Notes: generated by a model from the sequence alone, not told the origin. Counted from the stretch's first letter, positions 1 through 64,000 are shown. The stretch: DNA of 64,000 nt from Natrinema sp. CBA1119 (GCF_002572525.1 NZ_PDBS01000001.1:310001-374000), one strand, 5' to 3'. Numbers and translations are program-made.

Positions 1-114
1 CGCCGGCGTCGTCCAGATTTCGAGTCCGTTCTGTGTGACTTCTCGTGGAGCCGTCCCAGCGAGAAGGACGCCAGTTGCTATCGGGGCCGCGGCTGCCGCT
101 TTTTTGTAGGCCAT
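1..114 (-). CDS. Hypothetical protein, N-terminal fragment
   Basis: An open frame runs off the left edge of the window. It starts with ATG at 114 and reads 38 codons without a stop. The visible N-terminus is MAYKKAAAAAPIATGVLLAG, a short basic start followed by an Ala-rich hydrophobic stretch, which resembles a signal peptide or a membrane anchor. It lies in the accessory island and diverges from the gene at 377. No family can be assigned from so little sequence. The open frame and plausible export signal are the only support. Confidence 0.45.
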   Translation of the reverse strand, partial: MAYKKAAAAAPIATGVLLAGTAPREVTQNGLEIWTTPA

Positions 115-376
115 CGATTAGGTTCCCGACGTGATTCCGAAAACTGTGGCAATGCCGCTCCGCGGACAGTGGTCAGTACAGGGACCATACTTACTGACTC
201 TCTACAAATCTATCAAGAGACGTGGATTCGAAAAGAGCCGAATGTGGTGAATCTAGTCGAGAGAAGTTAAGAACGCTGTCAAGGCACTCTTTGGAGTCAA
301 CAGTATGGGATATCTGAGCGATCTAGCAAATCCGTTGCGTGCATTAAAATGGAGTCCGCTCGTCCTCAACATATGA

Positions 377-1414
377 ATGCTATCTGAGAAAGAGTGTTGC
401 GAGGACTACATAAAACAACAATCGGAGGCATACGAGCGAGAGGTCAAAGTGGCGAATGCCCTCCTGAGAGATACTGATCACCTTATGGATGCGGCAGCTG
501 GCGCATTCGCTGGTTCGATCGACGCACTATACACGCAATCCGATGTCGGCCGTGAGCGGCTCGTAGAGTGCAAGACCTCCCCGACCTTTCGAGGCCTCGG
601 CCAACTCATCCTCTATACATACTTCCGGCGGCGCGACCGTGAACTGGTTCGACAGCAAGACAACGACAATGAGACAAACTGGGAGACGACTAAGGAGATT
701 GAGAAAGACGAGACACACCTGATCGAGAAGGGTTGTGGGACCGAACGAACAGTCCACGCGAAACCGGCACTTGAGGAGATTGAGCAAATCCTTGCAGTCT
801 GTGAGGTTTCTCCCTCAGACGCCCCGCTTCTCTCAGCATACCTCGATCTGGGAATGACGGTTAAACACCGGACAAGCGGGACGTGGCGGGAGTTGAACGC
901 CGACGTGGTCGGCGTGGGGTCTCCTGATGGAACACCCCCAATAACGGGTTGGATTGAGGGGGTTTCCCGCGACTCGCTCGGCAGTTCCACTGAAGAACAG
1001 CTCTGGGAAGCTGTTTCAGGAGTGTTTGAGAACGAGCGTGTGTTCAAAGAGGTTCCAATTGGATCTCATCTCTACCCGGACAAACAGACATCGCTTAGAG
1101 CGGACGTAGTGGTTCCAGTAAACGATCACTGGTTCGTCATCGAGATCAAGGAGAGTATGAACGACACGGCAATTTCGGATTTCCAGCGAGCGTTCGGGCA
1201 AGCCGTTGGCTACGCAAGTCTGTTTGCTCGTGAGTGGGACCTGCCCCAGAATCAGGTTATCCCGGTTGTCGTCCAGCAACCGCTTGCACTCGTCGGGGAG
1301 GTCTATCGTACTGACCGATATGATGACGATGACGATGTCGATATGATGGCAAGCTCCGCCTTTAGCAGTATGACGGAGCCGTTAGTTCTTGGAGACCCAC
1401 AGACGTTTGGGTAG
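377..1414 (+). CDS. Protein with two PD-(D/E)XK nuclease-like motifs
   Basis: A 345-residue protein that I could not name. Two stretches look like restriction-endonuclease-fold cores. Near residues 46-85 there is an Asp, then LVECKTSP (E-x-K), followed by GLGQLILYTYF. Near residues 240-285 there is RADVVVP, then FVIEIKES (E-x-K), followed by FGQAVGYASLFA. In PD-(D/E)XK enzymes the Asp and E-x-K bind metal, and a following helix often carries Gln and Tyr, as in both copies here. The middle of the protein is charged. An in-frame TGA sits immediately before the chosen ATG, so translation cannot start further upstream in this frame without readthrough. A DNA-cleaving role is inferred; a defence or mobile-element nuclease would fit the setting. 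Confidence 0.6.
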   Translation: MLSEKECCEDYIKQQSEAYEREVKVANALLRDTDHLMDAAAGAFAGSIDALYTQSDVGRERLVECKTSPTFRGLGQLILYTYFRRRDRELVRQQDNDNETNWETTKEIEKDETHLIEKGCGTERTVHAKPALEEIEQILAVCEVSPSDAPLLSAYLDLGMTVKHRTSGTWRELNADVVGVGSPDGTPPITGWIEGVSRDSLGSSTEEQLWEAVSGVFENERVFKEVPIGSHLYPDKQTSLRADVVVPVNDHWFVIEIKESMNDTAISDFQRAFGQAVGYASLFAREWDLPQNQVIPVVVQQPLALVGEVYRTDRYDDDDDVDMMASSAFSSMTEPLVLGDPQTFG

Positions 1415-1699
1415 TCACCACCCGTTGTGGCCCTCACGTCCCTCAGGGACATCACTGGCAGGATGGAAGCGCGACAGTGACAGCGTTTCCACTCATGAGG
1501 AGAGGTACTAGACCAGTAACTACCGGTGGATCAGGTTGTCAGGTAGTCGGTTCGTGTGGAGGGCCCGACGCACCGGGAGGATCGTCCATGGAGTCCGCCG
1601 AACCATATTGACGAACTTATTGCATGGCCACCACCAGAGGCAACGCCCCCCTCGGCGCGGCGTCGCCGTCTTTGAACACACCTTCAGTAAGCAGCCGTT
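1415..1699. other. Intergenic stretch without a recognisable gene
   Basis: I see no convincing reading frame, RNA gene or long repeat here. The stretch lies between the convergent nuclease-like gene and a decayed frame on the minus strand. Confidence 0.5.
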
Positions 1700-1857
1700 C
1701 TAACTAACTGGCTTTGTGAGGTGTTGATAATCCTCTTCGAGGAGATGTTTGTATGCTTGGAACTGGCCTATAGTCTTGAACGAGAAGGGGGCTCGTTTTG
1801 CTTCGGAGATAGTAGCCAGTTCCTCTTCAAAATCGTCTGATTCACGGAGCCCCCGGA
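1700..1857 (-). pseudogene. Possible gene remnant (52-codon frame without a start)
   Basis: On the minus strand an open frame lies between stop codons and ends at TAG 1700-1702. It reads like real protein, for example ESDDFEEELATISEAKRAPF followed by SFKTIGQFQAYKHLLEED, an acidic helical composition typical of haloarchaea. It has no ATG or GTG start and is cut off upstream by a stop. It directly follows the unknown gene at 1897-2448, so it could be the tail of a decayed neighbour. The parent gene is unknown. Confidence 0.3.
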
Positions 1858-1896
1858 TTTAATCTTCTCACACGGCTTTCTGCGATATCTGGAATA

Positions 1897-2448
1897 CTAG
1901 CGAAACATTCCTTGATACGGTTCGTATACCAGATGATTTCCCCAGAGTTGTTCATGGTGCGTATCGAAATCACGATCAGGATTGTCTGCAGATCGCAAGT
2001 GAATCGTACTCTTGACTGATTTATTCCATGGGATTCGTGTTCCGGTTTCACTCCAGAGTACAAGTGGCTCTCCGCCAATTGTGGGTTGCTCGCCGGTCGT
2101 CTGGAAGTGTACATCAACGACGGCAGGTAACGTAATCGGGTCATGAGCAATCCACCATGCTAAGCCGTGATAGCCCGAATTCCGATACTTAGACTTTTGA
2201 AGAAGAGGAACTTTCTCACCATCGATAGAGAGCGACCATGAAATCTGGTCATAGATACGTTTCCCAGCACGCATCTGGCTGGACCCTCGTTGTGTGTCAG
2301 CTGGGGCGAGTTTGTCGTGTGTTCCGAGGGCGATAGCACCCCAGAAGAACAACGTCGTTTCCGTAGGGATCACACGGGTTTGGCTGGTTCTATTGAGCGG
2401 GAGTTTAAGTTCAACCGAGGGGTGAGAAATGTTTTCAAACCGAGTCAT
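1897..2448 (-). CDS. Hypothetical protein in a two-gene island operon
   Basis: A 183-residue protein with no domain I recognise. It lacks a signal peptide and membrane segments and is rich in Trp, His and Pro, including GLAWWIAHDPITLPAVVDVH. A longer frame begins at 2493, but the ATG at 2448 (MTRFENISHPS) is preferred. It overlaps the stop codon of the upstream zinc-ribbon gene by 14 bases, which suggests translational coupling. The two genes form a minus-strand operon diverging from the helicase operon at 3043. Base composition is lower in GC than the core genome. Function unknown. Confidence 0.6.
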   Translation of the reverse strand: MTRFENISHPSVELKLPLNRTSQTRVIPTETTLFFWGAIALGTHDKLAPADTQRGSSQMRAGKRIYDQISWSLSIDGEKVPLLQKSKYRNSGYHGLAWWIAHDPITLPAVVDVHFQTTGEQPTIGGEPLVLWSETGTRIPWNKSVKSTIHLRSADNPDRDFDTHHEQLWGNHLVYEPYQGMFR

Positions 2449-2731
2449 TCGACTGATAGACTGGTACTCGGGATGGTTCGATGGGGCTAGCATCGAGATC
2501 GGGGTCTACGTCAATTACTCGGAATTCATGACTTTCTCCCAGGTCTAGAAACCGGCCTGAGCTACAACTATAGCAGATCTGCTGAAAAGTCTCCCCAGAA
2601 GATCGAACCCTAGGTGATTCAAATCTGGCTGCAGTACCGCACTCCGTGCATACTGCTTCGTACACGTTATCTGGATTAGCCCACCTATCCACTTCGAATT
2701 CCTCAACTGCCTTCTGTCCAGTCATATGCAA
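2435..2731 (-). CDS. Small zinc-ribbon protein
   Basis: A 98-residue protein with two paired cysteine knuckles, CTEC near residue 29 and CYSC near residue 53. This is the arrangement of a four-cysteine zinc ribbon. Such ribbons commonly bind DNA, RNA or proteins. The N-terminus is MHMTGQKAVEEFEV, and a second ATG two codons in is an alternative start. The downstream gene overlaps its end. The promoter should lie in the AT-rich gap shared with the divergent operon at 3043. A regulatory or adaptor role is possible but not shown. Confidence 0.65.
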   Translation of the reverse strand: MHMTGQKAVEEFEVDRWANPDNVYEAVCTECGTAARFESPRVRSSGETFQQICYSCSSGRFLDLGESHEFRVIDVDPDLDASPIEPSRVPVYQSNDSV

Positions 2732-3042
2732 TAATTCACGACAGATATTCTTGGAGACTGTATAATAGGCTTTCCCCTATGAATAATAATTATCTGTAGA
2801 GTGATGAATTCCGACCCACGGTGACACCCTTCCTCCACGGTTAATTCGCAATCCTCCTCGCCGACTGTTTCACGACAGATAGAACCGAACTAAAGAACCT
2901 CAACAGAGCCAGTGAACCCTAACTAGGGTCCTGCTAACTGCATGGTTTAATCTTCCTCCTGTGGCCGGAGAGCGTCAAAATCGCTGACTGCTCACTAACT
3001 ATACAAATAGTTTTTATACTCCATTCAGTACCTTATGACGGC
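2732..3042. promoter_or_regulatory. Divergent AT-rich promoter region
   Basis: This gap separates two divergent operons and is much richer in A+T than its neighbours. A TATA-like TTTTTATA near 3011-3018 lies about 27 bases before the GTG at 3043, consistent with a leaderless transcript for the helicase operon. A perfect palindrome, ACCCTA-AC-TAGGGT, spans 2916-2929. The 13-base string TTCACGACAGATA occurs twice in the same orientation, at 2735-2747 and 2869-2881. These are candidate operator sites, perhaps for the DUF7344-type protein encoded just downstream. Confidence 0.5.
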
Positions 3043-3249
3043 GTGAAACCGCCGCCCGGTGGTGGAAGCACCGGGCAGATGCTGCCAGCTATGACAGCGA
3101 AAGACACTACTCGTGTCGTGAGTGATAACTCTGTCTCTCACGCGATTGAGGGACTGATTCCTCCACAGCACGGGAAACAGAACCGAGATGTACAGGTCAC
3201 TTTCCAAGTAATCGACCGGCTTCGGGAGGTGGCGAATGGAGCAGACTAG
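3043..3249 (+). CDS. Small hypothetical protein leading the helicase operon
   Basis: A 68-codon frame starting at GTG 3043, about 27 bases after a TATA-like element, so a leaderless transcript is likely. The N-terminus is Pro/Gly-rich (KPPPGGGSTGQ) and the C-terminal half looks helical. Its end overlaps the ATG of the next gene by 14 bases, and that gene's Shine-Dalgarno sequence lies inside this frame, so the two may be translationally coupled. It could instead be an untranslated leader that happens to be open. No family recognised. Confidence 0.4.
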   Translation: MKPPPGGGSTGQMLPAMTAKDTTRVVSDNSVSHAIEGLIPPQHGKQNRDVQVTFQVIDRLREVANGAD

Positions 3250-3610
3250 CTCCTGCCGTGCGATCCCGATGGATCCAGACGATGCGTTTCGCGCAATCTC
3301 GAACAGCCGTCGCCGGAGCGTCATTCTGTCGTTAGCGCAAAGTGAGGATGTTCTCTCTGTATCGGACCTCGCCGTCGAAATTGCGGCAATCGAGAACCTC
3401 ACCGACCCAAGTGAGGTAACCTCGAAGCAGCGCACACGCGTATATATTTCACTTATCCAATCTCACCTGGAAACGCTTGATGAAACGGGTGCTGCAGTAT
3501 ACGATAGCCGATCCAAGCAGGTTGCACCGACGGAAGCAACGGACCCCTTGGCCACGCACATTCGCCAGATTTCGACTGCGTGTTACAAACCCTCGGAGGA
3601 AGATGTATGA
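3236..3610 (+). CDS. DUF7344-type winged-helix regulator
   Basis: A 124-residue protein. Residues 12-110 read like the DUF7344 winged-helix domain of haloarchaea: DPDDAFRAISNSRRRSVILS, then a middle of about 40 residues, then YISLIQSHLETLDETGAAVY. The family resembles small DNA-binding regulators, though its targets are mostly unknown. The ATG at 3236 is supported by GGGAGGTG five bases upstream; ATG 3269 is an alternative. The stop overlaps the next gene as ATGA. As second gene of the AddAB-like operon, it probably controls that operon, possibly through the repeats at 2732-3042. That role is inferred. Confidence 0.7.
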   Translation: MEQTSSCRAIPMDPDDAFRAISNSRRRSVILSLAQSEDVLSVSDLAVEIAAIENLTDPSEVTSKQRTRVYISLIQSHLETLDETGAAVYDSRSKQVAPTEATDPLATHIRQISTACYKPSEEDV

Positions 3611-4107
3611 CTCCGGAAGAAGCACGCAGCGTCTCTGATGAATTAGTCCAGCAAAAGCTTGGCTACCAACTGGTCCGACTTCAGGAGTTGCTCTACGGAC
3701 TGTCCACAGACGGAGTTGACCCATTTGCTTGTATCGTAGAGTCATACTCCCGTGGCGACGTAGAGAGGGCTGCAAAGCAGGTGTTAACGGGCCAGTCTTT
3801 TCCCGAGAGTACAGCAGAGTGTGACCACTGTGGTCGATCCCTGTCTGAGGGGAGTTCTATACAGGTCCGTGGACGTCGTCCCGCTGGGCTGCTCAGCTGG
3901 TACATCGCTGCTGTCGCGTGTGACTCCTGCAACCTGTCGCTGAATCCGGAGCCTGATGGGTTAGATGTAGTAGCGACTGCGCGACTGAGCGCCGTTGACG
4001 CCGATGATGGGTTATGGCTTCAACAGGTTACCATTGAGGAATCGAGTGGAACCTGCTACAGTCCTGCTGTGGAACGGTCAGAGAAACCAGAAGAAACAGA
4101 TAGTTGA
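3607..4107 (+). CDS. Zinc-binding hypothetical protein of the AddAB-like operon
   Basis: A 166-residue protein. The first 75 residues look helical. A four-cysteine zinc site follows, with CDHC near residue 72 and CDSC near residue 105, and the Ser/Glu-rich tail is probably disordered. The start is ATG 3607, which shares ATGA with the stop of the DUF7344 gene. An in-frame ATG at 3580 would overlap that gene more and is less likely. It sits seven bases before the first AddB-like gene and is probably co-transcribed with it. It may be a specificity or adaptor subunit, but no function can be assigned from sequence. Confidence 0.6.
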   Translation: MTPEEARSVSDELVQQKLGYQLVRLQELLYGLSTDGVDPFACIVESYSRGDVERAAKQVLTGQSFPESTAECDHCGRSLSEGSSIQVRGRRPAGLLSWYIAAVACDSCNLSLNPEPDGLDVVATARLSAVDADDGLWLQQVTIEESSGTCYSPAVERSEKPEETDS

Positions 4108-4114
4108 TGTGGCT

Positions 4115-5005
4115 ATGATTAATGTAACTATCCGAGAAGAACAATCTGCTGACAAGGAGATTCTACATCTTACTCTCCCTCCACTGGCAGACTCTGGCCA
4201 ATCAATGGAACGAACCATCCAAACCCAGCTCCCACGGAACCTAATGCTTCATGTCGGTCATGAAGAGACGCTCCTGGAGCGTGTACGGCACTCAACCAAT
4301 AGAACGGAGTTAGTTCTCGCACCAGTCGAGTTACACCGAAGGAACATACAGCGCCGACTTCGTGAAGCCCAACTCCCCAAAAACCGCCTCCGCTTCGCAG
4401 ATCCGCCAGAGGTTGGAAAGCGCCTCCTTCCAGACGACCAGCAGTCGAGAGATGCGATTGACCGTATCGATCGATTATCGATGATTCAGTCGCTCTTGGC
4501 AGAGAATGATAGGTTGGATACCTCTGAACCAACGATACCGTCTGCTCCGCAAGAGATTGAGCAGATTAGAACGGTAGTTGAGAGTGTAACGGGGTTTCAC
4601 CCAGAACGCCTTGAGACATTTAGCGGAATTGCGGAGGAACTCCCATCTCCAATTGATGCTGATTCCGCTGAGATCTTGGAGGGGGCTGTAGCAGTCGAGC
4701 GCGCCCTCCGTCAGGATATCGAGAAGGTGGTTTCTGACGTGGAGTTTGTTCGACGTGCCTCACAAAATCTTCTTCGGACTAATGGAACCTGTCTGGAAGC
4801 CGCGTTTCCGGATGTCGAACGAATCTCGCTTGTTGGAGTCAGTAGTCTCCCTGCAGCACACGTCGATCTACTGCACGCAATTCTGGAAGCAACGCAGGTC
4901 CCGGTTCACATCCATTTCCGTCGTGGAACCGGATCATACCTTTCGCGTCGTCTCCCTGAACTTCTCAATGTTACCGAGCCTGGTACGGTGGTGTTCGAGT
5001 CGTGA
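4115..5005 (+). CDS. AddB/RecC-like protein, N-terminal part
   Basis: A 296-residue protein resembling the N-terminal part of AddB-like (RecC-like) inactivated helicases. No Walker A motif is visible. The end, with ISLVGVSSLPAAHVDLLHAI and then VPVHIHFRRGTGSYLSRRL, matches the segment that in full-length AddB precedes the second helicase-like domain. The next gene starts exactly where this would continue, in the -1 frame, with stop and start sharing GTGA. The two may be subunits produced by a gene split, or a single protein if the assembly has an indel. The start at ATG 4115 is chosen because it follows the previous stop by seven bases. Confidence 0.6.
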   Translation: MINVTIREEQSADKEILHLTLPPLADSGQSMERTIQTQLPRNLMLHVGHEETLLERVRHSTNRTELVLAPVELHRRNIQRRLREAQLPKNRLRFADPPEVGKRLLPDDQQSRDAIDRIDRLSMIQSLLAENDRLDTSEPTIPSAPQEIEQIRTVVESVTGFHPERLETFSGIAEELPSPIDADSAEILEGAVAVERALRQDIEKVVSDVEFVRRASQNLLRTNGTCLEAAFPDVERISLVGVSSLPAAHVDLLHAILEATQVPVHIHFRRGTGSYLSRRLPELLNVTEPGTVVFES

Positions 5006-6240
5006 CCGCTGAAGATCGCCTCAGCCTTTCGAAACCACTTGAACCCCCTGACGTGCCTATTGCTGAGATCAAAGCGAGGACACGGCGAGCGGAGGCGAGA
5101 AGTGTGATGGCTACCGTAGCAAGTCTCCGAGACCACGGTGTCCCAACCCGGGATATTGCCGTAGTAGTACGCGACCTCGACAACTACGAGGAGCCGTTGT
5201 ACCGTGCTTCCGTTCACTATGGACTAACGCCCGTGTTTTGGGTCCAGCTCAGGGTAACACAGACACGCCCATTCGCACTCATCGAGTCGGTATGCGACGT
5301 CCTCGCCTCTGATAACCCATCTCGGGAAATCCTATGTCGCCCGCTCGAACACCGTTGGGCCCCTCCGTCGGCGATGTCGTCGGAGTGGCCAATCGATCCC
5401 AAGACGGTCCAGGTGTCGATGCAGGCGTTACCGGACGAATCACGAACCCTCAGTGAGTGGCACGACGAACTCGAAGCGAATCCGGGGATCGACGAACGCT
5501 TCGTGACGTATGCCGAGTGGCTCGGTGACTGCCCCGAACCGACCCCGGAAGCCGTGACGAACGTCCTTACCGACGTCGTCGATACGTACGAGGAACTCGG
5601 GCTCCCGGTAACGAAGGAGAATGATTCCCCCTCGCTTATCGAAACAGAGCGTGACGCCCGAGCAACCGTTCGTGTGAAAACTCTCGTCCAACAGCTGCGC
5701 CACAAGTACGCAGATCGACTCGATGAAGGAATACTTGGCCGGTCGTGGAGTAGCGTCGCAGAGTTAAGTCAGCTAATCGCTACCCAGCGCCCAGGCCGAC
5801 GGGAACACTCAAACGCACGTGCTATCGACATCGTTGAAGCGAACGACATCTGGCTGTTGAACGTGCCGTACGTCCTCGCTGTCGGGTTGATCGACGGTGA
5901 GTGGCCTCAGCAAACAGAGAGTGTCGTCCCCCCGGAACTCCAAGAAGCAATCCTCCGTGGCGACGGGCGTGTTGGAACGCTCGCACCACGAACAGCGTGG
6001 ACAACGGGTCGAGACCGTGACCAGTTTGACGACACGTTGCGGGCCGCTGGAAATGGACTGATTGTGACTCGCCACACAGAATCCACTTCTGGAGAAGAAC
6101 GCCGTCCATCTCCACTGCTAGACCATCTGGACACCGACCTTGTTCCTCCCGACGAGCGCCGACAGCTGATGAGCGAAGAACGAGAACTCCCGAACGACGT
6201 TCGAGCGATGCTTAACCACGAGGTGGCCAACAGTGAGTGA
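5002..6240 (+). CDS. AddB/RecC-like protein, C-terminal helicase-like part
   Basis: A 412-residue protein corresponding to the second helicase-like half of AddB/RecC proteins. Residues 25-90 contain TRRAEARSVMATVASLRDHG and then DIAVVVRDLDNYEEPLYRAS, typical of the UvrD-like C-terminal domain. Near residue 275 is IDIVEANDIWLLNVPYVLAV, followed by GLIDGEWPQQ, the family's conserved late motif. The protein ends soon after RRPSPLLDHL, so the C-terminal PD-(D/E)XK nuclease with Fe-S cysteines found in bacterial AddB is absent. The start is GTG 5002, overlapping the previous stop. Its end overlaps the helicase gene by eight bases. It probably binds the downstream AddA-like motor and DNA ends. Confidence 0.65.
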   Translation: MTAEDRLSLSKPLEPPDVPIAEIKARTRRAEARSVMATVASLRDHGVPTRDIAVVVRDLDNYEEPLYRASVHYGLTPVFWVQLRVTQTRPFALIESVCDVLASDNPSREILCRPLEHRWAPPSAMSSEWPIDPKTVQVSMQALPDESRTLSEWHDELEANPGIDERFVTYAEWLGDCPEPTPEAVTNVLTDVVDTYEELGLPVTKENDSPSLIETERDARATVRVKTLVQQLRHKYADRLDEGILGRSWSSVAELSQLIATQRPGRREHSNARAIDIVEANDIWLLNVPYVLAVGLIDGEWPQQTESVVPPELQEAILRGDGRVGTLAPRTAWTTGRDRDQFDDTLRAAGNGLIVTRHTESTSGEERRPSPLLDHLDTDLVPPDERRQLMSEERELPNDVRAMLNHEVANSE

Positions 6241-9200
6241 CGATCCGATCCGCCTCCAGAACGCGCAACGAGACATTCGGGACGCGTACTTCGACCACGA
6301 TTCGGGATTGTATACTCTCAACTGCGTCCCAGGTGCAGGGAAATCCGAGGTCACTGACCATATCTCCGCAGAGGACATTCTCCGTCGCTACGTTGCTGGA
6401 GACCCGACACCCGAACAGCGAGTTGCAGCCATCTCGTTCAACCGTAGTGAGGCGGAGAGCATCATTCCAGATATCTGTGACCGCCTTCGGGAGATTGTCG
6501 AACACAATCTGGTCCCCGCTGCAAGCAAAGTCTCAGATACAGAGGTTGAATATCTGATCCAACGGATCAGACAAGCACCATTCGTCGGTACTATCGACAG
6601 TATCCTTCGGGACGTGCTGAGTGAGATCGCCTCCGACATCGGCTTTGAGGAGATGCCGGTCGTTGGCAAAACGGCTCGGCAGAAACACCTGCATGCTGCC
6701 TGTTACCGGGGCATTCAGGAGGATCCAGACTTGGCACAGCGAGTAGAGCGGCTGGAGGACGCGTATCCCACTGGCGAGTATGACGACGACGTGAGCGAGA
6801 TGCTTGAGACTGCCGTCACCTACTGTCGAGATCGCCGTATCTCTACGGAGGGGTTCCGCTCCAATCTCGAACAGATTGTTGAAGACGTCTACGCAGAGGG
6901 TCGCCCAAGATCGTTCAGCGATGTCGTCGCCGCGGTGGAACACTGTGTCGGGGCAGACATTGACGAGAGTGCCTACGACGACATCGGCGACGACGAACGA
7001 GGCCGAATCTGTGACGCAGATTCGAGACTTCACGGCGACTGGCGTGCCCGTATTGACGATTTCTGTACAGTACTCGAAGAGTATCGAATTACGTATCGTC
7101 AGACTATCCGCGACCGTGGCGTTGTCTCCCACACAGATGTTGCGTACCTCGTGGACGCGTACTTCGACGACCGACTCGGTAATGTCGATGATGCTCACCG
7201 GGCCAGAATCAGACAGCGATACCAGACAAGAATACAGAGTCTGATTATCGATGAGGCCCAAGACGTGTCGTCGATACAGCACGCCGCACTTTCCCATCTG
7301 GTCACCTCCAGTGCGCGTGTGTTCGGCGCGGGCGATCTGCTCCAGAGCGTCTATCTGTGGCGGCACGCTGAACCAACGCTCTTCGAGACCGCGACGGTCG
7401 AAGGAGAGTATCTCGGAATCAACTGGGATGTCCACGAGCACCGGACTGCGAAGACGACGTACCGGTGCGTCCCCGATGTCGCCAGTGCGATCAACGAAAT
7501 CTCGGAAGCAACGCTCACGGATCCAGCACGTGGGAACCTCGGAGAACTGGACGTCCGGTACCCTGGGCTAGAAGCTGATCGTGGTTCGACCGACGAGTCG
7601 AATGTCCACATCGCGGCATTCGATCCGATAGCTTCAGACCCTGATTCGTACGCCTGGGTCAGTCCTGTCGAAGGTCGTGGGGAAGCAACCACACTGGCGA
7701 CGCTCCTCTCGAAGGGGCTTGCAGATGGGTCGTTCACTGACGAGAACGATGACCCTCTCGGGATCACCGTGTTGTTCCGATGGACGTCGAAGATGGATGT
7801 GTATGAAGAGGCGTTCGAGGAAATGGGGCTCAGTGTTCGGAACGCGAGTGAAGATCTCTTCGAGTGCTCAGTCGTCAATGTAGTCCTTGACGTCTGTGAA
7901 TGGCTAGTCGCACCTGCCGACCCCGAAAGAACCCGCGCGCTCGTCACCGAGTCGAATCTCGGTCTCGAACCACTCGCAGACAACTTTGAGGCCCACCATT
8001 GGGATATCGACGCGGTTCTCGATGACTGCGACCTCACGGACGCACACCAGCACGTACTCGATGGCCTCTCCGAACTCCACGACCGACGTGATAGCTTCCT
8101 CTCCCGCCCCGCTGGCACCTACGCCGAGGACATCATCGAGACACTTGCCCTTCGCGCAGATTCCTATGGGTGCTTCGACGTCGATCCTGCACAACGGGTC
8201 GCCAACCTCGATGCACTCGTAGAGACCTTGGAGGAGTGGGAAGCGGACGAACATTTCACTCCACGTGAACTCACCGAGCTGGTCGAACCGTTTCGAGTGA
8301 GCCCGTATATGGGACCGAACCAGCCGAGTACTGCCGACACGAGTCACGACGTCGAATTTCGGACGGTCCATGACGCTAAGGGCGACCAAGACGACGTCGT
8401 CGCCGTTGCGAATCCCGGATTCAGCCTCTGGAAGCACGGGCCTCAAGCACAACGGTTCCTCACTCAGGGGAGCATCGCCGGACTTGCCCCGCCGACGGAC
8501 ACCGAAATTCCCTCAGACATTGCTCTCCCACCGTTCGCCAACGGACTCTACGATCCCGAGGACACCCGGGACCGCGATGTTGGATTGCGGTGGGCTACGG
8601 GCCACTGGTGCGATGACGTCGCCAAGTCCGCGGACGCAACATCGCTGGTTGGCCCCGACCGTCTCAAACGGGTTGCGGCGAACGAACGAGCCGAAGCCTG
8701 GCGGCTCCTGTATGTCTCGCTCACGCGGGCGAGAGACCACCTCGTTGTCCCACTCCCACGGTCACTGCCCGATGAATCCCGGCCCCGAGACCGGTGGCTT
8801 GACACGATCCGAGACGGGCTCAACTTCACCGGTAAGCAAACTGGGTCGTACACGGTCGATACGGACACCGGGTCGTTCGACGTCGGCGTCAATGATGTCG
8901 CACTTCGCGCAACATGGACAAACAGGGTCACGTCTCGTGACGACGACGTCGCCGTCAATCCACCACGACGCACCGATCTCGATCCATGGGTTCCACGGTT
9001 CGCCCACCCGAGTACGCTGTATCCACTCACGGACGATCCCGACGAACAGGTACTTGACCACCTCCTCGGCAATGCCCTGCACACAGATGCTAACGACGTT
9101 CCCGACGACGTCCCCCTGCAGTTCGACCGGTTAGGCCCAGACGACGTCGGCTCTTGCTTACACGAGGTGTTGACCACGCTTGTCGAACGCGAGGTTCCGG

Positions 9201-9709
9201 AACACACTCTTCGATCGCTGGGTGACGAAGTTCGGCGCGTGTTCGATGACGTCGTAGGCGACCACGCTCCGCGAACCGGAGACAATGAACGCGACAAACT
9301 GTTCTCCTTCTTCCGAGAGGAGGTACTGGACGACTTCCTCGCGTCCGACTTGTGGGAAGAAATCCAACGAGCCGAACGGGTTACCGTTGAGAGACCCATC
9401 GATGGTCTCGTCACTGTTGACGACGTCGAAATAGAGATACACGGCACGAGCGATTTTGTCGTTGAATCGCCCTCCGGCGAACAGTACGTGGCCGATCTGA
9501 AGATCACGCTGACGGATCAAACACCGGAGACGCGACGCCGGTACGAACTCCAAGTAACTGCTTACTCGTACCTCTTCGAGCAGCAGGAGAGTTCCGAAGA
9601 CCCAGTGGATCGGACAGTAGAGACATTCGGCGTCGAACGAGATACAATCGAGTCGTCGTGGCCGTCGGAAATTGTCGAACGGAGACTTGCAACGTTGGTT
9701 CGACAGTAG
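6233..9709 (+). CDS. AddA/UvrD-like helicase-nuclease
   Basis: A 1158-residue superfamily 1A helicase fused to a nuclease. Visible motifs are Q12 (Q motif), Walker A GAGKS at 34-38, Walker B DEAQD at 340-344, the GDLLQSVYLWR stretch just after it, motif V-like VHDAKGDQDD near 710, and motif VI LLYVSLTRAR at 825-834. The C-terminus has a RecB-type nuclease core: SDFVVE with D1074, DLK at 1088-1090, then a Gln and Tyr helix (QVTAYSYLF) near 1110. Such enzymes unwind and degrade DNA ends. Start is GTG 6233, overlapping the AddB-like gene. The lower GC and setting suggest an acquired complex. Repair, antiviral defence and plasmid processing are all possible. Confidence 0.85.
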   Translation: MSDDPIRLQNAQRDIRDAYFDHDSGLYTLNCVPGAGKSEVTDHISAEDILRRYVAGDPTPEQRVAAISFNRSEAESIIPDICDRLREIVEHNLVPAASKVSDTEVEYLIQRIRQAPFVGTIDSILRDVLSEIASDIGFEEMPVVGKTARQKHLHAACYRGIQEDPDLAQRVERLEDAYPTGEYDDDVSEMLETAVTYCRDRRISTEGFRSNLEQIVEDVYAEGRPRSFSDVVAAVEHCVGADIDESAYDDIGDDERGRICDADSRLHGDWRARIDDFCTVLEEYRITYRQTIRDRGVVSHTDVAYLVDAYFDDRLGNVDDAHRARIRQRYQTRIQSLIIDEAQDVSSIQHAALSHLVTSSARVFGAGDLLQSVYLWRHAEPTLFETATVEGEYLGINWDVHEHRTAKTTYRCVPDVASAINEISEATLTDPARGNLGELDVRYPGLEADRGSTDESNVHIAAFDPIASDPDSYAWVSPVEGRGEATTLATLLSKGLADGSFTDENDDPLGITVLFRWTSKMDVYEEAFEEMGLSVRNASEDLFECSVVNVVLDVCEWLVAPADPERTRALVTESNLGLEPLADNFEAHHWDIDAVLDDCDLTDAHQHVLDGLSELHDRRDSFLSRPAGTYAEDIIETLALRADSYGCFDVDPAQRVANLDALVETLEEWEADEHFTPRELTELVEPFRVSPYMGPNQPSTADTSHDVEFRTVHDAKGDQDDVVAVANPGFSLWKHGPQAQRFLTQGSIAGLAPPTDTEIPSDIALPPFANGLYDPEDTRDRDVGLRWATGHWCDDVAKSADATSLVGPDRLKRVAANERAEAWRLLYVSLTRARDHLVVPLPRSLPDESRPRDRWLDTIRDGLNFTGKQTGSYTVDTDTGSFDVGVNDVALRATWTNRVTSRDDDVAVNPPRRTDLDPWVPRFAHPSTLYPLTDDPDEQVLDHLLGNALHTDANDVPDDVPLQFDRLGPDDVGSCLHEVLTTLVEREVPEHTLRSLGDEVRRVFDDVVGDHAPRTGDNERDKLFSFFREEVLDDFLASDLWEEIQRAERVTVERPIDGLVTVDDVEIEIHGTSDFVVESPSGEQYVADLKITLTDQTPETRRRYELQVTAYSYLFEQQESSEDPVDRTVETFGVERDTIESSWPSEIVERRLATLVRQ

Positions 9710-9970
9710 TGCCAATCGGTGGTATGTGTTGCCTTGTCGAATACTATTTCATTACTGGCAGTCAGCGGCTCTGCTGCTCTGTCGTGATTCTAAAAAATTC
9801 ATTGTAAACGTAGGTGAGGGCAGATGTCCACCAGCGAGTTTACGAGCGGAAAATGAATTCAACAAAATAGGATTGCTGGCGACCTCAAGCGTTAATAGGC
9901 TGGTATAGCATTCCGTCGATGGTGTTGGTCACTCCTCAGACCCTAACCTATTATTAAGACTGCAGGATAA
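9710..9970. other. Intergenic stretch after the helicase operon
   Basis: AT-rich gap downstream of the helicase gene. It contains TTCTAAAAAATTC and short T runs that could end transcription. No gene is supported. Confidence 0.4.
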
Positions 9971-10213
9971 CTAGTGCGATGCCTCGGGTGGTCTCTGGGT
10001 TGTCGTTATAGGTTTTCTCTTGGGTGTGGGTGAGTACTGGCGGTGTGTGAGCGGCTGGTCGTTGACAAGTTCGTTGGTGTCGATCGTGACTGTGTCGCCG
10101 ACGTCGTCTGCACCCCAAGTGCCGCGGGGAGGACACTGTCCCGTGACCGCGGGTTGCGTAACACTTCGAAGCCCAGCGGCGTCTGAGTGTCCTGCCCCCC
10201 AGTGGTCAACGTC
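9971..10213 (-). pseudogene. Possible decayed gene (80-codon frame without a start)
   Basis: A minus-strand frame lies between a stop at 10214-10216 and TAG at 9971-9973. It contains acidic, protein-like sequence such as GADDVGDTVTIDTNELVNDQ but no ATG, GTG or TTG start. Its upstream end abuts the repeat-rich region before the recombinase-like gene. It may be a fragment of an exported or surface protein. Chance coding cannot be excluded. Confidence 0.25.
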
Positions 10214-10324
10214 TCAACTTCCTGGGAGGTAAATCCTCCATCCACTCCATATCAATACACGTCTTCGGACGATATTGGCCGGTATAGACCCGCGCCAAAC
10301 GCCTCTCAAAGACACAGATTGCTT

Positions 10325-10357
10325 GGCGCTGCTTCTAAGACGCTTAGAACCCGCGCC
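10325..10357. repeat. Inverted repeat with TTCTAAG arms
   Basis: A perfect dyad, TTCTAAG-ACG-CTTAGAA, lies at 10333-10349. It is flanked by a second matched pair, GGCGC (10325-10329) and GCGCC (10353-10357). The string ACCCGCGCCA beside it also occurs near 10288. This may be an operator or a small hairpin belonging to the repeat region before the recombinase-like gene. Confidence 0.5.
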
Positions 10358-10401
10358 ATGATTCCAACACCCAACAGTTTGAGACATCCTCCAGGAACAG
10401 T

Positions 10402-10511
10402 TTCCGCGCATGGTTTCCGCATACATCTGTTTCATTTCCGCGTAGGGTTTCCGCCACGAGCTCACTATTCCGCGTATGGTTTTCGCACCGACGCGGAAAC
10501 CCCCTGCGGAA
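10402..10511. repeat. Array of four TTCCGC-type repeats
   Basis: Three direct copies of a 19-base unit occur at 10402-10420, 10436-10454 and 10468-10486, with starts 34 and 32 bases apart. A fourth, inverted copy is at 10493-10511. The unit reads TTCCGCGYAKGGTTTYCGC, two TTCCGC hexamers 13 bases apart. The inverted copy touches a TATA-like ACTTATG just before the gene at 10546. The spacing, close to three helical turns, fits binding sites for a multimeric protein. The downstream recombinase-like protein is the natural candidate. An iteron-like origin is the alternative. Confidence 0.75.
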
Positions 10512-10545
10512 ACTTATGGGCGTGGCGAAACTACATTGACATGTG

Positions 10546-11379
10546 ATGACAGGGACAGAATTAGACGATGAGAATCAGATGCAACTGACTGATATCGATG
10601 GGGGACAGGTCACTGATGACGATGACTCGGGTACTGTGGTCTGTGTGATTGTCCACGCCCCCACTCGAACGGAATTGGCGGATGCGGCACGGTCGTGCTT
10701 AGCGCATGCCTCCCAGATTGTCGGTACGGATTGGGCTGATTCTGCTGGGCGAGCTGAGCTTGGTCGGCGTGTTTCAACGGGGGTGCTCTCTCTCGATGGT
10801 GGGGTGAGGGTGTCACGCGGGCATGTCTTGGCGCTGGGTGTTGACTCTGACAGGGCGCACGTCTCGGCAGGTGTTGAACAGGTTGAGCAGAGCCCGATGA
10901 CTGACGTGGTCGTTGACAGCTTAGCGACGCTCGGGAAGAACCATGCAGAGATCCAAGACAGGGTCGATACATTGGTCAACGCTGGCGTGACACTCCATCT
11001 GAACGATACTGCAGCGGAGATCAACAGTGACTCTGCAGACGCGTTACTGGGCGGTTTGCGGTCGCTCGATAAAGCGGGGGTCGAACTTCAGCGGGAGGCT
11101 AAGGTGCAGGACGTTCGTGACTGGGCGGACGGGATTGACCGTGACCGCGGGCGTGCTCCGCTCGGCTTCGCCTATGATGACTCGGGGACAGTCGTTCCTG
11201 GTGAGGACTACGATGAGGTTCGCGGTGTGTTGTCGATGGTGTTGGACGACAGTCCTGATGGGCTGTCGAAGCGGAGGGCTGCGGAGCGTCTCGGTGTCGC
11301 TGATCGGACGATCGGGCGGGCACTGGATAATCTGGACCGGTACGGGCTCGAAGAAGAGGGAGAGGACATTGAGGAGTGA
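10546..11379 (+). CDS. Degenerate serine-recombinase-like DNA-binding protein
   Basis: A 277-residue protein laid out like a serine recombinase. Residues 30-165 keep the resolvase outline, for example VVVDSLATLGKNHAEIQDRV followed by LVNAGVTLHL. Residues 200-265 match the recombinase domain: GRAPLGFAYDDSG, then a helix-turn-helix (SKRRAAERLGVADRTIGRAL). The N-terminal motif that normally carries the nucleophilic serine (Y-x-R-V-S) reads VIVHAPTRTE, so the serine and its arginine partner seem lost. I infer a catalytically dead DNA-binding protein, perhaps an autoregulator at the repeats just upstream. A GTG at 10543 is an alternative start. A TATA-like ACTTATG near 10513 implies an almost leaderless mRNA. 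Confidence 0.65.
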   Translation: MTGTELDDENQMQLTDIDGGQVTDDDDSGTVVCVIVHAPTRTELADAARSCLAHASQIVGTDWADSAGRAELGRRVSTGVLSLDGGVRVSRGHVLALGVDSDRAHVSAGVEQVEQSPMTDVVVDSLATLGKNHAEIQDRVDTLVNAGVTLHLNDTAAEINSDSADALLGGLRSLDKAGVELQREAKVQDVRDWADGIDRDRGRAPLGFAYDDSGTVVPGEDYDEVRGVLSMVLDDSPDGLSKRRAAERLGVADRTIGRALDNLDRYGLEEEGEDIEE

Positions 11380-11746
11380 GCGCGGGTTTGGGGGTGCCTG
11401 CCTCTCTCCCGCCCGTTACACCTGGACTTAGTACTTCCTCCGCTGCTCTGTCTTCTGCCGTTCTGTTCTCTGGTCGTTTCGGAGATGAGATTGATTGTTC
11501 CACCAGAGTGCGACAGGACTGGGAGTGTGTGCACTTGACGAAGTGTGAGGCGGTGTAATGAGTTATCCAATCGATCACCACAACGACCCCTATCTTTTTG
11601 TCGTTAGACCTAGAGTTTAGATCTAGCGAACCGCATGACGGCGACGACCCCCGTGATGAATCGGAACGGACTCTTTCGCGCTCAGAGTGTCTTCTTTAAA
11701 AGGAAGTCTACGCCGTCTGTTGAATCTAGATCGTTCGGAAAACGGA
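11380..11746. other. Gap between the island and the tRNA-Arg gene
   Basis: No convincing gene. The stretch holds CTAGA and TCTAG arms around 11614-11627 and TTCTTTAAAAGGAAG near 11691-11705. The latter is a TATA-like or hairpin sequence. A frame that runs through the tRNA on the opposite strand is spurious. The right attachment site of the island would be expected here, next to the tRNA 3' end. Confidence 0.4.
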
Positions 11747-11821
11747 TGGGCGCTGCAGGATTTGAACCCGCGACAGCTTGGTCCGAAGCCAAGAACTCTG
11801 TCCAGACTGAGCTAAGCGCCC
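11747..11821 (-). tRNA. tRNA-Arg (anticodon UCG)
   Basis: The minus strand folds as a complete tRNA. The acceptor stem GGGCGCT pairs with AGCGCCC, with A as discriminator. The D arm contains GCTCAGTCTGGACAGAGT. The anticodon stem CTTGG/CCAAG holds loop CTTCGGA, giving anticodon TCG, which reads CGA. The T arm carries GGTTCAAATCC. No intron or encoded CCA is seen. Its 3' end faces the accessory island, which fits use as an integration site. Confidence 0.95.
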
Positions 11822-11970
11822 GCATCGCTTCGTTCCCGATGTATCCGTATAAGTCACTCGATTTTCACCGCTTTCGCCAGTGATAGACACGCCCACGCCT
11901 CGAGAGTTTTCACCCACTGACAATCGCCATCAGGGGTCTTTGTTATGTAGTCCCAACGTCTACACGTACT

Positions 11971-12153
11971 ATGACGAAATCCGAGGCCCCCGTCCCCGAC
12001 GAGGTGCAGTCCGGTGCGCCCCCGCTCGAGTTACTCTCCGACGACGAGTACGTCTGGACCGCCGTCCCCGCGGACGCAAGCGGCGACGAGCGGGTGAGCA
12101 AGTGGCTCGAGGTCGAGGACGAGGTGCTCTGCGACCTCGAGAAGTGGCGCTGA
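11971..12153 (+). CDS. Small conserved-type haloarchaeal protein
   Basis: A 60-residue acidic protein containing LLSDDEYVWTAVPADASGDE and ending LCDLEKWR. The strongly acidic composition and Leu-Glu codons as CTCGAG mark it as a native core gene, not a chance frame. It has no signal, membrane segment or metal motif. It is the first core gene after the tRNA-Arg and stands alone. Function unknown. Confidence 0.7.
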   Translation: MTKSEAPVPDEVQSGAPPLELLSDDEYVWTAVPADASGDERVSKWLEVEDEVLCDLEKWR

Positions 12154-12420
12154 AACGGCGGACTGAGACGAAACGAAAGCCAGTTTTCTCTCGTTCGACT
12201 CCCGTCTCGTTCTGATTGCGAGGGAAGCCAGCCCGATGTCGCCTCCGCCTGATCCAGTGGTCGACACTTCACCGAAATGATACGTCACGCGCCGATCGAG
12301 CTGACCGACAGCGAAGCTTCCAGCGGCCAAGCCGACCCCGAAGCAACCGACCCGAGAGCGTACACGGCCTCCCGACGGCGGACCGCACCGTTTAACCGGT
12401 CCGCATGACCACTCCAGCGT

Positions 12421-13281
12421 ATGACAGCCGGGGAGACCGGTCGCGGGTTGCTCGAGTTGACGCGGCCGGTGAACGTGATCGCGGCGGGCGTGTTGACGTT
12501 CATCGGCTCGTTCGTCGCCGGCGGCGTGACCGAGGAGCCGATCGCGGTCGCCGCAGCAGTGGGTGCCACCGCGTTGGCGGTCGGTGCGGGGAACGCGATC
12601 AACGACTACTTCGATCGGGAGATCGACCGGATCAACCAACCCGAGCGGGCGATCCCCCGCGGTGCGGTGAGTCCGCGCGGCGCGCTGGCGTTCAGCGTCG
12701 TCCTCTTCGCCGGCGCGGTCGTCCTCGCGCTGGCACTGCCCCGGCTGGCGATCGGTATCGCGATCGTCAATCTCTTGGCGTTGATCGCGTACACCGAGTT
12801 CTTCAAGGGCCTTCCGGGACTGGGAAACGCGCTCGTCGCCTACCTCGTCGGCAGCACGTTCCTCTTCGGCGCGGCGGCGATCGAGGGGGGCGAAATCGGT
12901 CCAGCGGTCGTGCTCTTCGTGCTCGCGGCGATCGCGACGTTGACCCGGGAGATCATCAAGGATGTCGAAGACCTCGAGGGCGATCGCGAGGAGGGACTCC
13001 GCACGCTCCCGATCGCGATCGGGGAACGCAGGGCGCTCGCCATCGCGGCCCTCTTGCTCGTAGCGGCAGTCGTCGCCAGTCCGATACCGTACCTTCGCGA
13101 GGAGTTCGGGGTCGCGTATTTACTCGTCGTCGTCCCCGCAGACGCAATCATGCTCGTCGCCGCCTACGAGAGTTTCGAAGACCCGACCGCCGGCCAATCA
13201 CATCTCAAGTATGGGATGTTTCTCGCTGCAGTGGCGTTTATCGTCGGTCGTGCTGCCCTCTCGATGTCACTGTCGCTATAG
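12421..13281 (+). CDS. ubiA: Geranylgeranylglycerol-phosphate geranylgeranyltransferase (UbiA family)
   Basis: A 286-residue multi-spanning membrane enzyme of the UbiA prenyltransferase family. It probably adds the second geranylgeranyl chain to geranylgeranylglyceryl phosphate, giving DGGGP in archaeal ether-lipid synthesis. The first Asp-rich motif is N61-D62-x2-D65-x3-D69 (NDYFDREIDRIN), and the second is around K180-D188 (KDVEDLEGD). These bind the Mg-diphosphate of the prenyl donor. About eight hydrophobic helices follow the family pattern. The haloarchaeal version with NQPERAIPRG after motif 1 is the DGGGP synthase type, but a menaquinone prenyltransferase is the main alternative. It is transcribed alone. 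Confidence 0.85.
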   Translation: MTAGETGRGLLELTRPVNVIAAGVLTFIGSFVAGGVTEEPIAVAAAVGATALAVGAGNAINDYFDREIDRINQPERAIPRGAVSPRGALAFSVVLFAGAVVLALALPRLAIGIAIVNLLALIAYTEFFKGLPGLGNALVAYLVGSTFLFGAAAIEGGEIGPAVVLFVLAAIATLTREIIKDVEDLEGDREEGLRTLPIAIGERRALAIAALLLVAAVVASPIPYLREEFGVAYLLVVVPADAIMLVAAYESFEDPTAGQSHLKYGMFLAAVAFIVGRAALSMSLSL

Positions 13282-13474
13282 TGTGCGATTGCACCGGTAT
13301 AGCGCGATCGGAAGTGGACGATAGGCCGGACATGTGTGACGATTGAACGAATGTGCCGTGTATTTCAATCAAAAGTACTATAAGCGGCTTCGCGTATTCT
13401 CATACAACACGCCGGCTATCGGAGTGGGCTGTGGTACCAGCTCGTTGCCACGGCAATGGATGTGAGTATCCCGT

Positions 13475-14107
13475 ATGTATGACCTCGCAGATGTCCTGCC
13501 GGACGCCGAACTCAATCCGGGGACGAACGTACTCGTCGCTGGCCCGCCACTGACTGGGAAACGACGGATCGCCTTCGATATCCTCGCGAGCGGCGCGAAC
13601 CGCGGTGACGGCTCGATCATCGTCACCACGAAAGATAGCGCAGACAAGGTTCTCGAGAGCTTCGACGACCGCGTCGACGAGGGCGTCGAACCTGACATCG
13701 GCGTCGTCGACTGCGTAACGAAACAGCGCGGTATCGGAACTATCGACGACGATCCGCGGATCAAATACGCCTCCTCGCCAGTTGATATGACCGGCATCGG
13801 AATCAAACTCTCGGAGTACCTCCAGGAGTTCTACGAGACGCGAGGGGTCACCCAAAACCGCGTTCTGTTGCACTCCGTCTCGACGCTGCTGATGTACTCC
13901 GATCTGCAGACCGTCTTCCGGTTCCTCCACGTCTTCACGGGTCGAATCCAGAGTGCAGACGCGCTGGGTGTCTACGTCATCGATTCGACGGCTCACGACG
14001 ACCAGACGATGAACACGCTCAAACAGCTGTTCGACGCCGTCATCGAACTCGAGGAAGCGGCCGACGGCGAGGAGCCCACGATTCGGACGGCCGGGCTTTC
14101 GACGTAG
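13475..14107 (+). CDS. RecA/RAD55/KaiC-like ATPase-fold protein
   Basis: A 210-residue protein with a RecA-superfamily core. The P-loop region reads GPPLTGKR at 23-30, in which the usual Ser/Thr after Lys is replaced by Arg. GDGSIIVTTKDSADKVLE then resembles the strand after the P-loop in KaiC/RAD55 proteins. Near residue 130 there is NRVLLHSVSTLLMYSD, the Walker B-like strand and helix. The unusual P-loop makes ATP hydrolysis doubtful. Many haloarchaea carry such single-domain RAD55-like proteins, often near sensors or taxis genes. It stands alone here and its role is unknown. Confidence 0.7.
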   Translation: MYDLADVLPDAELNPGTNVLVAGPPLTGKRRIAFDILASGANRGDGSIIVTTKDSADKVLESFDDRVDEGVEPDIGVVDCVTKQRGIGTIDDDPRIKYASSPVDMTGIGIKLSEYLQEFYETRGVTQNRVLLHSVSTLLMYSDLQTVFRFLHVFTGRIQSADALGVYVIDSTAHDDQTMNTLKQLFDAVIELEEAADGEEPTIRTAGLST

Positions 14108-14442
14108 GTATCAGTCACGGCCTTTTCCATCCTCAATCGGAGATAGCCGTAGCCACTGCGATTTCGGCGCTGTAACGGCCGACCGCCCGTCCGCTATCGG
14201 GTGGGAAATCGAACGGGGCCGAACGCTCGCGAGCCGAACCGACGTGACCACGGCCGCCGGGCCGCGCACAGCGAGGTGCAGGCCGCGAGCACGAGGGAGG
14301 GGGTTTCGGGGAGGGTAGGGCATCGGATCTCCCGAGGATCGACATTTTCGACGCCACAACTCACTGCCGCCATACCCCCGCGCCACAACTCACTGCCGCC
14401 ACGATCCCGAGACGTTTACTCCTCGAGCCCGTACGCTGCGGT
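14108..14442. other. Intergenic region with a tandem 21-base repeat
   Basis: No gene is supported. The 21-base string CGCCACAACTCACTGCCGCCA occurs twice, at 14352-14372 and 14381-14401, a period of 29 bases. The second copy lies about 40 bases before the CoA-binding protein gene. The repeats could be operator sites or a recent small duplication. Confidence 0.55.
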
Positions 14443-14853
14443 ATGCCAGTCAAATCCGCGGACGAACTCGAGACGATTCTCGGATACGACGCGATCGGCG
14501 TCGTCGGCTGCTCGAGCACGCCCGGGAAGGCGGCCCACGACGTACCGAAGTACCTGCTCGAGCACGGCTACGACGTGATTCCGGTCAACCCTTTCGCGGA
14601 CGAAATATTCGGCCGCGAGGTGTACGACTCCCTCGCGGACGTCGAGGAGGAGATCGATGTCGTCTGTATTTTCCGCCCGAGCGACGAGGTGAGCGAGATC
14701 GTCGACGCAGCCCTCGAGCGCGACGACGTGCGAGTCATCTGGACCCAGCAGGGCATTCGCGACGACGAGGCGGCGGCCCGCGCTGAGACCGACGGTCGAA
14801 CCGTCGTCCAGGATCAATGCATGAAGGTCCAGCATCGACGGTTGATGGCCTGA
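14443..14853 (+). CDS. CoA-binding domain protein
   Basis: A 136-residue single-domain protein of the CoA-binding (succinyl-CoA synthetase alpha-like) family, related to bacterial YccU. It has a Rossmann start, AIGVVGCSSTPGKAAHDVPK, then GYDVIPVNPFADEIFGREVY, DVVCIFRPSDEV, and near the C-terminus VIWTQQGI and VVQDQCMKVQH. The length is normal for the family. The biochemical role of this family is poorly known; CoA or nucleotide binding is the usual assumption. It is transcribed toward the prenyl-synthase gene, with which it converges. Confidence 0.85.
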   Translation: MPVKSADELETILGYDAIGVVGCSSTPGKAAHDVPKYLLEHGYDVIPVNPFADEIFGREVYDSLADVEEEIDVVCIFRPSDEVSEIVDAALERDDVRVIWTQQGIRDDEAAARAETDGRTVVQDQCMKVQHRRLMA

Positions 14854-14905
14854 AGGGTGGCCAGAGAGAGACTGCAGTCCTGAGAAGCCGCCGTAGACCG
14901 CTCGA

Positions 14906-16048
14906 TTACGAAACCGACCCGGACGCCGTTCGAAGATCGGCTAGCGCGTCCTCGAGGGTCGTGTGCATCACACCGTCGACGATCGACTCGAGGTGTTGCA
15001 GGCGGATCGCCGTTCGAACGACCGGTTCGTCGGGGAGTTCGGTGACGGTCGAACCGATTTCGTCGGCGTCGACGGCAGTCGGGTACCGGTATTCTTCGAC
15101 GCGCTCGGCAACGTACCGACGCGTCGAGCGCTCGTCCCCCGTCAGCCGGTCGCGGATGTCTCGTCGCTGCTCCGGCGCGACGGTCTCGGCGACCGGAACC
15201 GAACAGATCGACTCACAGTACCACGTCAGCGCTCGAGCGGCGGCCGCGAGCAGCGCCTCGTTCGACCGGTCGAGCGACGCGGACAGTTCGGACGAGGCGG
15301 CGTCGATTTCGGCCCGGCGCTGGGCGATGAGTTCCTCGAGTCGGTCGGGAACGTCGGACGCGAGGACGGCCTCGATCAGCGTCTCGGTCGAGCGGTACTC
15401 GTCGGGCTCCCCGTCGAAGCAGACGAGCGGCAGCGTCGCGACGCCGTTCTCGACGTCTTCGGGCAGGTCAGCGAGGTCGTCGATGACGGTCAACACGAAC
15501 AGGCCGTTCGTCGCGATCGTCCGCAGGTACTCGAGTTGCGCGTCGGAATAGCGGCCCAGAGCCGCGATGATCTCGACCGCGAGCTCGCCCCAGATGCCGC
15601 CGCGTTCCTCGATGCGAGCGATCGCATCGTCGACGGTCGCCGTCGTCGCGTCGAACGATTCCTCCGCGAGCTGGCCCGACCCGATTTCGCGGACGGTCTC
15701 GAGCACCGGGCGCAGGTCGACGTCGGCCGGCGTCTCGGCGACGGCGGCGGCGACGTTCGCGAAGGCGAGGTCGCCGACCGAGACGTGTTCGTTCAGTCGC
15801 TGCTTGCGATCCGCGCCCCACTCGTCGGCCTCGTCGATCGCGTCGTCGTGGAGCGCGCTCGCGACGAAGAGATCGGTCGGGATCGACGCGAGCGTCGCGG
15901 CGAGCTCCTCGTCGTCGGTCTCGAGCGACGCGAAAAAGTACGTGAACGCACCCAACAGGCCGCCCTGGTCGGCGTAGGCGTCGACTTTCGGCCGTAGGGC
16001 GGGCGGCAGATCCGCTTCGGACTGGAGGGGGTCCGACAGCCGGCTCAT
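14906..16048 (-). CDS. Divergent polyprenyl diphosphate synthase-like protein
   Basis: A 380-residue all-helical protein that keeps both Asp-rich motifs of isoprenyl diphosphate synthases, DDAID at 68-72 and DDLAD near 192. Prenyl synthases use these to bind Mg and diphosphate substrates. The surrounding sequence is unlike classical GGPP synthases, so the product is uncertain. A class I terpenoid-fold enzyme of another kind is possible. A longer frame starts at 16111, but ATG 16048 is preceded by GGAAGGAG five bases upstream, a strong Shine-Dalgarno sequence, so I chose it. The long C-terminal half is very acidic. Confidence 0.65.
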   Translation of the reverse strand: MSRLSDPLQSEADLPPALRPKVDAYADQGGLLGAFTYFFASLETDDEELAATLASIPTDLFVASALHDDAIDEADEWGADRKQRLNEHVSVGDLAFANVAAAVAETPADVDLRPVLETVREIGSGQLAEESFDATTATVDDAIARIEERGGIWGELAVEIIAALGRYSDAQLEYLRTIATNGLFVLTVIDDLADLPEDVENGVATLPLVCFDGEPDEYRSTETLIEAVLASDVPDRLEELIAQRRAEIDAASSELSASLDRSNEALLAAAARALTWYCESICSVPVAETVAPEQRRDIRDRLTGDERSTRRYVAERVEEYRYPTAVDADEIGSTVTELPDEPVVRTAIRLQHLESIVDGVMHTTLEDALADLRTASGSVS

Positions 16049-16150
16049 ATCAACTCCTTCCGGGGAAATCAAAAGAGTGTACTGGTTAGCGGGTGCATCG
16101 GGATCGGTCACCGGTCCGTCGGTCGATCGATGCCCCGGTCTGGGGGCGGT

Positions 16151-17131
16151 CTACGACGTCCACTCCTCGAACGTGCGGTAGATCCCCTTCGAGAGGTAGC
16201 GCTCGCTCGAGTCGGGGAAGATCGTGACGACCGTCTCGTGGGGAACCTCGAGGTCGCCGTCGTCGATCCGTTCGGCGACCCGTTTCGACGCCACGCTCGC
16301 GGCACCCGCACTCGAGGCGATCAGGTGGCCCTCCTCGCGGGCGAGCCGTTTGAGTTCCGCGTGGGCCGCCCGATCCGAGACGGCGTCGACCGCGTCGACC
16401 AGTTCGGGCTCGAACAGCTCGTTGGTCGCGGTGTCGTGGGTGCCGATGCCCTCGGTCTTGTACTCGGCTTCCGCGCGCTCCTCGCCGAGGAGTTCGCCGT
16501 ACACCGATCCCTCGGGCTCGACGGCGACGATGTGGGTTTCCGGATCCTGCTCGAGCGCGTAGCGGGCGATCCCCATGAGCGTGCCAGCGGTGCCACAGCC
16601 GGCGACGACCGCGCCGACTCGACCGTCGAGCGCCTCGAAAATTTCGGGTGCAGTCGTCTCGTAGTGGGCTTCCGTGTTCAGCGGATTCGAGAACTGCTGG
16701 GGGACGGCGGCGTCCTCGAGTTCCGCGGCGAGTTCGTGAGCGCGCGCGATCGCACCGTCCATGCCGTCGTCGGAGGGCGTGTTGATGACCTCCGCGCCCA
16801 GCGCCGCCATCAGCTGCTGTTTCTCGACGCTGAACCGCTCGGGGACGACGAAGACCGCGTCAAGGTCCAGTTGCTCGGCGGCGATCGCCAGCCCGATCCC
16901 CGTGTTACCGGCGGTCGGCTCGATGATCGTCCCGCCGGCCGCCACGTCGCCGCGCTCGAGCATTCGCTCGAGCATGTACTTCCCGATCCGGTCTTTGATA
17001 CTGGCCCCGGGATTGAACGTCTCGAGTTTCGCGTAGATGGGGACGTCCGCGGGCCCGTCCTGCAGCCGAACGAGCGGCGTTCGACCGATCGTCTCGAGGA
17101 CCGAGTCCGCCGGCTCCTCGTGGGTCGTCAT
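16151..17131 (-). CDS. cysK: Cysteine synthase family PLP enzyme
   Basis: A 326-residue PLP fold type II enzyme. IGRTPLVRL lies at the N-terminus, and the PLP lysine is in GASIKDRIGKY (about residue 46). The substrate-binding loop is EPTAGNTGIGLAIA and the phosphate-binding loop is GCGTAGTLMG. It probably makes cysteine from O-acetylserine, or O-phosphoserine, and sulfide. Cystathionine beta-synthase activity cannot be excluded from sequence. No regulatory C-terminal domain is present. It lies upstream of the prenyl-synthase-like gene on the same strand, but the gap makes a shared transcript uncertain. Confidence 0.88.
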   Translation of the reverse strand: MTTHEEPADSVLETIGRTPLVRLQDGPADVPIYAKLETFNPGASIKDRIGKYMLERMLERGDVAAGGTIIEPTAGNTGIGLAIAAEQLDLDAVFVVPERFSVEKQQLMAALGAEVINTPSDDGMDGAIARAHELAAELEDAAVPQQFSNPLNTEAHYETTAPEIFEALDGRVGAVVAGCGTAGTLMGIARYALEQDPETHIVAVEPEGSVYGELLGEERAEAEYKTEGIGTHDTATNELFEPELVDAVDAVSDRAAHAELKRLAREEGHLIASSAGAASVASKRVAERIDDGDLEVPHETVVTIFPDSSERYLSKGIYRTFEEWTS

Positions 17132-17228
17132 CGTGCTGGCAGAAGGTATCCCCGCTGTTAGCTCTTGTCCCGAATAGGTGCCTGACGCCGGGAACGTGAA
17201 CGGACGAAACGGCGGGAGTCTCGAGCCG

Positions 17229-17558
17229 TTATTCTGCGGGCGTGTCGCTCGCAGTAGCCTCGGCCGTCGTCTCCCCGTCGGTCGCCGAATCGTCGGTCTC
17301 GTCCTCGAGTTCGGCTTCGTCGATCGCCGCCTCCGCCAGGATTTCCTCGCCGTCGAGCCCCTGTTCCTCGGCGATGGCGAGCAAGAGCGCGCGCTGTTCG
17401 GTGAGCTGGTGGTCCATGCGCGTGACCGTGTCGTGGGTTTCGTCCATCTCCTCTTCCAGCCCCGTAATACGCTGCTGGAGTTTCTGTACCTGCTTGTACA
17501 TCGCTTCCGCTCGGTCCGAGATGCCCTGAATCTTCTTTGCGGTGCTGCCGAGTCCCAT
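17229..17558 (-). CDS. DUF5798-type coiled-coil protein
   Basis: A 109-residue haloarchaeal protein. Residues 1-75 form a coiled coil (MGLGSTAKKIQGISDRAEAM, then VQKLQQRITGLEEEMDETHD, then MDHQLTEQRALLLAIAEEQ), followed by a disordered acidic Thr/Ala tail. The sequence matches the DUF5798 family as I know it. An in-frame ATG at 17717 would run through the hsp20 promoter, so ATG 17558 is chosen. It is transcribed divergently from the Hsp20 gene. Function unknown. Confidence 0.85.
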   Translation of the reverse strand: MGLGSTAKKIQGISDRAEAMYKQVQKLQQRITGLEEEMDETHDTVTRMDHQLTEQRALLLAIAEEQGLDGEEILAEAAIDEAELEDETDDSATDGETTAEATASDTPAE

Positions 17559-17698
17559 ACCCGAAGGATGTGTCGGGTAACTAATGGGCCTTTTCCTCCG
17601 CTCGCTCGCGCGTAGCGTTACTTGGTACCAAACACCATGATTCGAAAAAGTTATTACGAACCGCTGACAAGCACAAACTGTATTCGAGGTGAACAGCC

Positions 17699-18067
17699 AT
17701 GGTGCGAGCGAGCCCACCGAGCACGTGGATGCAAGGCCTCGACCTCCCGTCTCAGCTGTTCGGTGAGACCGGAGGCAGCGACTACGAACTGTACGAGGAG
17801 GACGACGAGTTCGTCCTCACGATCGACATGCCGGGCTTCGAGACCGACGAGATCGATCTGGCGTGGGACGACGGCGTCCTGAACATCGCCGCCGAACACG
17901 CCGACGAGAACCGCGGGCGCAAGAAGACCTACCACCGTCGGTTCCGGTTCCCCAAAACCGTCGACGACGAGGAGATCGCCGCCGAGTACACGAACGGCGT
18001 CCTCGAGGTCCGGCTACCGACCGCCGAGTCGACCGCCCAAGGGAAGGAGATCCCGCTCGAGGGCTGA
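17699..18067 (+). CDS. Hsp20/alpha-crystallin small heat-shock protein
   Basis: A 122-residue small chaperone. The alpha-crystallin domain covers about residues 26-118: YELYEEDDEFVLTIDMPGFE, then the RRFRFPKTVDDEEI region, then GVLEVRLP, the characteristic end of the domain. Such proteins hold unfolding proteins in large oligomers without ATP. The N-terminal arm is short, and a second ATG at residue 11 is possible. GAGGTGA lies about eight bases before ATG 17699. The promoter region contains AAAAAGTTATTACG, a plausible TATA element. Confidence 0.9.
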   Translation: MVRASPPSTWMQGLDLPSQLFGETGGSDYELYEEDDEFVLTIDMPGFETDEIDLAWDDGVLNIAAEHADENRGRKKTYHRRFRFPKTVDDEEIAAEYTNGVLEVRLPTAESTAQGKEIPLEG

Positions 18068-18152
18068 TCGCTCCCCGACTCGGGACGGTCGAACCGACCT
18101 CCCTCACCTCCGCGCTCACCACGGTGAACCGCTTCCCGGGTCCAGCCGGTGA

Positions 18153-20537
<2,385 letters not shown>

Positions 20538-20723
20538 CTGATCGGCCGTTCGTCGGGTTGCCATTCGCCGTGACTCGCGGCCTTTTTGGGTGAGTGTTCC
20601 CGTCCCGACCGACACAGCTGTCGGGGGACGAGAAGTGGTCCGTTCCGCGGCAGTGAACGAAATCGATACTACGAACGCCACGTTCGACCGTGAAACGGCC
20701 TCGAGACGATTGGCAACCGCGAA

Positions 20724-23297
20724 TTACTCTCGCTCGGCGTCTCCGACCTCGATCCCGGTCTCGGCGTCAGTTCCGGTCTCAGTATCGGCTTCGGCGTCAG
20801 TTCCGGCCTCGATATCGGCCTCGGCGTCAGTTCCGGCCTCGATATCGGCCTCGGCGTCAGTTCCGGTCTCGGTACTGGTCTCAGCGTGAGTCCCGGCCTC
20901 GGCATCCCTCCCGGTATCGGTCTCAGCGCCGATTTCGGCGGTAGTTCCAGCTCCGTCGTCTCCGCCGAGCCAGTAGCGCTTGGCCAGGATCGCCCCGACG
21001 GCGGCGATCCCGACGAACGGCGCGTACTGCTCGAGTCGCTCGAGCAGGCCGGTCGACGACGTATCACTCGATAGCGGCTCGCGTTCGCGGTACGGTCGGA
21101 TGGGGTCGACCACCTCGTCGACCTGCAGTCGGCGGGTGAAGTCCCGCTGCAGATCGGCCACCTCGCCGCCGGTGATGGCGGCCGAAAACGTGTACTCGCC
21201 CGTCGATTCCGGATGGAAATACCCCGTGTAGATCCCGTCGTTACCGACCGGATCGGGACCGCCGCGGTCGTCGCGGAGGGCGATCTCCGCGGTCTCGTCG
21301 CCGTTGGTTGCGGTCAGCGTCACGTCACCGCCGGTGTACCGTCGTTCTCCGTTCGTGGCCTTCAACTCGACGCGGAACATCCCCGTCTGCTCGTAGTGGA
21401 AATCGTTGATGAACAGGTCGGCGTCGATCGGCGAGTCCGCACTGACCTCGGTCGTCGCCACCTCAGGCCGGGAGAGCTGTTCGCCGGTCATGGTGAACGA
21501 CCAGTCGCCGGTTTCGGGCTCCTCGACGGTCCAGATCTCGCTCGTCTCTCCGACGCGGTGAACGACGCCGTCGCCCTCGGAGAGCGGTTCACCAGCGGGC
21601 GTCTCGGGCTGCAACGTAATCTCGCTCCCGGGATACGAGAGGGAGAACTGCACCTCGTCACAGCTGCCGTCGACAGTGGCGCTGCCCGAAGCCGTGTCGC
21701 CCTCCGTGAGTTCCGCCCGCTCGGAAGTGATCTGAGAGCGATTCTGGACGGAAATCGAGAACTGCTGGAACACCTGCCGAATCTCTCCCGGTTCCGGTCT
21801 GAACGCGGACTGGCCGCCGGTTTCGTCTGCGAGCCGCTCGAGGAGCGTCTCCCCCGCCGACGATCCCATCCCGATCGTGTAAATCGTCACGCCGAGTGAC
21901 TTCAGCTCCGGCAGGATCGAATCCGGCGACGGCGGCTCGTTGTGTTCCCCGTCCGAGAGCAAGATTATCGATTTCGGCCCGGTCGTGCCCCGAAGCAGAT
22001 CGAGGGCTTCTCGCAGCCCCGCGCCGATCGACGTCCCCCCGCTTGGAGAGAGACGGTCGATATCGTCTTTCATGACGCCCCGAGCGTCCTCGTCGAGTGA
22101 CTCGAGTGACGAGGTCGTCGTTGCCCGATAATCGAAATCGACGATGCCGAGTTTGTTGCCGTTCTCGACGAAGTTGACGAGCGATCGGGCGCTTTGCTTG
22201 GCCACCGCTATTCGGGAGTCTCCCGAGACGGTGTCCCGCTGGTCCATACTTCCCGACGTGTCCAGTACCGCGACGGTGTTGGGAAACTCGGGTTCCTCGG
22301 AATCGCCGCTGTCTCCGCTTTCGGCTTCCCACTGTCCCGGGCGCGTCTCCCCGACGACGATCCGCTGTCCCGTCGTCCGCATCGACGCCGTATCGATGCC
22401 ACCGCTCTCGTAATCAGTGGATTCGACCTGTCCCTCGTGAGTGACGATCGAGCCGCCCGCCGGCCGCGGGAACTCGGTCTCGTAGGAATACTCGAGGTCG
22501 GCGAGGCCGGTTGTCAGCTGGGGTTGCGTTCGGATCTGGGTCCCGAGAAACGAGGCACGGTCGCCGCTCGAGGTACTCGCCGAGATCGTGGTTCGCTGGC
22601 CACGGTCGACCAGGCTGGTGACGGTGAGATAGACGCCGCTCGCGCCGAACTCAACCGTACTGTCGTCTCTCCCCGCGTATTCGACCGTCCCGGTCACGTC
22701 GACCACCGTTCCGGGCTGAACGGACTCCGTCGCGGGGACGACGCCCCAGACGTAGGGGACGGATCCGTACCGATCGAAGAAGCGCTGATCCGCGTCCGCG
22801 GTTCCCGCGAGACGTACCAGCTGATACTCGTCGTAGAACGACGACTCGAGCGAAACGTCGCCGCCGCTCACCCACGCCATCGGCTCGAACAGCGGGCTGA
22901 GTATGCGATCTCCCTCCCACTCGAACTCGTCCCACTCGAGATTGGCGGAGACGGCGGTTCGTTCCTCGTTCGAGGCCACCGTGTTGAGGACGACCCCCTG
23001 AAACTGAACGTCGGTTCCGATGACCGGATGATTGGCCGTATCGAACTCGATGAACAACTGCGCGAGTTCGCCGACGGGAATCGCCTCGTCGAATCTGACC
23101 TCGTCGGCGTTCTCGATTGTGTCGGTGGTTCCGACGTTGACGGCGCTTCCGCCACCGTCCCCGCCCCCGCCGTCATCGTCATTCTGTGCCGCCGTGCGTC
23201 CGGTCGCGAGTACACCGGCGGCGGCCGTCGTCGAAACGAATCGCCGTCGGGAAACGCTACGTCTGTCGCTGTCGCCGTCTCGTGTGAAATTAGTCAT
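20724..23297 (-). CDS. Exported VWA-domain protein with C-terminal membrane anchor
   Basis: An 857-residue surface protein and last gene of a three-gene operon. A Tat-like signal lies at residues 12-38 (SVSRRRFVSTTAAAGVLATG). The von Willebrand A domain in the middle starts NTVAVLDTSGSMD, the MIDAS metal site, followed by GGTSIGAGL and SIILLSDGEHNEP. Beta-rich segments follow, then one membrane helix (FVGIAAVGAILAKRYW) near residue 770. The C-terminal tail is a tandem Thr/Ala/Glu/Gly/Asp repeat. The start is ATG 23297, which overlaps the previous gene by eight bases. A membrane-bound, metal-dependent adhesion or scaffold role is inferred. An earlier in-frame ATG would run into the upstream gene. 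Confidence 0.75.
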   Translation of the reverse strand: MTNFTRDGDSDRRSVSRRRFVSTTAAAGVLATGRTAAQNDDDGGGGDGGGSAVNVGTTDTIENADEVRFDEAIPVGELAQLFIEFDTANHPVIGTDVQFQGVVLNTVASNEERTAVSANLEWDEFEWEGDRILSPLFEPMAWVSGGDVSLESSFYDEYQLVRLAGTADADQRFFDRYGSVPYVWGVVPATESVQPGTVVDVTGTVEYAGRDDSTVEFGASGVYLTVTSLVDRGQRTTISASTSSGDRASFLGTQIRTQPQLTTGLADLEYSYETEFPRPAGGSIVTHEGQVESTDYESGGIDTASMRTTGQRIVVGETRPGQWEAESGDSGDSEEPEFPNTVAVLDTSGSMDQRDTVSGDSRIAVAKQSARSLVNFVENGNKLGIVDFDYRATTTSSLESLDEDARGVMKDDIDRLSPSGGTSIGAGLREALDLLRGTTGPKSIILLSDGEHNEPPSPDSILPELKSLGVTIYTIGMGSSAGETLLERLADETGGQSAFRPEPGEIRQVFQQFSISVQNRSQITSERAELTEGDTASGSATVDGSCDEVQFSLSYPGSEITLQPETPAGEPLSEGDGVVHRVGETSEIWTVEEPETGDWSFTMTGEQLSRPEVATTEVSADSPIDADLFINDFHYEQTGMFRVELKATNGERRYTGGDVTLTATNGDETAEIALRDDRGGPDPVGNDGIYTGYFHPESTGEYTFSAAITGGEVADLQRDFTRRLQVDEVVDPIRPYREREPLSSDTSSTGLLERLEQYAPFVGIAAVGAILAKRYWLGGDDGAGTTAEIGAETDTGRDAEAGTHAETSTETGTDAEADIEAGTDAEADIEAGTDAEADTETGTDAETGIEVGDAERE
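20738..20946. repeat. In-frame tandem repeats encoding the VWA protein tail
   Basis: Direct repeats of 18 to 30 bases follow one another. The unit CGGCGTCAGTTCCGGCCTCG recurs with small variants. They encode the alternating GTDAEADIEA-type tail of the VWA protein. The repeats stay in frame and the composition is very acidic. Copy number is likely to vary between strains. Confidence 0.75.
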
Positions 23298-24177
23298 CCG
23301 TCCCCGTATTCGTGTCCGTCTCCGCGTCCGATTCGCTCTCTTTCGAGAGGTACCTGTACAGCGCTCCACCGCCTCCCAGCGCGCCGAGACCCGCACCGCC
23401 GACGAGGGGCAGTAGTCCGCTGTTGCCGTCATCACCCCGTCCGTCACCCGGTGAGTCCGTCGTGCTATCCGTATCGCCCGATTCGAGGACGACGACGGTC
23501 ACCGATTCCGTGCTGGCCACCGAACCGTCCGCGGCGAGCTCGATCGAAAGGGTGTACTCGCCAGCCGTCCGTCCGGTTATCGAAACTTCGACCGGACGGT
23601 CGCTACCGGCCTGTATTCGTCCGATCGTCTGTGGTCCGTGCTCGACCGTGAGCCCGTCTCCCGAACTGCCGGTTACCGTTACGGATGCGGTGGATTCGTC
23701 ACCGACGTTCGCCGCCACCACGTCCAGCGTCGCCGTCTCGCCGACGGACAGTCGGCGCGGCCCCTCGACGTCGATAATCACTGGCTGGGGCGGCAGCGTC
23801 ACCGACTCGACGGTCGATTCGGCAGCGGTTCGCCGCTCGACCGTCGTCGATTCGGCATCCTCGAGTTCGTCGATGCGTGACCTGAGTGTCGACTCCTCGA
23901 AGTTCGCCGGCGCGGAGAGATAGACGGCCGCTTGCAACAGGAACTGCGACCGCCGCAGGTCGAGCGTCGCTGCCGACTCCGCGAAGGCCGTCAGCGTCTC
24001 CTCGTCGTCCGCGCGACCGCTGGCTGCCAGCGACTGGACGTAGACGCGCGAGTTCTCTCGCTCGGTCCCGGCGAACGCCTCGGCGATCTCGTTCAGCGTC
24101 TCGGCTGCCGACTCGTACTCCTCGGTATCGATCCGCGATTCGAATCGCTCGAGAAGCGCGGGTATCTCGTCGCTCAT
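23290..24177 (-). CDS. Membrane-anchored protein with CARDB-like domain
   Basis: A 295-residue protein, middle gene of the operon. Residues 1-110 are helical and TPR-like (IDTEEYESAAETLNEIAEAF). Residues 140-240 look like a CARDB/Ig-like adhesion domain (RLSVGETATLDVVAANVGDE). A single hydrophobic helix (LLPLVGGAGLGALGGGGALY) is near residue 265, with a short acidic tail. No signal peptide is visible, which is odd for a CARDB domain that normally lies outside the cell. The start is ATG 24177, sharing ATGA with the upstream stop. Its stop overlaps the VWA gene start. Confidence 0.65.
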   Translation of the reverse strand: MSDEIPALLERFESRIDTEEYESAAETLNEIAEAFAGTERENSRVYVQSLAASGRADDEETLTAFAESAATLDLRRSQFLLQAAVYLSAPANFEESTLRSRIDELEDAESTTVERRTAAESTVESVTLPPQPVIIDVEGPRRLSVGETATLDVVAANVGDESTASVTVTGSSGDGLTVEHGPQTIGRIQAGSDRPVEVSITGRTAGEYTLSIELAADGSVASTESVTVVVLESGDTDSTTDSPGDGRGDDGNSGLLPLVGGAGLGALGGGGALYRYLSKESESDAETDTNTGTDD

Positions 24178-26708
24178 CGTTTGGTTTGTGGTGCTCCCTC
24201 GACGATTCCGTCGACCGTCTCGTAGTGAACGTTCGCGACATCCTGCATCGTTTTCACGCCGTAGCCGGCACCGAGCAGGTCGTATACCGCCGAGACGATG
24301 TCCCCGACGAGCGAACCGATCGCCCACAGGATCTCGAGAATCGTCTCGACCGCATCGCCCTCCATGAGCGCCGCGTACGCGTCGGCGAGGTTTTCGAAGA
24401 GACCGAACTCGTCGAGCGTGTCCTGGATCGCCTGAAGACCCGCGTGGGCGGTCCGAAGCTCGTCGGTGACAGTCATTACGCCGTCGTTGAGCGCGGTCCG
24501 CGCACCTGTGAGTGAGCCGCGGAGTCCCTCTCGACCGAGCCTGTCCGGATCGAGCCGCGTGTATGCGAGTGCGAGTCCGTCGTCCAGTCTGTTGTCGTAG
24601 TCGTCGTCGATTTTGTCGCCGTCCGTCTCGATGGTGTATTCGATCGGCCGCCGCAACGTGTCGGCAACCGTCGATTGAAACGCCGAGATTTGCTCGTCGA
24701 TGTACTCACCGAGTGCAAGCTTCGCGATCTCGCCGCTGGTCTCTTCGACGAGTTTGTCGACAGCTCCCTTCGCGATCTCGTCGGACGACTCCTTCAGTGC
24801 GGTACTCGCTTCGCCGCTCAGATCCGCGGCGTAGTCCGCGAGTTTCGCGATCGCGTCGTCGAGCTTTCCCACCAGATCGTCGACGTATCCCGAGAGGTAG
24901 GGAAGCTTGTCAGCGATATACGTGCCGAGTTTTCCGCCGGCGATACCCACGCCAATCATCGCGAGGTCGACGAGTAAGGAGAGCACGAGTTCGGCCGTAT
25001 GTCCAGCGAGATCGTACTCCTCAACCGACTGTTCGTACGACTCCGAGCCGAGTCCGCTGAGCACATCCACCGTGAACGTCTCGGCCAGTACCAACCGCTG
25101 GGTCGCTCCTTCCGCAGTCTCGAGCGGAAGCCGATCGGTTCTCACCCGATCGTTGAGTCGCGACACCGCCGACGCGACCGTCGCTTCGTGGTCGATATCG
25201 GTCACTGTCACGTCGTCGATCTCGCGAGCGTGCTCCCGCAGGGCGCTCGTTCGCGCGACCCGTACGTCGAGAGTCTTCGTCGTCTCCGTCGTCCCACCGT
25301 CGTCCGTCCGGAGACGGAGCGTCACGGGTACCTCCCCGACTTGCTCGTAGGCGTGTGTCGCCGACTCGCCGACTTCCTCGAACTCGCCGTCGCCGTCGGT
25401 ATCCCACTCGTAGGTCGCGATGGTCCCGTTCGCCGCACTCGAGCCCGTCCCCTCGTACTTCGTTTCCAGGCTCGTCTCGGGCGGCGTCGGCGTGACCGAG
25501 AAATCCGCGGTCGGTTCCCCGGTATTCGATTCACCCGCCAGTTTCACCAGCCGCGCGCTCCCGGTTCCACCCTGCTCGAGCGCTCCGACCACGAGCGGAT
25601 CGTCACCGCCAACGACGGCGTTCGCGTAGTCGACGGCGTTCGTTTCGTACGTGGTCTGCCAGACGACCTTGCCGTCGGCGAGGAGCTTCACGACCCACGT
25701 CGACTGCTGGCCGCGACCGGTCGAGGCGGTCGAACCAACGGCGAGATACCCCTCTCCGTGCCGGACCAGCGACGTGAATCGGTCGTCGTCGCGTCCGCCG
25801 ACCCGCTTTCGCCACGTCTCCGTGCCGCTGGAATCGATCTCGACGATCAGGCCGTCCGTCCCGCCGCTCCCCGCGGATTTCGTCCCGCCCGCGAACACGT
25901 AGCCGTCGTCGTGAGCCGGCACGACGGCGCGGGCGTAATCGTCCGCGCTCCCGCCGTAGACCTGATTCCACTGCGCGGTTCCGTCGCCGTCGGTTGCGAG
26001 CACCCACGCGTCGCGGCCACCGCTTCCAGCGGAGTCGGTTTCGCCGACGAGCAGATACCCCCCGTCGTCCGTCCGGACGTGGTCGAACGCCCAGTCGTCC
26101 CCGGTCCCGCCGTAGACCTCGTTCCAGTCGCCGTCTCCGCTCTCGTCGACCCGCATGAGCCAGGCGTCGACGCCGCCGCTCCCCGCCGATTTCGTCCCGC
26201 CCGCGAACACGTAGCCGCCGGGTTCGGAGAGCACTGACGAGGCGCGGTCGTCCCCCGTGCCGCCGTAGGGCCGCTGCCACTGTTCGGTGCCGTCGGCCGC
26301 GAGCTTCACCAGCCAGGCGTCGAGTTGGCCGTTCCCTCGAGAGGCGGTCTGGCCAGCCAAGAGGGAGCCGCTGTCGGCTGGCGTCGCCGCCGAAATCCAG
26401 TCGTGTGCGCCGCCGCCGAACGTCTTCTGCCACGTTTCGCGCCCGCTCCCGTCGGTTTTGAGCACCCACGCGTCACGACCGCCGCTGCCACTCGTCGTCT
26501 GGCCGGCGAACAGGTAGCCGTCACCCGAGCCGTCCACTGCCGTTATCGCGATATCGTCGCCGCCTCGATCGAACGTTTGGGACCACTCGATACCAGGAGT
26601 CTGCCACTGCATCCCCGAGGTACCTCGAGCGAGTCCCGCCGAGTACGGTAACGCACTCCCGACTATCGTTCCCCCACCTGTCGTTTTGATGAACTTCCGC
26701 CGATTCAT
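24174..26708 (-). CDS. Exported beta-propeller/PKD protein with helical C-terminal domain
   Basis: An 844-residue protein, first gene of the operon. It starts MNRRKFIKTTGGGTIVGSAL, a Tat-like signal. Residues 35-390 contain about seven repeats of roughly 50 residues with signatures such as GGTGDDWAFDHV and DAWVLKTDGSG, which should fold as a beta-propeller. A PKD-like domain follows (ATYEWDTDGDGEFEEVGESA). The last 350 residues are helical, with a hydrophobic stretch near 580 (LVLSLLVDLAMIGVGIAGG) and many amphipathic helices, unlike any family I know. Together with the two downstream genes it may form a cell-surface or secreted complex. Function unknown. Confidence 0.7.
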   Translation of the reverse strand: MNRRKFIKTTGGGTIVGSALPYSAGLARGTSGMQWQTPGIEWSQTFDRGGDDIAITAVDGSGDGYLFAGQTTSGSGGRDAWVLKTDGSGRETWQKTFGGGAHDWISAATPADSGSLLAGQTASRGNGQLDAWLVKLAADGTEQWQRPYGGTGDDRASSVLSEPGGYVFAGGTKSAGSGGVDAWLMRVDESGDGDWNEVYGGTGDDWAFDHVRTDDGGYLLVGETDSAGSGGRDAWVLATDGDGTAQWNQVYGGSADDYARAVVPAHDDGYVFAGGTKSAGSGGTDGLIVEIDSSGTETWRKRVGGRDDDRFTSLVRHGEGYLAVGSTASTGRGQQSTWVVKLLADGKVVWQTTYETNAVDYANAVVGGDDPLVVGALEQGGTGSARLVKLAGESNTGEPTADFSVTPTPPETSLETKYEGTGSSAANGTIATYEWDTDGDGEFEEVGESATHAYEQVGEVPVTLRLRTDDGGTTETTKTLDVRVARTSALREHAREIDDVTVTDIDHEATVASAVSRLNDRVRTDRLPLETAEGATQRLVLAETFTVDVLSGLGSESYEQSVEEYDLAGHTAELVLSLLVDLAMIGVGIAGGKLGTYIADKLPYLSGYVDDLVGKLDDAIAKLADYAADLSGEASTALKESSDEIAKGAVDKLVEETSGEIAKLALGEYIDEQISAFQSTVADTLRRPIEYTIETDGDKIDDDYDNRLDDGLALAYTRLDPDRLGREGLRGSLTGARTALNDGVMTVTDELRTAHAGLQAIQDTLDEFGLFENLADAYAALMEGDAVETILEILWAIGSLVGDIVSAVYDLLGAGYGVKTMQDVANVHYETVDGIVEGAPQTKR

Positions 26709-26894
26709 ATCCGAAGCTGACAGTCACGTATCTATACTACTCGTAATTGATCGTTTCGGCTAGCGCAGAGATGACGGACCGTGTCTCGGGTGAGTATGGA
26801 GCTTGTTCGGCCGCTCTCTTTCCATCCGATTTCACACGGCCGGCTGCGGGAAAGACGAAAGACCCTTACGTCTCACCCGACTATACTGAGATGG

Positions 26895-27205
26895 ACTAGG
26901 TCGGGCAGTTTGGCCCTGCTCGTTACCCGCGCTATGGTCATTAGCGGGGACCGAACACCGCGGGCGTCCGGTCAGACCGACCGGGGCCTCGGGAGCCAAC
27001 AGAGAAGCCTCGTCCGTCGGGGACAGCGGTCTACGATGGCCGTCCGCAGGGACGCCCCATCGTGGTTAGTCGGCGACAGCCCATCAGGCGCGGAAGCGAG
27101 CAGTGGACCGCCGGACACCTGTCGCTCGACGGGTTGCGGGGTGGAGAAGGCAACCGAGATTCCCCCGGTCGGAACGCCGGGCAATCGGGGTTGTCCGCAT
27201 TCATA
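26895..27205 (+). ncRNA. ffs: Signal recognition particle 7S RNA
   Basis: The sequence has the archaeal SRP RNA signature. The 5' domain carries TCGGGCAG..CTGCTCG hairpin elements. The conserved domain IV hairpin reads CATCAGGCGCGGAAGCGAGC followed by AGTGGACC, the SRP54-binding loop with its GGAAG/GAGCAG asymmetric bulge. The total length of about 310 bases is typical. Complementary arms such as GGTCGG near the 5' side and CCCGGTCGG near the 3' side fit the long helix 5. Exact ends are estimated. It scaffolds SRP19 and SRP54 for cotranslational targeting. Protein-like frames across it are spurious. Confidence 0.88.
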
Positions 27206-27206
27206 C

Positions 27207-27266
27207 CGACCTTTTACGCTGCGTGAGCAGCGGCGCTGCGCGCCGTGCTCACTCGGTAAAAGGTCG
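27207..27266. terminator. Long hairpin just after the SRP RNA
   Basis: The outer arms CGACCTTTTAC (27207-27217) and GTAAAAGGTCG (27256-27266) match perfectly. An inner pair, GTGAGCA (27223-27229) and TGCTCAC (27246-27252), encloses a GC-rich loop. The whole can form a long stem directly after the 7S RNA. It might be a processing or termination signal, or a small palindromic element. Confidence 0.6.
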
Positions 27267-27573
27267 ATCAAAAGCACTTCTCCTTCCTCTCTGCTCGCTT
27301 CGCTCGCTTCGAGTCAGTCGTCGGCCCGCTCGCTCAGCCTATCTCACGGCCTTCGGCCGTTCGCCTGTTCGCGGCGCGTAGCGCCGCGCACGGCTTCGCT
27401 CGCGGCCGGTACCGGGTTACCGCCTGCCTTTCCCCGGGTCGCGCGGCTCTCACTATTGTTCGAGCCGCACTCCCGGCCACTGACTGTGTGCTTCAACTCG
27501 AGTCACGAAGCAGCCCGCTATCTGGACACAGTAACAGAAACACTTACGGTAACTCTTCTAGCTGTGTAAACTA
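27267..27573. other. Intergenic region with clustered small hairpins
   Basis: No gene is supported. Short palindromes are unusually dense, for example GGCGCGTAGCGCC, CGGCCTTCGGCCG and GCTCGCTTCGCTCGC-like strings. The promoter of the lipoprotein gene at 27574 must lie at the right end. The hairpins may be remnants of a non-coding element. Confidence 0.5.
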
Positions 27574-28386
27574 ATGACGACTCGTCGATCCGCAGCCGTT
27601 CTCGGAGTCATTGTCGTGGGCGTTCTCCTCAGTGGCTGCGTCGCATTCGACGCTCCCTCGAGCGGTCCCGACGATCCTGGCAGTTCCGACGACCCCGATC
27701 CGAAAGCGGTGTTCGAGGGCGCGTTCGTTCACGCCGACAATCTCGAGGACGTGCAGGGGAACCGGACAACCAAGGTGACCAACGGGTCAGTGACTGTTAC
27801 CGAGGTCGAACGCGTCCAGAAACGGCCGTACGTCGACGAGCGGACCGAGGTGCTCGAGGCATCGGACTCCGCCGCGATCGGGAACATCTACGTCTCGAAC
27901 GCGACGATGAACTGGTTCTACTTCCCCGATTCGGGAGTGGCTCAGTACTTCGAGCCGGACGAGCCGTTCGACGATGACGCGGTCCGATCGGACCGGGCCG
28001 ATATGGCCGCGGAGAAGGTCGAGAAGTACGATCTCGAGTATCAGGGGACGGAGCGGATCGCGGGCCGGGAGGCACACGTTCTCGACGTCGACGCGAAAAA
28101 CGAGACCGTTGAACGAGGAATTTCGGCGATCGTCGGCGACACCGAGTACGTCTACGCCCTCGAGACCAGCGACCCGAAAGACGAACTGCAGGCCGTCGAA
28201 CAGACGCTGTGGATCGACACGGAGTACGACTACCCGCTCAAGGAGCGAGTCGTGTTCGAGGAGCCAAACGGCGAGCGCATCGTCATGACCGAGCGGTTCG
28301 AGACGGTCGCGTTCAATACCGGCCTCGAGGACGAGACGTTCGCGTTCGAGCCGCCGGAAAACGTGACCGTTCAGGATATCTCATAG
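27574..28386 (+). CDS. LolA-like (outer-membrane lipoprotein-sorting family) lipoprotein
   Basis: A 270-residue exported lipoprotein. The N-terminus MTTRRSAAVLGVIVVGVLLS is followed by the lipobox LSGC (Cys 22). Residues 45-265 look like the LolA/LolB-type half-barrel common in haloarchaeal lipoproteins: an N-terminal strand run with NRTTKVTNGSVTVTEVERVQ, then MNWFYFPDSGVAQYF, and near the end TLWIDTEYDYPLKERVVFEE. These probably bind lipids or other hydrophobic molecules at the cell surface, but no ligand is known. A Ser/Asp/Pro-rich linker follows the lipobox. It is transcribed alone. Confidence 0.75.
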   Translation: MTTRRSAAVLGVIVVGVLLSGCVAFDAPSSGPDDPGSSDDPDPKAVFEGAFVHADNLEDVQGNRTTKVTNGSVTVTEVERVQKRPYVDERTEVLEASDSAAIGNIYVSNATMNWFYFPDSGVAQYFEPDEPFDDDAVRSDRADMAAEKVEKYDLEYQGTERIAGREAHVLDVDAKNETVERGISAIVGDTEYVYALETSDPKDELQAVEQTLWIDTEYDYPLKERVVFEEPNGERIVMTERFETVAFNTGLEDETFAFEPPENVTVQDIS

Positions 28387-28430
28387 GTCGATCAGCGGAG
28401 AACGGACGGAACGATGGAGGCTTTTTGCCG

Positions 28431-29357
28431 CTACTCTGCGGGTTGCACGACGCTCTGGCCGCTCTCGAGGTCGAGGCCACCCTCGAGCGTGCGGACGGGG
28501 TAGGGAATGTCGATCCCCTCCTCGTCGAAGCGACGTTTAACCGCGGTGACGTACTCCCCGCGGGTTCGAACGAAGTCGGCACGAGACGGGTTCGAGATCC
28601 AGATCCGCGACTGGAGGCCGACGTCGGAGTCGCCCAGTTCCGTCAGGCGGACGGAGGGTTCGGGGTCGTCCATGATGTCGGGGTGGCGTTCGGCCTCGTC
28701 GACGATGATCTCGGTCGCCTGCTCGATGTCGTCGTCGTAGCCGATGCCGAAGACGAACTTCAGCCGGAGCTTGTTAGCTTCGACGGGGTTTTTGAGTACG
28801 CCCTCGGTGAGCGCCGAGTTGGGGACCGTAAGCAGTTCGTTATCGAACGTCCGGACGCGGGTCACGCGGAGGCTGATATCCTCGACGATGCCCGAGTAGG
28901 TGCCGTCCTCCCACTCGATCCAGTCGCCGATGCGGAACGGCTTGTCCGTGTAGATGAACACGCCGGCGACGAAGTTCGAGATCACGTTCTGCATCGCGAG
29001 TCCGATGGCGAGCGCACCAGCCGCCGCGATGCCGGCCATCGAGACGAGGAAGTTGCCGAAGCCGGCGAAGCCGAAGGCGACAGCGAACGCGAGGAATCCG
29101 ACTCCGAACCGGGTGAGCAACAACAGCGGGTTCTGGGCGTGTTCGTCCAGTTCGCGCCTGTCGAGGGCTCGCCTGACCAGCGGGACGAGCACCAACCGAC
29201 CGATCACCCAGATCACCGCGAGCGCGATGGCGAATCGAATCGCTCCCTCGGCCATCCCGGCCTGTGTCGCGTTGAGTCCAGCGTCCTCGAGCGCGTTTCC
29301 GATCACGCCGAGATCTCCAGTTCCGTTCTGTAGCGGATGCGCGGGACTACCGCTCAT
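28431..29357 (-). CDS. mscS: Small-conductance mechanosensitive channel (MscS family)
   Basis: A 308-residue membrane channel. Three hydrophobic helices lie at about 38-60, 82-105 and 108-135, the last being the pore-lining TM3 (GIAAAGALAIGLAMQNVISN). The MscS beta domain follows, with TDKPFRIGDWIE and the VPNSAL motif near 180, and then a cytoplasmic alpha/beta domain to residue 290. Such channels release solutes on hypo-osmotic shock. The start ATG shares ATGA with the stop of the YhbY gene, so it is the last gene of an operon with RNase P component 4 and YhbY. Confidence 0.92.
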   Translation of the reverse strand: MSGSPAHPLQNGTGDLGVIGNALEDAGLNATQAGMAEGAIRFAIALAVIWVIGRLVLVPLVRRALDRRELDEHAQNPLLLLTRFGVGFLAFAVAFGFAGFGNFLVSMAGIAAAGALAIGLAMQNVISNFVAGVFIYTDKPFRIGDWIEWEDGTYSGIVEDISLRVTRVRTFDNELLTVPNSALTEGVLKNPVEANKLRLKFVFGIGYDDDIEQATEIIVDEAERHPDIMDDPEPSVRLTELGDSDVGLQSRIWISNPSRADFVRTRGEYVTAVKRRFDEEGIDIPYPVRTLEGGLDLESGQSVVQPAE

Positions 29358-29602
29358 CGATGCAACACTGCGGTGTGCCCGCGCGTGTCGATGAGGTCCG
29401 CGTGGACGTGGTCGGCGAGGTCGGCCGCTTTCTCCTCGGTCGAACTGCCGGCGCGGGCGGCCCGCAAGAATTTTACCTTCACGAGGTCCCTGTCGTCCAG
29501 TTGGTCGTCGAGTTCGTCGACGACAGCATCGATGCCGCTCTTGCCGACCCAGACGGTCACGTCGAGGTCGTGTGCGCGGCGCTTGAGTTCCTGTTGATCC
29601 AT
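29354..29602 (-). CDS. YhbY-like RNA-binding protein (CRM domain)
   Basis: An 82-residue single CRM domain protein: MDQQELKRRAHDLDVTVWVG, then the K-S-G loop (KSGIDAVVDELDDQLDDRDL), then VKVKFLRAARAG and a C-terminal DTRGHTAVLHR. Bacterial YhbY associates with pre-50S ribosomes and binds RNA. The start at 29602 is the first ATG giving the family N-terminus; the frame continues upstream without a plausible start. It lies between the RNase P component 4 gene and mscS, a frequent haloarchaeal arrangement. Confidence 0.9.
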   Translation of the reverse strand: MDQQELKRRAHDLDVTVWVGKSGIDAVVDELDDQLDDRDLVKVKFLRAARAGSSTEEKAADLADHVHADLIDTRGHTAVLHR

Positions 29603-29732
29603 ACCCGTGAAAGGAAGAGGAGCGGTTTCAATCTTCTCGATTCGGCACGGACGGGCAGCGGAGTGACTGCGTCGTGATTCGGCCGTCGTTCGGTCGCGGC
29701 AGTCATAGGTCGTAGCAGTCACAGGTCGCGGT

Positions 29733-30029
29733 TCAGTCTGCGTCGGAGACGCAGTCCTCGTACGGATATCTCGCGTGCGCACCGCAGTCACAGGTGATGA
29801 CGACGTGACCGTCCTGTAACCTGACGCGAGCGTTGGCTCCCGGCCGGAGATACGCGTCACACCGATCACACGTGAATCGGCGAAACGCGAGGGGCAGCGT
29901 GAGGCGGTTTCGCTCCGCGACTCGCCGCGCGAGGCGGACGTAGTAGCGAGCTCGATCGGCGTCGCCGTCCGCTGCCGCCGCTCGAGCGAGGTCGTGAAGC
30001 CGCTCGATTCGTTCCGCGGCGACATCCAT
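29733..30029 (-). CDS. rnp4: Ribonuclease P protein component 4 (Rpp21/Rpr2)
   Basis: A 98-residue protein of the Rpr2/Rpp21 family. The N-terminal two-thirds are helical (IERLHDLARAAAADGDADRA, then YYVRLARRVAERNR), and a zinc ribbon follows with CDRC near residue 54 and CDCG near residue 80. It is a protein subunit of archaeal RNase P, which trims tRNA 5' leaders. It heads a probable operon with YhbY and MscS, with 130 bases before the next gene. Confidence 0.93.
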   Translation of the reverse strand: MDVAAERIERLHDLARAAAADGDADRARYYVRLARRVAERNRLTLPLAFRRFTCDRCDAYLRPGANARVRLQDGHVVITCDCGAHARYPYEDCVSDAD

Positions 30030-30201
30030 ACCTGACGTTTCGTCGGTCGACCTATTGATGTTGCGCTCCGAAACCGGCGTCAGATCGCGGACAGCTATCC
30101 AGTTGATCGGTAACTTATCACACGACTCGCGTCCAAGGCGGATCTGCTCTCGAGTAGAAAGATTCTTTACAGTGACACGTCTTCAATCATAGTACGCAAT
30201 A

Positions 30202-30228
30202 TTGTTATATATCACATGATAGGAGGTG
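30202..30228 (+). promoter_or_regulatory. TATA-like element and Shine-Dalgarno for the first solute-binding-like gene
   Basis: TTGTTATATATC at 30202-30213 looks like a TATA box. AGGAGGTG follows at 30221-30228, twelve bases before ATG 30241. This supports 30241 over the GTG at 30226, which lies inside the Shine-Dalgarno sequence. Confidence 0.55.
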
Positions 30229-30240
30229 CTACATAACGCT

Positions 30241-32034
30241 ATGAATTGGAACCCCACCCTCCCCGACGACGGTCTCAGCAGGCGGTCGTTTCTGGCGGCC
30301 GGCGCAACGGGGGCTGCAATCACGACGAGCGGCTGTATGAACAGCGTGCGAAGCGTGGTCGGTCAGGCCGGCGACGATCAGCTATCGCTCTCTATTGCAA
30401 CGGTCCCGGCGGAAGGCGACAAGCAGAGCATCCAGATCGCTCGCCGTCTCGAGAGCAACCTCAAGAAGGCCGGCATGGCGGTCACACTGGACGTCCGCTC
30501 GCAATCGGAGATGCTCAAAGCGGTCCTGATCGATCACGACTTCGATATCTACGTCGGCCTCCACCCAGCCGATTACGATCCGGACTTCCTCTACGAAACG
30601 CTCCACTCGACGTACGCGAGCGAAGCCGGCTGGCAGAACCCCTTCGGACTCACCAATATGGCGTTCGACACGCTACTGGAACGTCAGCGCCACTCCGAGG
30701 GCGACGAGCGGAAGCGAGACGTCCATTCGGTCCTGAAAGCGCTGGCACAGGCGAAACCGTTTGACCCCATCTGTATGCCCGACGAGTATCGCCTCGCCAG
30801 AGCGGGTCGGTTCGAGGGCTGGAACGAGGCCGATCTCACGACCCGCCACGGCTACCTCGGTCTCGAGCCGGCGGACGGCGTCGATCAGATCCACGCGCTC
30901 AGAACCGACGCTCGCGCGACGAGCAACCTCAATCCGCTTTCGGCGACAATGCGTGAGCGAAACACGACTATCGACCTGCTCTTCGATTCGCTGGGGACGG
31001 TCAACAACGGCGAGATAGAGCCGTGGCTGGCCACGTCCTGGGACTGGACGGAACCGGATGACAGCGAGCAGGCGTCGACGCTGACCGCGACGGTCACCCT
31101 CCGCGAAGACTGTCAGTTCCACGACGGCGAGCCACTGACCGCCGAGGATGTCGCCTTTACCTATCGGTTCCTCGAAGACACGTCGCTCGGACGAGCGCCC
31201 TCGTCGCCGGCACCGCGGTATCAGGGGCACGTCGACGGTATCAATGAGATCTCCGTCGACGATGACGCCGTCGATGGCGAGTACGAACTGTTGTTCTCGT
31301 TCGAGGGCGGGCGGGAGGCCGCAAAGCGGGCGTTTACCGTCCCGATCCTGCCAAAACACTACTGGCACGATCTGGTAGACGGACGGGCTGCCGACGGCGA
31401 TTTTACCGCACCGCAAGGCCGGTGGATCGCCGTCACGGGGGACCACATCCCGCCGGTCGGAAGCGGCCCGTTCCAGTTCGACAGTCGAACCCAAGACGAG
31501 CAACTTCGCCTCACTAGATACGAGGACCACTTTACGCTCCGTGAGGACGTCAATCTCCCCGGGCCGACCGTCGACGAACTCCGATTCGATATCGCCCCCA
31601 GCAGCTCGTCTGCGATCAGGCAGGTCGCCGACGGGAATGCGGACGTGACGGCCTCGATGCTCTCCGCATACACGTTGGACGCGATTCCCGACTCCCCGGA
31701 CGTCGAACAGTTGAAATCCACCTCGAGAACCTTCTACCATATCGGATTCAACGTCCGCAACGCACCCTTCAGCAACACGCACTTCCGACGCGCGGTTTCG
31801 CAACTGATCGACAAGGAAGCGATCGTCGAGGACGTGTTCTACGGACACGCGACCCCCGTCGCAACGCCGGTCACCGACGAATGGATTCCCGAGAGCCTCG
31901 AGTGGAACGGCGAAGCCCCCGTACTGCGGTTCCTCGGGTCGGACGGAGAACTCAACGTCGAAGCGGCGAAAGCGACGTTCGAGAGCGCCGGGTTCCGGTA
32001 CGATGATAACGGTCGGTTGCTTGGAGGCTACTAG
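30241..32034 (+). CDS. Solute-binding-like lipoprotein, apparently circularly permuted family 5
   Basis: A 597-residue Tat lipoprotein: SRRSFLAAG at 13-21, lipobox TSGC with Cys 32. Its segments resemble family 5 (peptide/dipeptide) solute-binding proteins in a permuted order. Residues 40-205 match what is normally the C-terminal stretch (FDIYVGLHPADYDPDFLY, then ERKRDVHSVLKALAQAKPFD). Residues 215-595 match the normal N-terminal and middle parts (EPWLATSWDW, then REDCQFHDGEPLTAEDVAFT), ending with ATFESAGFRYDDNG, where the ordinary protein would continue into the first block. No permease or ATPase gene is near. Five bases separate it from the PAP2 gene. Ligand unknown. Confidence 0.7.
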   Translation: MNWNPTLPDDGLSRRSFLAAGATGAAITTSGCMNSVRSVVGQAGDDQLSLSIATVPAEGDKQSIQIARRLESNLKKAGMAVTLDVRSQSEMLKAVLIDHDFDIYVGLHPADYDPDFLYETLHSTYASEAGWQNPFGLTNMAFDTLLERQRHSEGDERKRDVHSVLKALAQAKPFDPICMPDEYRLARAGRFEGWNEADLTTRHGYLGLEPADGVDQIHALRTDARATSNLNPLSATMRERNTTIDLLFDSLGTVNNGEIEPWLATSWDWTEPDDSEQASTLTATVTLREDCQFHDGEPLTAEDVAFTYRFLEDTSLGRAPSSPAPRYQGHVDGINEISVDDDAVDGEYELLFSFEGGREAAKRAFTVPILPKHYWHDLVDGRAADGDFTAPQGRWIAVTGDHIPPVGSGPFQFDSRTQDEQLRLTRYEDHFTLREDVNLPGPTVDELRFDIAPSSSSAIRQVADGNADVTASMLSAYTLDAIPDSPDVEQLKSTSRTFYHIGFNVRNAPFSNTHFRRAVSQLIDKEAIVEDVFYGHATPVATPVTDEWIPESLEWNGEAPVLRFLGSDGELNVEAAKATFESAGFRYDDNGRLLGGY

Positions 32035-32039
32035 GTGCG

Positions 32040-32912
32040 ATGCTTGCCGAGGTGCTGACTCAGGTCGCCGTTGTAATCGCGATTCTAGTGCCGGTGTCGA
32101 TCATCGTCTTCATCGGCCGTGAGCGCCTCGCTCGAACGCGCTCGGAGTGGCGAACTCGGCTCAAGACGACTGCCCCGGTGATCGCTGTGTTGATCGTCGT
32201 CTTACTGATCAACCGGGTCGCCCGACAGGTCGCACCGAAGCTATCGCGGCAGATCGGGATCCGCCTGACATCGGCGTTTTACAACATCGAAGGGGAGTTT
32301 ATCCTGGTCTTTCAGGCGATTCAGACCCCGGAGACGTCGGCGTACTTCTCATCGATCTACGTCTACGGCTACACGTTCCTGCTGATCTTCCCGGTGATCG
32401 CCTACTTTACCCTCTCCGATACCCGGGCCTTCCGCCGCCTGTTGGCGGCCTACGCGCTCAACTACGCGATCGGTCTCATCCTGTATATCTTCGTGATCGC
32501 GTACGGCCCCCGGAACCTGATGCCCGCCGAGCTCATGGAGCGGATGTTGTACGATACGAACCCGGAGTACCAGTATCTCACCCGCGAGGTCAACACCAGC
32601 ACGAACGTCTTCCCGTCGCTTCACACCTCGCTTTCGGCGACCGTGGCGGCGTTCGCGTGGCAAACGCGGTCCGAGTTTCCGAAGTGGCTCCCCGTCGCGG
32701 TCGTGCTGGCGGCGAGCGTCGCGATTTCGACGATGTATCTCGGAATTCACTGGGGAATCGACGTCACTGCGGGATTACTGCTCGCTGCCCTCTGTGTCGC
32801 CCTCTCGCATCGGCTCGTCGGCCGCTGGTCGCTCGAGGAACTAACTGAGAAATACGGCGACCGGCTCCCCTGGCTGCAGGAGCGACTCCCCTCGAGTCAG
32901 GAACAGGATTGA
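32040..32912 (+). CDS. PAP2-family membrane phosphatase
   Basis: A 290-residue protein with about six membrane helices. The catalytic PAP2 signature is present: a polar loop before TM4 (YGPRNLMP), then VFPSLHTSLSAT with the PSxH motif (His 195), and near residue 236 YLGIHWGIDVT, the third motif with the nucleophilic-type His. The family removes phosphate from lipid phosphates at the membrane. The order of motifs is like inositol-phosphoceramide-synthase-related PAP2 proteins (PSLHTS). Co-transcription with the upstream lipoprotein gene is likely. Substrate unknown. Confidence 0.8.
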   Translation: MLAEVLTQVAVVIAILVPVSIIVFIGRERLARTRSEWRTRLKTTAPVIAVLIVVLLINRVARQVAPKLSRQIGIRLTSAFYNIEGEFILVFQAIQTPETSAYFSSIYVYGYTFLLIFPVIAYFTLSDTRAFRRLLAAYALNYAIGLILYIFVIAYGPRNLMPAELMERMLYDTNPEYQYLTREVNTSTNVFPSLHTSLSATVAAFAWQTRSEFPKWLPVAVVLAASVAISTMYLGIHWGIDVTAGLLLAALCVALSHRLVGRWSLEELTEKYGDRLPWLQERLPSSQEQD

Positions 32913-33052
32913 ACGCGGCGGGCACGGTCCGACTGCGTCGATGGGGTTCCCACAGCCGATACGCTCGAGTCGAGTGCCGTCACCGACGACTCATATCCAC
33001 GGGGAACATAATACTGTTATAGCGCGGCGGGTAACGATGAGAGACGACCATA

Positions 33053-34831
33053 ATGAACGGACGACGTGGCGTCCCGAAACGCAGTAGTCGCGACACTGAC
33101 GGCACATCCATCAGCCGTCGAGCCGCACTCGCTGCGACCGCCGGTCTGACGGTCTCGACCAGCGGCTGTCTGCAACGCCTCCGGAATCTCGTAACTCGAG
33201 ACAACATCGACCAGCTCTCGCTAACGATCGTCACCCTCCCCGCCGAAAGCGATCGGGCATGCATCAGGATCGCGAACGAACTGGAACAGGCGTTCACAGC
33301 CGCCGGAATCGACGTCTCCTTGGACGTCCGATCGGGCATCGACTTCCACCGGACGGTGCTGTACAACCACGACTTTGACATCTGCATTAGTCGCCACCCC
33401 GGCGGAACCGATCCCGACTACCTCTATCAGGCGTTGTACTCGCGCTATGCCGACGAATCGGGCTGGCAGAACCCATTCGGCTACACCAACCTGGCCGTCG
33501 ACGACCTCCTCGAGAAGCAACGCCGCGCCGAGGGTGATGAACGACGCGACGCTGTCACGAGCGCGCTCGAGGCAATCGCGGTCGAACAGCCGTTCGTTCC
33601 GATCTGCGTTCCCGAGGAACATCGGTCCGTCAGAACGGATCGGTTCACCGGCTGGAGCGAAAACCACCTCGCGACCCGTCGCGGCTATCTCGGTCTCGAG
33701 CCGTCGGCGGGCGTCGAGACGCTTCGCGCCACCCACACGGATGCAAGACCGACGGAAAACCTCAATCCGCTCGCGGTCGACTATCGCGGTCGCGGAACGA
33801 TTACCGAGTTGCTCTACGACTCGCTGGCGACGGACGATCCCACTGGCGCCGTCCACCCGTGGCTCGCAAAATCGTGGGAGTGGGACGGGGCGACGATCGA
33901 TATCCGACTGCGAGATGGGTGTGAGTTTCACGACGGCACGTCGATAACCGCCAGCGACATCGAATTCACGTACGAGTTTCTCAAAGACATGTCCCTCGGT
34001 GACGGGGATATCGACTCTCCAGCACCCCGCTTTCGCGGCCAGGTCGAATCCGTCGAGACGGTCGACGCTCGGCGCCGCAATCGCGTCGAGATTACGGTCG
34101 GGACGAATCGAGCGGTCGGCGAACGCGCCCTTCTCGTTCCGATACTCCCCGAACACGTCTGGCGCGACCGGGCAGCCGATGCCAGGGGCCCAGGCGCTGT
34201 CAGCATCGCTCAGGGGACCACGAGGGCGGTCGTCACGAACAATATGGAGCCGGTCGGAAGCGGCCCGTTCCGACTCGTGGACCGAACCGAAGGCGAACAG
34301 CTCACGTTCGAGCGGTTCGATTCCCACTTCACGCTCGACCGCCGCGTCGATCTACCGTCACCGACCGTCGACGAGTTCTCGGTCGGAATCGCCCCGAGCA
34401 GTAAAACGGCGGTTCAGGCCGTCGAGAACGACGACGCCGACGTCACGCTGTCGGCACTCGAGACGAACCTCATCGACGGCGTCAGCAGATCCGACAGTGG
34501 CCGGTTGGTCGAGTCGCCGTCGTGGACGTTCTACTTCCTCGGCTTCAACGCGCGGAACGCACCGTTCAGCAATCCGCGGTTCCGGCGCGTCCTCGCACAG
34601 TTGGTCGACAAGGAGTGGATAGTGGAAGAGGTGTTCCACGGAAACGCTCGACCCGTGGCAACGCCGGTCATCGACGAGTGGGTTCCCGAAAGCCTCGAGT
34701 GGGACGGGAACGACCCCGAAACGCCGTTTCTGGGGACCGACGGGGAAGTGAACGCCAACGCGGTACAACTGGCGTTCGAAGACGCTGGCTTCCGATACGA
34801 CGAGCAGGACCGACTCCGCGTCAGACAGTAA
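33053..34831 (+). CDS. Second solute-binding-like lipoprotein, same permuted order
   Basis: A 592-residue paralogue of the protein encoded at 30241. It has a Tat-type signal (SISRRAALAATAGLTVSTS) with lipobox Cys 39. The same arrangement occurs: residues 50-215 hold the usual C-terminal block (FDICISRHPGGTDPDYLYQA, then QPFVPICVPEEH), and the N-terminal block follows (HPWLAKSWEWDGATIDIRLR), ending with AFEDAGFRYDEQDR. The two proteins share most motifs throughout, so the arrangement predates their duplication. The start at ATG 33053 gives the signal. A TATA-like ATACTGTTATAG is near 33008-33019. No transporter partner is close. Confidence 0.7.
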   Translation: MNGRRGVPKRSSRDTDGTSISRRAALAATAGLTVSTSGCLQRLRNLVTRDNIDQLSLTIVTLPAESDRACIRIANELEQAFTAAGIDVSLDVRSGIDFHRTVLYNHDFDICISRHPGGTDPDYLYQALYSRYADESGWQNPFGYTNLAVDDLLEKQRRAEGDERRDAVTSALEAIAVEQPFVPICVPEEHRSVRTDRFTGWSENHLATRRGYLGLEPSAGVETLRATHTDARPTENLNPLAVDYRGRGTITELLYDSLATDDPTGAVHPWLAKSWEWDGATIDIRLRDGCEFHDGTSITASDIEFTYEFLKDMSLGDGDIDSPAPRFRGQVESVETVDARRRNRVEITVGTNRAVGERALLVPILPEHVWRDRAADARGPGAVSIAQGTTRAVVTNNMEPVGSGPFRLVDRTEGEQLTFERFDSHFTLDRRVDLPSPTVDEFSVGIAPSSKTAVQAVENDDADVTLSALETNLIDGVSRSDSGRLVESPSWTFYFLGFNARNAPFSNPRFRRVLAQLVDKEWIVEEVFHGNARPVATPVIDEWVPESLEWDGNDPETPFLGTDGEVNANAVQLAFEDAGFRYDEQDRLRVRQ

Positions 34832-34921
34832 TCGCGTCGTGTTCCCGTCAGTGAGCGCGGCGGACGCGCTTCTCGCGTCACTCATCTGCCGAAGAAGCGT
34901 CGAAAACGAGACAGTGCGGCG

Positions 34922-35326
34922 TTATCGATCCTCGAGCGCGTCGGCGATGCGCTTGAGTGCGCGCGTCTGATCGCGCAGTTCGTCGCGCATCTGTCGGACC
35001 TCACGCACGAGTTCTTCGTTGCTCTCGTCCTGTCCACCGGCACCGGGACCGCCGGGACCTGCGCCCGGACCGCCCGGGCCGGCACCGGGGCCGCCACCGC
35101 CGCCCATCATGCCGCCCATCATTTGGGCGAACGGATTGCCGCCGCCCATACCGCCGGGGCCGCCCGGACCGCCACCGCCGCCGAACGGGTTCTCGGGAGC
35201 CTCTCCCTCGCCGTCGCCCTCTTCGGCGCGCTTTTCGCGGATCTCCTCGACTCGCTCGCGGAATGATTTCTCCTCGCTATTCTCGCCTGCGTCTTCTCCG
35301 TCGGGAGATTCGTTTTCGTCCGTCAT
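34922..35326 (-). CDS. Gly/Pro-rich protein with C-terminal coiled coil
   Basis: A 134-residue protein. The N-terminal 45 residues are acidic and charged (MTDENESPDG, then SFRERVEEIREKRAEEG). A low-complexity middle follows of Gly, Pro and Met repeats (GGGGPGGPGGMGGG, MMGGMMGGGGGPGAGPG). A C-terminal coiled coil ends the protein (EELVREVRQMRDELRDQTRA). No signal peptide is seen. It is probably an oligomeric or phase-separating type of protein, but this is a guess. Start is ATG 35326, chosen over the in-frame 35380 because it begins the acidic N-terminus. Function unknown. Confidence 0.7.
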   Translation of the reverse strand: MTDENESPDGEDAGENSEEKSFRERVEEIREKRAEEGDGEGEAPENPFGGGGGPGGPGGMGGGNPFAQMMGGMMGGGGGPGAGPGGPGAGPGGPGAGGQDESNEELVREVRQMRDELRDQTRALKRIADALEDR

Positions 35327-35399
35327 ACCAACCGATTCTGGAGCGGCGGGGAAAAGGGTTGCCATGTCTCTGATGAGCACGCCGGCCCGACCGTGATCC

Positions 35400-36158
35400 C
35401 TACCCGAACGATCCCAGCGACGATTGCAGATCGCGATTCGACGGGCCCTCCGCGAGGTCGTACCCCACGAGATCGCGCATGTCCACGGCGTAAGTCGTCC
35501 CGCCGTTCGCGAGCGCGACCAACCGGCCTTTCACGCCCACGACGGTCCCCGAAGCGATCGTCTCGCGAACCGGCCGTGCCTCGAGGTCGATCCCGTAGTC
35601 GAAATCGAACCGCTCGAGGACGTCGAACTCTGCGAGGGCGGACTCCCACGCGGCCTCGTCGACGGCTGCAGCGAGCGCGGCGACTTTCGGCCCCGTTCGG
35701 ACGCGGTCGACCAGTCGCTCGGCGATCTCGGCCTCGATCTCGCGGGCGATCCGGCCGTTCGAGACTGTGTGGACGTGGGCCGCGCGGTCGGCCCCCTGCT
35801 CGCGCAGTCGGGTCTCGAGCCGCCGGCGTTTGGTGACGCCGACCTTGAACGTGTCGGGGGCGAAGGCCGCGATGTAGACCGCGTGCGCCTCGTAACAGTC
35901 CATTTCGTCTTTCAGGCAGGTGCCGGTACAGCGGGCACAGACCCACGTGCTCGTGTGGTACTCGCAGTAGGGGGCCGACGGCCGATCACAGGCGACGTGC
36001 GCACCGTCTTCGTCGATGGTGCCGGCACAGTGGCGCTCTCCGAGCGAGTACGCGAGGTCATTGCCGGCCTCGAGCGGTCGGTGATCGACCTCCCCGGCGG
36101 CGTCGCTCACCAGCAGCGACGAGCCGTTCCCGCTCGAGCGGTAGCCGACCAGTTGCAC
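35400..36158 (-). CDS. DUF2797 domain protein
   Basis: A 252-residue protein of the DUF2797 family. Paired Cys and His residues lie in the N-terminal half (HVACDRPSAPYCEYH, then CARCTGTCLKDEMDC), probably a zinc site. The central motif HAVYIAAFAPDTFKVGVT matches the family, and the middle has REQGADRAAHVHTVSNGR. The C-terminal half, with FDYGIDLEARP and VGVKGRLVAL, is beta-rich. The family is widespread in haloarchaea and some actinobacteria, with no proven role; some members carry GIY-YIG-like features. It is transcribed divergently from the PhoD-type gene. Confidence 0.82.
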   Translation of the reverse strand: MQLVGYRSSGNGSSLLVSDAAGEVDHRPLEAGNDLAYSLGERHCAGTIDEDGAHVACDRPSAPYCEYHTSTWVCARCTGTCLKDEMDCYEAHAVYIAAFAPDTFKVGVTKRRRLETRLREQGADRAAHVHTVSNGRIAREIEAEIAERLVDRVRTGPKVAALAAAVDEAAWESALAEFDVLERFDFDYGIDLEARPVRETIASGTVVGVKGRLVALANGGTTYAVDMRDLVGYDLAEGPSNRDLQSSLGSFG

Positions 36159-36320
36159 GGGTTCGGGTTGGGACCGGGCGTAAATAGGCGTAGCGCTCCG
36201 CGGCGGGAGCGTTGCGCTCGGTTCTCGTCGGTAGGGATCGGGTCCCCGCCACTACGACCGCGTACATACCGGTATGACTGATAATAAATCAGTGATGAAA
36301 AACAATATTTTAATTTAGAT

Positions 36321-36362
36321 CTAATATATAATATATTGTGTCGGTCCGGGGGAGAATCTCCC
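36321..36362 (+). promoter_or_regulatory. AT-rich promoter and palindrome before the PhoD-type gene
   Basis: CTAATATATAATATATTG at 36321-36338 is a strong TATA-like region. A perfect palindrome, GGGAGA-A-TCTCCC, follows at 36350-36362, seven bases before ATG 36369. It lies where transcription or translation would begin, so it could be a repressor site. The surrounding sequence is far richer in A+T than the coding regions. Confidence 0.5.
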
Positions 36363-36368
36363 GCAGTC

Positions 36369-38573
36369 ATGGCAGACACGCACTCCAACGAACGAGACGA
36401 TTCGGCGACGAACAATCGACGAGGATTTCTCCAGACGGTCGGACTGGCCGCGACGACGACCGGCCTCGTCGGAACCACAGCGGCGGACGCAGGGGCGGAC
36501 CAGGCGGCTGACCGGAGCGATGACGGCGGCGAAGGCCACCTCATCGAACTCACACACGGCGTCGCCGCGGGCGACGTTACCGCGACGACGGCGACGATCT
36601 GGGCGCGTGCGGAAGGCGACGCGACGATACACGTCGCGTACAGTCACGACCGAGCATTCGACAGCGTCGGCTACGATCGGACGACGATCGACGGCGAGAC
36701 CGACTACACCGGCCACGTCCGACTCGAGGGCCTCGAGTCCGGCACCGAGTATCGCTACCACGTCTGGGCCACGACGACGGAGACGTCGTATCGACCGCTG
36801 CGCGACCGAGACGACGGTGCGGGTGCTCGAGGGCGAGGGCGGGGCCGAAGCGGGGAGGACGGCTCGAAGCGATCCGGTCGAAACGGACGCGGACCCCGGG
36901 AGAAACCGGAAGACAACGGCCGAGGCGGCGAGGAGACGGCCGACGGCGCGATTCCCGATGCGGTCGAAAGCGGGACGTTCGTGACGGCACCGGCCCCCGA
37001 CGATGAGGCGAGCGTCAGCTTCGCCTGGAGCGGCGACACGTGGGGCTACGGAGACGACCCGATCGAGCCGCCGTTTCCCGGACTGCGGTCGATCGCCGAG
37101 CGAGAGCCGGACTTCTTCCTCTATCACGGCGACACGATCTACGCCGACGCGCAGACGCCGGCCGGGAAGATCACCGAGGACACCCCGATCGACGAGTCGC
37201 TCGAGATCTACCGGGACAAGTACAAGGAGATGCGCGATCCGCCAGCAGAGATCGCGGAGCGGACGAATCTGCGGGAGCTACTCGAGTCCACGTCGGTGTA
37301 CACCGTCTGGGACGATCACGAGGTCATCAACAACTTCGCGGGGCCGATCGAGCCGCTGATGCCCGACGGACGGCGGGCCTTCCGCGAGTACTGGCCGCTC
37401 GACCGTGACGACGACGCCGAACCCGGCGAGTCGAACCGGTTCTACGAGTCCTTCCGGTGGGGGAAACACGTCGAACTGTTCGTCATCGACACCCGCCAGT
37501 ACCGCGATCCGAACGTCGACCTCGACTCGAAGACCCTGCTGGGTCGCGAGCAACTCGAGTGGCTGAAGGGAGCCCTCGCCGATTCCGACGCGACGTGGAA
37601 GCTCCTCGCCTCGCCGGCTCCGCTGGGGTATCCGTCGGACTCGTGGGCGACGCCGGCCGATCGAACCGGCTACGAAGCGGAACTACTCGAGGTTATCGAG
37701 CACATTCAGACCGAGCCGGTATCGAACCTGGTCGTCGTCGCGGGCGACGTACACAAGTCGGTCGTGGGCGCGTTCGATCCGGATGACGACGGCGAGTTCG
37801 AGTTCGTCGAGGCTATTGCGGGGCCGCTGGGTGCGCCGGCCGGCAAACCGGACGACCTCTATCCGGCACTCAATCCGACGGAGTTCTTCGCCAAGGGAGA
37901 GTACGCCAACTTCGGTACCGTCGACGTCGACGAGTCGGGTGAAACCCTGACGATCGGGATCTACGACGAACACGGGACCGAGCAGTTCACAAAGACGATT
38001 CACACGGACGATATCGACGCCGGGGCCGATCCCGCGTCGGCGGACCGCATCGAGAGCACGTTCGACGGAGACGCCGATGGCTGGCTCATCTCCCAAAACG
38101 GCGGAAGCAATCACCCGGTCTACCGCGAGAGTGGCGGGAATCCCGGCGGTCACGTCAGCGACGAGGAAAATCAGGGCGGTGTCGCCTGGTACTATCAGGC
38201 TCCATTTAAGTTCCTCGGCGATCGCGAGGCGTTCTACGGCGGGACCCTCTCCTTCGACCTCCGACAGGGCCAGACCGACCGACAGTTCGACGCCGAACCG
38301 GTCGAAGGCGGGGACATCCTGCTCGCCAGCGGCGACGTGAAACTCGTCTACGAGTTCCGCGGGGCTGATAGCAATCCGGGGAAGGAGTGGACGACGTTCG
38401 ACGCACCGATTTCGGCCGATGCCACCTGGATCGATCTGACGAGTCAGGAGCCGATCGCGACCGAGGAGCGCTTCCGCGAGGTCCTCACGGCTCTCGAGAC
38501 CCTCCGGATCCGCGGCGAGTACCGATCGGGCGACGACACGAGCTATCTCGACAACGTCGTCCTCTCGAGATAG
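36369..38573 (+). CDS. phoD: PhoD-type alkaline phosphatase with laminin-B-like C-terminal domain
   Basis: A 734-residue exported enzyme. A Tat signal is present (NNRRGFLQTVGLAATTTG). A fibronectin-like N-terminal domain of PhoD (TATIWARAEGDATIHVAYSH) precedes a basic Arg/Gly-rich insert (GARGRGRGRSGEDGSKRSGR). The metallophosphoesterase core follows with SGDTWGYG, FFLYHGDTIYADAQ, VWDDHEVINNF and LVVVAGDVHKS. PhoD enzymes release phosphate from phosphodiesters and monoesters outside the cell. The last 190 residues (WLISQNGGSNHPVY, then GGTLSFDLRQGQTDRQFD, then the LRIRGEY end) resemble a laminin B/IV-A carbohydrate-binding-type domain, an unusual fusion. Start is ATG 36369; a frame open from 36336 is not needed. 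Confidence 0.85.
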   Translation: MADTHSNERDDSATNNRRGFLQTVGLAATTTGLVGTTAADAGADQAADRSDDGGEGHLIELTHGVAAGDVTATTATIWARAEGDATIHVAYSHDRAFDSVGYDRTTIDGETDYTGHVRLEGLESGTEYRYHVWATTTETSYRPLRDRDDGAGARGRGRGRSGEDGSKRSGRNGRGPREKPEDNGRGGEETADGAIPDAVESGTFVTAPAPDDEASVSFAWSGDTWGYGDDPIEPPFPGLRSIAEREPDFFLYHGDTIYADAQTPAGKITEDTPIDESLEIYRDKYKEMRDPPAEIAERTNLRELLESTSVYTVWDDHEVINNFAGPIEPLMPDGRRAFREYWPLDRDDDAEPGESNRFYESFRWGKHVELFVIDTRQYRDPNVDLDSKTLLGREQLEWLKGALADSDATWKLLASPAPLGYPSDSWATPADRTGYEAELLEVIEHIQTEPVSNLVVVAGDVHKSVVGAFDPDDDGEFEFVEAIAGPLGAPAGKPDDLYPALNPTEFFAKGEYANFGTVDVDESGETLTIGIYDEHGTEQFTKTIHTDDIDAGADPASADRIESTFDGDADGWLISQNGGSNHPVYRESGGNPGGHVSDEENQGGVAWYYQAPFKFLGDREAFYGGTLSFDLRQGQTDRQFDAEPVEGGDILLASGDVKLVYEFRGADSNPGKEWTTFDAPISADATWIDLTSQEPIATEERFREVLTALETLRIRGEYRSGDDTSYLDNVVLSR

Positions 38574-38647
38574 TCTCGCGCAGCCCCGTCATTTTTCGAT
38601 ACCAAGGGCCGGCAAGACCTATCCGCGACGGCCCCCACTGTCGAGCC

Positions 38648-38992
38648 ATGAGCCTCGAGGGAACGCTCGAGACGGCCGGTGGCGACGCGGGTGACGCCGT
38701 GTTGTTCGTGTTTACCGTCACCAACGCGGGCGACGAGGCGGTCGAACTCGAGTTTACGGACGCGTGTACGGCGGAGTTCGTGCTCGCCGTGGACGGGGAG
38801 GAAGTCTGGCGATTCACCGACGGGCGGGTGTTCGCGCAGGTGCTTAGCTCGGACATCCTCGCCCCCGGCGAGTCGGTGAGCTACGAGGCGGAGTGGTCCG
38901 ACCCTCAGCCGGGAGCGTACACTGCGATCGCGGAACTGCGAGCGACCGATGAGAGCTGCGAGACGCGAACCGATGTGTCGGTGCCGTCGTGA
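38648..38992 (+). CDS. BsuPI-like (intracellular proteinase inhibitor) domain protein
   Basis: A 114-residue beta-sandwich protein without a signal peptide. It matches the BsuPI family: LFVFTVTNAGDEAVELEFTD, then EFVLAVDGEEVWRFTDGRVF, then LAPGESVSYEAEWSDPQPGA. The frame is open from 38387 but is preceded by a poor start; ATG 38648 gives the domain. In bacteria BsuPI inhibits proteases, while in haloarchaea the role is unproven. A short gap separates it from phoD upstream, and a promoter of its own is likely. Confidence 0.75.
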   Translation: MSLEGTLETAGGDAGDAVLFVFTVTNAGDEAVELEFTDACTAEFVLAVDGEEVWRFTDGRVFAQVLSSDILAPGESVSYEAEWSDPQPGAYTAIAELRATDESCETRTDVSVPS

Positions 38993-39147
38993 CGCTTGCC
39001 GCTTCGGTGCCATCGTAACGCCCGGCGCTTCGATGCCGTCGTGAGACCCGTCGTTTACGGGGTCGAACGGTTCCATCGCCGTCATCGGACCCGGCGACGT
39101 GGACCGGCAGCGAAGTCCCTATACTGTGTCCCTCCTAAGCGCCGGCC

Positions 39148-40068
39148 ATGCAAGCGCTGGTCATCGCGGCACACGGATCGCATCTGAATCCGGACGCCTC
39201 GGATCCGACCTACGCCCACGCGGACACGATCCGCGAGACGGGCGCGTTCGATGAGGTCCGGGAGGCGTTCTGGAAGGAAGAACCCCACTTCCGCGAGGTG
39301 ATCCGCACCCTCGAGTCCGACGAGGTGTTCGTCGTCCCGCTCTTCATCAGCGAGGGCTACTTCACTGAGCAAGTCATTCCGCGGGAACTGCGCCTCGAGG
39401 AGTGGGACCCCGACAGGTGGGAGTCGGACGGCACCAGCGCATCACAGGCCACGCTCGAGGCCGAGGACGTCGGAAAGACGATCCACTACTGCGGGCCGGT
39501 CGGCACGCACGACGCGATGACGGACGTGATCGTCCAGCGGGCCGAAACCGCGACCGAAAATCCGGACGTCGGGGAGGGCTTTGGCCTCTCGGTCGTCGGC
39601 CACGGTACCGACCGCAACGAGAACTCCGCGAAGGCTATCAAATACCACAGCGACCGAATCGCCGAGCGAGACCGCTTTGACGAGGTGAAGGCGCTGTTCA
39701 TGGACGAGGAGCCGGAGGTCGACGACGTCACGGACTACTTCGAGAGCGACGACATCGTTGTCGTGCCCCTCTTCATCGCCGACGGCTACCACACGCAGGA
39801 AGACATTCCCGAAGATATGGGTCTAACCGAGGACTATCGACTCGGCTGGGACGTGCCGGCCGATGTTGACGGCCACCGGATCTGGTACACCGGTGCCGTC
39901 GGCACCGAGGATCTGCTGGCCGACGTCCTCCTCGAGCGGGCGGCCGACGCCGGAGCCGATATCGGCGACGCGCGCGAGGCGGTCCGCGAACTGGCCGCAT
40001 CTGTCGCCGGAACCGGGGCCGATTCCGGACCCGAACGCGGGAGCGGGCGCGGGGGATTAGACGCGTGA
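39148..40068 (+). CDS. cbiX: CbiX-family chelatase (sirohydrochlorin type)
   Basis: A 306-residue CbiX-type protein made of two similar halves. The first has ALVIAAHGSHLNPDASDPTY with the metal-binding His near residue 9. The second has LSVVGHGTDRNENSAKAIKY, and both halves carry VVPLFISEGYF or VVPLFIADGYH. Such proteins insert cobalt, nickel or iron into tetrapyrroles, usually sirohydrochlorin in B12, F430 or siroheme synthesis. The metal cannot be told from sequence. The downstream DR2241-type gene overlaps its stop by GTGA. Confidence 0.85.
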   Translation: MQALVIAAHGSHLNPDASDPTYAHADTIRETGAFDEVREAFWKEEPHFREVIRTLESDEVFVVPLFISEGYFTEQVIPRELRLEEWDPDRWESDGTSASQATLEAEDVGKTIHYCGPVGTHDAMTDVIVQRAETATENPDVGEGFGLSVVGHGTDRNENSAKAIKYHSDRIAERDRFDEVKALFMDEEPEVDDVTDYFESDDIVVVPLFIADGYHTQEDIPEDMGLTEDYRLGWDVPADVDGHRIWYTGAVGTEDLLADVLLERAADAGADIGDAREAVRELAASVAGTGADSGPERGSGRGGLDA

Positions 40069-41201
40069 CGGTGGCGGCGGACGATCTCGAGGCGCTGCTC
40101 GACCGCGCGTCGTCGGGCGTCGCGTTGGACGGCCTCCGAATCGACGAGACGGACGACGGGTACAACCTCGAGGCGGGCGAGAACCGGTGGCCCGGCCTCG
40201 ACGAGGCCGCGTTGGGGCGCGCCCTCGAGTCCAGCGACGAGTACGTCACGAACTGGCGCTACTGGCAGGAGACGGTCGGCGGGGAGGGGACCGCGCGACG
40301 CGCCTTCCTCCGGTGGTGCGAACGAGCGCCGCTCGCGGACGCCGAGGACCAAGCGGATGCGGAAGCCACGGTCGACGCGCCCCTCGGCGTCCCCGAACGG
40401 TATGACGCGCTTCGCGACGGTATCGACCGCGAGTGGGGCCAGCTGTCTATCACGGCCCGCTTCGTCGATATCGACAATCCCGACGGCGAGCGCGTCTACG
40501 ACCTGTGGCACGTCGACGATGCCGACAGCGATCTCGCCGACCTCGAGGTCTACGACGAGCCGCGAGACGCGCGGGAGATCGCGACGCACGACGATGACGG
40601 CCGCTATCGGCCGCTGAAGACCGCCCCGACGCTCCCCGCCGGCTGGGCCTTTACCGGTCTCTCGGGCGACGACCTCGTCGACGCGGTCGGGTTCTTCTAT
40701 CCGGCAACGATCGCCAACTGGCATCGAGAACGACAGGGAGCCCTCGACGTCGACCACTGGCTCGAGACCGCCGAGCGACAGACCGGGATCTACGACGTGA
40801 TCGACGAACTCCCCCGCGAAGCCGTCGAGTGGATGACCGAGGCCTGCTGCGTCGACTCCCAGTGTCTCCGTCGGCGGGAGTGGGAGTACGAGGAGGGCGA
40901 CGACCTCGACGCCGACGGCGGCGACGGCCCCTTCCCCTGCCGAGAGCCCTGCTCGCTCGTCATCGCGGCCGCTCGCAAGTGGGCCATCCTCGAGTCCGAG
41001 GAAGAGCGAACCTACGAGCTCGAGCTGACGACCAGCGAACTCAATCAGCTCGAGGAGCTGATCGACGCGGTCGCCGAGGGGCGGGTCGACGAGATCCGTG
41101 AGGCCGACGTCAACGACGGCGCGAACCGCTACCGGGCGCGGTACCTCCGGGCCAAGCGATTCGGCGAGGAGGGGCTCGAGGCGACGAAAGTAGACGACTG
41201 A
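40065..41201 (+). CDS. DR2241-type Fe-S protein partnering CbiX
   Basis: A 378-residue protein starting at GTG 40065, sharing GTGA with the cbiX stop. It matches the DR2241 family, which pairs with CbiX in haloarchaea and Deinococcus. A conserved N-terminal helical region (ALESSDEYVTNWRYWQETVG) is followed by a probable iron-sulfur site: ACCVDSQCLRR near residue 265 and FPCREPCSL near 300, four or more cysteines in the pattern of a 4Fe-4S cluster. A role in the cobalamin or siroheme branch is likely. The gene order and overlap imply co-translation. Confidence 0.82.
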   Translation: MTVAADDLEALLDRASSGVALDGLRIDETDDGYNLEAGENRWPGLDEAALGRALESSDEYVTNWRYWQETVGGEGTARRAFLRWCERAPLADAEDQADAEATVDAPLGVPERYDALRDGIDREWGQLSITARFVDIDNPDGERVYDLWHVDDADSDLADLEVYDEPRDAREIATHDDDGRYRPLKTAPTLPAGWAFTGLSGDDLVDAVGFFYPATIANWHRERQGALDVDHWLETAERQTGIYDVIDELPREAVEWMTEACCVDSQCLRRREWEYEEGDDLDADGGDGPFPCREPCSLVIAAARKWAILESEEERTYELELTTSELNQLEELIDAVAEGRVDEIREADVNDGANRYRARYLRAKRFGEEGLEATKVDD

Positions 41202-41349
41202 ATCGGACGCCGAGTCGTAACTCGAATTCTGCCTCGCGGCTCGCGGTTCGGACTCGAGGCCGCGACCCGCCGGAACTCGAATTTCGAGCCGTCGGCTGGT
41301 TCGTACTGGGGATTTGTACCGACAATCCACACCGACGATACGCAACGGT

Positions 41350-41940
41350 CTACTGAATCAACAGAAACAACGCGACCGCAAACCCGACGACGACGATCGC
41401 GAGCCCCGCCGTGACGACCGGACTGCCGATCGATGCCGCCGTCAGCGCGGCGATCCCGACCGAGACGAGTCCGAGTGCCAGTACCGCCAGCGTTCCCGGC
41501 TCGAGCCCGGCGACATCGGTGACCCGGTCGACCGCGCGCTCGAGCGTCGTCGGCTCGGGCTCCGAGCGGGCGGGTTCGGCGAGGGACTCGTCGACATCGA
41601 CGTCCGGCGGGCCGGGGACGACGGTGACGGCGATCGAGATCGACTCGGAGCCGTAGCCCGTCAGTACCTCGAGGTGGCCGTCGACGGGACGTTCAATCAC
41701 GTCGGCGTTGACGGCGATCGGAACGGTCGTGACGTCGTCCGGTTCGACGAAGTAGTTCGTCTCCTCGAGCGATGCGATCCGTTCGAGGTCACCCGCGAGG
41801 CGACAGTGGACGTGCGCGGGCGACTCGTGACCCGACAGCGAGAGGAGAAACGAGTCGTCGGTCTCGAGCGACGTGCTCGACGGCTCGAGCGCCTCGGCGG
41901 ACCCGCGGTTGACGTGGACGGTGACCTCTGGTGGAGACAC
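41350..41940 (-). CDS. Haloarchaeal tail-anchored hypothetical protein (DUF7524-like)
   Basis: A 196-residue protein. Residues 1-120 form an acidic beta-rich domain (PEVTVHVNRGSAEALEP, then ESPAHVHCRLAGDLERIASL). After a Pro/Glu linker two hydrophobic helices follow: LEPGTLAVLALGLVSVGIAA near 150 and VVTAGLAIVVVGFAVALFLL at the C-terminus. No N-terminal signal is seen, so the domain is probably cytoplasmic. It resembles DUF7524 proteins of haloarchaea as I remember them; function unknown. It probably shares a transcript with the Trm112 gene just upstream on the same strand. Confidence 0.65.
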   Translation of the reverse strand: MSPPEVTVHVNRGSAEALEPSSTSLETDDSFLLSLSGHESPAHVHCRLAGDLERIASLEETNYFVEPDDVTTVPIAVNADVIERPVDGHLEVLTGYGSESISIAVTVVPGPPDVDVDESLAEPARSEPEPTTLERAVDRVTDVAGLEPGTLAVLALGLVSVGIAALTAASIGSPVVTAGLAIVVVGFAVALFLLIQ

Positions 41941-41955
41941 GGTGAATCTGGCCGG

Positions 41956-42150
41956 TCAGGCCGGCGTTTCCTCGCGCATGTCCGGCGGCAGCAGGTTCGG
42001 AATGCCGTCCTCGATGGGATACTCCTCGCCGCACTCGGAACAGACGAGGGTGCCGGCGATGACTTCCTCGTCGTCGTACTCGGCGTCTTCGAGTTCCAGG
42101 TCGTGTTTATCGAGCGGACAGCAGAGAATGTCCAGCAACGACTCCTTCAT
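41956..42150 (-). CDS. Trm112-like methyltransferase partner
   Basis: A 64-residue zinc-binding protein of the Trm112 family: MKESLLDILCCPLDKHDLEL, then LVCSECGEEYPIEDGIPNLL. Cysteines at about 10, 11, 42 and 45 and the YPIEDGIPNLLP end are typical. In archaea Trm112 activates several RNA and protein methyltransferases. Start is ATG 42150; an upstream in-frame ATG at 42177 gives a poorer N-terminus. It sits between the purA gene and a hypothetical membrane gene. Confidence 0.88.
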   Translation of the reverse strand: MKESLLDILCCPLDKHDLELEDAEYDDEEVIAGTLVCSECGEEYPIEDGIPNLLPPDMREETPA

Positions 42151-42295
42151 ACTACGTAGGCTCGTCGCCTCCAGCAAAAGGTTTCGGGAACGTCGCTCGC
42201 GAGCGGACGGGCGACTGGGCGGTGGTGGGTGCAGTGGTGACGAATCGAGCGCTCTGCTCGCAGTTCGAGCACGGAACCGACGGTGAGAGAGCAGT

Positions 42296-42361
42296 CACTG
42301 AAACTTACTGCACACCTGATCGCATGACAGCGATGCGATCAGTGTCTGAATCGTTTCAGTG
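42296..42361. repeat. Nested palindrome between trm112 and purA
   Basis: The outer arms CACTGAAAC (42296-42304) and GTTTCAGTG (42353-42361) match perfectly. The inner arms CTGATCGCAT (42316-42325) and ATGCGATCAG (42333-42342) also match, with a seven-base loop. The element lies downstream of purA in its own transcription direction. It may be a terminator or a small palindromic element. Confidence 0.6.
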
Positions 42362-42389
42362 GCTACTAGAGAAGAAACCGACCGCCGCG

Positions 42390-43808
42390 CTACTCGTACG
42401 GGTTCTCGACGACGATGGTCTCCTCGCGGCCGGGACCGACGCCGACGGCGTAGACCGGCGTGTCGAGTTCGTCGGCGATGTACTCGAGGTAGGTCCGCGC
42501 GTTCTCGGGGATGGCCTCGTAGCCGTCGTCAGCGACCGCGGCCCAGTCGACTTCGGGCCAGCCGTCGAACGATTTGAACGTGGCTTCACAGCGCCCCCAC
42601 TGTTCGGTCGTCGGCGGCATCGTGAAGATTTCTTCACCGTCATCAGAACTCCCCGAGTTCTGATTGCTCGCCGAGCGTTGCTCGGCGGTGTCGAACTCGT
42701 AGCTGTGGCCGACCTCGACCGTCTCGAGGCCCGCCAGCACGTCGATGTGGTTGACCGCGAGCCCGGTGAATCCGTTCGCGCGGGCCGCGTGGCGAAGCAT
42801 CGGCATGTCGAGCCAGCCGACCCGCCGCGGGCGGCCGGTAACGGTGCCGTACTCCCCACCCTCGTCGCGGATGTAGGTCGCGAGTTCCTCCTCGTCCGAG
42901 GCGCGTTGCGCCTCGCCGTCCTCGTAGCCGGGCGTCTGGTCCTCGACGCCGCCGAGTTCGGTCGGCAGCGGGCCGGTCCCGACTCGAGAGAGATACGCCT
43001 TGACGATGCCGATGACCTCGCCGTCGCCGACGACGGTCGGGCCGAGGCCGGTGCCGACGGTCGCGCCGCCCGCGGTCGGATTCGAGGAGGTGACGTAGGG
43101 GTAGACCCCGTGGTCGATATCGAGAGAGGTTCCCTGCGCGCCCTCGAGCATGACGTTCTCGCCGGCGTCGATCCGCTCTTGCAGGAAGGTCCCGCAGTCG
43201 ACGGTCATGTTCTCCTCGGCGAGGCGCTCGCCGTACTCCCGGTAGGTTTCGTAGAGATGGTCGATATCGAACTCCTCGCCGGTCTCCTTGTCAAAGACCT
43301 CCTCCGCGAGGGCTTTCTTCTGGGGGACGACGTACTCGAGGCGCTCGCGGAGCACGTCGGGGTCGAGCAGGTCGCCGACGCGGACGCCGCGGCGGCCGGC
43401 CTTGTCCTCGTAGGTCGGGCCGATGCCGCGTTTGGTCGTTCCGGCGGCGAGATCCTCCTTCTCCGCTTCCTCGATGCCGTCGAGCGCGCGGTGATAGGGG
43501 AGGATAACATGGGCGCGCTCGGCGACCCGAACGTCCGGCTCGAGGCCGCGCTCTCGCAGCGTGTCGATCTCGTCGAACAACGTCTCGGGGTTGACGACGC
43601 AGCCGTTGCCGAGGACGCCGATCTTCCCGCGGACGGCCCCCGACGGCACGAGCGACAGTTTGTACTTCGTTCCGTCGTGAACGACGGTGTGGCCAGCGTT
43701 GTCGCCGCCCTGATACCGGGCGACGACGTCGGCGGCGTCGCCGTAGAGGTCGACGACCCCACCTTTGCCTTCGTCGCCGAGTTGCGACCCGACGATAGTG
43801 ACGGTCAT
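42390..43808 (-). CDS. purA: Adenylosuccinate synthase
   Basis: A 472-residue enzyme that joins IMP and aspartate using GTP, giving adenylosuccinate in AMP synthesis. The N-terminus MTVTIVGSQLGDEGKGGVVD has the GTP-binding GDEGKG loop, followed by GGDNAGHTVVHDG. Further motifs include the TTKRGIGPTYEDK loop, LEGAQGTSLDIDHGVYPYVT and TGRPRRVGWLDMPML. Near residue 390 an extra TAEQRSASNQNSGSSD segment occurs that ordinary family members lack; it is encoded by a double palindrome. The frame is open to 44033, but ATG 43808 gives the family start. Confidence 0.95.
   Translation of the reverse strand: MTVTIVGSQLGDEGKGGVVDLYGDAADVVARYQGGDNAGHTVVHDGTKYKLSLVPSGAVRGKIGVLGNGCVVNPETLFDEIDTLRERGLEPDVRVAERAHVILPYHRALDGIEEAEKEDLAAGTTKRGIGPTYEDKAGRRGVRVGDLLDPDVLRERLEYVVPQKKALAEEVFDKETGEEFDIDHLYETYREYGERLAEENMTVDCGTFLQERIDAGENVMLEGAQGTSLDIDHGVYPYVTSSNPTAGGATVGTGLGPTVVGDGEVIGIVKAYLSRVGTGPLPTELGGVEDQTPGYEDGEAQRASDEEELATYIRDEGGEYGTVTGRPRRVGWLDMPMLRHAARANGFTGLAVNHIDVLAGLETVEVGHSYEFDTAEQRSASNQNSGSSDDGEEIFTMPPTTEQWGRCEATFKSFDGWPEVDWAAVADDGYEAIPENARTYLEYIADELDTPVYAVGVGPGREETIVVENPYE
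42642..42686. repeat. In-frame double palindrome inserted in purA
   Basis: Two perfect palindromes abut: ATCAGAACTC-CCC-GAGTTCTGAT (42642-42664) and GCCGAGC-GTT-GCTCGGC (42670-42686), five bases apart. Together they span 45 bases, exactly 15 codons, and encode the extra segment of the enzyme. Ser/Asn/Gln-rich composition differs from the rest of the protein. This resembles protein-coding palindromic elements described in Rickettsia. Confidence 0.7.
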
Positions 43809-44136
43809 AACAGCGGCGGGTTCTTGCCGGGCCGATAAACAGATTACGGTATGCGGGTGCCTCTCCCGAGGGCCGCGAGTCCCCCACCCGAGCGACAGCG
43901 TTCGCGCAAACGCGCTTCCCTGCCGGTCTCGGGTCTGTGGCTCGAGGCCCGATCGGACCGACAACCGATTCGGGTACCGGAACAACCGATTCGGGTGGCT
44001 CACTCGCGGGCACCTCCAACGCGCTGTCGTCACCGGAAGCGTTAACTACTCACAGGAACGAACACCTAGTTGAGAGTGGACGTTCCGGTTCTCGAGGGGA
44101 ACTTTTAAAAGGTCCAAAGACAAGTTAACAAATGCC
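43809..44136. promoter_or_regulatory. Divergent promoter region with two 15-base repeats
   Basis: This gap separates purA and the HTH gene. ACAACCGATTCGGGT occurs at 43961-43975 and again at 43982-43996, a 21-base period, two helical turns. CTTTTAAAA near 44102-44110 is a TATA element for the HTH gene, about 30 bases before its ATG, implying a leaderless transcript. The repeats could be operators for either gene. Confidence 0.5.
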
Positions 44137-44442
44137 ATGATAGACCGACTTGAGAAGGAAGTCGATATGTTGGAACGTCATCTGCAGGTCCTGAAGATGG
44201 TTATCGAGAACGAACCGATCGGGATCGTCAAGATGTCGAACGAGACGGGATACCCCCACCACAAGGTCCGCTACTCGCTTCGAGTCCTCGAGGAGGAGAA
44301 CCTGATCGAGCCCTCGAGTCAGGGAGCGATCAAGACCGAGCGCACCGTTGAGTTCGTCGACGAACTCGACGGCAAACTCGACGAAATCGTCGAGAAGCTC
44401 GACGGCATGAAGATCGAAGACGTCGCAGAGATCGAAGGTTAG
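44137..44442 (+). CDS. Winged-helix regulator (haloarchaeal type)
   Basis: A 101-residue acidic protein. The first 27 residues form a helix (MIDRLEKEVDMLERHLQVLK). A winged helix-turn-helix follows with GIVKMSNETGYPHHKVRYSL, recognition helix region and RVLEEENLIEP. The last 40 residues are a dimerising coiled coil (VDELDGKLDEIVEKLDGMKI). The sequence is very like small conserved transcription factors of haloarchaea. Targets are not known. A TATA element sits about 30 bases upstream. Confidence 0.8.
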   Translation: MIDRLEKEVDMLERHLQVLKMVIENEPIGIVKMSNETGYPHHKVRYSLRVLEEENLIEPSSQGAIKTERTVEFVDELDGKLDEIVEKLDGMKIEDVAEIEG

Positions 44443-44690
44443 TCTCGCGTCCGGTTCGGACGCCGTCGCCCGACCCCGCAGCCACCAGCCGGTGCGTCGC
44501 CGACGAACTACACTTCTTCCCGCCGTTTTTTGCCGGACAGCGGCCACTATAGCGTACGTGTCCCTCTCAGAGCGTCGCTGCGCCGAGAGAGCCACCGCGG
44601 CCGATTTGGTTGATCAGTAGTAGGTACCGTCGGTACGATGATGAGAACTGCTATCGACGACAAAACCGGACCGGATTCGACGGCGACGAC

Positions 44691-47450
44691 CTACAGCTCG
44701 GGGACGTTCATGTGGAACCCTTCGGAACGGGACTCGACCAAGCAGAGGTGGTAGCCGTCCTTCCGCGAGAGGTTGACGTAACTCAGTTTCGAGCCCCGGC
44801 TGAGGAAGCCTCCGCTCGTGGCCTGCTCGGCCACCTCGAGCGCGCCGGGTTCGAAGTAACTCGAGGTGACGGCGATCGCGGCCGCCAGATCCGGATAGTT
44901 CGCCTTCACTGCAGAGGCGGCTTCCTCGAGTTCGCCGAGGAGTTCCTGCGTCGCCGGCTCCCGCGAGTCGTTGAGCGTGACCAGCACGAGCGGATTCCCC
45001 ATTTTGTCGTAGGCGACGACATCGAAGGTGACCTGATCGGGCACGTCCTCGGTCTCGTCGTCCGCGAGCGAGATGGTCGCGCCGAGTTCGGCCCGGTCGA
45101 TCCGCGGAATCGCGTCATAGAGGTCGCCCAGTCCGTCCGCGTTGCCGGTGTCGCGAATCTCGTAGAGCAGCATCTCGGTGACCCAGTCGACGAACCGGTA
45201 CTCCATCGTCGACTCGAGGAACTCCTCGTAGGGCGTCCCGTCGACGGCGGCGTCGGTCGAATCGAACCCGGTGTGGTGTTCCAGTCGGAGGTTTGACGCG
45301 ACCTCGCTGCGATCCGCGTTGCCGCCGTGAGCTGTCTCGAGGGTCGGCTGACTCTTCGACCCGTACCGAACGAAGAGGTTCGTCCCCGAGAGCGCCTGCT
45401 GGGGCGAGAGCTGGGTGCCCGCGCTCGCTCCGGTTTCCGTCTCGCCGACCTCGCGCTGACGGGCGCGTTGCAGTTCCGTCTCGAGCTCCTCGATCCGCGC
45501 CTGGAGCCGCTCGACGGTCCCGGAGAGATCCTCGTTTTTCGACTGCAGCCGGTCGCGTTCGGCCTCGAGTTCGTCCGCTTTCGCGACGAGCGCGTCGCGG
45601 TGCTCCTGTAGCGTCTCGACCTTCTCGGTGAGGGCCACGACCCGTTCGTCGCTCGGGTCGGTCGCGTCGGCGGCCTCACTCCGTGAACGCTCCGACTCAG
45701 GGTCCTGGGATCGTCCCGTTCGCGACCCGGACGCGGCTGCGGGCGACGTTTCCGACGTCTCGGCCGCCGAGTCCTTCGGGTCCGATCGAGCGTCGTTCGA
45801 CGGGGTGTCGGCCGGGTTCGACGACTGCACCGACGAGGATCGGTCCGGCGACGATTGATCCGATTTCGCCTCGCGTCCGCCCGCACTCGAGTCGGAAACC
45901 GCCTCGCTGTTCTCCGGATCGATCGAGGGAATGCGTCGCGTCTCGCGCCACTCTTCTTCCCGTTCGAACTGTTCCTCGAGGCCGTCCTCCGCGCTCACCT
46001 CCTCGCCCGCGGTTGCGGGGTCGTCGTCGGACGACTCCATTGCCGATGTCTCATCGTCTTCGTCCGCCCCACGGTCTTCGTCCGCGTCGTCCTCGTCGAC
46101 CCAGGAAATATCGTTCTGATCGAGTTCCTCGGCCGCCGCCTCGACCTCCGCGAGGTCGGGACTCGAAGCGGACCCGTCGTCCGATGTCGGTCGTGGATCA
46201 TCGGTGTCGGCGCCGTCGACCTCGGCGGAATCCACAGTTTCGGTCGGATCTACGGCCGTCTCGGTGGACGCTGTAGTCGTCTCCGTGGTCGTCGACGGCT
46301 CGCTCTCAGTGCTGTCACCGTCCGTCGGATCTGGCGTGGTACCCTCGTCGGCCGACGACCCTTCGACTCCCGACTCCGCCGATGTTGACTCCGACTCCGA
46401 TTTGGAGCCGATCGATCCAGTGGATCCGGTGTCGGGATCCGCGTACGCTGTCGACTCGGTCTCCGCGCGCGCGTCCTGCTCTGCTGGGGTGCGTTCGTTG
46501 TCCGCAGCGGTCTCGTCCGGATCAGAGGCCGGATCGAGATCGACGGACAGCCCCGAATCGGTAATGCCCGCAGTGGCCGACTCCGGCTCCGCTTCGCTTT
46601 CGTCGGTCGTCGTGATACCAGTCGCCTCCCCCGTCAGGTCGATCTCCGAGGACAGCGTCGGCTCGTCGTCGGCAGCTTCTTCGATTGCGTCGCTCCCGGC
46701 CGCGTCGTCGGTGGCGACTGGGTCAGTGTCCGAGACGTCGATCGGGTCGATCGACGGGGTCGGTGAGTCAGTAGCTGAGTCAGTGGTCGGATCGGATGCC
46801 GAATCGGGAGCCGGGGACAGGTCGGCAGCGCCCGCGTCGACGGGTGGGTCAACCGTCTCGGCGTCCGTTGTCGGATCCGTCTCCGACCTCGAGCCGGTGT
46901 CGGCGTCGGCCGTCCCCGGAACGTCGACGACATCGATCTCGACGTCGGTGACCGCGTAGATGCCGACCTCGTCGGCCGCTCGCTCGAAGGCATCGTCCCC
47001 GGTGTGCAGCCGTTCGGCGTTGCCGATGTAGGCCGCGGCCATGCGGCGACCGCCGTAGTAGACGGCGTAGTAGTCGCCGCTGAGCACGTTCTCGCTCAGT
47101 TCGATGTAGCCGGTGAACGAACCGCTTTGCAGCGTGCCGTCGACCTCGCGAAGCGGTGTCTCGTTCGTATAGTATTTCGCCCGCGGCTCGCCGCCACGTT
47201 CTTCCATCGTACAGAGTAAGGGGAGTGACGGGTGGGGTGCCTCGTACCGAGTGCCCGAGGCAGTCTCGAAGTCCGCAATGTCGCCATCGATGATGCCGAC
47301 GATGCGGCCGTTGAGCATAAAGAGCCACGTGCCCGTCGCCGATACTGCACCGGAGAAATCACCATCAGCGAGATCGGAGAGACCGTCGAAACCGCCGTTG
47401 AATGGGCGGGAGTCCCACTCCTCGACGCGCTCTTGCGTGCGCGAGTCCAT
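44691..47450 (-). CDS. Long acidic protein with conserved ends (DUF7527-like)
   Basis: A 919-residue protein. The N-terminal 165 residues are a compact domain (GTWLFMLNGRIVGIIDGDIA, then AKYYTNETPLREVDGTLQSG). Roughly 400 residues of Asp/Glu/Ser/Thr low complexity follow, then a coiled coil near 610-670 (VETLQEHRDALVAKADELEA). A folded C-terminal domain completes it (LFVRYGSKSQPTLETAHGG, then FVDWVTEMLLYEIRDTGNAD, then DVVAYDKMGNPLVLVTL). The C-terminal block has a strand-Asp-strand pattern like PD-(D/E)XK folds. No signal peptide. It matches my memory of DUF7527 proteins; function unknown. Start ATG 47450. Confidence 0.7.
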   Translation of the reverse strand: MDSRTQERVEEWDSRPFNGGFDGLSDLADGDFSGAVSATGTWLFMLNGRIVGIIDGDIADFETASGTRYEAPHPSLPLLCTMEERGGEPRAKYYTNETPLREVDGTLQSGSFTGYIELSENVLSGDYYAVYYGGRRMAAAYIGNAERLHTGDDAFERAADEVGIYAVTDVEIDVVDVPGTADADTGSRSETDPTTDAETVDPPVDAGAADLSPAPDSASDPTTDSATDSPTPSIDPIDVSDTDPVATDDAAGSDAIEEAADDEPTLSSEIDLTGEATGITTTDESEAEPESATAGITDSGLSVDLDPASDPDETAADNERTPAEQDARAETESTAYADPDTGSTGSIGSKSESESTSAESGVEGSSADEGTTPDPTDGDSTESEPSTTTETTTASTETAVDPTETVDSAEVDGADTDDPRPTSDDGSASSPDLAEVEAAAEELDQNDISWVDEDDADEDRGADEDDETSAMESSDDDPATAGEEVSAEDGLEEQFEREEEWRETRRIPSIDPENSEAVSDSSAGGREAKSDQSSPDRSSSVQSSNPADTPSNDARSDPKDSAAETSETSPAAASGSRTGRSQDPESERSRSEAADATDPSDERVVALTEKVETLQEHRDALVAKADELEAERDRLQSKNEDLSGTVERLQARIEELETELQRARQREVGETETGASAGTQLSPQQALSGTNLFVRYGSKSQPTLETAHGGNADRSEVASNLRLEHHTGFDSTDAAVDGTPYEEFLESTMEYRFVDWVTEMLLYEIRDTGNADGLGDLYDAIPRIDRAELGATISLADDETEDVPDQVTFDVVAYDKMGNPLVLVTLNDSREPATQELLGELEEAASAVKANYPDLAAAIAVTSSYFEPGALEVAEQATSGGFLSRGSKLSYVNLSRKDGYHLCLVESRSEGFHMNVPEL

Positions 47451-47507
47451 ACGTCAACAAGCGGGAACCACACCAAATACGTTTCGCCTAGACGACCGCG
47501 CTATTTT

Positions 47508-47786
47508 CTATATCTTCGATTCTGCGTCCTCGGCGAGTTCCTTCATCCGCTTGCCGATCCGACCGGCGCTCGAGAACTCGTCTTCGCTCATGGCGCTCGC
47601 GAGCGCGTTGCCGAGGACGAAGACCGCGTGTTTGTGTTCGCTCTTTGATTTGTGGACGTGCGAGGGGTCGACATCGAGCTGTCGGTAGTGATCGAACAGC
47701 GTCTCGTCGACCTCCTCGCGCTCCGAGAAGTACTCCATGATGACGACGAGTTCTTCGTGAAGCTCGAGGAGTTCGTCTTTATGCAT
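47508..47786 (-). CDS. UPF0058 family protein
   Basis: A 92-residue helical protein of the UPF0058 family: MHKDELLELHEELVVIMEYF, then DVDPSHVHKSKSEHKHAVFV and LGNALASAMSED. The conserved His residues suggest metal binding, though it is unproven. The family is restricted to Euryarchaeota. ATG 47786 gives the family N-terminus; another ATG two codons upstream at 47792 is possible. It is transcribed in the same direction as the downstream long acidic protein but with a separate-looking gap. Confidence 0.85.
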   Translation of the reverse strand: MHKDELLELHEELVVIMEYFSEREEVDETLFDHYRQLDVDPSHVHKSKSEHKHAVFVLGNALASAMSEDEFSSAGRIGKRMKELAEDAESKI

Positions 47787-47855
47787 ACCCACGTGTAAGA
47801 ACGGTTTCGATTTAAGCGTTGTGTGGCCGACGGTCGCAATAACGACCGGGAGCGC

Positions 47856-48515
47856 TCAGTGGGCCGATACGTCCGGTTCGCTGTCAGCCCGACGAGAGAC
47901 GGTGAGTGCCAGCGAGAGGATCCAGCCGCCGAACGCGAGGGCAGCGACGAATTCGGGGACGGCGAACCACGTTCCGGTATCGATTGCACCGCCGAGGGAC
48001 ACCAGCCAGCCCAGCCACGCAACAGGGTGGACGATTCCGAGCCAGAATGAGGTGACCGCGAGACGGCCATCGCCGGCCAGCGCCGCACCGGTACCGTATA
48101 TCCACCCCGCAAACGGTGCCACGCCGAACACGGTCAGTGCCGCGAGGCCGTGCAAACTCGTCTCGAGGTAGAGGGTCGTGTGTTCGAGGAAGAAGATCCC
48201 GACGCCGATCATCCCGACGACGGCGACCGCGAGTAGCGCGACGCCGACGCGCTCGAGGCGATTTCGACTCTCGAGCCACAGCCGCCACGCGAAGGGGAAA
48301 CCGAGCAGTCCGCCGACGATCAGTCCACCGTTGAACAGGAGAAACGTCGGCGCGCCGTATCGACCCATATCGGAAAGCGCCCGTCCGTGCCACGTGAACG
48401 TCTCGGGCGGTGCAACGATCGTGGCGAGCACGATCGCACCCAGTGAGACGATCGGCCCGGCGAACCCACAGTACGTCGCGATCCGTCTCCTGGTCGCCAT
48501 AGCCCTGACTCGCAT
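47856..48515 (-). CDS. DUF998-type membrane protein
   Basis: A 219-residue protein with six hydrophobic helices: AGPIVSLGAIVLATIVAPPE near the start, FNGGLIVGGLLGFPFAWRLW, ALLAVAVVGMIGVGIFFLEH, LAALTVFGVAPFAGWIYGTG, a helix with FWLGIVHPVAWLGWLVSLGG, and FVAALAFGGWILSLALTVS. The pattern and the ALSDMG segment match DUF998 proteins. Role unknown, probably an integral membrane protein of unclear transport or sensing type. Three in-frame starts exist within 30 bases (48530, 48515, 48500); I chose the middle one without strong evidence. Confidence 0.8.
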   Translation of the reverse strand: MRVRAMATRRRIATYCGFAGPIVSLGAIVLATIVAPPETFTWHGRALSDMGRYGAPTFLLFNGGLIVGGLLGFPFAWRLWLESRNRLERVGVALLAVAVVGMIGVGIFFLEHTTLYLETSLHGLAALTVFGVAPFAGWIYGTGAALAGDGRLAVTSFWLGIVHPVAWLGWLVSLGGAIDTGTWFAVPEFVAALAFGGWILSLALTVSRRADSEPDVSAH

Positions 48516-48719
48516 GTGAACATCAATCAACGTGACTATTCGGATCGATGATTCTGGTGAGAGCGAACGGTTGTGCAGTCGAAAGCGATCGTGTAGATGA
48601 AAGCAGCCGTGTCAAACCGATTCGGGGACGGCCGACAGAAACGGGTCTCGAACGACAGATCCGAACAGACAGGCGAGGGCCGCTGGAAGACGAAAGGGGG
48701 AGGAGTCCTGACTCGACGC

Positions 48720-49187
48720 TCAGAGTTCGACGCCGCTGGGGATGAGACTGTGTTGCCGGAGCAGGCTCCCCTCGTCGTCGTAGACGAGAAACGTTCGTTT
48801 CTCGTAGTCGACGAACGAGTCACCGTCGAGCGTGATCTCGACCGCGTACCGGCCCTCGTCGTCAGCGGCATCGCCGTACCCGCGCGCGGCCTGAATGAAC
48901 TGGAGGACGTCGGCGGCGTCCTCGTTGAGTTCGAGAATGAACTCGCCGGTGATACGATTAGTAACGCTCACTACCCCCGCAGTGTCGTCCGCTAGCGGCC
49001 CCTGTAATCGGAGGGCTACGTCCGTTTCGCTCGCCTCGAGAACGTCGCCGCCGGGACCGGTCAGGCGCTCGCGAAGCATCGTCGCCGGGCCGGTGAAATC
49101 GATCGATACCACGGGCTTTTTGGGTTCGCCGCCGGTCTCGACCCAGTCAATATGAGTGACATCTAACGTGAAGTGCTCGCGCCTCAT
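48720..49187 (-). CDS. DUF5793 family protein
   Basis: A 155-residue acidic protein: MRREHFTLDVTHIDWVETGG, then PVVSIDFTGPATMLRERLTG, then VVSVTNRITGEFILELNEDA. It matches the haloarchaeal DUF5793 family. Several strands are followed by a C-terminal half ending in FLVYDDEGSLLRQHSLIPSG. No signal peptide or membrane segment. Start is ATG 49187, which gives the family N-terminus; the longer frame from 49232 crosses the promoter. Transcribed divergently from pilB. Function unknown. Confidence 0.85.
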   Translation of the reverse strand: MRREHFTLDVTHIDWVETGGEPKKPVVSIDFTGPATMLRERLTGPGGDVLEASETDVALRLQGPLADDTAGVVSVTNRITGEFILELNEDAADVLQFIQAARGYGDAADDEGRYAVEITLDGDSFVDYEKRTFLVYDDEGSLLRQHSLIPSGVEL

Positions 49188-49410
49188 TCCGTACCTGTTG
49201 CTTCGGACTCCCGCGGTATGAACGTAACGCACGGCAAATTATGTAAGCGGCCGTAATTCGAAGCGCAATTCATCAATAGTGGTTGATAATTCGCCACGAT
49301 ATCGTGAGCACGGCGATTCGTCACACTGACTCGAAGCGGGCAATCTACACGTCGGTCGGCCGTCTCCTTTATGCCAGTCGCGTCCGGACGTGTCACGAAA
49401 CCCGCGATCG

Positions 49411-51339
49411 ATGGACTCCTCAGATCACAACGGCTCGGGCGGAGCGAGAACCAACGGCGAGAGCAACGTCGGCACCCGCCTATCCGATGATTCCGCGGCT
49501 ACTGACACCGACGGTTCGGATGTGGCCGCCGGCGACCGACTCGAGTCGACGATCGACGCCGCTCGGCGCACGCTCCGACGGTTCGTCGAGACCCTCCGGG
49601 GGTCAACCGTGGACATTGGCGCCTACGAGCCAAGCAGTCACGGTCCGCTGGTCACGTTCGACGACCCCCAGGGGCTCGAGGAGATCGACCGCTACTGGGT
49701 CGACGCGCCGTTTTCGTTCGTCTCGATCGGCTACGACCACGACGCCAGCGAACACCGGTACCGGACCGTCGAACCGACGCTCCGCGACGAGGAGGCGGTC
49801 CTGCTCGAGACGCTGCTCGAAGACGTTCGCGATCCACTGTTGTACCGCGAGGACGAGGGCAACGACATCGAATCGCTGCTCCGGGAGACGATCAGGGAGT
49901 TTCTGGCGCACTACGGGGCGGAGATCGACACGGCGACGTTCTACCGCCTGTTTTATTTCATACACCGGGACTTCCGGGGGTACGGCCCGCTCGACCCGAT
50001 CATGCACGACCCGCACGTCGAGGATATATCCTGTGACGGCTACGAGTTGCCCCTCTTCGTCTACCACGACGAGTATACCGACATCGCGACGAACGTCTCC
50101 TTCGAGAAGGCCGCACTCGATCGGTTCGTCGTCCGGCTGGCCCAACACTCCGGCCGACACATCTCCATCGGCGACCCGATGGTCGAGACGACCCTCCCCG
50201 ACGGCTCCCGGGCCGAACTCGCGCTGGGCGAGGAGGTGACGCCGCGTGGCTCGGCCTTTACGATCCGGAAGTACGCTGACGAACCGTTCACGCCGATCGA
50301 TCTGCTCGAGTACGGCACGTTCGACGTCGAACAGTTGGCCTACCTCTGGCTCGCGATCGAGCACAACAAGAGCCTGCTCTTCGCGGGCGGCACCGCGTCG
50401 GGGAAGACGACCAGCATGAACGCCATCTCGATGTTCATCCCGCCTCGATCGAAGGTGGTGACGATCGAGGACACCCGCGAACTCCAGTTATCTCACGACA
50501 ACTGGCTCTCCTCGATCACGCGCGAGCGAGTTCACGAGGGAACCGACGTGACGATGTACGACCTGTTGCGATCCGCGCTCAGGCACCGCCCCGAGTACAT
50601 CATCGTCGGCGAGGTCCGCGGCGAGGAAGCGATGACCCTCTTTCAGGCGATGAACACCGGCCACACGACGTACTCGACGATGCACGCCGATTCGGTGCAG
50701 ACGGCCATCAACCGGCTCGAGAACGAGCCGATCAACGTTCCCCGGTCGATGGTCCAGAGCCTCGACGTGCTCGCGGTGCAGACGCTGACGCGAACGGGCG
50801 ATCAGCGCGTGCGCCGGAACAAGGTCCTCGCGGAGATCGAAGGCGTCGACCAGCGGACCGGCGAACTCGATTACTCGACGGCTTACACGTGGAACGGCGA
50901 GACCGACAGTTTTCGGAGCGCCGGCAGCAAGCTCCTCTCGGAGATCCGGGACGAACGCGGCTGGAGCCAACAGGAGCTACTAACCGAACTCGCGAACCGA
51001 AAGCGGTTCCTCGAGTACCTTCAGGCAAACGGTATCGCCGACTACCGCCGCTTTACTGCGCTCGTCAACGAGTACTACAGCGACCCAGATCGGATCCTCG
51101 AGACGATCGCGGACGAAACTGCGGCCGACGTGGAGGATACCGCGGACAATGTGGACGTCGCTGCTGACGATATGGCCGTTGCTGCGGACGACGTAGACGA
51201 TGCGACGAACCGGGCTGCTGCTGCGGACGGGACCGCCGATGAGCCGACCGGTGACGACGATAGCGGTCCCACCCGCCTCGATTCGGGAAGTGCAAACGGA
51301 TCGATCGGAACTGAGAGCGACGACGCTCGAGACCGATGA
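49411..51339 (+). CDS. pilB: Type IV pilus assembly ATPase (PilB/GspE-like)
   Basis: A 642-residue secretion ATPase. A long Ser/Asp-rich N-terminus precedes the N-terminal domain (FYRLFYFIHRDFRGYGPLDP). The ATPase core has the Walker A GGTASGKTTSMNA near residue 326, the Asp box VVTIEDTREL, and Walker B YIIVGEVRGEE near 398 with the His box HTTYSTMHAD. The tail is disordered and Ala/Asp-rich. It powers pilus or archaellum-like assembly with PilC. A TATA-like TTTATG near 49368 favours ATG 49411; the GTG at 49390 would start upstream of the expected transcript. Its end overlaps pilC by ATGA. Confidence 0.88.
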   Translation: MDSSDHNGSGGARTNGESNVGTRLSDDSAATDTDGSDVAAGDRLESTIDAARRTLRRFVETLRGSTVDIGAYEPSSHGPLVTFDDPQGLEEIDRYWVDAPFSFVSIGYDHDASEHRYRTVEPTLRDEEAVLLETLLEDVRDPLLYREDEGNDIESLLRETIREFLAHYGAEIDTATFYRLFYFIHRDFRGYGPLDPIMHDPHVEDISCDGYELPLFVYHDEYTDIATNVSFEKAALDRFVVRLAQHSGRHISIGDPMVETTLPDGSRAELALGEEVTPRGSAFTIRKYADEPFTPIDLLEYGTFDVEQLAYLWLAIEHNKSLLFAGGTASGKTTSMNAISMFIPPRSKVVTIEDTRELQLSHDNWLSSITRERVHEGTDVTMYDLLRSALRHRPEYIIVGEVRGEEAMTLFQAMNTGHTTYSTMHADSVQTAINRLENEPINVPRSMVQSLDVLAVQTLTRTGDQRVRRNKVLAEIEGVDQRTGELDYSTAYTWNGETDSFRSAGSKLLSEIRDERGWSQQELLTELANRKRFLEYLQANGIADYRRFTALVNEYYSDPDRILETIADETAADVEDTADNVDVAADDMAVAADDVDDATNRAAAADGTADEPTGDDDSGPTRLDSGSANGSIGTESDDARDR

Positions 51340-53450
51340 GACTCGTCACCGTCGGTCCGCTGGCGTTCGCGCTGCTGCTCTGTGCGCTGGTCGTGATCGC
51401 CAGAGACGCCGACCGCGTCGATCGGGCCATGAGCCGGATCGCGATCCAGCTCTTCGGGAGCACTGTCGATGCGGTCCGCGGCGAGCGCCCGGACAGGCAA
51501 GCGGCGTTACGAGCCGCACGGGTTCCGACGACCGGCCGCGATTACGGGTCGAAGACGCTACTGTACGCCGCCATCACCGCCGTCGCCGGCTCGATTCTCG
51601 GAATCTACGCGATCTGGGGCCTCCTCGTTCTCCTCTCGATCGATCCCGACACGCTGCGGGCGGCGCTCCCGGACCCGCTCGGGTTCCTCGCGGCCATGGG
51701 CGGGCTCCCGTCCCTGTCGCTGGTCGAACTCGTGGTCCTCTTCTGTGGTTCCGCGCTCACGCTCGGGGCCGTGGCCGGCTACGCCACCTACTGGTTCCGA
51801 TGGTGGTATCCGGGGTACGTCGCTGATGCCCGCGCCCGACGGATCGAGGCAGGATTACCCGCGCTGGTCGCCTTTATCTACGCGCTCTCGCGGAGCGGCA
51901 TGGCGTTCCCAGCGGTCGTCCGCGTCGTCGCCGATCAGCAGGACACCTACGGCGAGGCCGCCGCGGAGTTTTCGGTCGCACTCCGGAGCATGGACACGTT
52001 CGGCACCGACGTCATCACCGCCCTCCAGACGATGGGGCGGCGCTCGCCCAGCCCGCAGTTCCGCGAGTTCACCGAGAACCTCGTCAGCGTCCTCCAGAGC
52101 GGGCAGGGGCTCTCGCCGTTCCTCGAGCGCCAGTATCAGGACTACCGCGAGGACGCCGAATCCCAGCAGGAAAGCGCCCTCGATCTGCTCGGGACGCTGG
52201 CCGAAGCCTACGTCACGGTGCTGGTCGCGGGGCCGCTCTTTCTGATCACCATTCTCGTCGTCATGGGGATCGCCGGCGACGACACGTTCGGGCAGTTACG
52301 GCTGTTCGTCTACCTCGTCTTGCCCCTGGCGAACGTCGGCTTCATGGTGTATCTGAGTACGGTGACCGACAAGCTCGACCCCAGCAACGGGGTCGCCAGG
52401 GAGTCGCCCGCCGTCGACGCGCCGTCCGTCAATGCGGCTCCCTCCGGCGTCGAACAACGGGCTGACGGCGGGCGCGGAACGGAGAGGGATGCCGCCACCG
52501 GGCCGACCCCGACTCCGCACCCGAACGTCGAACGGGTGCGGTACTACCGCCTGCTGGCCGGGATCCGCGATCGGTTCGGCCACCCGATTCGAACGCTCGT
52601 CGAGCGGCCGACGCTCACGCTCGCGATCACCGTCCCGATCGTGCTCGGAGCACTGGTCGGTCAGCTCCCGACGGCGCTCGAGGGCGGGTTCGACGCGACG
52701 GCGGTCGACGACACCGTCGCCGTCGGGGCTTTCGGAGTCCTGACCATCTTCGCGATCGCCTACGAACTCCACCGTCGCCGGCTCGCGGCGATCGAAGGCG
52801 CGGTCCCGGATCTGCTCGATCGACTCGCCAGCGTCAACGAGGCCGGCCTGTCGATCGTCGCGTCGATCGGCCGCGTTCGAGGGTCCGATCTCGGGCCGCT
52901 CGGTCCCGAACTCGACCGGATCTGGAACGACATCCAGTGGGGTGCCGATCTCCAGACGGCGCTCGGCCGATTCGAGGGTCGCGTCGGTACCCGTTCGATC
53001 TCCCGGGTCGTCACCCTGCTCACCGAGTCGATGAAGGCCAGCGGCAACCTCGAGACCACCCTCCGAATCGCCGCGCGGCAAGCGGCGGCGGATCGCCGTC
53101 TCGAGCGCGAGCGCAAGCAGGCGATGGTCGAGTACATGGTGGTCGTCTACGTCTCGTTTCTGGTCTTCCTGTTCATCATCGCCGTGCTCGCCGGCTATCT
53201 GATCCCGAACCTCCCGACCGGGGGTGCGGAGCTACCCGCCGCGTCCGGCTCCGGAATCAGCGGCCTGAGCGGGTTCTCCCAGGTCAGTGCCGACGCCTAC
53301 GCCATGCTCTTCTACCACGCGACCCTCGTTCAGGGAACGTTCTCGGGGTTAATCGCCGGCCAGTTGAGCACCGGGGATGTCGGAGCGGGCACGAAACACG
53401 CCGCCGCCATGATCGGGCTCTCCGTGCTGGTCTTCGCGATTTTGCTCTGA
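51336..53450 (+). CDS. pilC: Type IV pilus membrane protein (PilC/TadC-like)
   Basis: A 704-residue integral membrane protein with two GspF/TadC repeats. The first repeat has LPALVAFIYALSRSGMAFPA, then FLERQYQDYREDAESQQE, followed by membrane helices at ILVVMGIAGDDTFGQLRLFV. The second has GAVPDLLDRLASVNEAGLSI, with helices at ALVGQLPTALEGG and VVVYVSFLVFLFIIAVLAGY. It forms the platform for the PilB motor. Overlap with pilB implies an operon. No pilin gene is close, so the pilus subunits must be encoded elsewhere. Confidence 0.9.
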   Translation: MRLVTVGPLAFALLLCALVVIARDADRVDRAMSRIAIQLFGSTVDAVRGERPDRQAALRAARVPTTGRDYGSKTLLYAAITAVAGSILGIYAIWGLLVLLSIDPDTLRAALPDPLGFLAAMGGLPSLSLVELVVLFCGSALTLGAVAGYATYWFRWWYPGYVADARARRIEAGLPALVAFIYALSRSGMAFPAVVRVVADQQDTYGEAAAEFSVALRSMDTFGTDVITALQTMGRRSPSPQFREFTENLVSVLQSGQGLSPFLERQYQDYREDAESQQESALDLLGTLAEAYVTVLVAGPLFLITILVVMGIAGDDTFGQLRLFVYLVLPLANVGFMVYLSTVTDKLDPSNGVARESPAVDAPSVNAAPSGVEQRADGGRGTERDAATGPTPTPHPNVERVRYYRLLAGIRDRFGHPIRTLVERPTLTLAITVPIVLGALVGQLPTALEGGFDATAVDDTVAVGAFGVLTIFAIAYELHRRRLAAIEGAVPDLLDRLASVNEAGLSIVASIGRVRGSDLGPLGPELDRIWNDIQWGADLQTALGRFEGRVGTRSISRVVTLLTESMKASGNLETTLRIAARQAAADRRLERERKQAMVEYMVVVYVSFLVFLFIIAVLAGYLIPNLPTGGAELPAASGSGISGLSGFSQVSADAYAMLFYHATLVQGTFSGLIAGQLSTGDVGAGTKHAAAMIGLSVLVFAILL

Positions 53451-53554
53451 CCGGCAGCCCCGCGGGAGCCGCGGCGGACTCGCCATCCGCCCGACGACTG
53501 TGGTGTCGATGTAGAAACGCTTTAGTCCCCGACGACGGAAGCGGTAGTGGGAAG

Positions 53555-53685
53555 CGCACGGCCGCAAATCCGACTGTGTCACCCCCTCTTTCGGGTGGCT
53601 TGGGATTGCGGAAGTGCACGGCGAGAGCCACGTACTGTCGGACAGCGCGACTCCCGACGCGGGAGCAGTGACTGTCGCTCGACAG
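53555..53685 (+). promoter_or_regulatory. Structured leader region before rpsO
   Basis: Several hairpins lie between pilC and rpsO. One pairs GCAC..CCGCAA (from 53556) with TTGCGG..GTGC (to about 53618), with an inner CACCC/GGGTG stem. Others are CTGTC-G-GACAG (53635-53645), CTCCC-GACGC-GGGAG (53651-53665) and CTGTCG-CT-CGACAG (53672-53685). They may form a structured 5' leader of the ribosomal operon. Confidence 0.4.
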
Positions 53686-53723
53686 ACGACACTCGCGGTC
53701 AGTGCGATTCCTATCCTCAACCA

Positions 53724-54200
53724 ATGGCACGAATGCACACCCGCCGTCGCGGCTCGTCCGGTTCGGACAAGCCGTCGGCAGACGAACCGCCGGAGTGGAG
53801 CGACGTCGACTCGGACGATATCGAAGCCCGAGTCGTCGAACTGGCAGAACAGGGCCACGATCCCAGTCAGGTCGGGATGAAGCTGCGTGACGAAGGCGTC
53901 ACCGGCACGCCCGTCCCGGACGTCAAGTTGGCGACCGGGAAGAAGATTACCGAGATCCTCGAGGAGAACGACGCGAAATCGGAGTTCCCCGAGGACCTCC
54001 GGAACCTCATGATCCGTGCCGTGCGCCTGCGCGAGCACGTCCGTGAGAACCAGCAGGACTTCCAGAACAAGCGCGCCCTGCAGAACACCGAAGCGAAGGT
54101 TCGCCGCCTGGTCAAGTACTACCGCGGCGACGAAATCGCGCCCGACTTCCAGTACTCCTACGAGGTCGCGACCGAGCTGCTCGAACTCGAGGACGAATAA
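53724..54200 (+). CDS. rpsO: 30S ribosomal protein S15 (S13e)
   Basis: A 158-residue archaeal S15: MARMHTRRRGSSGSDKPSAD, then VELAEQGHDPSQVGMKLRDE and MIRAVRLREHVRENQQDFQN, the 16S-binding helices. It begins with the archaeal S13e-type N-terminal extension. Start ATG 53724; the upstream frame lacks conserved sequence. It leads the operon rpsO-recJ-pcc1-rps3ae, a standard haloarchaeal group. Confidence 0.96.
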   Translation: MARMHTRRRGSSGSDKPSADEPPEWSDVDSDDIEARVVELAEQGHDPSQVGMKLRDEGVTGTPVPDVKLATGKKITEILEENDAKSEFPEDLRNLMIRAVRLREHVRENQQDFQNKRALQNTEAKVRRLVKYYRGDEIAPDFQYSYEVATELLELEDE

Positions 54201-54205
54201 CCCGC

Positions 54206-55474
54206 ATGTCCACCGAGGGTCGATCCGCCGAGCCGGCGTCCGCCACGAGCGCACTCGAGAGCGCCGGCTTCGTCCGCCTGATCGCCCGCGCCGACGGCGA
54301 CGCACTCGCTGCGAGCGGCCTCCTCGCGAGCGCCCTCGCCGAGCGCGAGACGCCGTACCAGGTGACCGTCGGCCGAACGATCGCGGAGCGATCCGAGCGC
54401 GTCCCGGCCTCGAGCGACGAGGACGACGCCACGATCCTCGTTGGCGCCGCCGATGCGGCCGGGACGGACGATTTCGTCCGGCTCGCGGCCGCGAGTCGAC
54501 CGGCGACGCTGGAAGCCGTCGATCTCGTCCGCGAGATGGGTGCGACGCCGGATCCGGTGCTCGCACTCGCCGGCGTCGTCGCCGGCGGGAGCGAACCCGG
54601 TGCCGGCGAGAGCGAGTGGCTCCTCGAGACCGCGCGCGAACGCGGCCTCGTCGAACAGCGACCGGGCGTCGCGGTGCCGACCGCCGATCCGGTCGACGGA
54701 CTCGCGTACTCGACGCGCCTCCACGCACCGTGGTCGGGCGATCCCGACGCAACGCACGAAGCGCTCGCGGACGCAACCGATGGCGACCCCGTCGACTTCG
54801 ATACGGACGATCACCGTGCGATCGGCTCGCTGGTTGCACTCGACGTGGTCGGAGCCGACGGAGCGGCCGACGCCGCCGCGTCGTCGATCGGACGCGCACT
54901 ACGGCCGTACGCCACGCCCGAAGGCCCCTTTGCGACGCTCAGCGGCTTCGCCGACGTGCTCGAGGCCCTGGCCCGAACCGAACCGGGCACGGGAACGGCA
55001 CTCGCGATGGGACACGACGTCCTCGAGGCGGCACTCGATGCCTGGCGCGAGCACGGACGCCGTGCTCACGCTGCGCTCGCGGACGCCTCGACCGGACGAT
55101 ACGACGGCCTGTTCGTCGTCGGGATCGACGACGGTCCCGTCGAAGCGGTCGCACAGATTGCGGCGGCCTACCGGTCACCGGAGTCGGCCGTTCTCGCCGT
55201 CAACGAGGGACACGGTCCCTCGAGCAATCGGACGCAGTCCGATGACGGAAACGACGAGGCTGCCATCGCGACCCGAGACGCCGATCCTCTCGGCGCGACC
55301 GTCGAGGGCGTCGCTCGTGAACTCGAGACCGGCGCGACCGACGCGGACTCGGAGACGGCTGCCGACGCCGGCACTGCCGTCGAGTACGACGTCGGCCACC
55401 GGCGCGGCTACCTTCGCTACGACCCGGACGTGGACAAATCGACGATCATCGCAGCAGTGAGGGAGTTCCGATGA
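54206..55474 (+). CDS. recJ: RecJ-like DHH-family protein
   Basis: A 422-residue protein at the recJ position of the rpsO operon. The start resembles a DHH phosphoesterase: FVRLIARADGDALAASGLLA, with the DGD motif near residue 31. The classical DHH triad and later motifs are hard to see, so exonuclease activity is uncertain. A DHHA1-like end is visible (VEYDVGHRRGYLRYDPDVDK). It may be a replisome-associated RecJ/GAN-type paralogue. It starts five bases after rpsO and overlaps pcc1 by four bases. Confidence 0.7.
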   Translation: MSTEGRSAEPASATSALESAGFVRLIARADGDALAASGLLASALAERETPYQVTVGRTIAERSERVPASSDEDDATILVGAADAAGTDDFVRLAAASRPATLEAVDLVREMGATPDPVLALAGVVAGGSEPGAGESEWLLETARERGLVEQRPGVAVPTADPVDGLAYSTRLHAPWSGDPDATHEALADATDGDPVDFDTDDHRAIGSLVALDVVGADGAADAAASSIGRALRPYATPEGPFATLSGFADVLEALARTEPGTGTALAMGHDVLEAALDAWREHGRRAHAALADASTGRYDGLFVVGIDDGPVEAVAQIAAAYRSPESAVLAVNEGHGPSSNRTQSDDGNDEAAIATRDADPLGATVEGVARELETGATDADSETAADAGTAVEYDVGHRRGYLRYDPDVDKSTIIAAVREFR

Positions 55475-55857
55475 GCCGACGCGCGACGATCAGGACGGAC
55501 CACGAGGACGCGGCCCTCATCGCGCGGGCGCTCAGCCCGGACAACACCGACGAGATGTCGACGACCGTCGAGCGCGACGGTGAGACGACAGACGCGGATG
55601 ACGACGAGACAACGGCAGACGCCGCAGGCGACGAGACGCCAGCGGACGCGACCGACGGGACGGCGGGCACGATCGTCACGCGGATCGACCGCGAGACGAC
55701 GAGCGGTCTCCGATCGACGGTCGACGACTACGTCGTCAACCTCGAGGTCGCGATCGACGTGATGTTGCAGGCACGGACAGTACAGCACGCGGAACCGACG
55801 GACACGGGACCTGTGTCCGAACGCGGTAGCGACTCAACACACGATACAACACAATGA
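55471..55857 (+). CDS. pcc1: KEOPS subunit Pcc1, with acidic insertion
   Basis: A 128-residue Pcc1-like protein. The first strand region (MSRRATIRTDHEDAALIARA, then LSPDNTDEMSTTVERDGE) and the end (ETTSGLRSTVDDYVVNLEVA) fit the KEOPS subunit. Between them lies an insertion of about 35 acidic and Ala/Thr residues (DADDDETTADAAGDETPADA), and the C-terminus has a further Ser/Thr tail. KEOPS makes the N6-threonylcarbamoyl-adenosine in tRNA. It overlaps recJ and rps3ae by four bases each. Confidence 0.8.
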   Translation: MSRRATIRTDHEDAALIARALSPDNTDEMSTTVERDGETTDADDDETTADAAGDETPADATDGTAGTIVTRIDRETTSGLRSTVDDYVVNLEVAIDVMLQARTVQHAEPTDTGPVSERGSDSTHDTTQ

Positions 55858-56495
55858 GTGAACGATCAGTTTCACGTGCGAAACAGGAGAAGCGGTGGTA
55901 CACCGTCCTGGCACCCGAGCAGTTCGACCGCCAGGAACTCGGCGAAACCCCCGCTGACGAACCGGAAAAGGTCTACGACCGAACCATCGAAACGACGCTC
56001 GGCGACCTCAACAACAACGCCAGCGAGAACAACACGAAGCTCACCTTCAAGATCACCGACGTGGGGAGCGACAGCGCGTACACGGAGTTCGTCGAACACT
56101 CCCTGACGCGGGACTACCTGCGCTCGCTGGTCCGCCGCGGTGCCTCGAAGATCGAGGCCTACGTCACCGTCCTCACGACGGACGACTACCGCGTCCAGAT
56201 CCAGCCCGTCGCCTTCACGACGAAAAAGGCCGACGCGAGCCAGGAGAAGGCCATCCGCGAGCAGATGGTCGCAATGATCGAAGAGGCCGCCGAGGAGCGC
56301 TCCTTCGAGGAGATCATCGACAGCGTCGTCGAGGGACATCTCTCCTCCGCGATCTACGGCGAATCCAAGACGATCTACCCGCTTCGCCGCGTCGAGATCC
56401 AGAAGGCCACCCTCGAGGCACACCCCGAGGAAGTCGCCGAAGAGGAAGCAACTGCGGTCGACGTCGACGACGAAGACATCGCTGCGGACGACTGA
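55854..56495 (+). CDS. rps3ae: 30S ribosomal protein S3Ae
   Basis: A 213-residue archaeal S3Ae (S1e) protein: WYTVLAPEQFDRQELGETPA, then DRTIETTLGDLNNNASENNT, then YLRSLVRRGASKIEAYVTVL and HLSSAIYGESKTIYPLRRVE. The C-terminal acidic tail is typical of haloarchaeal ribosomal proteins. It ends the operon with rpsO, recJ and pcc1. Start ATG 55854 shares ATGA with the stop of pcc1. Confidence 0.96.
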   Translation: MSERSVSRAKQEKRWYTVLAPEQFDRQELGETPADEPEKVYDRTIETTLGDLNNNASENNTKLTFKITDVGSDSAYTEFVEHSLTRDYLRSLVRRGASKIEAYVTVLTTDDYRVQIQPVAFTTKKADASQEKAIREQMVAMIEEAAEERSFEEIIDSVVEGHLSSAIYGESKTIYPLRRVEIQKATLEAHPEEVAEEEATAVDVDDEDIAADD

Positions 56496-56701
56496 TTTCG
56501 ACGGCGAAATCGATCGGTTCTCGCTGACACGCCGTTTTATCCGCTCGGGGATTCGGAGCGACCCCGCACCGCTCACGGCGACCGAGAGCCGCAGCGATCG
56601 CGGAGCGCATCCAGACGGGCCGCCGATGGCGAACTCGAGAGCGTCGCAGTCGCTCCGAAAGCAGTTGCTGCGGCGGATCTAACCGCGCGTATCGAGGTGC
56701 G

Positions 56702-57828
56702 TTAGGCTAAATCGGTGTCAGAGATTTCGAACCGTGCTCCGCCCGCGTCGCTCTCGGTCACTCGAACGTCCCAGCCGTGAGCCGCGACGATTTCGGCGAC
56801 GATGTGGAGACCGTAGCCGGTACCCGCTTCTCGCGTCGAGTAGCCGCGTTCGAACGCCCGGTCACGCTCCGCGGCGGGAATTCCGGGGCCGTCGTCCGCG
56901 ACTGCGAACCCCGACTCGGTCCGTTCCACCGTCACTGTCACGTCCGGGCCAGCGTGGTCGATCGCGTTCCGGAAGATGTTTTCGAGAAGTTGACAGAGAC
57001 GGCCGTAATACGCGGTTACCGCACAGAGATCGTCCGCTATCACGAGATTCGCGGACACGGACTCGTCGCTCGCGATGGTCCACGCCGCATCGATCGCCGC
57101 GGAAAGGGAAACCGCTTCAGTCTCCCCGATAGCGTCCCCTTCCCGAGCGAGATAGAGCACGTCGTCGATGATTCGTTCCATCCGATCGTGAGCCTCTTCG
57201 ATCCGGTCGAACTGTTCCGGCAGTCCCTCCTGGCGCGCGAGGGCGAGATACCCCTGCGCGACCGTCAACGGATTGCGGAGATCGTGTGACACGACGCCGG
57301 CGAACTCCTCGAGACGCTCGTTCTGTCGCAGCAGCTCCTGCTTGCGTTCGATTTGCTCGAGCGCCGATTCGATGTTTGCGGCGAACACCTGTCCCAGCGA
57401 GAGTTCGGCCGCATCGAACTCGCTCGGGGTTCAGAGCCCGCGATGAAAATTCCGTGCGTTCCGATCGGGAGGTGGATTTCACTTCGAATCGGCGTCTGCG
57501 GGTTATAGACGTCGGGATCTGCGTGGACGTCTTCGACGATCGCCGCCTCCCCGGTCCGATAGACGCGCCACGCGATACTCTCCCCCTCGGCGAACACGGG
57601 CACGTCCCCGATAATTTCGCGCGTCCTGTCGGTCGCAGCGACCGGGACGAGACCGCGCTCGTCCTCGTAGAAATGAATCGCGTTCGCACTGAATCCGAGA
57701 ATATCCGACGCCGCACAGATAGCGATATCCGCGACCGCCTCCCGCGTCTCACCTGCCATCATCTCGCGCGTGGTTTCGTGGAGAGCACGAAGCTGCTCGG
57801 CGCGTTCCGATTGAGAACCGTTACTCAC
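56702..57828 (-). pseudogene. GAF-domain histidine kinase broken by a frameshift
   Basis: The two halves of one gene lie in different frames. The N-terminal part starts at GTG 57828 (VSNGSQSERAEQLRALHETT) and contains a GAF domain (IHFYEDERGLVPVAATD, then IRSEIHLPIGTHGIFIAG). The C-terminal part holds HisKA (GVVSHDLRNPLTVAQ) and the HATPase with NIFRNAIDHA, DDGPGIP and GTGYGLHIV. The reading frame shifts near 57420: after SEPRA one base is missing before the EFDAAELSLGQVF sequence expected next. It may be a true pseudogene or a sequencing error. No response regulator is adjacent. Confidence 0.75.
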
Positions 57829-58068
57829 ACGACCACATTCTGCCGGAATATCATAAATGAGACGGCCGGTTTGCGACCGGTTCTCGACCGGAAACCGATT
57901 TCTCGAGGCGATCGACTGCCCGAAAATCGGGAACGCGACTTTCGGCCGAGCGTGAGTGTGAGGCCAGCCGGTACCGTATCGATCGTGTGACGGCCGATCC
58001 AGAACGAGCGGACGCGTTCCGATCACCGAGCCCGTTTCCAGCCACTGCTGTCCGACTTCGAGTTCCTC

Positions 58069-58374
58069 TCAAAGCTCGAGTTCTTCGGCCGACTCCACGT
58101 CGAATCGGGTCACCGTGGGCTCACCGGCGAGCAGTTCCGGTAACGCCGTGGAGAACTCCTGGAAGTGGTCTGATTGGGCGTGTGCGCCGAACGCCGCCTC
58201 GTCTTCATACTGTTCGAAAAAGCGGACGAGGTTCGGATCGGAGACGTCCGTGGTCGCCCGGTAGTCGATTATCCCCTCTTCTCGCTGTGACTCGATGACG
58301 AGTTCCTCGATCAATTCGAGCGCGTCGTCGCGCCGGTCAGGGTCGATCGGGAAGCTCGCGTGAATAACGATCAT
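58069..58374 (-). CDS. Antibiotic biosynthesis monooxygenase-type (YgiN-like) protein
   Basis: A 101-residue ferredoxin-like fold protein: MIVIHASFPIDPDRRDDALE, then EEGIIDYRATTDVSDPNLVR and FFEQYEDEAAFGAHAQSDHF. It fits the ABM family, whose members include quinol monooxygenases and heme-degrading enzymes. The substrate is unknown. It lies upstream of the halocyanin gene on the map but has its own promoter region to the right. Length is normal for the family. Confidence 0.85.
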   Translation of the reverse strand: MIVIHASFPIDPDRRDDALELIEELVIESQREEGIIDYRATTDVSDPNLVRFFEQYEDEAAFGAHAQSDHFQEFSTALPELLAGEPTVTRFDVESAEELEL

Positions 58375-58447
58375 TCCAATGGAATAGTTCGACCGGGAGG
58401 GGATAAAAGTAGTCCGCGAGGCTCGAGCCGGCGGCCTTTGGCGGCCG

Positions 58448-58882
58448 TCACTCCGAAACGACGATTTCGCCAGTCATCTCGGCCCCTTCGTGGGGAATGC
58501 AGAAGTATTCGTACGTGCCAGGGATCTCGAAGGTGTGCTCGAACGTCTCTCGCGTCCCGAGTCGGCCGCCGCGGTCGTCCCAAGCGTCGTACGCGGCCGC
58601 CTGACTCTCGTAGCCGCCGGACGCGAAATACTCGGCGTCGTCCGGAATGAGCGCTTCGTAGGCCGTGACGGTGTGGTCTGCCTCGCTCGTGTTTTTCCAG
58701 ATTACCGTGTCGCCGACGGACACCTCGTACTCCGCCGGGAGAAACTCGGTGCGGTTCATCCCGATGTGGCAGTCGTCGCCGGTACAGGGGTCGTCCTCGA
58801 GGACGCTGAGCGCGGACGAACAGCCCGCGAGGCCGGTCGAGGCGGCGGTTCCGACGGCAGCGAGATAGGCACGCCGGTGCAT
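58448..58882 (-). CDS. Halocyanin-like blue copper lipoprotein
   Basis: A 144-residue lipoprotein with a type 1 copper site. The signal MHRRAYLAAVGTAASTGLAG leads to lipobox LAGC (Cys 21). The plastocyanin-like domain has SVGDTVIWKNTSEADHTVTA with the first His ligand and YEYFCIPHEGAEMTGEIVV with Cys, His and Met ligands. It would carry electrons at the outer face of the membrane, anchored by lipid. An insert of about 40 residues (IPDDAEYFASGGYESQAAAY) is typical of halocyanins. Encoded divergently from pssA. Confidence 0.9.
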   Translation of the reverse strand: MHRRAYLAAVGTAASTGLAGCSSALSVLEDDPCTGDDCHIGMNRTEFLPAEYEVSVGDTVIWKNTSEADHTVTAYEALIPDDAEYFASGGYESQAAAYDAWDDRGGRLGTRETFEHTFEIPGTYEYFCIPHEGAEMTGEIVVSE

Positions 58883-58991
58883 ACGTAACGGTTAGGAGAG
58901 TTGCGGTATAACCGCCCCGGTTCAATCCTCGAACGTGGGAACGCTCTGCAAACGAAAACACGTAAGGTAGCTCCCCGTCGATTCCGGGCAT

Positions 58992-59717
58992 ATGCTCCCC
59001 CGGTTCGTCGGTCGGCTCGGCGTCGCCGACGCGGTGACGATCGCCAACGCCGCACTGGGGTTCGTCGCGGTCGTCGTCGCGGTCGTCGACATCGATCTGG
59101 CAGCCCGGCTAATCCTCCTGGCGGCCATCGCGGATGGCCTCGACGGCATCCTCGCACGTCGCTATGGCGGCACGGACGCCGGCCCGTACCTCGATTCGCT
59201 CGCCGACGTTGCCTCCTTTGCCGTCGCGCCCGCCGTTCTCTCTTTCGTCGTCGTCACCGAGGGCCTCGAAATCGATTTCAGCGCGGTCGCCCCCGAACTC
59301 CTGCTCGTGACGACGGTCTGTGCGCTGTTCGTCGCGATGGCCGTCACCCGACTCGGAATGTACACCGCTTACGACATCTCCGGTAGCTACACGGAAGGGG
59401 TTCAGACGACGCTAGCCGCGACGATCCTCGGTGCAGCGATCCTCGCCGGCGAGACCCAGCCGTGGCTCGTGCTCGCGATCACCGGCGCGTTCTGTTATCT
59501 GATGGTCTCGCGGATCCAGTACCCCGACCTGCTGGCTCGAGACGCCGCTATCATGGGCGTCATCCACGCTCTCGCGATCCTCGTTCCCGATTTCGTCGGT
59601 CGGACCTTTCCGTACGCCCTCCTGACACTCGGGCTGGCGTACATGGTGCTCAGCCCCTGGCTGTACTGGGGCGACGCCGAGCGGACCGGCGAGGTCGACG
59701 TGCATGGAAACGCTTAG
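58992..59717 (+). CDS. pssA: Archaetidylserine synthase-type CDP-alcohol phosphatidyltransferase
   Basis: A 241-residue integral membrane enzyme of the CDP-alcohol phosphatidyltransferase family. The diagnostic motif is visible near residues 48-70: D-G-x2-D-G-x2-A-R and then D-x3-D (DGLDGILARRYGGTDAGPYL, then DSLADVASF). Six or so helices follow. It probably makes archaetidylserine from CDP-archaeol and serine; the haloarchaeal form is tied to protein sorting by archaeosortase. Start ATG 58992. It is followed closely by the HEAT-repeat gene. Confidence 0.85.
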   Translation: MLPRFVGRLGVADAVTIANAALGFVAVVVAVVDIDLAARLILLAAIADGLDGILARRYGGTDAGPYLDSLADVASFAVAPAVLSFVVVTEGLEIDFSAVAPELLLVTTVCALFVAMAVTRLGMYTAYDISGSYTEGVQTTLAATILGAAILAGETQPWLVLAITGAFCYLMVSRIQYPDLLARDAAIMGVIHALAILVPDFVGRTFPYALLTLGLAYMVLSPWLYWGDAERTGEVDVHGNA

Positions 59718-59783
59718 GGCCGTGCTGACACGACCGTAGGGTATGTACACTGTCACGCGTCGGCGTCGCCTCGAGGTGGGACG

Positions 59784-61133
59784 ATGAGCGAGGACGAGGC
59801 GAACGGTGACGACGGGGCCGTCGAGGACGAACCGGGCGACGACGAGCAGCCCGCCGACCTCGAGGAAATCCGCGGACGACTCGAGGCACTGGCCGCTGAT
59901 CTCGAGGGACTCGATTCGACCCTCGAAGCGGCCGAGACCGAGGACGACCTCGACGTGGTCGAGGCGGACCTCGAGTCGTTCCGGACCGAACTCGAGCGCA
60001 TCGAGGTTCCGGAGCCGCCCGAAACCGACGAGGACGAGGCGGACGAAGACGAAGAACCCGCGCCGGAAGAAGAGTTGCAAGAGGAGTACGACGAGATCGA
60101 GAGCGATCTCTCGGACCTCGAGTCCGACCTCGAGGAGCAGCGCGGCCCCTACGGCGAGGACGTCGTGAGCGAGATCGACGATGCCAGCGGGACGATCACG
60201 GGCACTCGCTGGACCGAAGAGGGCAAGGCTGAACTGATCGAGGCGGTCGATGACTTCCTCGACGAGTTAAACGACCTGCTCGGGAGTTCGGTCACGCTGG
60301 TCAATCAGGGCGAGACGGTGCCCGAGCAACTCGACGCGACCCTCGACGACGCGAGCGAGGCCGTCGAGGACGCCGTACTCGACGCCGACGATGACGCCGA
60401 AACGATCGCCGGCCTGCTCGAGGCGACCGACGATCTGCAGAGCGGTATCGACGACGCGACCGAGTGGACCGATCTCGAGATCCGCGAGCAGCTCCGCCGC
60501 GAGGGCTACTACGACGTGCTCGATCACGTCAAGGACTTCCCGCCGGAGTGGCACGCGCTCAAGGTCCACGAGAAGCAGGGCAACGTCGAGCAGATCCTGC
60601 TCGCGCTCGAGACGTTCGACTCCGACTTCATGGAAGAACACTGCATGGAGGCCCTCGTGCGGATGGGTCCCGAGGAAGCCATCGACCCGATGCTCCAGAA
60701 GGCCAATCGCCGTGATCAGGCCGCGATGGCCGTCCTCGGGAAGATCGGCGTCGACGACGAGGAGATCGTCGAGACCTTAGTCGATTACGTCGACTCCAAC
60801 CCGAACCTCCAGCAGCCCGCGTTCCGCGCCCTCGGCGAAATCGGTGCCGCGGACGCGGTCGAACCGATCGCTCAACAGCTCGTCGCCGACGAGGCGGACG
60901 TCCGGAGCTGGGCCGCCCGCGCGCTGGGTCTGATCGGCGACACCCGCGCCGTCGAGCCGCTCGCGGACGTCCTCGCGGACGACGACTCCGACCGCGTCCG
61001 GGCCAGCGCCGCGTGGGCGCTCAACCGCATCGGCACCCAAGACGCCCTCGAGATCGTCGCCGACTACGACGACGACCGCGCCTACCTCGTGCAGGCCGAA
61101 GCTGAGAGCGTTGACCTCGAGCCCGCGGCCTGA
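59784..61133 (+). CDS. Acidic coiled-coil protein with HEAT repeats
   Basis: A 449-residue soluble protein. The first 125 residues are a very acidic coiled coil (LEEIRGRLEALAADLEGLDS, then ELQEEYDEIESDLSDLESDL). A middle helical part follows. From about residue 275 come PBS/HEAT-type repeats: FMEEHCMEALVRMGPEEAID, PAFRALGEIGAADAVEPIAQ, SWAARALGLIGDTRAVEPLA and ASAAWALNRIGTQDALEIVA. HEAT repeats usually bind proteins. No enzymatic motif is seen. It may be co-transcribed with pssA, being 66 bases away. Confidence 0.82.
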   Translation: MSEDEANGDDGAVEDEPGDDEQPADLEEIRGRLEALAADLEGLDSTLEAAETEDDLDVVEADLESFRTELERIEVPEPPETDEDEADEDEEPAPEEELQEEYDEIESDLSDLESDLEEQRGPYGEDVVSEIDDASGTITGTRWTEEGKAELIEAVDDFLDELNDLLGSSVTLVNQGETVPEQLDATLDDASEAVEDAVLDADDDAETIAGLLEATDDLQSGIDDATEWTDLEIREQLRREGYYDVLDHVKDFPPEWHALKVHEKQGNVEQILLALETFDSDFMEEHCMEALVRMGPEEAIDPMLQKANRRDQAAMAVLGKIGVDDEEIVETLVDYVDSNPNLQQPAFRALGEIGAADAVEPIAQQLVADEADVRSWAARALGLIGDTRAVEPLADVLADDDSDRVRASAAWALNRIGTQDALEIVADYDDDRAYLVQAEAESVDLEPAA

Positions 61134-61304
61134 CGATCGAAATCGCGGAGAGCCGTCTTTTGCTTAGCTTCTATCGTCCGAAAGCAGGAAGGACAATACG
61201 ACCAGTACTAAATCTCGGCATCCCGGCACTACGGACGGATTTAATCGCGACCAGAACCCGTTGACGCCGATATTTTAAGTAGGGAAAGGCGGCCAGACGG
61301 AGCG

Positions 61305-63098
61305 ATGGATCTCCGGCGAGCCGCCCTCGTCACCGTACTCGCCTGCTGTCTCGTTGCCAGTGCAACGATACTCGCTGGGTTCGCGGTCGCCAACGGAACG
61401 TCGGGGCGCGAACTGGCCGCCACTCGAGCAGCCCCAGATGGAACACCGAGCCAGTCCGAACTCGTCTGTCCGCCTCGGGCAGGGGACAGGAATTCGACCG
61501 CCACTGACACGACGAAGAAACCCCAAATCGTCGGTCTCTACCCGAATCCCACCACCGACGGCAACGCCGGCGAGTTCGTCGTCCTCGCGGTTCCATCCGA
61601 AACCCGCCTCGAGACCCTGACGCTCACGGACGGCCACACGACGGCGACACTCCCGAACGAGACGGTCACCGGGAACATCGCCGTGAGTCCGTCCCCGAAC
61701 GCCACGAAATCGCTGACCGAGCTCCCCGTCCTCGGGCTCGAGGGCCACCTTCAGCTCGCGAACGATGGCGACGACCTGCGACTCCGAAATACGACGACCA
61801 CGATCGCTTCCGTTTCCTACGACAGCGCGTCGGCAGCCGAACGGTGGTACCGAACGGAGTCGGCCGATGCCGAGGGGGAGAACAAAAGCGGCGGCCAGTG
61901 GTGGCCACGAGACGCGACCTGTCTCCCCGTCTCGAGCGCCGAGATCGACGAGGCCACCGCGTTCGTCCTCCCCGACGGCCCCGAGATCCCGCGGGAGACG
62001 ATCCGGAACGCCGACGATCGGCTCCTGCTGGCCGGCTACACCGTCACTTCGGAGACGATCGCTGCGGACCTCGTCGACGTGGCTGAGCGTGGCGTCGACG
62101 TCTCGGTGCTCCTCGAGGCGAGCCCCGTCGGTGGCACGCCGGCGGCGACCGAGGGCGTCCTCGAGACGCTCGCGGCCGGCGGGGTCGACGTTCGCGTGAT
62201 CGGCGGTGAGGGCGGGCGCTACCGGTACCACCACCCCAAGTACGCCGTCGCCGACGACCGCGTGCTGGTCACCAGCGAAAACTGGAAGCCCTCGGGCGTC
62301 GGGGGCGAGAGCAGTCGCGGCTGGGGCGTTCGCTTCGAGGACGAGACGCTCGCAGCCGATCTCGCGAGCGTTTTTCGAGCCGATTTCCGGGGCTGGGACA
62401 CGGTATCGGGCGACGCCTACCGGGCGAACGCCTCGTTCGTCGATGATACGGAGCAGGGTTTTTCGTCCGACGCCGGGTCCGAGTTCCCGACGACTCACAA
62501 GCCTGCGACGGTCCCCGTCGACTCCGCCGAACTCCTGCTCGCGCCGGACAACGCCGAGGGCCGACTGCGGGAGCTACTCGCCGGGGCGGACGATGAAATC
62601 CTCGTCATCCAGCCCAGTATCGCCGCCGACGTCTCGTTACTTGAAGCGACCCTCGAGGCGGCCCGCCGTGGCGTCGACGTGAAAATTCTACTCGGATCGG
62701 CGTGGTACAACGCGGACGAGAACGAACGGCTCGCGGCCGACCTCGAGCGAATCGCCGATCGAGCGGACCTGCCGCTCGAGGTCCGCCTCGTCGCGGACAC
62801 CGACCGATTCGAGAAAATCCACGCCAAGGGGGTGGTGATCGACCGGGAGGTCGCGATCGTCGGCAGTGCCAACTGGAACGCGAACTCGCTCGAGAACAAC
62901 CGCGAGGTGCTCGTCGCGCTCCACGGCGAGCGGGTCGCGAGCTACTACGCCGACGTGTTCGACTCCGACTGGTCGGGCGATACCTGGTCGTTCCCGATCG
63001 GACTCAGCGTGGCGGTCGTCGTCGCACTCGCTGCTGCAGCGATTATCGGACGGCGGTACATTCGGTTCGGTGATCAGACGCTGTCCGACCGCACCTGA
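61305..63098 (+). CDS. Exported phospholipase D-like protein
   Basis: A 597-residue protein with a signal peptide (RRAALVTVLACCLVASATIL). Residues 65-190 resemble a lamin-tail domain (PQIVGLYPNPTTDGNAGEFV). Two HKD-type motifs follow: YHHPKYAVADDRVLVTSENW near 308 and IHAKGVVIDREVAIVGSANW near 506, the catalytic pair of the phospholipase D superfamily. A C-terminal membrane helix (GLSVAVVVALAAAAIIGRRY) anchors it. It may cleave lipids, or DNA as some members do; substrate unproven. Confidence 0.88.
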   Translation: MDLRRAALVTVLACCLVASATILAGFAVANGTSGRELAATRAAPDGTPSQSELVCPPRAGDRNSTATDTTKKPQIVGLYPNPTTDGNAGEFVVLAVPSETRLETLTLTDGHTTATLPNETVTGNIAVSPSPNATKSLTELPVLGLEGHLQLANDGDDLRLRNTTTTIASVSYDSASAAERWYRTESADAEGENKSGGQWWPRDATCLPVSSAEIDEATAFVLPDGPEIPRETIRNADDRLLLAGYTVTSETIAADLVDVAERGVDVSVLLEASPVGGTPAATEGVLETLAAGGVDVRVIGGEGGRYRYHHPKYAVADDRVLVTSENWKPSGVGGESSRGWGVRFEDETLAADLASVFRADFRGWDTVSGDAYRANASFVDDTEQGFSSDAGSEFPTTHKPATVPVDSAELLLAPDNAEGRLRELLAGADDEILVIQPSIAADVSLLEATLEAARRGVDVKILLGSAWYNADENERLAADLERIADRADLPLEVRLVADTDRFEKIHAKGVVIDREVAIVGSANWNANSLENNREVLVALHGERVASYYADVFDSDWSGDTWSFPIGLSVAVVVALAAAAIIGRRYIRFGDQTLSDRT

Positions 63099-63197
63099 CC
63101 GACGGTGACTGTCGCATCGAATCGGCCGTCTCGTGGGTTCCGTCGCTTGAATGAAACGGTGTACTCGGACGGGATTGAGAGAGGGAAAAAGGATTTC

Positions 63198-63632
63198 TTA
63201 ATCCGCGTGACTGCCGGCCTCGAGTTCGAGCAGTTCACAGCAGTCCGCTTCGGCGTCGAAACAGTCAGGACATTGCTCGGGTCGGTCGATGATCGTGTCC
63301 AGCCGTTCTGCGACGGTGTCGTCGATGACGCTCTCGAGGGCGCGGGCCTCGTCGCGAAACTCCTCGACCTCGAGGACGTTCGCGAGGAACCGCTCGATGA
63401 TACAGTAGGTCTGGAGGGCATTGTGGGCGCGCTCGAGCCCCTCGTCGGTCAGACTGGCTCCCTTGTACTTCTCGTGGTCGACGAGTTCGCGGTCCTGGAG
63501 TTTGCCGATCATCTCGTTGACGCTGGCCGGACTCACCTCGAGCAGATCCGCGAGCGTCCCGGTCGATGCGGGGCCATCCTCGATTCGCTGCGCCAGGTAG
63601 ATCGCTTTGAGATATTGATCTGCGGTGTTCAT
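63198..63632 (-). CDS. DtxR/MntR-type metal-dependent repressor
   Basis: A 144-residue regulator. The winged helix covers residues 1-60 (MNTADQYLKAIYLAQRIEDG, then TGTLADLLEVSPASVNEMIG). The dimerisation and metal-binding domain follows (LTDEGLERAHNALQTYCIIE, then FLANVLEVEEFRDEARALES). A Cys-rich end (CPDCFDAEADCCELLELEAG) may bind iron or manganese. Such proteins repress iron or manganese uptake when metal is ample. An ATGA overlap links it to the small frame upstream. Confidence 0.88.
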   Translation of the reverse strand: MNTADQYLKAIYLAQRIEDGPASTGTLADLLEVSPASVNEMIGKLQDRELVDHEKYKGASLTDEGLERAHNALQTYCIIERFLANVLEVEEFRDEARALESVIDDTVAERLDTIIDRPEQCPDCFDAEADCCELLELEAGSHAD

Positions 63633-63763
63633 GCTCTCCCTCCATTGGGGCCGCCGTGGATCGCGTTCGTGTTGCGCCGGTGTAACTGAATCCGGGAGCC
63701 GATACGGGCGTCAGACGGCGAGCCGCTGATAGCGGCCGTCGCGGTCGTCCGTCCCTCGATCAT
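63629..63763 (-). CDS. Possible small protein linking two metal genes
   Basis: A 44-codon frame (MIEGRTTATAAISGSPSDAR) fills the gap between the DtxR-type gene and the ferritin-like gene. Its start shares ATGA with the stop of the ferritin-like gene and its stop shares ATGA with the start of the DtxR gene. The composition is basic, unlike its neighbours, so it may be a chance frame. No family recognised. Confidence 0.3.
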   Translation of the reverse strand: MIEGRTTATAAISGSPSDARIGSRIQLHRRNTNAIHGGPNGGRA

Positions 63764-64000
63764 GCTCTGTGCTCCATGATCTCGGTCACTTCCTCGACGC
63801 CCTCTTTTTCCTCCTCGCGGATGCTGTACAGCGTCTCGAGTAGCCGATCCCGATCGACGGCGAATCCAGCGTCCGATGCCTCGATCGCGTCGATCAGGTC
63901 GTCGTAAAACTTGTAGGCCGTTTCCTCGTTCGCCAGCTGATCGTAGAGAACGCCGTCCGTATCCTCCGGCGGCCCATACTGGGCGTCGACCAGCGCGTTG
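63760..64000 (-). CDS. Ferritin-like protein, C-terminal fragment
   Basis: An 79-codon C-terminal fragment that runs off the right edge. It is helical and acidic: YDQLANEETAYKFYDDLIDA, then RLLETLYSIREEEKEGVEEV. The repeated Glu residues on helices resemble ferritin-like or rubrerythrin-type proteins, which bind iron. The metal-dependent regulator downstream fits an iron role. The N-terminal part and most metal ligands lie outside the window, so the family is tentative. Confidence 0.5.
   Translation of the reverse strand, partial: NALVDAQYGPPEDTDGVLYDQLANEETAYKFYDDLIDAIEASDAGFAVDRDRLLETLYSIREEEKEGVEEVTEIMEHRA

Follow-up and report, generated by a model that had tools for sequence, protein, structure and literature searches.

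Circularly permuted family-5 solute-binding lipoproteins of haloarchaea: recurrent changes of block order and a lineage encoded with a PAP2-family gene

Introduction

Circular permutation in nature is generally known from single, ancient events. Normal family-5 solute-binding proteins (SBPs) such as OppA and DppA have both their N and their C terminus in lobe 1. Other organisms are known to have orphan SBPs that work with a permease in trans, among them the family-5 receptors AliA/AliB and PrgZ, for which we know of no conserved PAP2 partner. The closest natural precedent that we found for a permuted SBP comes from another cluster: TpMglB-2 (Tp0684) of Treponema pallidum is a naturally permuted, bilobed glucose-binding protein of 'Type Ic / Cluster Bc' with an N-terminal lipid anchor, and its ligand binding and closure have been demonstrated despite the permutation (PMC4990184). 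It was the only natural circular permutation of an SBP returned by a search of open-access full text, which is weak evidence, as most subscription journals lie outside that scope; within the same scope, neither permuted family-5 proteins nor a pairing of SBP and PAP2 genes turned up in any description.

Results

The gene pair and its parts

The window (the whole 64,000-nucleotide stretch of DNA that was analysed) contains two tandem genes, SBP 1 and SBP 2, with a PAP2-family gene between them (Table 1). Their products, P0001 and P0002, are 49%–50% identical. SBP 1 is taken to start at the ATG at 30241; a GTG at 30226 is an alternative, and the protein has 602 residues if counted from there. 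The lipobox cysteines are Cys37 of SBP 1 (codon at 30334) and Cys39 of SBP 2 (codon at 33167), and in an alignment of 27 sequences the twin arginines, the glycine, and the cysteine of the signal and lipobox are invariant among permuted members. These motifs suggest that both proteins are exported through the Tat pathway and lipid-anchored. The C-terminus of SBP 1, ...FRYDDNGRLLGGY, lies about 12 residues past the N-block match, and in SBP 2 the family N-block HMM reaches residue 592. Full-length relatives of SBP 1 are found throughout Natrinema. The genome itself is of the Natrinema type among haloarchaea, and its nearest named record is Natrinema zhouii (79%).

Table 1. Positions of the two permuted SBP genes, their parts, and the intervening gene, counted from the first nucleotide of the window
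Feature	Position	Strand	Evidence
Permuted SBP 1 (P0001), putative Tat lipoprotein	30241..32034	+	Pfam, phmmer, normal-order HMMs, genus-wide relatives
SBP 1 predicted Tat signal peptide and lipobox (SRRSFLAAGATGAAITTSGC)	30241..30333	+	Sequence; 27-sequence alignment
SBP 1 block normally C-terminal in family 5, first here	30361..30843	+	Normal-order C-block HMM, E 5e-19
SBP 1 linker, former C-terminus to former N-terminus	30844..30915	+	Gap between the two HMM matches
SBP 1 block normally N-terminal, second here	30916..31995	+	Normal-order N-block HMM, E 1.1e-61; Pfam PF00496 1–284/368
PAP2-family integral-membrane phosphatase gene (putative)	32040..32912	+	Pfam PAP2_3 2.9e-16, PAP2 7.7e-12; conserved adjacency
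Permuted SBP 2 (P0002), paralogue of SBP 1	33053..34831	+	592 aa; Pfam, normal-order HMMs
SBP 2 predicted Tat signal peptide and lipobox (ISRRAALAATAGLTVSTSGC)	33053..33166	+	Sequence; 27-sequence alignment
SBP 2 block normally C-terminal, first here	33209..33664	+	Normal-order C-block HMM, residues 57–208, E 2.3e-23
SBP 2 linker, former C-terminus to former N-terminus	33665..33742	+	Gap between the two HMM matches
SBP 2 block normally N-terminal, second here	33743..34816	+	Normal-order N-block HMM, residues 235–560, E 4.2e-59

Evidence for the permuted order

Both proteins belong to family 5, scoring 173 and 155.8 bits against PF00496 (SBP_bac_5), for which the curated cut-off is 32.4. In each protein the match is confined to the second half: residues 263–596 of P0001 cover positions 1–284 of the 368-position profile, and residues 267–552 of P0002 cover positions 2–260. 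Two normally ordered SBPs from the same genome cover positions 1–366 and 3–364. A phmmer comparison with PDB chains aligned query residues 371–550 with residues 158–330 of 5u4o and query residues 63–172 with residues 370–478 of the same chain, which is the swapped order, and matches in swapped order were also obtained to 1xoc and 6hlx. Block HMMs trained solely on normally ordered proteins found a C block at residues 47–207 of P0001 followed by an N block at residues 232–591 (in a 603-residue frame), and the same succession in P0002 (Table 1); against the remaining ORFs of the window these HMMs gave no match with E <0.2. The N and C blocks of family 5 are thus both complete in each protein, and their linear order is not N-then-C.

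The sequence-only reading had placed the normally C-terminal block ahead of the N-terminal one in both proteins, and the HMM and phmmer matches bear this out, as does re-ordering. When the blocks were put back in normal order, the score against a normal-order HMM rose in 96 of 96 permuted proteins, from a mean of 210 to 286 bits, and coverage of the 489 positions grew from 312 to 458; control cuts at other points in these proteins lowered the score and brought no gain. The chain ends in '...AAKATFESAGFRYDDNGRLLGGY' and starts, after the spacer, with 'DQLSLSIATV', two stretches that are contiguous in normal chains. On sequence evidence, both genes are confirmed as coding for genuine family-5 (cluster C) solute-binding lipoproteins whose chains are circularly permuted.

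Chance similarity or artefact was ruled out by the profile E-values and by wide conservation, and both chance and assembly error are excluded because the same order is kept in dozens of genomes. An assembly, annotation, or frame artefact has next to no likelihood, given that the order recurs in dozens of independent genomes and in plasmid records, that the frames are intact, and that identity between permuted proteins is high. Instead of a single rearranged gene, the two chains might also be chimeras made of a family-5 N part preceded by a C-like block that came from an unrelated SBP. The window clade leaves some room for this reading, but the closest permuted/normal pairs match the same partner equally in both blocks (73%/76% and 83%/88%) and permuted chains carry one full family complement; we regard a chimeric origin as very improbable.

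Predicted structure and location of the termini

The sequence-only reading further held that the rearrangement would leave the fold intact with new termini, which might alter docking to partners. An intact fold is upheld at the level of sequence: once re-ordered, the chains can be aligned with normal relatives over their whole length, and no block is lost. The AlphaFold models (20 sequences) are too poor to show the fold, with mean pLDDT values of 52 and 56 and lobe 1 poorly modelled. Foldseek TM-scores are low because of this confidence, so we relied on aligned ranges only. For the better model, that of P0002, the best structural matches are family-5 chains (NikA, DppE, OppA, and YejA; Z 12–13.9), each covering part of the chain only: in the widest alignments, residues 198–554 pair with residues 21–337 of NikA (of ~496), and the first ~190 residues are left unmatched by the sequential aligner. 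This range is what would be expected of a permuted chain aligned sequentially; as the model is of low confidence, it supports the permuted reading and does not prove the fold.

P0001 and P0002 would most likely fold as the usual two-lobed (type II) trap, the chain now starting and ending in the loop that connects the 'AxxLLxxAG' helix to the strand after it and the old termini being joined through a short linker. In known OppA/DppA structures, that loop lies in lobe 2. Since both normal termini lie in lobe 1, the lipid anchor of a permuted protein is expected on lobe 2 in place of lobe 1. The permuted sequences examined from alphaproteobacteria have a signal peptide without a lipobox, which means that anchoring does not explain the permutation in general.

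Distribution of permuted family-5 proteins

The host genome encodes six family-5 SBPs, four permuted and two normal, and the two permuted SBPs outside the window both lie in complete SBP-B-C-D-F operons. A search for other members with the same order, using a junction-spanning profile, found at least one permuted protein in 206 of 293 sampled Halobacteriales genomes and in 70 of 87 genera; among the matches listed, all cross the junction. Elsewhere in the phylum, permuted members occur only in one further archaeal family (f21). They are also present on alphaproteobacterial plasmids (Nitratireductor, Ketogulonicigenium, Roseomonas, and Maritalea), where they lie in ABC operons, three of which also hold hydantoinase/oxoprolinase or peptidase genes. 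Among 398 Pseudomonadota genomes, with the best six candidates per genome scored, there was no full junction-spanning match at E 1e-25, and a search of viral contigs for further permuted sequences found none.

Sharing of the permutation by the two paralogues had been taken in the sequence-only reading as a sign of an ancestral rearrangement. We agree: the permutation predates the duplication, since both genes have orthologues across Natrinema and relatives belonging to many haloarchaeal families share the swapped order. Outside the window lineage, many permuted relatives adjoin complete genes for peptide-type (Opp/Dpp) ABC transporters. Because many stand beside such intact transporters, and because in syntenic operons they take the place of normal orthologues while the permeases are nearly unchanged, permuted proteins very probably function as binding proteins.

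Recurrence of the order change

In trees built from re-ordered blocks, the permuted/normal label changes five times, forced by well-supported branches, although the trees do not polarise individual changes, some of which may be reversals or gene conversion. A single clade of permuted proteins was ruled out by AU tests (p 7.7e-5 for a 21-row set of orthologous operons; p 0.007 for a 30-row set). The window clade and the other large permuted group are not quite separated by the same test (p 0.052).

Two comparisons bring the change of order down to close relatives. Within one archaeal genus, two permuted proteins (L125 and L126) and two normal ones (L128 and L129) are 83%–90% identical in each block. 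The cut in L125/L126 falls exactly between AGYSE and DNKLKLEL, and the old termini are linked by six residues, SEEQKD; the loci surrounding the permuted and normal genes differ. The second case lies in syntenic haloarchaeal operons, in normal order in one species (L207) and swapped in the other (L196). Here the N blocks are 73% and the C blocks 76% identical, and the operon partners are 86% (permease B), 90% (permease C), and 86% (ATPase D) identical. At the DNA level the upstream flank, the signal region, and the permease are collinear and the two interior blocks are exchanged. L125/L126, L196, L087, and the window clade all have their cut in the loop that links the 'AxxLLxxAG' helix to the strand after it; one subfamily (L006 and L089) is cut one loop earlier. 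Trees and alignments together show that block order changed repeatedly in family 5, at essentially one loop.

A single ancient permutation, made patchy by horizontal transfer, block-wise gene conversion, and occasional reversion, is an alternative history. Halobacteria exchange genes readily, most permuted rows fall in the two large groups that come near to forming one clade, and both forms occur together in many genomes. Against it stand the rejection of a single clade in both row sets and the pairs L125/L128 and L196/L207, whose close identity (83%–90% between the former, 86%–90% between the permeases of the latter) demands recent order changes, whatever their direction; the collinear upstream flank and permease of L196/L207 argue the same way. 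We therefore consider a single origin unlikely and favour repeated change.

Route from duplication to permutation

A protein of 1026 residues from another archaeal genome (L127) has the arrangement N-C-linker-N-C, with copies that are 71% identical and with no second, internal signal peptide. An in-frame tandem duplication would give just such an N-C-N-C fusion. If a fusion like L127 then lost its leading N block and its trailing C block but kept the signal and a flexible spacer, the permuted chain would be left. L196 fits this route, with its signal and a Gly/Asn-rich spacer still in place. The one intermediate-like protein suggests that tandem duplication with block loss is probably how the permutation arose. 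Remnants of duplicated ends were sought in 112 permuted proteins, of which only three gave z >3, with no visible overlap residue.

Association with a PAP2-family gene

The gene between SBP 1 and SBP 2 starts 5 nt past SBP 1. Its product contains PSLH and GIHWGID motifs and belongs to the PAP2 family (PAP2_3, 60.3 bits against a cut-off of 27; PAP2, 45.5 against 27.2); none of the NCBIfam equivalogs scored above its cut-off (38 versus 261 and 33 versus 229). Of 59 window-clade SBP genes, 47 are followed immediately by a PAP2 gene in the same orientation, often one that touches or overlaps the SBP gene; the same holds for none of 155 other family-5 genes. The 12 window-clade genes that have no adjoining PAP2 gene include SBP 2 and those of its Natrinema orthologues that were examined. 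In Natronorubrum the arrangement is SBP-PAP2-SBP-PAP2, and the Haloferax gibbonsii plasmid pHG2 has one SBP-PAP2 pair. Permease or ATPase genes, expected of an Opp/Dpp importer, are absent from the vicinity of the window pair and of nearly all its clade, the sole nearby set being a B-C-D-F group on the opposite strand ~4 kb away (at L043).

We infer a partnership between SBP and PAP2 from gene order alone. The binding protein of the window lineage would have left its ABC context and now be encoded with a PAP2 membrane phosphatase; it would capture an extracellular ligand and deliver it to the enzyme or use it to regulate the enzyme. The pair could also be read as ordinary orphan SBPs that feed an Opp/Dpp permease encoded elsewhere, with PAP2 a separate function on the same transcript. 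The genome has several complete Opp/Dpp transporters, copies with no adjoining PAP2 gene exist, and orphan SBPs elsewhere use permeases in trans. Such a reading has to contend with the adjacency in 47 of 59 genes from many families against none of the 155 others, with the duplication of SBP-PAP2 as a unit in Natronorubrum, and with its retention on the Haloferax plasmid. We give it serious weight, short of thinking it probable. The best reading at present is a putative binding lipoprotein that serves or regulates the membrane phosphatase, or else one that works with a permease in trans.

Discussion

Taken as a whole, recurrently permuted family-5 SBPs of probable tandem-duplication origin, with the window lineage paired with PAP2, are in our judgement a likely explanation of the observations. 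The sequence-only reading had not reached the wide and recurrent occurrence of the permutation, the ABC permease genes kept by many other permuted relatives, or the pairing of this lineage with a PAP2 gene. A stronger version is put forward tentatively, and we would not yet bet on it: the permuted lipoprotein and PAP2 may form a two-part, transporter-free surface system, widespread in haloarchaea, in which a lobe-2 anchor lets the protein present its ligand to a lipid-processing enzyme, and permutation at one loop may be a frequent, nearly neutral switch, traceable between close species. In family 5, the change of order is visible at 83%–90% identity and in syntenic operons, together with an intermediate-like tandem fusion. 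With such orthologue pairs already at hand, one can test directly how duplication leads to permutation and what the change costs in function. Because profile libraries cover only part of these proteins, annotation labels them plain ABC substrate-binding proteins and misses the rearrangement. The conserved SBP-PAP2 gene pair suggests a role for binding proteins outside transport.

Comparison with known systems

The permuted proteins share with family 5/cluster C (PF00496; OppA, DppA, NikA, and AppA) the same blocks, signature segments, size, and lipoprotein export, and many permuted relatives also share the adjacent Opp/Dpp permease and ATPase genes. They differ from that family in block order, the new termini lying in the loop just ahead of the first strand of the usual C-terminal block, and the window clade differs further in having PAP2 rather than a permease as its neighbour. 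AliA/AliB and PrgZ resemble the window pair as family-5 lipoproteins with no adjoining permease genes, but their blocks are in normal order. The neighbouring gene product has the motifs and membrane architecture of the PAP2 superfamily (PF14378, PF01569), to which PgpB and undecaprenyl-diphosphate phosphatases belong, whereas it falls far under the NCBIfam cut-offs for named PAP2 enzymes.

Like the window pair, TpMglB-2 has both a circular permutation and a lipid anchor at its N-terminus; for the window pair the anchor is predicted from the Tat-lipobox motif. It is a Type I/cluster B (MglB-like) protein, however, whereas the window pair matches family 5 only. Its cut also differs, with the first three N-lobe strands moved to the end of the chain and an extra hinge crossing. 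Finally, TpMglB-2 has been presented as a single family; in family 5 the order has changed several times, and one of these changes can be seen inside a single genus.

Fusion and permuted order
At L127, from a non-halophilic archaeon of the same phylum as Natrinema, one chain holds two whole family 5 solute-binding proteins in the order N-C-N-C (N and C being the usual N- and C-terminal blocks), with 71% identity between the copies and a single signal peptide, a fusion that resembles an intermediate. At L194, normal and permuted genes stand back to back, each heading a separate transporter operon. In one permuted subfamily the cut falls one loop earlier, ahead of the 'AEELIQEGFEAAG' helix; the window's own genome (G000) has a member.

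Features of the compared loci and the window
Feature	Location	Strand	Details
Tandem solute-binding ORF	L127 (genome G128), 6310-9387		1026 aa
Family 5 pair, one normal, one permuted	L194, 6695-8698 and 9094-11109	- and +
Earlier-cut permuted subfamily	L089, L140, L141, G000:C1:647278-648879
Secreted protein	window, 24174-26708	-	Repeated 'GYLFAGQT..GSGGRDAWVLK' units, then PKD domain
Short protein	window, 34922-35380	-	Gly/Pro-rich low-complexity stretch (GPGGPGAGPGGPGAG)
PhoD-like phosphatase	window, 36336-38573		C-terminal Laminin B (domain IV) match

Gene neighborhoods
In the window, the short-protein gene immediately follows the permuted pair, and a Pfam search of its product gave no match. 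The phosphatase pairs a PhoD-like part with its Laminin B match, an uncommon pairing, and the secreted repeat protein is possibly a beta-propeller.

Genes for hydantoinase/oxoprolinase, creatininase, and M20 and M28 hydrolases adjoin operons with permuted binding proteins in Alphaproteobacteria and Halalkalicoccus (L145, L146, L147, L150), and these neighbors hint at an amide or cyclic-peptide substrate.
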